Source: Acidobacteriota bacterium (GTDB lineage: Bacteria > Acidobacteriota > Terriglobia > Terriglobales > Acidobacteriaceae). Taken from it: 35,030 nucleotides of DNA. The stretch's first letter is position 1, and each line of letters begins with the position of its first letter. The position numbers were made by a program, and so were the translations under genes. The stretch is taken from NCBI GenBank assembly GCA_021800255.1, contig JAJYZC010000041.1, forward strand, positions 1 to 35,030. The letters are read 5' to 3'. Below the pieces are notes generated by a model. It had not been told where the DNA came from. It was given only the letters and a program-made list of their open reading frames with translations, and ran no database searches. Shown piece by piece: positions 1 to 35,030 of this stretch.

Positions 1-1
1 G

Positions 2-184
2 CGCTTCTCCGACCTTGATTTGGTCATCGGCGGCACGGAACTGTCTCTGCACGACTCTGCAATGCTCGAAGAGGCGCTGGACGAATCGCGTCTGCCCTTT
101 AAGGTTGATATTGTGCAATTGGCAACGCTCACGCCCGAGTTCCGCGCGCGCATCGAGCCGGAGCTTGTGCTGGTGCAGGGCTAA
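2..184 (+). CDS. MNT-type nucleotidyltransferase domain protein, 3' end only
   Basis: The frame is open from the window edge to TAA at 182-184 and gives about 60 C-terminal residues. They include FSDLDLVI near the start and LPFKVDIVQL further on. The first matches the second half of the metal-binding G-S-x-D-x-D region of pol-beta-like minimal nucleotidyltransferases (HI0073/MNT type), with the carboxylates in SDLD. The LPFKVDIV strand is typical of the same family and should carry the third acidic residue. These proteins usually pair with a HEPN or HI0074-like partner in toxin-antitoxin-like modules. The partner, if present, would lie upstream of the window; nothing downstream fits. The 5' end and the GS motif are not visible. 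Confidence 0.75.
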   Translation, partial: RFSDLDLVIGGTELSLHDSAMLEEALDESRLPFKVDIVQLATLTPEFRARIEPELVLVQG

Positions 185-252
185 GATCAAGCTGGGCCCT
201 GGAGGGTGGTCATGGGGTCGATTTAGGGGCTATGCACCTACCTTTCCACTCG

Positions 253-522
253 CTATGTTCCTCTGTGCTTCTTTTGATTGCCCCACATGGTCACGACCGC
301 CATTTCGATTGAGCCAGCCATCGTCTGAATATCGTTCCTTTGGATGTGCTCTTCGGCTAATAATCTCAGACGCCGGCGCTCCTCCGCCTTGAACATCTTG
401 GCCATCTGCGCGTACTGGCGCAAAAGCTGGTTCACATCCTGCACGCTAGTCCCCCTGCCGGCGGCGATGCGCTCCAGCACGAGCCGGAGAACATACTCCA
501 GGAGCCGTTCCGGTCTGCACAT
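253..522 (-). pseudogene. Remnant resembling the C-terminus of Ffh (SRP54 M domain)
   Basis: The 89-codon minus-strand frame contains RIAAGRGTSVQDVNQLLRQY followed by AQMAKMFK, at about 388-471. This closely resembles the last helix region of bacterial Ffh, where RKRIAAGSGTSVQDVN is characteristic. The GTPase domain and the methionine-rich signal-peptide-binding part are absent, so it cannot be a working Ffh. The first residues of the frame (MCRPERLL) come from the partial dispersed repeat at 501-537, and the residues after MFK do not resemble Ffh. I read it as a displaced or decayed fragment. A small expressed protein built from an Ffh tail cannot be excluded. A complete ffh is expected elsewhere in the genome. 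Confidence 0.6.
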
Positions 523-537
523 TTTCCGAAGATGCTG
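501..537 (-). repeat. Half copy of the 118-bp nested-palindrome repeat
   Basis: About 31 of 37 bases match one end of the repeat described at 7975-8092, covering the GGAGCGGT..CGGTCTACAC arm and the TTTTCCGAAAATGCT terminal inverted repeat. The other arm and the central hairpin are missing. It directly abuts the Ffh-like remnant, so the junction looks like a breakpoint between a repeat and foreign or rearranged sequence. Confidence 0.6.
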
Positions 538-595
538 GCGCGCCCAAGCAACGGTTCAACTGCCGGACAGAGGACAAATGATCCGTGAGCCGTCC

Positions 596-1636
596 TCACT
601 CCAGGCCGGCGCTGAACACGGGTATGCCCTGATCCAACTTGTAGATCAAGGCCCCGGCCCTCCAGGTGTAATCTGATCCCGCAAAATGCGCCTTCAGTTG
701 CGCGTCCAGTTTGCCGGCTTGCTCGCGGGCCAGGCCGCTCTTCTTCTTGTCTCCGTTGGCGGCAAACATATCCGTAAGCACGGCCATGCGGTAGACAGCC
801 TCGTAGAGAGCGTGAGCGGTGCGCGGGCCATCAGGAAACTCGGCAGCGTATCTCTCGTAGATCTGGGCCTCTTTTTCCGGGCAATTCGCGGAGTTCTGCC
901 AGTCTCCGCATAGCTTGTTGTCGATGAGGTCGTAAGCCGCCAGAGCCGCCCAGCGGGTGCGGGGATAGAGCTTGATGACCTTCTTCAGTGCGCTTTCATC
1001 CATCAGTTGGCGGAAGAAGGTATTTTGCGATGCGGACCCCGGCGGCGGCGCATTGTCTGCCTTTTCAATCTGCCACTGAATATCGCCGGCGCGCCATCGG
1101 GCTTCGGGAGCGAGGGGCGAATGGGGAAACATCTGGTAGAGCCGGGTGTAGAGCAACATGGCGGCCTGAGCAGCGTTCGCCGGCCCTTGGGGGTTCGAGG
1201 CCAGCGCCTCCTCGTTGGCCGCCGCGCCCATCAGAATCTGATCGCCGTCCGGAGTGGTCTCCTCCACGATGCCCTTGGCCTGCATCCAGCCGGAGAGCGG
1301 CGGCGCCGCGGCTTGGCCGCCGACCATGGGCTGATCGCTCTGGTTCTGCAACTCCTCGGCGTCGGTGTTGGCTTCCACGTCGAGCCAAGAGCCGCTCTCT
1401 TGATTCACCACCATCTCCCGGCCTATCTGGATCTGGGAGATCTTTTGCGAATTCGTGTCGGGCTGGACGTAAAGCCAGGTGATGTTCAGCGGGGTAGCGC
1501 GGGGCCCGGGCTGAAGCCCGGCCGGCTGTTGGTTCTGGCCCTCGCCGTGAGCGGCCAGCGCGGCGCACGCCAGCGCCAAACCGCATCCGAGGGCCATGGC
1601 GATGAGGATTCGGAGCTTCTTCACAGCAAAGATCAT
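596..1636 (-). CDS. Secreted SH3-like / TPR-like protein of unknown function
   Basis: 346 residues. A basic start (KKLRILIAMALG) is followed by a hydrophobic stretch ending near ALAAHG, which reads as a Sec signal peptide. Residues about 50-95 (ITWLYVQPDTNSQKISQI and on to SWLDVEAN) resemble a bacterial SH3-like fold. Residues about 155-330 are alanine-rich, with repeated helical units such as LYQMFPHSPLAPEARWRAGD and YAAEFPDGPRTAHALYEA. These resemble the TPR-like repeats of BamD/CpoB-type envelope proteins. It starts 12 bases after the dehydratase gene at 1649-2662 ends, so the two are probably co-transcribed. No good Shine-Dalgarno precedes the ATG, which fits translational coupling. No catalytic motif was seen. 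A scaffold role in the periplasm is an inference. Confidence 0.8.
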   Translation of the reverse strand: MIFAVKKLRILIAMALGCGLALACAALAAHGEGQNQQPAGLQPGPRATPLNITWLYVQPDTNSQKISQIQIGREMVVNQESGSWLDVEANTDAEELQNQSDQPMVGGQAAAPPLSGWMQAKGIVEETTPDGDQILMGAAANEEALASNPQGPANAAQAAMLLYTRLYQMFPHSPLAPEARWRAGDIQWQIEKADNAPPPGSASQNTFFRQLMDESALKKVIKLYPRTRWAALAAYDLIDNKLCGDWQNSANCPEKEAQIYERYAAEFPDGPRTAHALYEAVYRMAVLTDMFAANGDKKKSGLAREQAGKLDAQLKAHFAGSDYTWRAGALIYKLDQGIPVFSAGLE

Positions 1637-1648
1637 AGTGGAACGACG

Positions 1649-2662
1649 TTAATCCGGTCTTTCGGTAAGCACGCCAGCCAGGAGCACCGGATCGACGTTG
1701 CCGCCGCTGACCACAGCGATGGCCTTCTTGTACTCCGGCAGTTCGCCGGCATGGAACAGCAGCGCCGCCGTGCTGACTGCGCCGCTGGGTTCGGGAACCA
1801 GGCGCGTGGCAGCCACGATAGCCCTCATGGCGGCGCGAATCTCGGCCTCGGTGACGGTGACGATGCCATCCACAAAGGCCTGAATGTGGGCAAAGTTGCG
1901 CACTCCCACGCTCTGCGTGCGCAGACCGTCGGCGATGGTCCGGCTGGTCAGCTCCGCCGGCCAGGCGGCAATCCTGCCAGTGCGAAAGCTCTCCGCCGTG
2001 TCGGCAGCCAGTTCAGGTTCGACGCCGAAGACCTTCACCTTGCTGGCGTCCGCAGCGGCCAATTTGACGGCCGCAGCCACGCCGCTGAGCAGGCCGCCGC
2101 CCGACACCGGCGACAACACCAGGTCTGCGTCCGGAAGAGCCTCAATAATCTCCAACCCACAGGTGGCTTGCCCGGCGATGATCTGTTCATCGTCGTAAGG
2201 CGGGACGGCCACGTAGCCGTGCGCGCGCACCAACTCCTCGGCCTTGGCCAGCCTCTCGCTGGAGGCCGCGCCTACCTCGACGATCTCCGCGCCCAGCGCC
2301 AGGGTGGCCGCGCGCTTGATGGCCGGCGCATTCGAGGGCATCACGATCACCGCCTTGGCGCCTACGTGGCGCGCCGCATAGGCCACAGCCTGAGCATGGT
2401 TCCCGCTCGAATAGGTGATGACGCCGCGCCGGATCTCGTCCGCCGTCAATTGCAAAATTTTGTTTGCTGCGCCGCGCTGTTTGAAGGCGCCCACCGGCTG
2501 CAGATTCTCCGCCTTCAGCCAGATTTCCCTGGGAAAACCGTGGCCGGAGACGCCCGGAAAGTCTGCGCGGACCAGCGGCGTCTTCATGGCGATGGGCGCG
2601 ATCCGCGCCGCCGCAGCGCGGATCGTGTCGATCGCAACAAGTTGCGCGGTTCGTGTGGCCAT
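1649..2662 (-). CDS. Threonine/serine dehydratase-like PLP enzyme (fold type II)
   Basis: 337 residues with the hallmarks of the threonine ammonia-lyase / serine racemase family. The PLP-binding lysine is K61 in GAFKQRGA. The substrate-binding loop SSGNHAQ is at about 85-91, and the phosphate-binding glycine loop SGGGLLSG at about 187-194. The likely reaction is pyridoxal-phosphate-dependent deamination of L-threonine to 2-oxobutanoate, or of L-serine to pyruvate, in the cytoplasm. There is no C-terminal ACT domain, so it resembles catabolic TdcB-like enzymes or serine racemase more than full-length biosynthetic IlvA. No ilvBCD genes lie nearby. The gene is followed after 12 bases by the secreted protein at 596-1636. 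Family assignment is firm; the exact substrate is not. Confidence 0.9.
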   Translation of the reverse strand: MATRTAQLVAIDTIRAAAARIAPIAMKTPLVRADFPGVSGHGFPREIWLKAENLQPVGAFKQRGAANKILQLTADEIRRGVITYSSGNHAQAVAYAARHVGAKAVIVMPSNAPAIKRAATLALGAEIVEVGAASSERLAKAEELVRAHGYVAVPPYDDEQIIAGQATCGLEIIEALPDADLVLSPVSGGGLLSGVAAAVKLAAADASKVKVFGVEPELAADTAESFRTGRIAAWPAELTSRTIADGLRTQSVGVRNFAHIQAFVDGIVTVTEAEIRAAMRAIVAATRLVPEPSGAVSTAALLFHAGELPEYKKAIAVVSGGNVDPVLLAGVLTERPD

Positions 2663-2757
2663 TGTGCCGTCCTCGCCTTTAGCCCTTCGCTCGTAGCCGG
2701 CAGCGAATGGCTACCGGCAAACGGCTCTCGGTTTCTTCCGGACGCCTGATCCCTGAA

Positions 2758-3861
2758 TCACTCGTAGGCCAGCGCTTCGATGGCGTCCTTGCGGGCGGCT
2801 ATCCAGGAAGGGTAGAGCGCGCCACAGACCGCTCCCGCCAGGGCGATTGCCGCCCCGCGCAGAATCCAGCCCGCAGTCAACAAAAAGCTGAAGGTTGGAA
2901 ACTGAACGGCGAGCACTGCCCGCACGCCGTAGGTGGACGCAATCCCCACTAGCACCCCAGTTAGGGCCAGGATGAAGCATTCGCGCAGCACTACGCCCAC
3001 GATGACTGAGTTTGAGGCCCCCATCGATTTCAGAATTCCAATTTCCCGGGTCCGCTCCAGCACTGAAGTGTACATGGTCTCAAAGATCACCATGAAGCCC
3101 ACGATGACGGCGATTGAAATGACGATATTCAGAGATAGATCGAAGCCGGGAAAGCGCGTAGGCGTGTAGAGAGAGATGAGGTCCGCCATCGTCATCACTT
3201 TATAGCCTTGGAGCCCGGGAGCGGTTTCGATCTCCCGCTCAATCGCGCCCTCGTTGGCGGGGTTGTCGCTCTTGATGTAAACCACCGAAGCCCTGCCTTC
3301 CTCTCCGGTCAATTTACCCATCGTCGAGATGGGGATCAGCTTACGCCCGCCTTTGCCGCTCTCCACGATGCCGCAGATGCGGAATTTGTGGTTCAGAATG
3401 GGAATCCAATCCCCGACCTGATAGCCGTGGCCGGTGCGCGCAAACACATCATCGACAATGACGTCGTAGGGCCCCTTAAACGGCCCGCCGGAGAGAAAAA
3501 CAAAGGGCTTGAGGGCGTTGTAACTGTTGTAATCGATGCCGTAAAGAACCTCGACGTCACCGCTCATGTTGAAGTCGGTAATCACCGGCGAGGCCACTGC
3601 AACGTGAGGCAGGTGGCTGAAGTAGGCGGCCAAGCTGGCGGGCATTGGCGCGCCGCTTACCCCGGCCACAAAGCTGGCATTGGAGGGGCGCACCACCAAA
3701 TCGGCGCCAATGCCGTTCGTGCGGTTCCTCCCGCTCACCAGCATGCCCATAAAAATGCCCACGATGGAGAGAATCAGCACCACTTCAATAGCTACGGCGA
3801 ACACGATGATGACCGACCGCAGCGGGCGATGAAGCAGGTTGGCAAAGATGAGCTTATTCAT
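2758..3861 (-). CDS. FtsX/MacB-type ABC transporter permease
   Basis: 367 residues from the ATG at 3861. The start MNKLIFANLLHRPLRS is typical of the family, and the open frame upstream reads like non-coding sequence. An N-terminal membrane helix (about 14-38) is followed by a periplasmic domain of about 200 residues (MacB core-like). Three more helices form the FtsX domain, with the conserved cytoplasmic loop TREIGILKSMGAS between helices 2 and 3. The protein ends with the usual ARKDAIEALAYE. This four-helix plan is that of DevC/MacB/LolCE-like permeases, which move lipids, lipoproteins or drugs by mechanotransmission rather than forming a channel. No ATPase or membrane-fusion partner is encoded next to it, so the substrate cannot be inferred. 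Confidence 0.88.
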   Translation of the reverse strand: MNKLIFANLLHRPLRSVIIVFAVAIEVVLILSIVGIFMGMLVSGRNRTNGIGADLVVRPSNASFVAGVSGAPMPASLAAYFSHLPHVAVASPVITDFNMSGDVEVLYGIDYNSYNALKPFVFLSGGPFKGPYDVIVDDVFARTGHGYQVGDWIPILNHKFRICGIVESGKGGRKLIPISTMGKLTGEEGRASVVYIKSDNPANEGAIEREIETAPGLQGYKVMTMADLISLYTPTRFPGFDLSLNIVISIAVIVGFMVIFETMYTSVLERTREIGILKSMGASNSVIVGVVLRECFILALTGVLVGIASTYGVRAVLAVQFPTFSFLLTAGWILRGAAIALAGAVCGALYPSWIAARKDAIEALAYE

Positions 3862-4124
3862 CCTATTCGTGTATCCATCCGGGGCAAAACCGCTCCTCAA
3901 ACTCTTGCCTTCAGGGTAACAGCTTGGACGTACTGGCAGGGGCTGCGGGGCCGGTTCCAAAATGGCACCGAAGGGCTGCTGACATGCACTCCCGGCCTAA
4001 TTCTTTGCTTTCGGGTGCATGAAATTTAAGAAAAAACCCTCAAATCTCTTTGACGCCGGCTAAAGACGGGTTTATGGTGATGTTAAATTTGCTTATTGGG
4101 TTTTTTACCCGTTTCCGGTCGCAG

Positions 4125-4649
4125 ATGGGGAGTTTCGGAGAAGACCTGCGCATCGAGCGGACCTCCCGCGGGATTGCGCTGGAAGACATTACGGCGGTTA
4201 CCAAAATCAGCCAACGATACTTGGTCGCGCTGGAGCAGGAGAAGTTTCGCTCACTTCCCGGCGGCATTTTGAACAAAGGCATCGTTCGCGGGTACGCTGG
4301 CGCTCTGGGCCTGGATCAACAGGATTGGACCGAGCGCTTTCTCAAGGCTTATCTCGCGTCCGGACAGGAGATCGACGAGGATCGCAGTTGGACGGCATTT
4401 GCATCCAACGTCGGCAAGGCCAGAATCATCCGCCACGACGCCGCCGAGTTGCGGCTGCGTTGGTTCGGCGCCATTCTGCTGTTGCTTGTGGTAGCTGCTG
4501 CTGCCTTCATAGGCGTGCGCTTTTACGGCCTCCGCGCGGGCTGGTGGTCTACCATGATGCCCACCCAGGCCGTCTCCGCAGCGTTTCATTCCGCGTGGTC
4601 CCCGGTCCACAAGCTCGTTTCCCGCATTCATCCCCGATTCCACCGCTGA
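4125..4649 (+). CDS. RodZ-like HTH protein with one membrane helix
   Basis: 174 residues from the ATG at 4125. MGSFGEDLRIERTSRGI is the canonical beginning of the RodZ-type helix-turn-helix (HTH_25), which continues through ITAVTKISQRYLVALE and LPGGILNKGIVRGYAGALG. A basic linker leads to one membrane helix at about 113-132 (WFGAILLLLVVAAAAFIGV) and a short tail of about 40 residues. RodZ links MreB to the membrane during rod-shape growth; short RodZ-like proteins with small periplasmic tails are widespread, and their role is less clear. In-frame ATGs upstream at 4050, 4074 and 4080 would add a hydrophobic leader and are less likely. It stands alone between a divergent permease gene and metK. 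Confidence 0.75.
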   Translation: MGSFGEDLRIERTSRGIALEDITAVTKISQRYLVALEQEKFRSLPGGILNKGIVRGYAGALGLDQQDWTERFLKAYLASGQEIDEDRSWTAFASNVGKARIIRHDAAELRLRWFGAILLLLVVAAAAFIGVRFYGLRAGWWSTMMPTQAVSAAFHSAWSPVHKLVSRIHPRFHR

Positions 4650-5029
4650 TTCGGGGTCTGGTCCCTAGCTGGGTGATGGGTGCTAGGCGGCCCATGTGGA
4701 GATCCTCTGGGCACCGCGCCGCTGTTTTTGCGGCTAAGGTGAGGAACTTCGCCGCCGCAGAGGCCGCACTTCGGACCGTCCAGGACACAGTTGGACCGGG
4801 CCCGTTCCCCGTCCACTGCGTTTCTTTGCGCGCCTTCGCCGGCTGCAATTAGGATAAGTATGTGCGCCGCTGCCCAGTGTGCCGCGGCGTAGGCGTTTTG
4901 TGGCGTTTCTCCACATTCCATAGTGCTTCCCGGATGGTGCATGGCGCTCTTTTTAGAGAGATGTTTACCTTTCGCCCTCCACTTCATGGCGTGTGGATCG
5001 ACGCTCAAGCTAGGGTGCGGCGGCTGGGT
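4650..5029 (+). other. Long intergenic region upstream of metK, no gene seen
   Basis: About 380 bases with no convincing coding frame or recognised RNA. Open frames on both strands look like low-quality GC-driven frames. A weak sigma70-like pair, TTGCGC at 4826-4831 and TAGGAT at 4850-4855 with an 18-base spacer, could start a metK transcript with a leader of roughly 290 bases. The match is poor and the pair is noted only as a candidate. Confidence 0.3.
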
Positions 5030-5113
5030 GTAGCGTATCAAGAGCAGTGCCTGACGCCCGGCGGCAGCCGATGCCGAATCCTGGGCGGCGGCCGGTCCCA
5101 GAGTCTACGCTGC
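5030..5113 (+). promoter_or_regulatory. Possible compact SAM-I-like riboswitch aptamer in the metK leader
   Basis: The closing helix P1 would be GTAGCGTA (5030-5037) with TACGCTGC (5106-5113), eight pairs including one G-U. Immediately inside is TATCAAGAG, identical to the SAM-I 5' core. TGACGCCCGGC then matches the SAM-I TGAxxCCCGGC segment, and TGCCGAATCC resembles its GGTGCCAAATCC segment. A hairpin CGGCA/TGCCG (5062-5066 with 5072-5076) sits in the P3 position, and CTGGG/CCCAG (5081-5085 with 5097-5101) in the P4 position. Missing are the GGAGGGA..GGCCC bases that make the P2 kink-turn and pseudoknot in SAM-I. The GGCAACC core reads GGCGGCA or GGCAGCC depending on alignment. It is a plausible SAM sensor by position and partial motif match, but atypical. 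Confidence 0.4.
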
Positions 5114-5129
5114 AAGCCGCCAAATTCAA

Positions 5130-5147
5130 CCCCTGCAAGGGGAGGAG
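5130..5147 (+). promoter_or_regulatory. metK ribosome binding site with overlapping hairpin
   Basis: GGAGGAG at 5141-5147 lies seven bases before the TTG at 5155 and is the strongest Shine-Dalgarno in the area, which decides the metK start. CCCCT (5130-5134) and AGGGG (5138-5142) can pair over a GCA loop and would tie up the first bases of the Shine-Dalgarno. Together with the aptamer-like structure just upstream, this could be a translational on/off switch. Confidence 0.5.
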
Positions 5148-5154
5148 TGCGAAG

Positions 5155-6324
5155 TTGAGCGACCGTTTTTTGTTTACCTCTGAATCCGTCACCGAAGGCC
5201 ATCCCGATAAGATAGCCGACCAGGTTTCCGACGCCATTCTCGACGCTTGCCTGGACCAGGATCCCTACAGCCGTGTCGCTGCCGAAACCCTCACGGCTAC
5301 CGGGCTGGTGGTCATCGCCGGCGAGATCACCACCAATGCCTACGTCGATTTCCAAACCCTGGTGCGGGGTGTAGTGGCCTCCATCGGCTACGACAATGCG
5401 CTCTATGGCTTCGACTCCAACACCTGCGCCGTGATTTCGAGCATCAACAAGCAGTCGGGCGACATCGCGCAGGGCGTGGACACGGGCGGCGCCGGCGACC
5501 AGGGCATGATGTTCGGCTACGCGACCAACGAAACCGCGGAGCTGATGCCCGCGCCCATCTCGCTGGCCCACAAGCTCTGCCGGCAACTTTCGGCCGTGCG
5601 CAAGAGCGGCAAGCTGCCCTACCTGCGCCCCGACGGCAAGAGCCAGGTCACCGTCGAATACGACGAAAACGGCAAGCCGGCGCGCATCGACGCCGTAGTG
5701 GTCAGCACCCAGCACGCCGAAAGCGTCAGCAACGAAGATCTGCACGCCGACATTCTCAAGCACGTGATCCAGGCCGTTCTGCCGCCCCAATGGCTCGACG
5801 AGCACACCAAGTACCACATCAATCCCACCGGGCGCTTCGTCATTGGCGGGCCCATGGGCGACACCGGCCTCACCGGACGCAAGATCATCGTGGACACCTA
5901 CGGCGGCATGGGCCGCCACGGCGGCGGAGCATTCTCTGGCAAGGACCCCACCAAGGTGGACCGCTCCGCAGCCTACATGGCGCGGCACATCGCTAAAAAC
6001 CTCGTCGCCGCGGGGTTGGCCGAACGCATCGAGGTGCAACTGGCCTACGCCATCGGGGTAGCCGAGCCGGTCAGCGTGCTCGTCGATTCCTTCGGCACCG
6101 GAAAGCTCAGCCCGGCCAAACTCACCGGGCTCATCCGCAAAAACTTCCCCCTCACTCCCAAGGGCATCATCGAGTACCTGAACCTGCGCCGTCCGATCTA
6201 CCAAAAGACGGCAGCTTACGGCCACTTCGGGCGCACCGAGCCGGAGTTCACCTGGGAGGCTACCGGCAAAGCCGCCGCGCTGGCTGAGCAGGCGGGAGCG
6301 GCCACTGCGGCGAAGGCGAAGTAA
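5155..6324 (+). CDS. metK: S-adenosylmethionine synthetase
   Basis: 389 residues, normal for the family. Makes S-adenosylmethionine from ATP and L-methionine in the cytoplasm. Visible signatures are [16 protein letters not shown] near the N-terminus (ATP/metal binding), [12 protein letters not shown] in the middle, and [20 protein letters not shown], the glycine- and lysine-rich P-loop-like segment. The start is TTG at 5155, because [16 protein letters not shown] is the normal beginning and a strong Shine-Dalgarno lies seven bases upstream. An earlier in-frame ATG at 5047 would run through the structured leader and adds about 36 unrelated residues. The leader structures at 5030-5147 suggest feedback by SAM, which is an inference. 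Confidence 0.97.
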
Positions 6325-6354
6325 GCCGCCGTCCTGCTCAAGCGAAGAGTCCGG

Positions 6355-6386
6355 CCATGGGACCCGCCGGCAGGTCAGTCCCATGG
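6355..6386 (+). terminator. Inverted repeat downstream of metK
   Basis: CCATGGGAC (6355-6363) and GTCCCATGG (6378-6386) form a perfect 9-bp stem with a 14-base loop, 30 bases after the metK stop. No run of T follows, so it is at best a weak or factor-assisted terminator, or it protects the 3' end of the mRNA. It also lies 3' of the leftward oxidoreductase gene and could serve both transcripts. Confidence 0.4.
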
Positions 6387-6499
6387 TTAGATGGTCGCCG
6401 AAAAGCGCGCTGATGGTAAAAGGCCAATGTTCTCCTTTTATTTGCCCGCAGACTTGTCTTGGCGAGCACACGGTTTGAGGGTGGCAGGGGTGTGTCTTT

Positions 6500-7945
6500 T
6501 CAGGAAAGACGGAGTTGCCGGAGGGCTAGCTTGGCTGCATGGTAGCCGCACATGCCGTGGACGCCGGCGCCGGGAGGCGCGGACGCCGAGCAGAGATAGA
6601 TGCCGGGCGCGCCGGTGGCGTAAGGGCGGAGCGTGGGACGGAGGAAGAACTGACGCAGCGTGAGCGCGCCGCCGGCGATGTCGCCGCCGAGGAGGTTAGC
6701 GTCGTGGGCTTCGAGCGCGGCGGGCGGCCAGACGTGGCGGGCGAGGATGCAGTCGCGGAAGCCGGGAGCGAAGCGCTCAATTTGGGCCTCGATGCGGGCG
6801 GACATGTCTTCCATTGAGCCGTTGGGAACATGGCAGTAAGCCCAGAGGACGTGGCGGCCGGCGGGGGCGCGGGAGGGATCGAAGAGCGAGGGCTGCGCGG
6901 CGAGGACGAAGGGGCGTTCGGCGGCGCGGCCCTGGGCCACGGCGGCTTCAGAGGCGGCGATCTCATCGAATGCGCCGCCGAGGTGGAGGGTGATGGCGCG
7001 GCGGCACTCTGGGGCACGCCAGGGAACGGGACCGGAGAGAGCGAAGTCGATTTTGAAGGCCGCGGGGCCGGGACGGAAACGGGCGTAGGCGCGGCGGACG
7101 CGCGGCGGGAGGCGGTCGCCGGCGATGGCCAGGACCTGGCGCGGCGCGGTATCAAAAAAAACGAGCGCGCCGGGACTGCCGGCGCTACCGGGGCCTTCGA
7201 GGGCGCGAAATGCGGCAGCGTCGATGCGGCGGGAGGTGTGGACTTGGCCGCTGAGGGATTCTAAGTAGCCGATGAGAGCGTGAGGGATGGCGCGGGCTCC
7301 GCCGCGGGGAATGGGCCAGCCCACGGCATGAGCGGCGGCGGCCAGCACCAGGGCGACAGCGGAGCTGAGGGGCTGTTCGAAGCTGAGACAAGAGTGGGCG
7401 GCAAGACCGGCGAAGAGGGCGCGGGCGCGGGGAGCGGAGAAATAAGAGCGGGCGAGAGATTGTGCGGAGGAGAAGGCGGCGAGACCGAATCGCGCCATGA
7501 GGAGCGGGTGACGCGGCATGGGGAGGGCAGGCGCGAGAGCGGCTTCAGCGAACTGCGGCCAGTGATCGACGCCGGGCGCGAGCAGACGGCGCCATGCGGA
7601 GCCGTCGGGTCCGAGGGAGTGGACGGCCTGGGCCAGATCGCGCTCCAGGACCACGGCCGAGCCATCGTCGAGGGGGTGAGCGAGCGGAACATCGCCGTGA
7701 ATCCAGTCGAGACCGTAGGCGGCAAGAGGAAGGGTGGAGAAGAAGGGCGAGGCCGCGGCGAGAGGATGGACTGCTGAGCCGAAGTCGTGGAGAAAGCCGG
7801 GGAGGGTGAGCGGGAGGGTGCGCGCGGCGCCGCCGGGATCCGCTTCAGCCTCGAAGACCTCGACGCGCAGGCCGGCGGCGGCGAGGACGATGGCTGCGGC
7901 CAGACCGTTGGGACCGGAGCCGATGATGTGGGCGCGGTTGAGCAA
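6500..7945 (-). CDS. FAD-dependent oxidoreductase, phytoene desaturase (CrtI)/PYROXD2-like
   Basis: About 481 residues from the TTG at 7945. The Rossmann motif GSGPNGLAAA occurs within the first 20 residues and is followed by the acidic end of the second strand (VEVFEAEADPGG). The GGAARTLPLTLPGF segment is the CrtI-family R-x-x-T-x-x-x-G-F signature. Near the C-terminus, GIYLCSASAPPGAGVHGMCG is the second FAD-binding motif, GVHGM being characteristic. No carotenoid genes are nearby, so a PYROXD2-like redox enzyme of unknown substrate is as likely as a desaturase. The open frame continues to a TTG at 8017, but that part lies inside the repeat at 7975-8092; the true start is uncertain and no strong Shine-Dalgarno precedes 7945. 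Confidence 0.85.
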   Translation of the reverse strand: MLNRAHIIGSGPNGLAAAIVLAAAGLRVEVFEAEADPGGAARTLPLTLPGFLHDFGSAVHPLAAASPFFSTLPLAAYGLDWIHGDVPLAHPLDDGSAVVLERDLAQAVHSLGPDGSAWRRLLAPGVDHWPQFAEAALAPALPMPRHPLLMARFGLAAFSSAQSLARSYFSAPRARALFAGLAAHSCLSFEQPLSSAVALVLAAAAHAVGWPIPRGGARAIPHALIGYLESLSGQVHTSRRIDAAAFRALEGPGSAGSPGALVFFDTAPRQVLAIAGDRLPPRVRRAYARFRPGPAAFKIDFALSGPVPWRAPECRRAITLHLGGAFDEIAASEAAVAQGRAAERPFVLAAQPSLFDPSRAPAGRHVLWAYCHVPNGSMEDMSARIEAQIERFAPGFRDCILARHVWPPAALEAHDANLLGGDIAGGALTLRQFFLRPTLRPYATGAPGIYLCSASAPPGAGVHGMCGYHAAKLALRQLRLS

Positions 7946-7974
7946 GTTAGCAAGTGAGCGAGTCAGATCCCACC

Positions 7975-8092
7975 CTACGGCATTTTCGGAAATACTGGGA
8001 ACGATTGAGAGCCGCAAAAGTGGATTTTCCTTGAGGGAAAATCCACTCAGCAGGAGCGGTCTCGGTCTACACCTTTTCCGAAAATGCTATAG
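7975..8092 (-). repeat. 118-bp nested-palindrome repeat, copy A
   Basis: Read on the minus strand it begins CTATAGCATTTTCGGAAA and ends TTTCCGAAAATGCCGTAG, giving terminal inverted repeats that match at 16 of 18 positions. The centre is a perfect 12-bp hairpin: AGTGGATTTTCC at 8019-8030, loop TTGAG, and GGAAAATCCACT at 8036-8047. The same element recurs at 26422-26539 and 29559-29675, with a half copy at 501-537. It lies at the 5' end of the oxidoreductase gene and may have replaced its original start region. It codes for no transposase and looks like a MITE or large REP-type element. Confidence 0.9.
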
Positions 8093-8110
8093 GTCTCCGA
8101 CCGCATGATT

Positions 8111-8284
8111 TCAGTTTTTTTGCAGCCAAACCGCCGGCGCCGCAGGGAAGACCACTTTCTCCTCGAAGCGGTTCACCCGCGCGCCGGGATGTAGCGCCAG
8201 TTCCGCAATCTCGCAGTTCGCAGCCGGCGGGCCCGCCTTGATGCCCAGCGCCGGCACAGCAAGCCCCGCCGCCCAGGCGGGAAT
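8111..8284 (-). pseudogene. Possible decayed 3' gene fragment, unrecognised
   Basis: On the minus strand, a frame ending at TGA (8113-8111) reads about 57 residues of ordinary soluble-protein composition. It includes LAVPALGIKAGPP and ELALHPGARVNRFEEKVV, and it ends in VWLQKN. It is blocked upstream by an in-frame TAA at 8287-8285 and a further stop beyond it, and no start with a ribosome binding site is visible. It therefore looks like the tail of a gene whose 5' part is lost, next to repeat copy A. I do not recognise the family. It may also be a chance GC-rich frame. Confidence 0.3.
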
Positions 8285-8341
8285 TTACGGCGCAGGCAGA
8301 TGCTCGCCTTGAAATCACTAAGTTTTTCGTCCTCCGCCTCG

Positions 8342-9061
8342 TTAATCCGACGGCCCCGCGTCGTCGGCCATGAAGACCTCGACGGGAGGATTGCTGGTCA
8401 ACTGGGTATCGACGATCAGAACCGTCCGCACCTCGCCGCCGATCAAGGTCATGGAGGCGGAAGTGTATTTGGGCGTGGTTACGCCGGTGGGCGTAATGAC
8501 CATAGTGACGGTCTGGGAGGGAAAACTGAGGTAGCCGGTTGAACCGCCCGCAGGCAGAGCCGTAACCAAGGGGATGGTGTTGGCCAGCGTGGTCCCGGAG
8601 GGAATCATGTAGACATCGACCGGGCCAGTCTTAGGCGCTTGGTTGAGGAAGCGGAAGGCGGAGTGGCCCTGGGCAGCCTCAACCTGCTGATCTTCAAGAA
8701 TCGTGACTTCGTATCCGGTGGGGGCGGCGCCGTTATCGGTGAGGAAAATGGAGTGCTGATGGCCGGCGAGCAGAGTGCCGCTGGTGCTCACCAATGTAGC
8801 GCCTCCGGTCGTGGCCGTGATACTGATGAACGCATCATTGGAGGCAGGCACTGTGGCGTAGGGAGTGATGGTTCCCTGGCCGATATTGGCGGCCAGCAAT
8901 ACGCCCTCGGCAGTCACGTTAATGGCGGGCGCCACGTAGGAGGCGTCGATGACGCGCACCAGGCTGGGCTCGGTGTAGCCGGCCACGTTTTCGCAGGCCG
9001 ACAAGCCAAAAGCCGCGGCAAGAGAAACCACCGTTGCTACTACCAGTCCGCACCGCTTCAT
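8342..9061 (-). CDS. DUF4397 domain lipoprotein
   Basis: 239 residues from the ATG at 9061. The N-terminus MKRCGLVVATVVSLAAA leads into a lipobox FGLSAC with cysteine at 23, so the mature protein should be a lipid-anchored envelope protein. The rest is rich in beta-strand, Thr, Val and Gly. SLVRVIDASYVAPAINVTAE and AFRFLNQAPKTGPVDVYMI begin two similar halves, each with the 'R-x-x-N/D..P-x-V-D-V-Y' pattern of DUF4397. That domain is common in surface proteins and has no established enzymatic role. The upstream in-frame ATGs at 9112 and 9103 would place extra residues before the signal peptide and are less likely. The gene is separate from its neighbours; no partner is obvious. Confidence 0.85.
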   Translation of the reverse strand: MKRCGLVVATVVSLAAAFGLSACENVAGYTEPSLVRVIDASYVAPAINVTAEGVLLAANIGQGTITPYATVPASNDAFISITATTGGATLVSTSGTLLAGHQHSIFLTDNGAAPTGYEVTILEDQQVEAAQGHSAFRFLNQAPKTGPVDVYMIPSGTTLANTIPLVTALPAGGSTGYLSFPSQTVTMVITPTGVTTPKYTSASMTLIGGEVRTVLIVDTQLTSNPPVEVFMADDAGPSD

Positions 9062-9210
9062 GCCAGTTCTCTGGCTATCCAAAACCTTGCTAATGCGATC
9101 CATCTGGAGCACGCTTCCATACTACAGGCACAGGATGGCAACAGGGTACGACTTTTTGGCGATGGAAGCCGGATTACCCCCAACAGGAATAAGCAAAGGC
9201 ACGTAGAGTC

Positions 9211-9525
9211 CTACGCGCCGCCGTGGAAACGTCTGAAGGCGTAGGCAAGATTGAGCGCCATAAGCAGTATGCCTGCGCCAAGAATGAGCACCTGGGCAAC
9301 GTCGTGCAGGTTGAATTCGCCCACGCGAACCACGAGCAGGTAAGCAGCCACCAGATTGAAAAAACCCCAAAGCACATTCACCGCCGGGGATGACAGGCCC
9401 TTTCCCGGCGGCTTGGCAAACGGACTCTGGAAGGAACGCCCTGAGATCCCATTGATGAGATGGGGCAGGGAGTTCGCGAGAAAGGCTCCGCCAAAGAAGT
9501 AGGCTAGGTAGTCATACCAGCGCAT
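9211..9525 (-). CDS. Small three-helix membrane protein, unknown function
   Basis: 104 residues. Hydrophobic stretches lie at about 5-25 (DYLAYFFGGAFLANSLPHLI), 48-66 (AVNVLWGFFNLVAAYLLVV) and 75-95 (AQVLILGAGILLMALNLAYAF). A polar segment with FAKPPGKGLSSP separates the first two. AGGGAG lies 9 bases before the ATG and supports the start. Small membrane proteins of this shape with an N-terminal H-L-x-N-G-x-S-G segment occur in several phyla and have no assigned role, to my knowledge. It lies between the DUF4397 gene and the purine permease on the same strand and may be transcribed with the latter (52-base gap). Confidence 0.7.
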   Translation of the reverse strand: MRWYDYLAYFFGGAFLANSLPHLINGISGRSFQSPFAKPPGKGLSSPAVNVLWGFFNLVAAYLLVVRVGEFNLHDVAQVLILGAGILLMALNLAYAFRRFHGGA

Positions 9526-9577
9526 ATTGGCTCTCCCTTCGAGGAACGACGAACAACGGCCTACATGGTAGCAGGCT

Positions 9578-10885
9578 CTAGCTCGTGCCGATGTAAATGA
9601 AGCGGGCCAGGAACAGCGCGGCCAGCAGATAGAGCAGCCAATCCTGGCGGCGGAGTTTGCCCGTGGCCAGATGCAGAACCGCCCAGGCGATTACGCCGAA
9701 GCCCAGGCCGGTGGCGATGGAATAGGTAAAGGGGACGAGAACGAGGGTCAGAAAGGCCGGGACAGAGACCAGGGGATTGCGCCAGTCGATTTCAGTGATG
9801 GTAGTGAGCATGAGCGCGCCCACCAGGATGAGGGCCGGCGCGGTGGCGGCCGCGGGCACAACGCCGGCGAATGGAGCGGCCCCTATGGCGGCCACGAAGA
9901 AGAGGCCGGTGACGATCGCGGTGACGCCCGAACGCCCGCCGGCCTCGACGCCGGCCGTGGACTCAACGTAGCTGGTTACGGTGGAGGTTCCGGCGAGGGA
10001 GCCGAAGACAGTGGCCGTGGCGTCGCTGAAGAAAATCTGGTTGAGGCGGGGAATAGAGTGGCCGTGATCGATCAATCCCGCGCGCTTGCCCACAGCTACC
10101 AGTGTGCCCAGATTGTCGAAGAGGTCCACGAAGAAGAAGACGAAGATGATCTCCAGCAGCCCCTTGTTCAGAGCGCCGCGAAGGTTGAGCTGGAAGGCGG
10201 TTGCGGCTAGGGCGTGAAGGCCGGCGCCGGAGGGGGTCCAATGCGCCAGTCCCAGCGCCCAGGCAAGCGCGGTGATGCTGAGCACGCCGATGAGGATGGA
10301 GCCGCGCACCTTCTTCACCTCCAGGGCGGCCATCAAGGTGAGGCCGGCGAGGGCCAGCGCGGTGGTAGGACTTTTGACGTTTCCCAGGCTGACGAAGGTC
10401 CCCGGGGCGCGCACCACCAGGCCCGCGTTCTGGAAGCCGATGAAGGCGATGAACAGGCCGATGCCGCCGGCCACGGCGGCGTAAAGCTGCTGGGGGATGG
10501 AGCGCAGGATCATCTGGCGAAGGCCCGCGGCGGTGGTAGCCAGGAAGAGAACACCCGAGATGAACACCGCCCCCAGCGCCGTCTGCCAGGGGATGTGCAT
10601 CTTGATGCACACGGTGTAAGCGAAGTAGGCGTTGAGGCCCATGCCGGGAGCCAGGGCGATGGGGTAGCGGGCGACGATGCCCATGAGGATGGACGCGAAG
10701 GCCGCCGAGATGCAGGTGGCGGCGGTGACTGCGGCCAAGGGCAGGCCGGCAGCGGCCAGGATGGCCGGATTCACCAGCACAATGTAGGCCATGGTCACGA
10801 ACGTAGTGGCCCCGGCCAGAATCTCAGTGCGCCAGTTCGTGCCCAGGCGGTCGAATTCAAAGTAGGCTTCCAGTCTCTTGCGCAT
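9578..10885 (-). CDS. NCS2-family purine permease, AzgA/GhxP-like
   Basis: 435 residues with about 12-14 membrane helices. It imports adenine, hypoxanthine or guanine by proton symport if it behaves like characterised AzgA-clade members. Clade signatures are FEFDRLGTNWRTEILAGATT at the N-terminus, APGMGLNAYFAY in the third helix region, and STVTSYVESTAGVEAGGRSG in the later half, which is diagnostic of this clade rather than of uracil/xanthine permeases. The C-terminus is short. No purine riboswitch or purine genes are seen around it. The CPA1 antiporter gene ends 82 bases upstream on the same strand, so read-through is possible. The specific base transported cannot be read from the sequence. 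Confidence 0.92.
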   Translation of the reverse strand: MRKRLEAYFEFDRLGTNWRTEILAGATTFVTMAYIVLVNPAILAAAGLPLAAVTAATCISAAFASILMGIVARYPIALAPGMGLNAYFAYTVCIKMHIPWQTALGAVFISGVLFLATTAAGLRQMILRSIPQQLYAAVAGGIGLFIAFIGFQNAGLVVRAPGTFVSLGNVKSPTTALALAGLTLMAALEVKKVRGSILIGVLSITALAWALGLAHWTPSGAGLHALAATAFQLNLRGALNKGLLEIIFVFFFVDLFDNLGTLVAVGKRAGLIDHGHSIPRLNQIFFSDATATVFGSLAGTSTVTSYVESTAGVEAGGRSGVTAIVTGLFFVAAIGAAPFAGVVPAAATAPALILVGALMLTTITEIDWRNPLVSVPAFLTLVLVPFTYSIATGLGFGVIAWAVLHLATGKLRRQDWLLYLLAALFLARFIYIGTS

Positions 10886-10967
10886 AAATCAGCACTCTTA
10901 GAAAACCACACACGGGTTTGAACGCCAAGGAGATCGTGTGCATGAGCGGATCGAGCTCAGGCGCCGA

Positions 10968-12206
10968 TCAGCGGGCGGGCGCCTGCTTTGCGTTCCAGCG
11001 GCGGAGCAGGCGGTCCATGGAGCCTCCCTGAACGAGGATGGAGAAGACCACGGTGAGATAAGTGGCCGCGACGATCCAGGGGCGGCCCAGGGCTTCGGGC
11101 ACTGAGAGAGCCAGGGCAATGGAGAGGCCGCCGCGCAGGCCGCCCCACGCGAGCACAAAGGTGGAACTGCGATGGCCGGGCCGTAAGAGGCGCACCAGCG
11201 CGAGCAAAGCGGCCACAGCTCCAAGGCGCACCGCGTTGACTGCGAGGATGGCCGCAAATCCAGCGCCGAGGGCCCGCAGATTCACGGGGACCGCCATCAT
11301 CTCCAGGCCCAGCAGGACGAAGAGGATAGAGTTCTGTACCTCGTCGATGACCTCCCAGAAGCCTTTCACGCTGTCGTGGTCGATGCGCGCGGCCGGCTGA
11401 TGGCGATTGAAGTGGCGCAGGGCGATGCCGGCCACGACCGCCTCGATAGGAGCTGAGAGGCGCAACCCGTCCGCGAGCGCGTATCCGCCCAGCGCCAGGG
11501 CGATGGTGAAGAGGATGTCCACCTGATAGGCGTTGACGCTGCGCATCAGATGTGAAGCGACCCAGGCGGCGATCATGCCCGCAGCGGCGGCGCCGCCGGC
11601 CTTCAGCAGCAGAAATCCGGCGATGTGGAGCGGGGTGGGCTTATGGCCGCCGGCCATGTCGAGCAGGGTGAGAAAGAGCACCGCGCCGATGCCGTCGTTG
11701 AACAGAGATTCGCCCGCCAACTGGGCCTGGATGGCCTTGGGAACCCCGGTGCGGCGCAGCATCTCCAGGACGGCGATGGGGTCGGTAGGCGAGATGAGCG
11801 CGCCGAAGATGAGGCACTGCACCCATGGGATGCGGAAGCCGGTGAGCAAAAACATAAGACCCGCCACCAGAAACACGGAGAGAACCGTGCCCACAACCGA
11901 AAGCAGCGAGATAGTCAATTTTTCGCGCGCCAGTTGCTCCAGGTCGAGCAGGAAGGCGCCGGAAAACAGCAGCAGCGGCAACATGCCGTGCAGGATCACG
12001 CCCTGGAAGTCGATGGGAAGGGCGAGGTTCAGGGCCCAGCGATGAAATTGCGGAGATGCCTGCCCAACGGCCATCAGGCACGCCGAAGCTGCCACTGTCA
12101 GCAGCATGGTTCCCACCGTGATGGGCAGCTTGAGCCAGCGGACGCTGACCAGGCCGAACAGCGCCGCGATGGCGAATAGAACGCTGACAATCTGAAGGGT
12201 GGTCAT
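10968..12206 (-). CDS. CPA1-family Na+/H+ antiporter
   Basis: 412 residues from the ATG at 12206, preceded by AAGG at a spacing of about 9; an upstream ATG at 12236 is less likely. It is a 12-13 helix membrane protein of the sodium/hydrogen exchanger family. ISPTDPIAVLEML carries the conserved aspartate of the unwound helix, and GESLFNDGIGAVLF carries the N-D ion-binding pair typical of electroneutral NhaP/NHE-type exchangers. AWGGLRGGLSIALAL near the C-terminus is the other family signature. It would exchange cytoplasmic Na+ or K+ for H+ in pH and salt homeostasis. There is no long C-terminal regulatory domain. It is divergent from ddl, with 160 bases between the starts. Confidence 0.93.
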   Translation of the reverse strand: MTTLQIVSVLFAIAALFGLVSVRWLKLPITVGTMLLTVAASACLMAVGQASPQFHRWALNLALPIDFQGVILHGMLPLLLFSGAFLLDLEQLAREKLTISLLSVVGTVLSVFLVAGLMFLLTGFRIPWVQCLIFGALISPTDPIAVLEMLRRTGVPKAIQAQLAGESLFNDGIGAVLFLTLLDMAGGHKPTPLHIAGFLLLKAGGAAAAGMIAAWVASHLMRSVNAYQVDILFTIALALGGYALADGLRLSAPIEAVVAGIALRHFNRHQPAARIDHDSVKGFWEVIDEVQNSILFVLLGLEMMAVPVNLRALGAGFAAILAVNAVRLGAVAALLALVRLLRPGHRSSTFVLAWGGLRGGLSIALALSVPEALGRPWIVAATYLTVVFSILVQGGSMDRLLRRWNAKQAPAR

Positions 12207-12366
12207 GGAATGCTGCCTTACGGACGATACAGCCATGGTAACGGAAGGGAAGCAGGCCGAAAATCACGGTGAAGTCCCGGAAGGCGACCGGACCTGCTGC
12301 AAAATCTGCGGCCAATCGCGGTTTGCGAGGGATTGCGGTCCCGGCGCGCTATTTAAAATCTCTGTA

Positions 12367-13554
12367 ATGGCAAAAAAAATCCGTGTCGGGATTCTCTTTG
12401 GCGGGCGCAGCGGCGAGCACGAGGTTTCGCTGCTTTCGGCCGCGTCCATCCTGCAAGCAATCGATCGCAAAAAATTCGCGGTGACGCCTATCGGCATCAC
12501 CAAGGAGGGCCGCTGGCTGGCGGCGGCAGATGCGCATGATTTATTGAATGGGAGCGCCAGCGCGGCTGGCCGCCGTCTGCGCGCGGGCGACCCCGAGGCG
12601 ACGCCCGGCGCGAAACTGCTCCACGAGGGCATACCCACACTGCTGGCGCCGGAGCCGGGCAGGTCCACGGCTCTCGACCAAAGCCAAGGCCCGGGCGGCC
12701 AACCCTCCGCCGGAGCGGCTCTCGACGTGGTTTTTCCCGTGTTGCACGGCACCTTTGGCGAGGATGGGACGATCCAAGGATTGTTTGAGCTGGCCGGCAT
12801 CGCCTACGTTGGCTCCGGCGTTCTGGGCTCGGCTGCGGGGATGGACAAGGACGCGATGAAGCGGCTGTTCGCCCAGGCTGGGCTGCCCATCGTCAAGCAC
12901 CTCACGCTGTTGCGGGCCGAGTGGGAGAAGTCGCCGCGCAAAGCGATTGCGCAGATCGAGGCGGCGCTCAAGTATCCGCTGTTTGTGAAGCCGGCGAACC
13001 TGGGCTCTTCGGTGGGCATTAGCAAGGCGCACGACCGCAAGGAGCTTGCCCCGGCGCTCGCGCTGGCTGCCAGATACGACCGCAAGCTGATCGTCGAACA
13101 GGGCGTGGGCGGCCAAAACTCCCGCGCGCGCGAGTTTGAGGTCGCCGTGCTGGGCAACGACGCTCCCCAAGCCAGCGTGGTGGGCGAGATCGTTCCCGGC
13201 AAAGAGTTCTACGACTACGAGGCGAAGTATCTTTCGGAAGGCTCCGTGCCCATCATTCCCGCCAAGCTCAGCCGCGCCCAGGCCAAGGAGATTCGCGCCA
13301 TGGCCGTGGCGGCCTTCCGCGCCTGCGACCTCGCGGGCCTGGCGCGCGTGGACTTTCTGATGGAACCGGAAGGCAAACATCGCATCTTCATCAACGAGGT
13401 CAACACGATGCCCGGCTTTACCCGCATCAGCATGTATCCCAAGCTATGGGAGGCCACGGGCATCCCCTACCAAGACCTGATTACCCGGCTGATTGAACTG
13501 GCCCTTGAGCGCCAGCGGGAAAAGGAACGGACGGCTTATAGCCGGGATGTGTAG
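12367..13554 (+). CDS. ddl: D-alanine--D-alanine ligase
   Basis: 395 residues from the ATG at 12367. ATP-dependent joining of two D-alanines for the peptidoglycan stem peptide, in the cytoplasm. Signatures: FGGRSGEHEVSLLSA at the N-terminus, PVLHGTFGEDGTIQG before the ATP-grasp domain, KYPLFVKPANLGSSVGI (ATP-binding lysine and the serine loop), and RVDFLMEPEGKHRIFINEVN, ending in the Mg2+-binding E-x-N, then TMPGFT. The length is above the usual 305-370 residues because about 40 extra residues rich in Pro, Gly and Ala lie between the N-terminal domain and the HGTFGEDG motif. The upstream frame to 12199 is not typical protein. No clear Shine-Dalgarno precedes the ATG. Confidence 0.95.
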   Translation: MAKKIRVGILFGGRSGEHEVSLLSAASILQAIDRKKFAVTPIGITKEGRWLAAADAHDLLNGSASAAGRRLRAGDPEATPGAKLLHEGIPTLLAPEPGRSTALDQSQGPGGQPSAGAALDVVFPVLHGTFGEDGTIQGLFELAGIAYVGSGVLGSAAGMDKDAMKRLFAQAGLPIVKHLTLLRAEWEKSPRKAIAQIEAALKYPLFVKPANLGSSVGISKAHDRKELAPALALAARYDRKLIVEQGVGGQNSRAREFEVAVLGNDAPQASVVGEIVPGKEFYDYEAKYLSEGSVPIIPAKLSRAQAKEIRAMAVAAFRACDLAGLARVDFLMEPEGKHRIFINEVNTMPGFTRISMYPKLWEATGIPYQDLITRLIELALERQREKERTAYSRDV

Positions 13555-13612
13555 AAACGCGAAGCGCTCACTGAGAACAAGCTGGACCTTTGCAGATGGA
13601 GGGGGATGAGAG

Positions 13613-13631
13613 GCCCTCAAAAACAGAGGGC
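13613..13631 (+). terminator. Weak terminator-like hairpin after ddl
   Basis: GCCCTC (13613-13618) and GAGGGC (13626-13631) form a 6-bp GC-rich stem with an A-rich loop, followed by TTGTT. It lies about 60 bases beyond the ddl stop and before the next gene. The T-tract is interrupted, so intrinsic termination would be partial. Confidence 0.4.
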
Positions 13632-13798
13632 TTGTTGACAGCGTCCAACTGGCGTGCGGCGCAGCGCCCAAGATCCAAAAAGTATCTCCACCCGGGGGAA
13701 GATTTTCCAAGGGATTGCAGCCGGGTTGGGTATGCAAAGCAGCCCGCGGCCTGTGACCTTCCGCAATTGCCGTATGCTAACGTTGAGGATCGATCGCC

Positions 13799-14305
13799 AT
13801 GACCTTGCTTGACGCTCCCACATTTAACGAAGCGCGCTACCGGCGCAACCGGCGGATCATGCAGTGCGTCGCGGGACTGCTGGTGGCGCTGTTTATCGGC
13901 TGGTGGCTGGCCGCCAGCCGCCCCGTGGATTGGCCCTGGCGCTGGGATGCCTATCTATTCGGCCGGCGCGCCGTGAACCGCTTTTTGACCGCCGTGGAGC
14001 AGGACAATCTGCCCAAAGCCTACGGCATCTGGATGCACGACAAAGACTGGCAGCAGCATCAGGCGCAATACACGCTCTATCCTTACAGCCGCTTCGAGCA
14101 GGACTGGGGCCCCAGCGGCTCCGGCAATGACTATGGCGTGATTCGGAGCCACAAGATCGCCGAGGCGCGCTATTACGGCAATGTGCTGCTCGTGGCTGTG
14201 TTGGTCAACGGGCGCAAGACTGGGGCGCTCAATCTGGCCTACAATCCCAAAACCCATACCCTCGACTTTTCGCCGCCGGGGATACGGCTCTACCTGGGCC
14301 CATAG
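13799..14305 (+). CDS. Membrane-anchored protein of unknown function
   Basis: 168 residues. A basic N-terminus (RYRRNRRIMQ) is followed by one membrane helix at about 21-38 (CVAGLLVALFIGWWLAA). The rest is probably periplasmic, with many Trp and Tyr, including FLTAVEQDNLPKAYGIWMHD and YPYSRFEQDWGP. The later part (YGNVLLVAVLVNGRKTGALN) reads as a beta-sheet. The shape recalls small alpha+beta domains with an NTF2-like or SnoaL-like fold, in which a helix with 'A-Y-x-x-W/L' precedes a sheet, but this is only a resemblance. GAGGA nine bases before the ATG supports the start. It lies between ddl and the convergent fused glycan gene and may share a transcript with ddl. Confidence 0.7.
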   Translation: MTLLDAPTFNEARYRRNRRIMQCVAGLLVALFIGWWLAASRPVDWPWRWDAYLFGRRAVNRFLTAVEQDNLPKAYGIWMHDKDWQQHQAQYTLYPYSRFEQDWGPSGSGNDYGVIRSHKIAEARYYGNVLLVAVLVNGRKTGALNLAYNPKTHTLDFSPPGIRLYLGP

Positions 14306-14399
14306 AGACGGGCGAGGAAAACCTTGGCCACGCCGCGAGCAGCAACACCAGGGACCAGAGGCGGCGCACGCGCGTGCACGATACTCCCTTGATTACGGC

Positions 14400-17300
14400 T
14401 TAGTGTACTGCCTCGCTCAGCACCTCGGCATTCTTGCTCATCTTGGCTGTCCGCTCGAGCTTGTTCCAGTCGAAGGGCTGTCCGTCGATGGCGCGTTTGA
14501 GGGTCTTAGCGAGCACTAGAGAGAAGACCTGCCGGTAGGCGAAGCGTTGCAGCCAGATGTGAAAGAGCAGCCAGGCATCGCCTTTGTTGGCTGGATGCCG
14601 GCGTTCCAGGCTGAATGCCACCGCGGAAGTAACGAAGTCAATGAGCAGGAAGGCGAGGAAGTAAGCGACCAGCTTCTCCAGGCTGGTTGCCGAAGCCGCT
14701 TCGGGGTGGTAATAGCGGTCGATGAAGTAATTTCCCACCCCAGCCGCAAACATCACATCGATGAAGGGCGAGACCAGGGGCAGGATCATCTGAAAGATCA
14801 CGATGTTGGGCAGGGCGAAGAGTCCCATGGCCTTGTTGCGGGCGAAGGCGGCGCGATGCTTCCAAACCGCCTGTAGGGTGCCGAAGGACCAGCGAAAGCG
14901 CTGGCTCATCAGGCTCTTCATGCTGGCCGGGGCTTCGGTGAAGGCCAGGGCGCGGTCCTCGTAATCGACCTTGAGCTGCATCTCCAGCAGATGCATGGTG
15001 AGGTCGGCGTCTTCCGCCACGGTGTTCAGAGGATAGCCTCCGGCGGCCTTCACGGCGGCGGTGCGCCACGCGCCAATGGCTCCCGGAACCACGGTGACCA
15101 CGTGAAAAACGTCCAGCGCGCGGCGCTCGAAGTTCTGGCTGGTGATGTATTCCAGAGCCTGCCAGCGGGTCCACAGGTTCACCTTGTTGCCCACCTTGGC
15201 GTTGCCCGCCATGGCGCCGACGGTGGGGTCCTGAAAATGAGGAATGAGCTTGGAAATGGCGTCGGCAGCTATCGCGGTGTCGGCATCGATGCCCACATAA
15301 ATCTCTTCATCGATGTGTTCCAGACCGTAATTGAGGGCGGCGGCCTTGCCTTCGTTGTGCTTGCTCAGGATGCGGACACGGCCGGCAGCGATCTCCTCGG
15401 CAAAGGCCTCCCGCGCCACCTCGGCGGTGCGGTCAACTGATCCATCGTCCACCACGATGACGTGCAGATTCTTGTAGTCGGAGTTGAGCACGGAGCGGAT
15501 GGTGCGGACGATCACGGCCTCTTCGTTGTAAGCGGGGATGAGAACCGCTACGCGCGGATTGTAATCCGGCGAGGCGCGGCGAATGGGCTTGCGCAGCCGG
15601 TCGAAGACGGCCAGAACGCCGATGAAAAGAAACCGCACGCTCATCAGCACGTCGCCCACAAAAAAGACCAGCACGATGAACTTGGCGATGATGGCCGCGC
15701 TGGAAAAGGCGATGGAATCGGGAATGGTGCGCACCCATTGGCCGAAGCTGAGCTTGGGCATCACCTCCGCCCTGGTCTTGCCCATGAGCGCGGAGACCTG
15801 AACGAATTTGTAACCGCGGGCGCGCAGCCCATCGATGAGCACCGGCAGCGCGGCCACGGTGGCCGAGCGATCGCCGCCGCCATCGTGCAGCAGGATGATC
15901 GAGCCGCTAAACTGCGGCTTGGTCTTCATGGCGCGCAATTGCGCCAGCACGGAATCCAGAATCTCCTGCGGCGATTTGCGGGGATGCTCGTTCCAGTCGT
16001 TGGTGTCGATCTTGTTGCCGATGATGGTGAATCCATCGCGCTGAATGCGCACCACCGGCGCGGCTTCATCGTCCGTATCCGGCTCTTCATCGATGTCGTA
16101 TGGGGGGCGGAAGAAAAGCGGCTGCACGCCCAGTTTGGACTCGAAAAGCCGCTCCGTGAGATCGACCTCCAAGTCCAGTTGGCTCCGCGCGATCTCGCTG
16201 ATGTCGGGATGGGTGTAGGTGTGGTTTCCTATCTCATTGCCGTCGCGGTAAACACGCTGCATCAGCCCCACGTTCTCGGCCGCCTCGTCGCCGATCTCAA
16301 AAAAAGTCGCGTGTACGTGCTTTGCTTTCAAGATGTCGAGAATCTTGGGAGTCCAGCGGGGATCGGGTCCGTCATCGAAGGAGATCGCCACCTCCTTCAG
16401 CTTGGGATGGTAGCCGTACTGCTGAATGAGGTAAGGCTGCGGATAAACGACCATGTGCTCATCGACGATCAGTTGATCGCTGGGGCTGGGGTCGTCGGTG
16501 TCGACGGTGACGATGCGCCTGCCGGGATGAGGCAGCCCGACCACGCGCAGGATGTCGCCTTCCCCCTGCGTGTTCACGTCGTGGCCGGGCAGCACCACGC
16601 TGAGCTGTTGCGGAGCCTGGGGCGCGTTGGGCCGGTCCCACACGTTCCAGAGCGATCTGTCCTCTTCGCCCAGGCGCCACAGAGCGAAGGTCTCCAGGCC
16701 CATGGCGCGGGCGGCGCGCATCTCATTCAAAAGCGTCACCGCATCGAGAAACCACACTACGTGGTGCTCATGGGCGTCTTCGTCGATGTACTCGAAGTGG
16801 GGATTGAGAGAGTCAAAATCGAGGTCCACGTCGGCCCCCACGTCTGCGGCCTCCTGCCAGGCGTCGGAAACCGAGAGGTCTTCGGTGTTCAGCACCTGGG
16901 GCTCGAAATGCCAGCGGTTCTTGCGATTGGGCATGGACATAGCCCAGTCATAGCCGTAGTTGGCCATGGCGCAGATCAGCTTCTGCTTAGGCACCGATTT
17001 GAGCACCCGGCGCAGATTGGCGGCGAACCAATCCTGGCTGGCGATGGGGCCCGGACCGCTGTCGATCTCATGCTGATCGTAGTTCATCAAAATTATGCCG
17101 TCGGAGTTGGCGGCGATCGTTTTCAAATCGCTGGCGCTGGTGGAGGCGTCCACGTTGACATAAAGCCGCAGATTGCGCGGATGCATCTGGGCGTAGAGCG
17201 CCTGGATGAAGCTCAAGTAAGCCGGATCCGCGTCGCCGGGCAGGCTTTCGAAATCCAGCGACAGCCCGTGATAGACCGGGTAGGCCAGTAAAAAACGCAT

Positions 17301-17936
17301 CAGTTGATCGCGTAGCGCGGCGCTCATGTCCGGATTCTGAAGGACGGCGCCGACGCCTGTGTCCCAACTCTGGGTATGGGGGTTGAAATTGTTCACGAGG
17401 GGAAAGATCTCGGTGTCCACCTGCGCCGCCTGAATCACGTTCTTCACTTTGTTCAGGTAGTCGGGATCGTGTACCGTATTGCCCTGGATCACCTGATACT
17501 CGTGGAGATTGTCCCCGGTCATCGCCATCAGCGTGCCATTGGGCGAATCCACGTGCAGCCATTGCGGAAACAGCATATCGAGGTGGTGAATGTATTCCTT
17601 CAGCGAGGAGTAGCTGCCCGCGTCGTCCGGCACGTAATAGGCGGCGCGCAAACCCTCGCCGGAGTTGAGGGGAATTTCAGAGGGCTTGCGGGTGGTCGTG
17701 CGGTGCCTGAAGGAACGCCTGCCTCGAATGCGCAGCAACGGCGACCGGTCCGGCAAGGCTTTGTAATTATGCTTGGGAGCGGGCAGCAGCAATTGGGGCA
17801 AGTGCTGATGGTGCAGCACGTTGATGATGAACCCGGCCAGGATCAGCGTAGAGAGTACGGCCGCGATGTCGAAGATGCGGCGCAGCCGCCTCCACCGCTT
17901 GCGCTGCGGATCGTAGAAGATCTGTCTATCCTGCAT
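14400..17936 (-). CDS. Trifunctional GH18-like / NodB deacetylase / GT2 synthase
   Basis: 1178 residues from the ATG at 17936. A cytoplasmic tail and one membrane helix (about 22-43) precede a GH18-like domain (about 90-440). Its catalytic strand reads HGLSLDFE at about 223-230, keeping D and E but not the first D of DGxxxDxE. A complete CE4 NodB domain follows (about 510-720): SFDDGPD (519-525), NHTYTHP (571-577), RPPYD (610-614) and LLHDG (682-686). After one or two helices comes a processive GT2 domain (about 795-1040) with VDDGS, DAD, ED and QRFRW (1012-1016), then several C-terminal helices. The order puts synthesis in the cytoplasm and deacetylation/hydrolysis in the periplasm, as if PgaC and PgaB of poly-GlcNAc synthesis were one chain. 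The polymer is not known. Confidence 0.93.
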   Translation of the reverse strand: MQDRQIFYDPQRKRWRRLRRIFDIAAVLSTLILAGFIINVLHHQHLPQLLLPAPKHNYKALPDRSPLLRIRGRRSFRHRTTTRKPSEIPLNSGEGLRAAYYVPDDAGSYSSLKEYIHHLDMLFPQWLHVDSPNGTLMAMTGDNLHEYQVIQGNTVHDPDYLNKVKNVIQAAQVDTEIFPLVNNFNPHTQSWDTGVGAVLQNPDMSAALRDQLMRFLLAYPVYHGLSLDFESLPGDADPAYLSFIQALYAQMHPRNLRLYVNVDASTSASDLKTIAANSDGIILMNYDQHEIDSGPGPIASQDWFAANLRRVLKSVPKQKLICAMANYGYDWAMSMPNRKNRWHFEPQVLNTEDLSVSDAWQEAADVGADVDLDFDSLNPHFEYIDEDAHEHHVVWFLDAVTLLNEMRAARAMGLETFALWRLGEEDRSLWNVWDRPNAPQAPQQLSVVLPGHDVNTQGEGDILRVVGLPHPGRRIVTVDTDDPSPSDQLIVDEHMVVYPQPYLIQQYGYHPKLKEVAISFDDGPDPRWTPKILDILKAKHVHATFFEIGDEAAENVGLMQRVYRDGNEIGNHTYTHPDISEIARSQLDLEVDLTERLFESKLGVQPLFFRPPYDIDEEPDTDDEAAPVVRIQRDGFTIIGNKIDTNDWNEHPRKSPQEILDSVLAQLRAMKTKPQFSGSIILLHDGGGDRSATVAALPVLIDGLRARGYKFVQVSALMGKTRAEVMPKLSFGQWVRTIPDSIAFSSAAIIAKFIVLVFFVGDVLMSVRFLFIGVLAVFDRLRKPIRRASPDYNPRVAVLIPAYNEEAVIVRTIRSVLNSDYKNLHVIVVDDGSVDRTAEVAREAFAEEIAAGRVRILSKHNEGKAAALNYGLEHIDEEIYVGIDADTAIAADAISKLIPHFQDPTVGAMAGNAKVGNKVNLWTRWQALEYITSQNFERRALDVFHVVTVVPGAIGAWRTAAVKAAGGYPLNTVAEDADLTMHLLEMQLKVDYEDRALAFTEAPASMKSLMSQRFRWSFGTLQAVWKHRAAFARNKAMGLFALPNIVIFQMILPLVSPFIDVMFAAGVGNYFIDRYYHPEAASATSLEKLVAYFLAFLLIDFVTSAVAFSLERRHPANKGDAWLLFHIWLQRFAYRQVFSLVLAKTLKRAIDGQPFDWNKLERTAKMSKNAEVLSEAVH

Positions 17937-18141
17937 GGCCGGTCTCATTTGCTGCACGTTCGCCCAGCTCACCCTGAGCGCGGCCTTCCCGCTCCCTGTG
18001 AGGCTTCAACTCCCCCTGCCGAGGCAACAAAACGAAACGCAAGGCCGGTAAACCGGCCCAAAAGAACCTTGCTTGACCTTCACGGTACATCAAACGCCAC
18101 TTCCTGAACGGTGCAGCACGGACGCGGAAACGGACTACAGT

Positions 18142-19677
18142 ATGAATCGTATGGAAGCTACCCCGGGGAGTCAATCGACTGTTTTGCGCCGGATGATGGC
18201 CAAGGCCGCCCCAGCGGCACTGCTGGCGGCGCCGCTGGCCGTTGCCCTGGCGTTGCGCCTGTGGATGCTCGAAAGCTTATTTCAGCCCAATGGCGATACG
18301 CTGGTCTACGGGGACCTGGCAAAAAATCTCCTCCTTCACCGACGCTACGCGCTCACATCTCCAAGCGGCGATATTTATTCGACGCTGATCCGCCTCCCCG
18401 GGTATCCGCTGTTCCTGGCCGCCTGTTTCCGGCTCTTTGGCATGGAGAATTATTTTGCCGCGGCTTGCGTGCAGATCGTGCTGGACTTAGCAGCCTGTCT
18501 TCTGACAGCCGATTTCGCCCGCCGCATCGCTCCGCCGGCCTGGAAACAAAGCGCCCTGCGGGCCACGCTCTGGCTGGCTGCGCTGTGCCCTTTCACGGCC
18601 TCTTATACGGCAGATCCGCTGGCCGAAATGCCGACGGTCTTTCTGCTGGCGCTGGCGCTGTGGGCGCTGGCGCGGTTCCACGGCGCGCCAGAGTCAGCGG
18701 CGGCCGGTTCCGGACGCAGAAACGGTCAAGCGGCGATTTCATTGAGGGGGCTTCTCCGTTGGGCTGAGGGACCGACCTGGGGCAACGCTCTCTGCTTTAC
18801 CTTCGCCGTAACCGGAGCCGCGCTGCTCCGCCCGGAGGGCGCGCTCGCCGCCGTAGCCCTGGCGCCGGCCATGGTCTTCGGCTGGCCGGGCGGCCACGAC
18901 GCCGGGATCATCCCGCGGCGAAAACTGCTGCGCATGACGCTGGTGTGCGTTCTGCTGGCGCTGGCGCCCTTTGCCGCGTGGGCATGGCGGAACTGGCGGG
19001 TCTTCCACGTCTTCCAACCCTTGGCGCCGCGTTTGGCCATGGACGGAAACGAGAACCGCATGGAAGGGTGGGAGCGATGGGTGAAGACCTGGTGCCTGGA
19101 CTTCATTTCCACCGAGGAAATCTATTGGAACGTTCCCGACGGCGAGTTGGACGTGAGCAATCTGCCTGCCCGCGCCTTCGACTCGCACGCCCAGTACGAA
19201 GCAACGGTCGCGCTGGCTCGCAAATACGAGCGCGACGACGAGCACATTACGCCCGCTATCGACGCGGGCTTTGAGCGGCTGGCCGAGCAGCGCATCGCCG
19301 CGCACCCCTGGCGCGATGATCTCTGGCTGCCCTTGGGGCGCTTAGCCGATATGTGGCTGCGCCCGCGGCTGGACAACCTGAACAACGATCAGGACTGGTG
19401 GGCATATGCTCTCCATCCCGGTGAGACGCTTTTCGATTGGGCCTATGCCGGCCTCAATGCGCTCTATTTGCTTCTGGGGCTCGCGGGCCTGTGGCTGCGC
19501 CCACGCTTCTGGACCGCGATGCTCGCTTATATGCTGCTGCGCAGCGCTTTGCTTTTGACCCTCGCAGCCCCCGAAACCCGTTACACGCTGGAGTGCTTCC
19601 CTATGCTGTTCGCTCTGGGGGGAATCGCCATGGCCGCGGGGATCGCAAGGCTGCGGCGGCGCGGGATTGAGGGCTGA
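18142..19677 (+). CDS. GT39/ArnT-like membrane glycosyltransferase (GT-C fold)
   Basis: 511 residues. The first helix (about 22-45) is followed by FQPNGDTLVYGDLAKNLLLH, whose aspartates match the catalytic extracytoplasmic loop of GT-C enzymes. Y-S-x-x-x-R-x-P-G-Y-P-L-F (in STLIRLPGYPLFLA) is another family pattern. About nine further hydrophobic segments follow, with a soluble insert around residues 290-420 and a C-terminal helix group ending in ETRYTLECFPMLFALGG, where R-Y is typical. Such enzymes use polyprenyl-phosphate sugars to modify proteins or lipids on the periplasmic face. It is divergent from the fused glycan gene, which may mean a shared role in surface sugars. The start at 18142 is chosen over 18073 because the helix then begins at a normal distance; 18151 is possible. 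Confidence 0.8.
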   Translation: MNRMEATPGSQSTVLRRMMAKAAPAALLAAPLAVALALRLWMLESLFQPNGDTLVYGDLAKNLLLHRRYALTSPSGDIYSTLIRLPGYPLFLAACFRLFGMENYFAAACVQIVLDLAACLLTADFARRIAPPAWKQSALRATLWLAALCPFTASYTADPLAEMPTVFLLALALWALARFHGAPESAAAGSGRRNGQAAISLRGLLRWAEGPTWGNALCFTFAVTGAALLRPEGALAAVALAPAMVFGWPGGHDAGIIPRRKLLRMTLVCVLLALAPFAAWAWRNWRVFHVFQPLAPRLAMDGNENRMEGWERWVKTWCLDFISTEEIYWNVPDGELDVSNLPARAFDSHAQYEATVALARKYERDDEHITPAIDAGFERLAEQRIAAHPWRDDLWLPLGRLADMWLRPRLDNLNNDQDWWAYALHPGETLFDWAYAGLNALYLLLGLAGLWLRPRFWTAMLAYMLLRSALLLTLAAPETRYTLECFPMLFALGGIAMAAGIARLRRRGIEG

Positions 19678-19684
19678 GGATCAG

Positions 19685-20383
19685 TTAGTGGTTCAAGTAC
19701 GTGGTGTGGCTGCCGGTTTTGAAGGTAAAGGCATTGCCGGGTAGGGATCGGTTGATCCGGATATTCGTATATGTCGCCGTGCGGGTTTGGCCTTGCCCTT
19801 CGTCGAAGACCTGCTTCACGCTCACCCCGGTGTCCAGGTCGATCCACATGGTGACTTCAGGAAGATTTTTTCGGATGGCAGGGTCTTTGGGAACCATCTC
19901 CAGTTTTTCGGTCTTTCCGCCATTCAGCATCTCCGCCCCGTCGTCTTGGATGTTCCACTTTTCTGCGAGCTCTTGGCCGCTGGCGCCAAAGCCGAGCATG
20001 AACCAGCTTTTGTAGCGGCTGAACTTGCTCAGCCTGGTCACCTGGTCGATCAGCTTTTGATACAACTCAATGACGCCGTTCCGGCAGCAAACGATCACCT
20101 CGGGTGCGCGCTGGCCGTTGACCCGCTCGATGTGTATGCCCATTTGAAAGCCTGAGCCATTGCGCCGGTAGTAGACCTCGCCCGTTTGCACCTCGGTGTC
20201 CGGAACCGGCTCGGTTTGTACGTTCTTGTACACGAAATCGGCCGAGGCAGTATGGAAGCGGGCGGCGGCAGCGTCAAGCCGCTGCAGCACGGCCTTCAAA
20301 TCTCCGGCCGCGAAGGCCGGCTGCACCGGAATCGAGCCCAGCGCGATGGATACAGCCAAGACTAGCTTTCTTCCCAATGGCAT
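19685..20383 (-). CDS. LolA-like outer-membrane lipoprotein carrier
   Basis: 232 residues from the ATG at 20383, preceded by AGGAAGGGG. The signal peptide MPLGRKLVLAVSIALG.. is cleaved near AFA-AGD. The mature protein begins with DLKAVLQRLDAAAARFHTAS, the usual LolA helix, and continues as an open beta-barrel-like half-shell. TGEVYYRRNGSGFQMGIHIE and later PEVTMWIDLDTGVSVKQVFD are LolA/DUF-type strands. LolA proteins carry lipoproteins across the periplasm. Acidobacterial members of this type are often annotated only as 'outer membrane lipoprotein carrier family', and they may carry other lipids. It lies 52 bases after the single-TM protein gene and probably belongs to the serS operon. It converges with the GT39-like gene, with only 7 bases between the stops. 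Confidence 0.82.
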   Translation of the reverse strand: MPLGRKLVLAVSIALGSIPVQPAFAAGDLKAVLQRLDAAAARFHTASADFVYKNVQTEPVPDTEVQTGEVYYRRNGSGFQMGIHIERVNGQRAPEVIVCCRNGVIELYQKLIDQVTRLSKFSRYKSWFMLGFGASGQELAEKWNIQDDGAEMLNGGKTEKLEMVPKDPAIRKNLPEVTMWIDLDTGVSVKQVFDEGQGQTRTATYTNIRINRSLPGNAFTFKTGSHTTYLNH

Positions 20384-20435
20384 CAAGCCCCTTCCTGTTT
20401 TTGACGCGCATTTGAACCGGACGGCGAAAAATCTT

Positions 20436-20870
20436 TTAGCGGTGCGCCCAAATCTTCCAGGAAAGATTTCCGTGGGCATCAGTCACCGTCTCCCATCGCT
20501 CCACGTAAATTGCGCCGCCGGTGACCGGCTCGATGGCTTCGCGCAGCGCCTCCTTCACTTGCCCTTCTGTAGCGCCTGAGTGAACCTTTACATCCACCGC
20601 CGGCACGGTAATGACCATCCCGTGGAGGCCGTCGCCGGCAATTTGAATCGGGTGCTTGAGGCTGGCGATCGAGGACGGCTGGGCGCCGTAGTCCCACAGG
20701 TGCGGCGTGACGAAGATGAACAGCAGGATCAGCGTCACCATCACGTCATACGGGAAGCTGCCGCGCGAATACGTCCAGAAGAAATAGCTCTTCAGGACCT
20801 GCCCTATGCCCCGCTTGGGCTGCGCCGCCCGATCGGTTGCGCTCAACGGTTCACTTACGGGTTCACTCAC
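20436..20870 (-). CDS. Single-pass membrane protein of unknown function, coupled to serS
   Basis: 144 residues. The GTG start at 20870 overlaps the serS stop (GTGA), which is the classic form of translational coupling; AGGGAG lies just upstream. The N-terminal 35 residues are polar and cytoplasmic, with a duplicated SEPVSEP. One helix follows at about 44-58 ([17 protein letters not shown]), then a periplasmic domain of about 85 residues ([20 protein letters not shown] onward, ending WKIWAHR). The layout of a short tail, one helix and a small alpha/beta domain recalls ExbD/TolR, but the conserved ExbD aspartate in the helix is not seen, so I do not assign it. Its place between serS and a LolA-like gene suggests an envelope role. 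Confidence 0.75.
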
Positions 20871-22204
20871 GGCTCCCTCGCAATGCGCTCTAAGCCTCCC
20901 ATATAGGGTCGTAGAGCCTCTGGAATCAGCACCGCGCTGTCGGCCTGCTGATAGTTCTCCACAATCGCCACCCAGGTGCGGCCCACGGCCAGCCCGCTGC
21001 CGTTCAGGGTGTGCACAAACTCCGGCTTGGCCTTGGCCGCCGGCCCGGTCGCCGCCCGGTAGCGGATGTTCGCACGCCGCGCCTGAAAGGCGTCGAAGTT
21101 CGAGCAGGAGGAAATCTCCCGGTAAAGCCCCTGGCCCGGCAGCCATACCTCCAAATCATACGTCTTGGCCGAGGAAAAGCCCGTATCGGCGGTGCACAGC
21201 AAAACCCGGCGATAGGGCAGTTCCAGCGCCTCCAGAATCTCCTCGGCGTCGCGGGTGAGACGCTCGTGCTCGGCCTCCGACTGGTCGGGCCGCGTGAACT
21301 TCACCAGCTCCACCTTCTGGAACTGATGCTGGCGGATGATGCCGCGCGTGTCCTTGCCCGCCGCGCCCGCCTCGGCGCGGAAGCACGGCGTATAGGCCGC
21401 GAGCGAGATGGGCAACCGCGCCCCGTCCAGAATCTCGTCCCGGTAGAGATTCGTCACCGGAACCTCGGCCGTCGGAATCAGCCAATGATCGCTGTCCTTG
21501 TACTCGCCGCGCGTGGCGGCGTCGGCGTCGGCGTCCGAACAGCGAAAGAGGTCCTCGGCAAACTTGGGCAACTGGCCGGTGCCGAACAGGCTCTTCGAGT
21601 TGACCATGAACGGCGGCAGCACCTCGGTATAGCCGTGCCGGCGCGTGTGCAGGTCGAGCATGAAGCTGATGAGCGCCCGCTCCAGCCGCGCCCCCGCGCC
21701 CATGTACACCGCAAACCGCGCTCCGCTCAGCTTGGCCGCGCGCTCCAGATCGAGAATCCCCAGCGCTTCGCCGATCTCCCAATGGGGCTTGGGCATAAAG
21801 TCAAAGTCGGGCATCTTGCCCCAAATTTTGACGGTGAGATTGTCGGCTTCGGAGGCGCCAACGGGAACTTCGTCGCGGGTGAGGTTGGGAACGCGGGCAA
21901 GAGTGAGGCGTAGCTGCTCATCTAAAGCCGCCGCGTTCCTGTCCAGTTCCTCCAGCTTGTCTTTGAGCGCCCGCGTCTCCTCCATCTGCGCGGCGGCGTC
22001 CTGACCAGCTCTCCTCAGCGCGCCCACCTGCTGGCTTAGCTCGTTGCGGCGCGCCTTCAACTGCTCAGCCTGGGTGATGGCCTCGCGCCGGCTCTTGTCC
22101 AGGGCGCGAAAATCCCCCAGCAGCGCCGCGGGGTCGGCCCCGCGCGCGCGAAGTTTCGCTTCCACCAGCTCCAGGTTGGCGCGAACGAATCCTAAGTCGA
22201 GCAT
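20867..22204 (-). CDS. serS: Seryl-tRNA synthetase
   Basis: 445 residues, slightly above the common 420-430. It charges tRNA-Ser and tRNA-Sec with serine. The N-terminal two-helix coiled coil (about 1-110; [20 protein letters not shown]) is the tRNA-binding arm. The class II core has motif 2 ([20 protein letters not shown] followed by QFQKVEL) and motif 3 (the [20 protein letters not shown] region, carrying the conserved arginine). The start [15 protein letters not shown] is the normal family beginning. A short insert around [19 protein letters not shown] is less conserved. The gene heads a leftward cluster with the single-TM protein and the LolA-like gene; the overlap with the next gene is 4 bases. 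Confidence 0.97.
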
Positions 22205-22279
22205 CGCTTTATCAGTTTAGCCGAGAGGCATTCACAGGAACCCGTCCTTTCACCGCGCCGGAGGCGCAACGGTTGTTAG

Positions 22280-22345
22280 CCCCGCGCTTCAGCGTGGGGA
22301 AGAAGCCAGCCCAAAAACAAGCGCCAGCCCCGTAGGGACGGCGCA
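22280..22345. repeat. REP-like pair of palindromes
   Basis: CCCCGCGCT (22280-22288) and AGCGTGGGG (22291-22299) form a 9-bp stem with one G-T pair and a 2-base loop. GCGCC (22321) and GGCGC (to 22345) then flank an inner AGCCCCGTAGGGAC. The wording (CCCGCGCTTCAGCGTGGGG, then GCCAGCCCCGTAGGGACGGC) resembles intergenic repeats I associate with acidobacterial genomes. Only one copy occurs in this window. It lies upstream of serS and downstream of the DUF309 gene. Confidence 0.55.
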
Positions 22346-22421
22346 AATCCGCCGGAAATCCCGCCCCATCCCAGCTCTGTGAATGTCATGGCCCCGCTAC
22401 AGCTACCCAGATCAATCGCGA

Positions 22422-22790
22422 TCAATCTGGATCCGCCGGCCGGATTTGCGGACACTGCTCCGGCAGCCCGAAGTCCTGGTCTTCAAGCCCCCTCAGCCAC
22501 GCTTTCACCTCTGCGCGCAGCGGGGCCACGGCGATGCCTGCGAACTGCGGCGGACTGGCGTCCAGCCGCCGCAGCGCCCTTCGCAACAGAGAAGCCGCGC
22601 CGGCGCGGTTGCCGGCCCGCAGGTGGTGAAACGCGGCCGTCATCTGAATCAGCGCCTGCACAACGCTCTTCTCCGCCCCGTCGAGTCCCAACCAGACGCG
22701 CTCCCAGTGCTCGTGCGCCAGGAAGAATTCCTCGTTCCGGTAGCAGGCCAGTCCCTCGGCCAGCGCCCCAGTTCTCCAGTCGAGAGGCAC
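22422..22790 (-). CDS. DUF309 domain protein
   Basis: 122 residues, all helical. GLACYRNEEFFLAHEHWERV matches the DUF309 core, with the conserved H-E-x-W-E, followed by LIQMTAAFHHLRAGNRAGAA, the second conserved helix pair. LRRALRRLDASPPQFAGIAV is the usual third part. Members are small soluble cytoplasmic proteins of unknown function with a conserved histidine/glutamate patch that might bind metal. The gene is separated from serS by about 220 bases containing REP-like palindromes, and it is divergent from the TerC-family gene. The ATG at 22790 is at a normal distance from the motif. Confidence 0.85.
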   Translation of the reverse strand: MPLDWRTGALAEGLACYRNEEFFLAHEHWERVWLGLDGAEKSVVQALIQMTAAFHHLRAGNRAGAASLLRRALRRLDASPPQFAGIAVAPLRAEVKAWLRGLEDQDFGLPEQCPQIRPADPD

Positions 22791-23001
22791 GGTTCAACTC
22801 CTCGTGTTGTCCCATTCTAACGATGGCCTTCGCGCCGGCCAGAGAAGCTGCGCGCACAGGTTGCTCGGCCTCGATGGTTTAATCCGCTCGCCTGCACAAT
22901 GCAATTCAGGCCGTCCCCGTGAAGATGCAGCCATGCGCCGGGAAGTAATAGAGATAGAGGCCGGTACGCACGGCGGCGGCGGCTTGGGATAGCATCCAGC
23001 T

Positions 23002-23859
23002 ATGATTGCCGGCGCAAGCTGGGCCTGGTGGGCGGGTTTTCACGCCGTAATCGCCGCGCTGCTGGCGGTGGACATGCTCTTGCCCGTCCGCGGGCGCTTT
23101 GCGCACCGCAAACAAGCCCTTGCCTGGCTGGCAACGGCGGTCATGGTGCTGGCCGCCGCCGGCTTTGCGGCGTGGATCGCCGTGGCCAAGGGCCGCCAGC
23201 TCGCGCTCGAATTCGTCGCCGGCTACACCATTGAGGGATCACTCAGCGCCGATAACCTCATTGTTTTTCTGCTCCTCTTTGAGGGCTTCCAGCTTGGCCC
23301 GCGCCGCCAACAAAAAGCACTCCTCTGGGGCGTGGCCGGCGCCATCGTACTGCGGGCGCTGTTTATTGCCGCCGGCATCACGCTCCTTCAGCGCTTCGAC
23401 TGGATCAAGTGGGCCATTGGTCTCTTTCTCTTGTATGCGGCCTGGCGGCTGGTGCGCGGAGGCTCGGCGCGGGAGTCTTTTCCGGGGTGGATTCGGCGCC
23501 TCCAGCCGGCCAAAGGCTCGCTGCTGCCGGTCATTCTTGCGGTTGAATTCGTTGATCTGCTCTTCGCCACCGACTCCATTCCTGCCGTGCTGGCCGTTAC
23601 CCGCAATCCTTTCGTGGTCTACACCTCGAACATTTTGGCCGTCCTGGGGCTGCGCTCGCTTTATCTGGCGCTGGCTCCCCTGGCTGGCCGCTTCCGTTAC
23701 CTGCACTACGGGCTGGGCGCGCTGCTGGCCTTCGTGGCTCTGAAGATGCTGGCCACGCCTTGGATTCGAGTGCCCGTCCCGCTCGCGCTGGTGGTGATGG
23801 GCGTCATTTTGGCCGCCTGCGCAGCCACCGCCGTGCTGACCAAAGACTCTGGCGCTTGA
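23002..23859 (+). CDS. TerC/Alx-family membrane protein
   Basis: 285 residues with about eight helices. The family hallmarks are EGSLSADNLIVFLLLFEGF, with acidic residues in the membrane, and later AVEFVDLLFATDSIPAVLAV, the duplicated acidic motif. Characterised relatives (Alx, MeeF/MeeY, TerC) export manganese or help load metal onto secreted proteins. The next gene, 42 bases downstream, is a CDF metal exporter, which supports a metal role. I looked for a yybP-ykoY manganese riboswitch in the 210 bases upstream and did not see its conserved core. GGGA lies before the ATG. Family assignment is firm; the metal is an inference. Confidence 0.9.
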   Translation: MIAGASWAWWAGFHAVIAALLAVDMLLPVRGRFAHRKQALAWLATAVMVLAAAGFAAWIAVAKGRQLALEFVAGYTIEGSLSADNLIVFLLLFEGFQLGPRRQQKALLWGVAGAIVLRALFIAAGITLLQRFDWIKWAIGLFLLYAAWRLVRGGSARESFPGWIRRLQPAKGSLLPVILAVEFVDLLFATDSIPAVLAVTRNPFVVYTSNILAVLGLRSLYLALAPLAGRFRYLHYGLGALLAFVALKMLATPWIRVPVPLALVVMGVILAACAATAVLTKDSGA

Positions 23860-23901
23860 CCGGGTTGGCGCCCTATACCCATCCCCGGTTACACTTGCAG
23901 T

Positions 23902-24858
23902 ATGCACGTCCATGCGGCCGCGCCGGGCCCCAGCGCGAAAAGAACCAGGATCGTTCTTCGCATTTCTCTGGCGGCGACGCTCGCCTATGTCGTAGTGACT
24001 TTTGTTGCCGGTTTGCGCGCCCACTCTCTGGCGCTGCTGTCCGAGTCCGGCCACAACGCTTCTGATTTTCTCGCCCTCCTGCTCAGCTCGGCCGCCGTCT
24101 ACTTCCAGTCGCGCCCGGCCGACAGCACCAAGACCTTCGGCTACCAGCGTGCCGGCGTGCTAGCCGCATTCGTCAATGCCGCCGTGCTGATTTTGATCTC
24201 TCTCTGGATTCTTGCGGAGGCCGTGCGCCGGCTTTCCAGCCCCGTGGCCGTCGAGCCGCGGGTGATGATGATCGTGGCCGCGGCCGGGGTGGTGATGAAC
24301 GGCGCCATCGCTGCGCTGCTGTGGGGCGTGGCCCGCGATGTCAACCTGCGCTCGGCCTTCCTGCACATGGCCGGCGACACGCTTTCGACCGCAGCGGTCA
24401 TCGCCGGCGGCGCGGGCATCCTGTACACCGGCCAGAATTGGATCGATCCCGTTCTGTCGCTGCTGATTGCGGCCCTCATCCTCTGGTCCAGCCTGGGCAT
24501 TGTGCGCGAGACGATCAACATTCTGCTCGAAGGCGCGCCGCGCGGCATCTCGCTGCCCCAGATTCGCTCCGGCATGGAAGCCGTGGACGGCGTCTTCAAC
24601 GTGCACGACCTGCACGTTTGGTCGCTGGGCTCACACACCCGCGCGCTGGCCTGTCATGTAACTATCGCCGACATTCCGCCGTCGGAGAGCGCATGCATCC
24701 TGGCCAAGCTCAACGAACTCTTGCGCGACAGCTTCGCGATCGGACATACGACCATCCAATTCGAGCACACCGGCTGTGATGCGCTAGAGGGCTGCGTAAC
24801 GCCGCCTGGAGCGATGGCCTGCGAAACAGAACTTGGGCGCCACGGCCACTCCCACTGA
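23902..24858 (+). CDS. Cation diffusion facilitator (CzcD/ZitB-like)
   Basis: 318 residues with six helices and a cytoplasmic C-terminal domain. The transport site is HxxxD in helix 2 (SESGHNASDF) and HxxxD in helix 5 (FLHMAGDTLS). This is the histidine-aspartate pattern of zinc-type CDFs; manganese-type members usually have DxxxD. The C-terminal domain (VDGVFNVHDLHVWSLGSHTR) is the usual metal-sensing fold with the H-D-L-H-V-W motif. Histidines at both ends (MHVHAA and HGHSH) fit zinc handling. It exports divalent metal in exchange for protons. The gene is 42 bases downstream of the TerC-family gene and probably shares its transcript. Confidence 0.93.
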   Translation: MHVHAAAPGPSAKRTRIVLRISLAATLAYVVVTFVAGLRAHSLALLSESGHNASDFLALLLSSAAVYFQSRPADSTKTFGYQRAGVLAAFVNAAVLILISLWILAEAVRRLSSPVAVEPRVMMIVAAAGVVMNGAIAALLWGVARDVNLRSAFLHMAGDTLSTAAVIAGGAGILYTGQNWIDPVLSLLIAALILWSSLGIVRETINILLEGAPRGISLPQIRSGMEAVDGVFNVHDLHVWSLGSHTRALACHVTIADIPPSESACILAKLNELLRDSFAIGHTTIQFEHTGCDALEGCVTPPGAMACETELGRHGHSH

Positions 24859-24951
24859 TCGGATTTGAACGCTTTCCGCAAGAACGCCACTCGATCGCTG
24901 TGAATCGGGCGCGCATCTCTGGTTTGCTAAAATTGACTGATTGGAGGGCAT

Positions 24952-26412
24952 ATGCCTGAACCATTATGTGATATTGGCCTCATCGGCCTTGCTGTTATGG
25001 GACAGAATCTTATTCTTAACATGAACGACCATGGCTTTAAGGTGGCCGCTTTCAACCGTACCGTTTCCAAAGTGGATGCTTTCCTGGCCAACGAAGCCAA
25101 GGGCACGCAGGTGGTGGGCGCACACACCATGGAAGAGTTTGCCGGTCTGCTCAAGCGGCCGCGCCGCGTGATGCTCATGGTCAAGGCCGGCAGCACCGTA
25201 GACGAGATGATCGGTCACGTGCTGCCCTATCTGGAGCCAGGCGACATCATCATCGACGGCGGCAACTCGCTCTATACCGATTCGACCCGGCGCACCAAAG
25301 ATCTGGCCGCCAAGGGCATTCTGTTCATAGGCACCGGGGTTTCGGGCGGCGAGGAAGGGGCGCGCAACGGTCCCTCGATCATGCCCGGAGGCAATCCCGC
25401 CGCCTGGCCGCACGTCAAGCCCATCTTCCAGGCCATTGCCGCCAAAGTGGAGGATGGAACGCCCTGCTGCGACTGGGTGGGCGAAGACGGCGCCGGCCAC
25501 TTCGTCAAGATGGTCCACAACGGCATCGAGTATGGCGACATCCAGTTGATCTGCGAGGCCTACGATCTGCTTCATCGCTGGCTAGGACTGAACGACGACG
25601 AACTGCACACCGTCTTCACGCAATGGAACCAGGGCGAGCTGGACAGCTATCTGATCGAGATTTCCAGCCACATCTTCGCCAAGAAGGACGACGACGGCCA
25701 GCCCTTGGTGGATAAGATTCTGGACACCGCGGGCCAGAAAGGCACGGGCAAATGGACGGTCATCAGCGCGCTCGATCTCGGCCAGCCGGTTACCCTGATC
25801 GGCGAATCGGTCTTCGCACGCTGCCTGTCGGCGCTGAAAGACGAGCGTGTGGAAGCGTCCAAGATTCTTCGCGGGCCCAAGCTGAAGCCCCCCGCGGGCG
25901 ACCGCGCCGCTCATATTGAGAATGTGCGCCGCGCGCTTTATAGCTCCAAGATCGTTTCCTACACCCAGGGGTACATGGAGTTGCGCGCCGCGGCCAAGGA
26001 GTACGGCTGGAACCTGAACATGGGCGGCATCGCGCTGATGTGGCGTGGAGGGTGCATCATCCGCAGCCAGTTCCTGGGCAAGATCAAGGCCGCCTTCGAC
26101 AAGAACCCCGGCCTCGAAAATCTGCTCTTGGACAGCTTCTTCTATCGCGCCGTAAACAAATACCAGGCCTCGCTGCGCCGGGCGGTCGCGCAGGCCATCA
26201 AGGCCGGCATTCCCACCCCGGCGTTCTCCACGGCGCTGGCGTTCTTTGACGGCTACAGGTCCGCGCGCCTGCCGGCCAATCTGCTCCAAGCCCAGCGCGA
26301 TTACTTCGGCGCCCACACCTACGAGCGCGTGGATCAGCCGCGCGGTCAGTTCTTCCACACCAACTGGACCGGACACGGAGGGCGGGTTTCGTCGTCTACC
26401 TATAACGCATAA
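24952..26412 (+). CDS. gnd: 6-phosphogluconate dehydrogenase, decarboxylating
   Basis: 486 residues, the long dimeric form. It oxidises 6-phosphogluconate to ribulose 5-phosphate and CO2, making NADPH in the oxidative pentose phosphate pathway. Signatures: IGLIGLAVMGQNL (dinucleotide fold), FIGTGVSGGEEGARNGPSIM (substrate loop), and KMVHNGIEYGDIQLICEAY (catalytic lysine and substrate contacts). The C-terminal tail is of the GHGGRVSSSTYNA type. GGAGGG lies at a good distance before the ATG. It is monocistronic in appearance; repeat copy B begins 10 bases after the stop. TAAAAT at 24928-24933 could be a -10 element, but no convincing -35 was found. Confidence 0.97.
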   Translation: MPEPLCDIGLIGLAVMGQNLILNMNDHGFKVAAFNRTVSKVDAFLANEAKGTQVVGAHTMEEFAGLLKRPRRVMLMVKAGSTVDEMIGHVLPYLEPGDIIIDGGNSLYTDSTRRTKDLAAKGILFIGTGVSGGEEGARNGPSIMPGGNPAAWPHVKPIFQAIAAKVEDGTPCCDWVGEDGAGHFVKMVHNGIEYGDIQLICEAYDLLHRWLGLNDDELHTVFTQWNQGELDSYLIEISSHIFAKKDDDGQPLVDKILDTAGQKGTGKWTVISALDLGQPVTLIGESVFARCLSALKDERVEASKILRGPKLKPPAGDRAAHIENVRRALYSSKIVSYTQGYMELRAAAKEYGWNLNMGGIALMWRGGCIIRSQFLGKIKAAFDKNPGLENLLLDSFFYRAVNKYQASLRRAVAQAIKAGIPTPAFSTALAFFDGYRSARLPANLLQAQRDYFGAHTYERVDQPRGQFFHTNWTGHGGRVSSSTYNA

Positions 26413-26421
26413 CCGGGCCGG

Positions 26422-26539
26422 CTATAGCATTGCCGGAAAAGGTGTAGACCGGAACCGCTCCTGCGGAGTGGATTTTTCCTCAAGAAAAATCCACTTTCGC
26501 GGCTCTCAATCGTTCCCAGTATTTCCGAAAATGCCGTAG
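26422..26539 (+). repeat. 118-bp nested-palindrome repeat, copy B
   Basis: It starts CTATAGCATT and ends AAAATGCCGTAG. The central hairpin is AGTGGATTTTTC (26466-26477), loop CTCAA, then GAAAAATCCACT (26483-26494), a perfect 12-bp stem. Compared with copy A, one pair has changed from C-G to T-A with both arms altered, so the stem is preserved. The left terminal repeat has drifted (TTGCCGG for TTTTCGG). It lies between gnd and ispA, downstream of both. Confidence 0.9.
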
Positions 26540-26686
26540 TTCCAGCACATTTCATCCACCCGATGCGGAGGGCTGATAGCGGTCGCAGGGCTGCTATGGA
26601 CGGAAAGCCCTCCAAAGGCGGGCTGCCAAACGGCGTCCGAAACGGGAAAGATCACTGCGCAGCGCAGGGCTCTGCCGGAGAAGTTC

Positions 26687-27586
26687 TCAATTCTTCCGGT
26701 CTACCAAATAGCGGGCCACGGACTTCAGCCCCTCCGCCCGGCTGGCGTAAGGCTCCAGCGCCGCAAACGCCTCTTCGATCAACTGCGCGGCGTCGCACCG
26801 GCTCTGCTCGATCCCGTAGATCGCCGGCCAGGTGGCCTTTTCCGTGGCCGCGTCCTTGCCCGCGGTCTTGCCCAGGTGCGCTGAATCCACGGTCATGTCG
26901 AGCACGTCGTCCACGATCTGGAAGGCCAGGCCCGCCTTGCGCCCGAAGCGGTCCAGGCGCGCAACATCTTCGGCGGTGGCGCCGGCGTAAATCCCGCCGC
27001 TGACCACGCTGGCTCGGATCAACGCGCCCGTTTTAGCGCGATGGATCTTCTCCACCAGTTCCGGAGTGGGCTTCAGGTGCTCGCTCTCGATGTCCAGAAC
27101 CTGCCCGCCGATCATGCCTTCCACACTGCCCACGGCGTTGGCAATGATCCCGATGATCTGGACCGCAGCAGCGGGCCGGCAATCGAGCCCCGCCAGCACC
27201 TCGAAAGCGCGCGTCTGTAAGGCGTCGCCCGCCAGGATGGCGATGGCTTCGCCGAAGACCACGTGGCAGGTGGGTTTGCCCCGGCGCAGGTCGTCGTCAT
27301 CCATGGCCGGCAGGTCGTCGTGGATGAGCGAGTAGGTGTGCAGCATCTCCAGCGCAGCGCCCAGCCGCTCAATGCCTTTCGGCAATGCGCCGGCAATGGT
27401 CACTCCCGCCTGCATGGCCAGCACCGGCCGCAGCCGCTTGCCCCCGGCAAAAACCGAATGCCGCATGGCCCCGTGAATCGACTGAGGCACGGTCTCCAGG
27501 CTGGGAATCAGCGCCTCCAGAGCGCGGTCCGTCAACTCCGCGCCCTCCTGAATCAGGGATTTCACGTCCGCAGGCATCGAACTCAT
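26687..27586 (-). CDS. ispA: Polyprenyl synthetase, farnesyl/geranylgeranyl diphosphate synthase type
   Basis: 299 residues. It condenses isopentenyl diphosphate with allylic diphosphates in isoprenoid biosynthesis, in the cytoplasm. The first aspartate-rich motif is HDDLPAMDDDDLRRG (about 89-103, of the DDxxxxD bacterial type), with GGKRLRP just before it. The second is FQIVDDVLDMT. The short-chain type is suggested by length and by the DDxxxxD insertion. Product length (C15 or C20) cannot be read safely. The CPBP protease gene ends 60 bases upstream on the same strand, so the two are probably co-transcribed. Confidence 0.93.
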   Translation of the reverse strand: MSSMPADVKSLIQEGAELTDRALEALIPSLETVPQSIHGAMRHSVFAGGKRLRPVLAMQAGVTIAGALPKGIERLGAALEMLHTYSLIHDDLPAMDDDDLRRGKPTCHVVFGEAIAILAGDALQTRAFEVLAGLDCRPAAAVQIIGIIANAVGSVEGMIGGQVLDIESEHLKPTPELVEKIHRAKTGALIRASVVSGGIYAGATAEDVARLDRFGRKAGLAFQIVDDVLDMTVDSAHLGKTAGKDAATEKATWPAIYGIEQSRCDAAQLIEEAFAALEPYASRAEGLKSVARYLVDRKN

Positions 27587-27646
27587 GATAACCGAGGTTG
27601 GCTGCGGTTCGCTGCCGCGCGCAGGGCTATGCCGGTCGCCTCCATC

Positions 27647-28795
27647 TCATTCACGGCCCTTTGCAGCCTGCGGCTGTTTGCGGCCATACACCAGGAGCAA
27701 AACCGTCAACAACAGCAGGATCGCGCCCAGCACCAGCACGCTGCCTTCGGGGCCATCCGTGCCCCCACTCCAGAAAGCCTTGCCGGCGGGCATAGTGGTG
27801 AGGAAATGGCCCTTGGAAACCAATCCGCTGTCTGCGGTCCCGTAAAAAAAGGTCTCCGCCCAGTCCCAGGCGGCGTGGCAGCCGATCGCCCACCACGCCG
27901 AGCCGGTCACCCAGATGCTCACGCAAAACACAAAGCCGATTGCCGCCGCGGAAAAGATGCCTATCCAGTCTTCGCCGCCGTTGGTGGTGTGCAGAAAGCC
28001 GAACACGGTTGACGTAACCCAGGCCGCCTGCCAAAAGCTCGAGCCGGGCGCGCGTTTAAGATGGAGCGCCAGACAGGGCAACAGCAGCGCGGCCGCAATC
28101 AAGTAAACGCCGTAAACGCCGTGTCCTTTGGCCCGCACGGCCAGGTCCAGGCAGATGGCGCCGACAATCCCCAGCGCCCACCAGAAGTTGATCCCGCGCG
28201 TGAGCGTGAATTGCAGGTAGCAGCGAAAGGCGCCTTCCTCAAAGAAGCCGGTCAACAGGAACGCCAGAGCCCAGACAGCGCCAAAGCCCAGTAGGCGGGG
28301 GCCATTGAGCGCCACTGGCCCGAAGCGCAGCCAGCCGCCCCAAGCCAGCGCGCCGATCAGCGCCGAGAGCGCAACGAAACCGGCCGCCCATCCGAAGAAG
28401 AAATGCTGCGGCCGCCGCGGACCGCGCAGGTTGTAATCCAAAATGCGGCGGCGCTCGATCCGCGCCATCAGCGCGCCCGCCCCCAGGATTGCGAGCACCT
28501 GAAGCAACTCAGAGATCAACGTCTGGAAGGGCGAGAGGCTGGCTGGCGCGCCGGGATGCCGATGCCCGGTCAGCGTCCTGACGATCAGGCTCATCGCAAA
28601 CGCAATCGCGGCGGTGAAAAGGATGAAGAGGAACACCGACCAGCCGGCGCGCAGTCCTTGGCCGCCCACGAAGATCCAGCGCAGGCCGTGATAAGGTTCT
28701 TCGCCGGGACCCTCCGGACCGGGCGTAAGCGCCGTTTCTGAATCGCTCGCTGCGATCCCCGTTTCCTCCGTCACAGGCCTCTCATCCAAATCCAT
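27647..28795 (-). CDS. CPBP-family intramembrane metalloprotease
   Basis: 382 residues from the ATG at 28795, which has a strong GGAAGGAGG just upstream; the frame is open further, but that part has no support. An acidic, proline-rich cytoplasmic N-terminus of about 45 residues precedes eight or so membrane helices. The Abi/CPBP catalytic motifs are EEGAFR (about 186-191; E-E-x-x-x-R), FLHTTN, and GCHAAWDWAE near the C-terminus, which supplies the last histidine. Relatives are Rce1-type prenyl proteases and bacteriocin-immunity or membrane-protein processing enzymes. The gene precedes ispA, which makes prenyl donors; the link is suggestive, but prenylated substrates are not known in bacteria of this kind. 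Confidence 0.88.
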   Translation of the reverse strand: MDLDERPVTEETGIAASDSETALTPGPEGPGEEPYHGLRWIFVGGQGLRAGWSVFLFILFTAAIAFAMSLIVRTLTGHRHPGAPASLSPFQTLISELLQVLAILGAGALMARIERRRILDYNLRGPRRPQHFFFGWAAGFVALSALIGALAWGGWLRFGPVALNGPRLLGFGAVWALAFLLTGFFEEGAFRCYLQFTLTRGINFWWALGIVGAICLDLAVRAKGHGVYGVYLIAAALLLPCLALHLKRAPGSSFWQAAWVTSTVFGFLHTTNGGEDWIGIFSAAAIGFVFCVSIWVTGSAWWAIGCHAAWDWAETFFYGTADSGLVSKGHFLTTMPAGKAFWSGGTDGPEGSVLVLGAILLLLTVLLLVYGRKQPQAAKGRE

Positions 28796-29024
28796 GAACC
28801 CTCCTTCCGGCATCAAGGCCGCTTGTTTGCCGCATTGTACCGGCCCCATCGCCTTCCGCGAAAGCGCCATTTATGCAATCCCCGTAAGGGCCTCACCCTC
28901 CCGCGCGTTCTTCTGCCTGCGCGCGCCTCAGCCGTCTCTCCGCCTCGCCGGCCTGCTGACTCGCTGCCTTGCTGACTTCCTGCGAAAGCACGGAAACTCG
29001 GGAGCCGTCCTACACTATCTGCGG

Positions 29025-29564
29025 ATGCGTTTGTTCATAGGGATTCCGCTCGCGGATGCGGTCATGGCCGAGTTAGCAGAGGTTTGTGCGCGCCTGCGCT
29101 CCGCGGTGGACGGTCTGCGTTGGGCCACGCCTGAGACCTGGCACATCACCCTGCAATTTCTGGGCAACGCCACTGCTGAGCAGCACAACTGCCTCGCCGC
29201 TCGCCTCGCCGGTGTGGTCTCGCCTCCCGTTCCCATCCATCTCACCGCTTTGGGCGTCTTTGACCGCGCCGGCATCCTCTATGCCGGTGTCGATCTTGCG
29301 CCGGCGCTGATCTGGCTCCAGCAGCGCGTGGTGGCCGCAACCGCTCCTTGCGGCTTTCAGCCGGAGAACCGTCCCTTTCATCCCCACATCACGCTGGCCC
29401 GCACCAAAGGTCAGAACCGCGCCCGGCAACTCGCCGGACTGATGGCGAAACTGCGCGTACATCCGGAGTTCACCCCCTTCACCGCGCGCGAATTTCTGCT
29501 CTACGAGAGCCATCTCTCGGCGCAGGGTTCGAGATACGATGTCCGCGCCCGCTTCCCGCTATAG
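29025..29564 (+). CDS. thpR: RNA 2',3'-cyclic phosphodiesterase (2H family)
   Basis: 179 residues from the ATG at 29025. MRLFIGIPLADAVMAEL is the normal beginning, while the frame upstream to 28794 is not. The two catalytic HxTx motifs are HITL at 40-43 (HITLQFLG) and HITL at 121-124 (HPHITLART). The enzyme opens 2',3'-cyclic phosphates on RNA and can ligate tRNA halves in vitro; its cellular role is not settled. The stop codon TAG (29562-29564) lies inside the terminal inverted repeat of repeat copy C, so the last codons and the stop may have been supplied by the insertion. It is divergent from the CPBP gene. Confidence 0.93.
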   Translation: MRLFIGIPLADAVMAELAEVCARLRSAVDGLRWATPETWHITLQFLGNATAEQHNCLAARLAGVVSPPVPIHLTALGVFDRAGILYAGVDLAPALIWLQQRVVAATAPCGFQPENRPFHPHITLARTKGQNRARQLAGLMAKLRVHPEFTPFTAREFLLYESHLSAQGSRYDVRARFPL

Positions 29565-29675
29565 CATTTTCGGAAAAGGGGAAGACCGGGACCGCTCCTG
29601 CTGAGTGGATTTTGCCTTAAGAAAAATTCACTTTCACCGCTCTCAATCGTTCGCAGTATCTCCGAAATGCCGTAG
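29559..29675 (+). repeat. 118-bp nested-palindrome repeat, copy C
   Basis: It starts CTATAGCATTTTCGGAAA and ends TCCGAAATGCCGTAG. The central hairpin is AGTGGATTTTGC (29604-29615), loop CTTAA, then GAAAAATTCACT (29621-29632), with one mismatch and one G-T pair, so this copy has decayed more. One base is missing in the right terminal repeat. It overlaps the thpR stop codon and ends about 25 bases before the dapD stop, in the gap between these convergent genes. Confidence 0.9.
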
Positions 29676-29700
29676 CCGGCTGACTCGCCCGTCTCCGCCT

Positions 29701-30561
29701 CTATCGCAGCAGATCTTCGAGCGCGGTGCTCAAATCGGTCTTTTCGTCGCGGTACTTGACGATCACCGGCGCGTAAAGACTCAACCCCCAGGTTTCGCTC
29801 TTAGGATGGCCCTTGCCCCTAGCCACGGCGCGTGCGCCGGGCACGACTACCGCGTTTTGCGGAACGGTTAGCGGCAGATTGCCGGCTGCCCGCAGCACCT
29901 CGCCTGTTACCAGATCGAAGACCGGCGTACCGCGCGTGAGAATGGTTCCGGCGGCCAGCACCGCTCCCTTGCGCACGATTGTGCCCTCGTATACACCGCA
30001 ATTGCCGCCCACCAGCACATCGTCTTCGATGATGACCGGGCTGGCGTTCACCGGCTCCAGCACGCCGCCGATCTGCGCCGCCGCGCTCAGATGCACGCGC
30101 CTGCCGATCTGCGCGCAGGAACCCACCAGCGCGTGCGAGTCCACCATCGCGCCCTCGTCCACGTATGCGCCCGCGTTGATGTACATGGGCGGCACACAGA
30201 CCACCCCTCGCGCCACATACGCTCCGGCGCGCACCGAGGAACCGCCGGGAACCACGCGCACTCCGTTGCCCGCAGAAAAATGCCGCACGGGGTAGGTATG
30301 CTTGTCCACAAACGAGAGGCTTCCGGCCGCCATCTCTTCCAGCGCGCCCAGCCGGAATCCGAGCAGAATTCCCTTCTTGACCCACGCGTTCACCCGCCAG
30401 CCGGTTGGCGCGCTGGCCTCCGGCTCAGCCGCGCGCACCTCGCCGGCCTCGAGGGCGGAGCGCAGCGCGACAAAGGCGCTCATCGCCGCGGAATCGTTTG
30501 CCGCCGCTGCCCCGGCGGCAAAGTGCCGCTCAATCTCCTTTTGCAGTTGACTGATTTTCAT
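29701..30561 (-). CDS. dapD: Tetrahydrodipicolinate N-succinyltransferase
   Basis: 286 residues. It transfers succinyl from succinyl-CoA to tetrahydrodipicolinate in lysine and meso-diaminopimelate synthesis. An N-terminal helical domain (about 1-100) is followed by a left-handed parallel beta-helix of hexapeptide repeats (about 105-250), seen in [20 protein letters not shown] and [35 protein letters not shown] and the [20 protein letters not shown] segment are typical of DapD. The [20 protein letters not shown] end is also typical. DapD rather than DapH is supported by length and N-terminal domain. No other dap genes are in the window. Confidence 0.95.
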
Positions 30562-30654
30562 GCCAATCCGAGTCTATCAACTCATGGAAGGGGCACATAG
30601 GAAGACAGCGTTGCCGGCTGCTGAAGGGTGGTATGGCCCGGCGCAGGATAATGC

Positions 30655-31002
30655 TCAAGCCGGTCCGGTGGGAAAAAATGCCTGCTTGTTTGCCGGCCGG
30701 CAGGGCAACGCGATGGGCCGTAGCCGGAAGGCATTCTTTCCCGAGGGGATCATCGCCAGTGCCATCGGCGCTTCGCCCAGCTTGCCGTAGAAGTTCTTCG
30801 CCTCCAGCCACGCGCCCAGCCGGGGATCGCAAATCTCCGGCCGGCCATCCCAAAACTCGGGCGCCAGTCCGCACTGGATCGCAAGATGATCCAGTTGTAA
30901 CTCGATCACCGCAATCTCTCGGGAGAAGTAACGCCTCACATTGTGCTCGCCCACTTGCAAGCCGATGAATGCGCGTCCCTTGCTTTGCGCTCTGACGACC
31001 AT
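30655..31002 (-). CDS. Small protein of unknown function
   Basis: 115 residues from the ATG at 31002, which has AGG six bases upstream; the longer frame to 31245 looks non-coding. The sequence [20 protein letters not shown] continues to a well-formed soluble protein with [40 protein letters not shown] and [19 protein letters not shown]. No signal peptide or helix was seen. WDG-RPEI-DPRL-WL is a distinctive run, but I do not recognise the family. The last 20 residues after FRLRP are low in pattern and may be read-through from an earlier ancestral stop. Lies upstream of dapD on the same strand with a 93-base gap. Confidence 0.55.
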
Positions 31003-31363
31003 GCTTACCTGCCGTTTCGCGGCGGATGAGGTCAGTCTAAGAAGCCGGGTCAAGAGAAATTGCTTGGAAGAAAGGGAATTCACACTTGAGGTTCCTGATT
31101 CGAGACGCATTCCATGAAATGCCGATTCGGGAGAGCCTTCGGCGGCCCCTTCAACGCTTTTCCGCCACCGGATACGCCGGCGCTGCGGAGAAGGGCGGCA
31201 GAGCTGAAAAACAGGATGGTTGCAGGCCCGCCCGGCCATCCTCATCCCGTCTCTTCTTGTTGTGCTTCCGGTAGGGAGCGGTCAACGCGATGGCCTGCTT
31301 CTTCAACCGCTCCCGCAGCGGGCCGGAATGAGCACGGCCCTAGGTGAAACAAATGCTGGTGTA
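31003..31363. other. Intergenic region with one long inverted repeat
   Basis: No gene is supported in these 360 bases. GGGAGCGGT (31274-31282) and ACCGCTCCC (31306-31314) form a perfect 9-bp stem with a 23-base loop about 50 bases beyond the stop of the secreted protein gene at 31364. It could end or protect that leftward transcript, but there is no T-tract. The rest shows nothing I can name. Confidence 0.4.
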
Positions 31364-33289
31364 TTAAGGGGTCCCTGCCGCCGCAAAGGCGTCAAAGCTG
31401 TGCGGCAGCACTTTGACGCGAAAGATGGCTCTCTGGAGCGCGCCGGGAACGCCGCTATCTCCCCAGTGGTGCGGAATGGGCGGCGAGGCGATCTGCTCCA
31501 CCATCTGGCCGGTGGCGAGATTGCGCAGCGCCTGGGCATCGCCCTTCACGGCGATGGTCACCGTCACAGGAGTATTCCGGAACGACTGCACCACGAAGGT
31601 GTGGTTGCCGTACTCCATCAGGCTCACCTGGCTGGGAGCGTCCATCGTCTCCGGCAGGTCCCCGCCGATGTAGCTCCGCAGCGCGGTCAGCACGCCCTGG
31701 GGCAGCCGGTAAAGGTCGTTGAAGTTGTCCGGGATGGTGAGCACGTACAGGATGCCGTTGCCGTAGCGGTCCATCAGCAGCAGTGGAGCGCCGCGCCCAT
31801 TGGCCGTGCCGCGCACCAGGGGCCAGGCATCGTTGGTGATGTAGTCCACCTCCGGCACCATCAGCGGTTCAGAAGCGCCTAAGCTGGCGCCGTTGCCGGC
31901 TCCGTATGCGCCCCAGTACTCCGTGGTCAGAAGCTGATTGCCGGGCATCCGCAGCTCGCATATCTGCGCGATCTGCTCCGGAATCTTCCTGAGCAATCCG
32001 GTGGTGATGACCACATTGCCGCCCGCCATCAGGTGCGCTTTGATCTTGGCGAGAATCTGCGCATCGTGCGCGGCGGCTGCGGTCAGCAGAACGGTCTTTG
32101 CCTGCGTGGGGAAATAGGGGTACATTTCGATGGGAATTCCAATCTCGCCCAAATAGTCGGGCAGAAAGTCCTCGCCGGTGGAGTTCAGCGGACGGTAGAC
32201 GGCCACTCCAATGGGATTTCCCAGTTTGCCGACTATGGGATCAATCTCATTCAGAGCCTTGCCCGCCACGGCGGCAAAATCGGGCGTGGAATGCGGCCAC
32301 CAGGCCTGGTAATCGAAGCTGGTTTGCATATTCGCCCACCCGCCGCGATCGCCGGCAACCGCCGGCTGCAGCAGATTCGAATACTCGAAGAGCATGATCT
32401 GCGGAGCCTTGGCCAGCATCGTGTCCCATAGCTGCTCGGCGTAACGGTCCACGTAGCGGATACTGAAGGTGTCCACCCAGCCGCCGCCGTTGCGGCCCGG
32501 CGCGACGTTATCAAAATAACGGATGATCTCGTAGCTCTCGTACTGCTGGAGTTGCTGGTCCGTAATCACAGGGTCGCGCGTCTCGGTTCCCGTGTAGATG
32601 CCGTTGAAGATCGACGGTTCCACTGCCAGGTCATAGCCGTTGCCCTGGAAGGATGGGTACCAGTTGGGAAACTTGATGATGACCTTCACCTTGGGATTCA
32701 CCTTGCGCGCCGCGCCCACCACCAGGTCCCGCGCCACCTCGTCCATCAGCTTCAGCCGGAACTGAGACCAGCTTTGGTTGCCCTTTGCGGCGATATCCGA
32801 GGGTTCCTTGGTGTTATCAAAGAAGAAATCGTCGAGGATGATTTCGTTGAAGTGCTTGGCCGTAAACTCGGCCACGTGCTCCACATAGGCCCGGTCCGCG
32901 GCGTTGGTGTAGACGAAAGAGCGGAACTGTCCCGGCGAAAGGTCGCTGTACGCGATGCCGCCCGCCACTTCGACGCCGCGGTCCAAAAAGAATTTCTTTA
33001 CGCTCTCGATGAGCCGTCCGCTGGCCATCTCACGGCTGCGGTAGGTCTCGATGTAGACTTTGTTCACCTTCACGCCGGCGGAAATCTGCTTCCAGGTTGA
33101 CTCCAGATACTGCCGGTTGCTCATCCGCTCCACGATGTTGACGGGGATGTAGACCGCGACCTTGAAGTTTTTGTTCGCCGCCGGGGCCGCAACGGCCTCT
33201 TGCCCCGCAGCCTTTGAGGCAAAACCCACGGCCAAAATACACGCCAGCAGCGTCCCACACACCATGCCTGTCCGCAGAAATCTCCGCAT
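31364..33289 (-). CDS. Large secreted TIM-barrel-like protein, putative glycoside hydrolase
   Basis: 641 residues with a signal peptide (MRRFLRTGMVCGTLLACILA.., cleavage near residue 29). Residues about 42-330 read as a TIM barrel: strands KVAVYIPV, VNKVYIETYRS, VEVAGGIAYSD, HFNEIILDDFFFDNT (about 146-160) and VKVIIKFPNW (about 205-214). The ILDDFFF strand end puts two aspartates where GH-like barrels carry catalytic acids. Residues about 350-500 (PIGVAVYRPLNSTGEDFLPD, then HLMAGGNVVITTGLL) look like a Rossmann/flavodoxin-like domain as in beta-galactosidase trimerisation domains. A C-terminal beta-sandwich follows (NHTFVVQSFRNTPVTVTIAV). The overall plan resembles putative glycosidases of unknown substrate. 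AAGGGGGG precedes the ATG. No partner gene is adjacent. Confidence 0.75.
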   Translation of the reverse strand: MRRFLRTGMVCGTLLACILAVGFASKAAGQEAVAAPAANKNFKVAVYIPVNIVERMSNRQYLESTWKQISAGVKVNKVYIETYRSREMASGRLIESVKKFFLDRGVEVAGGIAYSDLSPGQFRSFVYTNAADRAYVEHVAEFTAKHFNEIILDDFFFDNTKEPSDIAAKGNQSWSQFRLKLMDEVARDLVVGAARKVNPKVKVIIKFPNWYPSFQGNGYDLAVEPSIFNGIYTGTETRDPVITDQQLQQYESYEIIRYFDNVAPGRNGGGWVDTFSIRYVDRYAEQLWDTMLAKAPQIMLFEYSNLLQPAVAGDRGGWANMQTSFDYQAWWPHSTPDFAAVAGKALNEIDPIVGKLGNPIGVAVYRPLNSTGEDFLPDYLGEIGIPIEMYPYFPTQAKTVLLTAAAAHDAQILAKIKAHLMAGGNVVITTGLLRKIPEQIAQICELRMPGNQLLTTEYWGAYGAGNGASLGASEPLMVPEVDYITNDAWPLVRGTANGRGAPLLLMDRYGNGILYVLTIPDNFNDLYRLPQGVLTALRSYIGGDLPETMDAPSQVSLMEYGNHTFVVQSFRNTPVTVTIAVKGDAQALRNLATGQMVEQIASPPIPHHWGDSGVPGALQRAIFRVKVLPHSFDAFAAAGTP

Positions 33290-33835
33290 CGTTCAGACCC
33301 CCCTTTGTGATTCGCTTCAGCATACTCTCTGCGGCCCGAAGCGAAAAAGAGCTTGGAGTGATTCTAAAGCAGACCAAAGCCGTGCAGCGGCACGGACCTG
33401 GTTAACCGGCAAGCGTGCAGTTCAGATGCGGACATGGGCAAGCATCTCCGTTGCGGCAGCTTAGGTGCATTGCTGCGCTTGGCCGGTCCGCAAAGTAAAG
33501 CGCCAACGCTGGCCGATTGAAGGCGGCAAACGGACGGCGCTGAACCAAGTACCATGGGTCCCGACTGTGGCTACCGGGCAGTATTGCGCTTCCGATTGCT
33601 GCTATAAAATTGAGTGGATTTTTTTGTTGACTTTTCGCTATTGCAATCGTGTTAATATGCAGCCAAGTGTATAAGGCGCTCCGGCTGGACGAGAGTAGGT
33701 ATCGTCGCGTTCCGTTGACGATCCGGGATCTCCGAACTCGTAGCCCCCACGATGAGGATTCCATAGGCCGCGGACAGCCGGAGGATCGCTAAAGTAAAAG
33801 ATGCATGCGGGTAACATCCGCAAGGGGCTGAATAG
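33290..33835. other. 545-base intergenic region, no gene seen
   Basis: Open frames here lack convincing starts and composition. The stretch around 33600-33660 is AT-rich compared with its surroundings. TTGACT (33627-33632) and TAATAT (33653-33658) are good hexamers but are 20 bases apart, too far for a standard sigma70 promoter; TTAATA one base earlier gives 19. It may still drive the small gene at 33836. GAGTGGATTTTT at 33611-33622 resembles one arm of the 118-bp repeat but is not extended. Confidence 0.3.
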
Positions 33836-34177
33836 ATGAAAGCCGCGCAATTGGCAACACTTAGGTTCTTCGCGCTGTTGTTTTTATTGCCGGGTTTGGC
33901 CGGCCTCATCGTTTCCGCAGCGATTTCTACGCATTACGCAGATACCTTGCCCCGCTTGCCTGCCCCGCAGCAAATGCGCATCATTCCGCGCAATATCGCA
34001 GGCATCATTGTCTACCAAACCATAGAGGAAAATAGCGACCTCAACCTGATTGAGGGCATCTCAGTGGCGGTTTTCGTCTTCGGCCTCGTATTGAGTGCGG
34101 TTTATCTGGAAAAGTGGGGTAGCGCGCAACAACTTTTCGGCGAGAACGAGCGCGAAATGCTTGAGCATCACCCCTGA
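33836..34177 (+). CDS. Small two-helix membrane protein, unknown function
   Basis: 113 residues. The first helix is at about 10-29 (RFFALLFLLPGLAGLIVSAA) and the second at about 74-91 (ISVAVFVFGLVLSAVYL). A loop of about 45 residues between them (YADTLPRLPAPQQMRIIPRN and on) is probably periplasmic. The tail after the second helix is short and acidic. AAGGGG about ten bases upstream supports the ATG. Base composition is slightly lower in GC than in neighbouring genes. I do not recognise the family. It lies alone before mutM on the same strand, with a 200-base gap. Confidence 0.65.
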   Translation: MKAAQLATLRFFALLFLLPGLAGLIVSAAISTHYADTLPRLPAPQQMRIIPRNIAGIIVYQTIEENSDLNLIEGISVAVFVFGLVLSAVYLEKWGSAQQLFGENEREMLEHHP

Positions 34178-34383
34178 TGCATCTTCACCCAAGATCGGTG
34201 CGGATGCCGGAGACGAACAACCCCACTCCCTCAAGAGCGATTTTTTCTACAAAGAATCGCTGCGATTTGCGGGACCGAAGCGAAGGGGACGCAGCGATGG
34301 AACCTCAGATTTCTTCCTGTGAGTTGGCGAAGCGGTGAGCCTGCGGCCGGCGCTCCCTGCGCACAATCTTCTACAATAATCCG

Positions 34384-35030
34384 ATGCCCGAACTCCCCGA
34401 GGTGGAAACCATTGCCCGCGGCGTTCATAAGCGGGTGTGCGGCGACCGCATCCTCCAGGTTTGGTTCGGCCCTCACCGCCAGCCATTCAAGACTCCGCCA
34501 GCTCGGCAATCCAGGGGCCTTCTGGGGTGCACCGTGCTGGCTGTCCATCGCAGCGGCAAGCATATCGTGTGCGAGTTGGGACCGCCCCTGGATTCTGCCC
34601 GCGTTGCATCCGCTCTTCCATGCAACTCCGCCCCGCGCCCACACCGGCCGGAGGCTCCCTGCGCTCAATGGATCGTCCACTTGGGCATGACCGGGCGTTT
34701 GCTGGTCACCACGCCTGATGCTCCCGTTGCTGCCCACACCCACGCCCGGCTCAGCTTGGCCAGCGGCCGCGAACTGCGTTTCGTCGATCCGCGCCGTTTC
34801 GGCCGCCTGGAGTTCCGCGACCTTGGACGTTCCGCGCCGTTTCAGCCCCCCGGCGCTGAGCCGCTGGCCGTGGGAGCAGATGAATTTGCCGCTTTGTTTC
34901 GCGGCCGCCGGCTCCCCATCAAGGCTGCGCTCCTCAACCAGAATCTTCTTTCGGGCGTGGGCAATATCTATGCCGACGAATCCCTCTTTCACGCCGGCAT
35001 CCGCCCGCGCCGCCGCGCCGGACGGCTCAC
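34384..35030 (+). CDS. mutM: Formamidopyrimidine-DNA glycosylase, 5' part
   Basis: 215 residues are visible; the gene runs off the window. It removes 8-oxoguanine and formamidopyrimidines from DNA and cuts the abasic site. The start MPELPEVETIARGV contains the catalytic proline and glutamate directly after the initiator methionine. HRSGKH supplies the conserved lysine at 59, LGMTGRL and VDPRRFGRLEF are family motifs, and LLSGVGNIYADESLFHAGI is the helix-two-turn-helix. The C-terminal zinc finger is beyond the window. An extra segment of about 25 residues rich in Pro and Ala (PPLDSARVASALPCNSAPRP and on) lies between the catalytic-lysine strand and LGMTGRL, where most relatives have only a few residues. 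Confidence 0.95.
   Translation, partial: MPELPEVETIARGVHKRVCGDRILQVWFGPHRQPFKTPPARQSRGLLGCTVLAVHRSGKHIVCELGPPLDSARVASALPCNSAPRPHRPEAPCAQWIVHLGMTGRLLVTTPDAPVAAHTHARLSLASGRELRFVDPRRFGRLEFRDLGRSAPFQPPGAEPLAVGADEFAALFRGRRLPIKAALLNQNLLSGVGNIYADESLFHAGIRPRRRAGRL

Follow-up and report, generated by a model that had tools for sequence, protein, structure and literature searches.

Which glycan would be made by a single membrane protein that carries a synthase, a deacetylase and a glycoside hydrolase, and does such a protein act alone? The question is raised by a gene on the reverse strand of the window (the whole 35,030-nucleotide stretch of acidobacterial DNA that was analysed). A preliminary description had claimed a GT2 glycosyltransferase with a QRFRW motif, a CE4 deacetylase and a GH18-like domain in one chain, which was borne out by ORF calling, Pfam, active site residues and orthologues. 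The enclosing ORF spans 14400-17972(-), with an alternative GTG start at 17972, and translation from the ATG at 17936 yields 1178 aa. Since the alignments of relatives begin at residues 1-5 of the 1178-aa chain, matching the ATG start, the gene limits previously proposed are correct. Pfam placed the domains in the order GH18, CE4, GT2 from the N to the C terminus. The features of the chain are as follows (evidence in brackets):

14400..17936, reverse strand: trimodular GH18-CE4-GT2 membrane protein, 1178 aa (ORF calling, Pfam, orthologues)
17811..17867, reverse strand: N-terminal transmembrane helix, residues 24-42, after a Lys/Arg-rich, probably cytoplasmic end (hydropathy)
16497..17684, reverse strand: GH18 module of the SleL/YdhD type, residues 85-480 (PF00704, PDB sequence matches, Foldseek, residues)
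15732..16466, reverse strand: CE4/NodB deacetylase module, residues ~491-735, with five canonical motifs (PF01522, motifs)
15594..15713, reverse strand: hydrophobic stretch, residues 742-781, one or two transmembrane helices (hydropathy peaks at 742-760 and 763-781)
14403..15629, reverse strand: GT2 processive-type synthase with C-terminal transmembrane helices, residues 770-1178 (PF13641/PF00535, residues, tree and AU tests)

The hydropathy profile ran from the Lys/Arg-rich end through the N-terminal helix, a loop of ~700 aa containing GH18 and CE4, the hydrophobic stretch and GT2 to the C-terminal helices, with the stretch at 742-781 separating the predicted periplasmic from the predicted cytoplasmic half. 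The simplest topology predicted from it would have GH18 and CE4 on the periplasmic and GT2 on the cytoplasmic side, in agreement with the periplasmic location claimed earlier for the deacetylase. The AlphaFold model of the whole 1178-aa chain was unusable (pLDDT 44).

All 26 sampled Acidobacteriaceae genomes contained the fused gene, full-length or nearly so and with one match per genome, as did 18 of 221 other Acidobacteriota genomes (~37-46% identity); one further match outside the Acidobacteriaceae (G067) comprised GT2 only. Near whole-chain homologues, usually annotated just as 'glycosyltransferase', were found on replicons of sphingomonads (Novosphingobium, Sphingobium, Sphingomonas), Rhodobacterales (Sulfitobacter, Limimaricola), Deinococcus and Prevotella. 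The GH18-CE4-GT2 chain is a widespread family and not unique to the window. Because dozens of full-length orthologues conserve it across several phyla, a chance fusion, an assembly chimera or an artefact of the window is ruled out. Nothing specific to this exact combination of three domains came out of literature searches, and no paper was found that assigns a product to this architecture, which every sampled Acidobacteriaceae genome encodes.

The CE4 module matched PF01522 (2.6e-27) over residues 512-613, its motifs continuing to ~720. All CE4 motifs are present, as had been claimed, and the window chain carries D521/D522, H572/H576, R610, D647 and H684; the catalytic Asp, the metal triad and the other motif residues were identical in 45 of 45 full-length relatives. 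High scores with the PdaB and NodB models identified the module as canonical NodB/PdaB type.

The GH18 module matched PF00704 above the cut-off (2.7e-10, residues 197-424). Its catalytic D228xE230 is encoded at 17247-17255, and the MxYD motif corresponds to Y286/D287. The module lacks the two leading Asp of the textbook DxxDxDxE motif. They are, however, absent too in the nearest solved relatives found by PDB sequence matches (Chromobacterium chitinase 5JH8, YdhD 3CZ8, and 4Q6T); the reduced motif is therefore a subfamily trait, and its GxxxDFE form is common to the window GH18 and related spore cortex-lytic or chitinase-type proteins. A model of the GH18 domain (pLDDT 62, moderate confidence) had SleL and class V chitinases as best Foldseek matches, the top matches all being of GH18 type. 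Among the 45 full-length relatives, the Asp of DxE was kept in 45 and the Glu in 43, and with the same reduced motif in the nearest solved relatives, a dead GH18 is unlikely. The two exceptions are independent losses of the catalytic Glu, both in three-domain proteins that are otherwise full-length: one Acidobacteriaceae copy (L041, genome G121) has Gln instead, and in the Sulfitobacter copy (L058) the motif is gone. Judged by these residues, hydrolysis by GH18 is the least constrained of the three predicted activities, because its catalytic Glu was kept in 43/45 relatives versus 45/45 for the CE4 and GT2 residues.

The GT2 module matched PF13641 (4.5e-32, residues 794-1019) and also PF00535. 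It contains D830, D884xD886, D976 and QRFRW at 1012-1016 (Q1012xxR1015W1016), and these Asp residues and QxxRW were identical in 45/45 full-length relatives. The best equivalog model was PgaC_IcaA (TIGR03937) with 177 bits, compared with 97 for NodC and 67 for CelA, which together with the residues upholds the earlier notion of a processive, PgaC-like GT2. The 177 bits do not reach the TIGR03937 cut-off of 422 bits, and because of this gap poly-N-acetylglucosamine (PNAG) as product is a lead and not a result. The likening to PgaC also needs to be qualified, for by GT2 BLAST there are CE4-GT2 fusions that come closer than PgaC. Outside the three-domain proteins, the highest scores were to relatives whose GT2 is solo or fused to CE4, from Deinococcus (230 bits), Streptomyces (MatB-like, 229), Kocuria (216) and Halorubrum (196), with lower scores to PgaC (130-139), IcaA (124), NodC (96-98) and E. 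coli BcsA (46). Hyaluronan synthase and chitin synthase from the PDB, compared by score alone and outside the tree, gave 51 and 23 bits. In the maximum-likelihood tree, the GT2 domains of the three-domain proteins formed one group (support 87/93). Their grouping with the MatB-like fusions, which is absent from the best tree, was not rejected by the AU test (p-AU 0.454); that with PgaC/IcaA gave 0.169 when MatB was included and was borderline without it (0.055). According to the preliminary description, a grouping with cellulose, hyaluronan or chitin synthases would have spoken against it; the AU test rejected a grouping with NodC (p-AU 0.02) and with a cellulose-type synthase, the genome's own BcsA-like GT2 (p-AU 0.006).

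The E. coli pga system (PgaB and PgaC with PgaA and PgaD) resembles the window chain in combining a GT2 synthase, a periplasmic deacetylase and a periplasmic hydrolase. It differs in that PgaB has CE4 before the hydrolase, whereas the hydrolase comes first in the window chain; in that the hydrolase domain of PgaB belongs to GH153 (PMC5933820) and that of the window chain to GH18; and in that, in the tree, the window-type GT2 forms a clade separate from PgaC. E. coli PgaB was retrieved neither with the window CE4 (even at E 0.01) nor with the GH18 as BLAST query, and the PgaB model (TIGR03938) was absent from the families listed for the chain and had no match in the whole genome. Homology of the periplasmic half to PgaB was thus rejected by both BLAST and HMM. 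Of the earlier claim that PgaC and PgaB activities are united here, the similarity in activity stood, but the periplasmic domains differ in kind from the PgaB ones (canonical CE4, SleL/YdhD-like GH18, reversed order): the chain is PgaBC-like by predicted activity, not by descent of its periplasmic half. The reported lack of a PgaA-like porin and of PgaD in the window was confirmed, PgaB likewise not being seen there, and it extends to the genome, where none exceeded its cut-off: PgaD had no match and PgaA TPR-repeat matches only (≤35 bits versus a cut-off of 367), a search that a divergent porin could have escaped.

The region upstream of the chain bears on whether it acts alone, and contains:

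17937..18141, no strand: short divergent intergenic region between the fused gene and the GT-C gene (sequence; divergence in 26/28 loci)
18142..19677, forward strand: GT-C (PMT_2-like) polytopic glycosyltransferase, divergent partner gene (orthologue PF13231, adjacency, co-occurrence)

The ORF of the partner opens at TTG 18073, with ATG 18142 in frame. Pfam gave no match on the window copy itself; three of six orthologues tested exceeded the PF13231 (PMT_2) cut-off, and the product of 18142-19677(+) is therefore GT-C-like. The gene was adjacent and divergent to the fused gene in 26 of the 28 neighbourhood loci holding both; in the remaining two, from another acidobacterial family, both genes share a strand and GT-C is the downstream one. 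Of 247 Acidobacteriota genomes searched with a profile, 33 had GT-C, and all of these (33/33) carry the fused gene. Outside the Acidobacteriaceae, this held for 8/8 GT-C genomes versus a base rate of 18/221 (hypergeometric 3.5e-10, uncorrected for shared ancestry), and in five of the eight the two genes were on different contigs. Eleven fused-gene genomes, including one of the Acidobacteriaceae (G202), had no GT-C match. Since every GT-C genome has the fused gene, yet not vice versa, the dependence is one-way, with GT-C as an apparent accessory that relies on the fused gene. A single-gene system, as initially proposed, has become doubtful with a gene that was found only together with the fused one; the GT-C partner and the non-PgaB periplasmic half are additions to the preliminary description. 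The partner also offers a way to learn what the glycan is further joined to. Beyond it, at window 19685-20479(-), lies a gene with a weak NCBIfam match to LolA-like outer-membrane lipoprotein chaperones, which is syntenic with the locus in Acidobacteriaceae and adjoins SerRS.

The nearest characterised relative of the chain, and among the closest by GT2 score, is MatB of Streptomyces (SCO2962/SLI_3306), a CE4-GT2 fusion needed for PNAG that is recognised by mAb F598 and sensitive to dispersin B (PMC5972031; PMC4391728). A Streptomyces MatB-like protein aligned over CE4 and GT2 (window-chain residues 511-1170) with 36.7% identity, and MatB shares the order CE4-TM-GT2 in one chain, the canonical CE4 and the PgaC-like GT2. 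Its product behaves as PNAG despite the canonical CE4, and the mutant keeps a β-1,4 glycan stain (PMC5972031). Unlike the window chain, MatB does not start with a GH18 module; it is paired with MatA, a membrane protein in which no domains are known, and an IcaC-like gene follows, whereas the window partner is GT-C, and the GT-C model matched none of the Streptomyces or Kocuria ORFs near MatB-like genes. The window organism, unlike the Streptomyces host, is diderm, so the product may have an outer membrane to pass. On a Kocuria rosea plasmid (L060:5902-9207), a CE4-GT2 fusion adjoins a convergent, separate GH18 'chitinase' gene, the three activities thus being unfused. Divergent pgaB clades with deacetylase-GT fusions that, as here, lack pgaA and pgaD were surveyed in 2020 (PMC7112194); the available part of that survey describes neither a GH18 module nor a GT-C partner, and function was untested there.

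With a probability of roughly 60%, we read the protein as an inner-membrane synthase, deacetylase and hydrolase in one chain, in function a MatB extended by a GH18, whose product is a GlcNAc-type glycan of the envelope or cell surface with β-1,6 (PNAG-like) or β-1,4 (chitosan-like) linkage; this product is probably partly deacetylated. The cytoplasmic GT2 with its transmembrane helices would add GlcNAc from UDP-GlcNAc processively and thread the chain to the periplasm, as suggested by QxxRW, the Asp residues and the kinship with MatB and PgaC. There, the tethered CE4, its canonical motifs being complete, would take off some N-acetyl groups and thereby introduce positive charge, and the tethered GH18 would cut or edit the emerging chain and set its length or release, a role that the GH153 domain has in PgaB. 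GT-C would probably either attach one more sugar in the periplasm, with a polyprenyl-phosphate donor as its source, or move the product to an acceptor. On this reading, the chain is a compact form of a logic that is spread over several genes in the Pga and Nod systems. Points against a GlcNAc glycan, and PNAG in particular, are the distance of GT2 from the PgaC equivalog cut-off and the lack of any identified porin for the outer membrane. The normal substrate of canonical CE4 and GH18 enzymes is β-1,4 GlcNAc, which does not match PNAG; the chain allows a direct test of whether such a pair can act on a β-1,6 polymer. The composition of bulk exopolysaccharide from two Granulicella strains (hexose, pentose, uronic acid and no acetate, determined with standards that lacked amino sugars; PMC5259719) also counts against a GlcNAc glycan.

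The same activities may have another product, namely a β-1,4 chitin- or chitosan-like polymer or oligomer made by the logic of NodC and NodB in one chain, with GH18 as a length-controlling chitinase. NodC and NodB share with the window chain the processive GT2 superfamily and the canonical CE4; they are, however, separate genes without GH18. The high PdaB and NodB model scores of CE4, and the resemblance of GH18 to SleL and class V chitinases, which cut β-1,4 GlcNAc bonds, are consistent with such a product, whereas the rejected NodC grouping, NodC scores well under those of PgaC/IcaA, and MatB, in which a canonical CE4 goes with a PNAG-like product, argue against it. We consider it the less probable outcome, at somewhat better than one chance in five.

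A short amino-glycolipid (GlcNAc-lipid, then GlcN-lipid) rather than a polymer, with GH18 editing or dead, would follow the logic of HexSDF of C. difficile, which comprises a glycosyltransferase, a deacetylase, an MprF-like flippase and a two-component system (PMC10128005). It is suggested by loci in three sphingomonad genera (L061:7794-16589, L067:6861-16634 and L055:1123-11309), in which the fused gene, with no GT-C nearby, is accompanied by an AcvB/VirJ lysyl-PG hydrolase, an MprF-type LPG synthase/flippase and a two-component system; the gene order differs between the three, and the grouping suggests a shared surface-charge regulon in these organisms. HexSDF, however, is unfused and without GH18, HexS is annotated as a monogalactosyldiacylglycerol synthase and not a QxxRW GT2, and it is hard to see what GH18 would do in a pathway to a monosaccharide lipid. 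Moreover, no match to the MprF domain (LPG_synthase_C) was found in the window's genome, so the link to MprF and AcvB was dropped for this organism, and an amino-glycolipid, improbable to begin with, is less likely here. That CE4 and GH18 remodel peptidoglycan strands while GT2 supplies an unrelated wall sugar is very improbable, for although CE4 is like peptidoglycan deacetylases and GH18 like cortex-lytic SleL, a processive-type GT2 in cis, invariant in 45/45 relatives, would be left unexplained, and the MatB precedent speaks against it.

Returning to the GlcNAc-type glycan, it is conceivable, though we would not bet on it, that Acidobacteriota have an undescribed pathway in which the fused chain synthesises a GlcN/GlcNAc glycan, deacetylates it and trims it, a dedicated GT-C decorates it or transfers it to an acceptor, and no Pga-type porin takes part; the surface of the Acidobacteriaceae would then have this cationic glycan as one of its core features. 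Elsewhere, a clade-related solo GT2 on a Deinococcus taeanensis plasmid (L066:3072-6102) belongs to a run of overlapping genes that also encodes a GH26-like hydrolase and a membrane protein of unknown family, and a DUF3131 protein is encoded directly downstream of the Sulfitobacter copy with the degenerate GH18 (L058:11564-13894).
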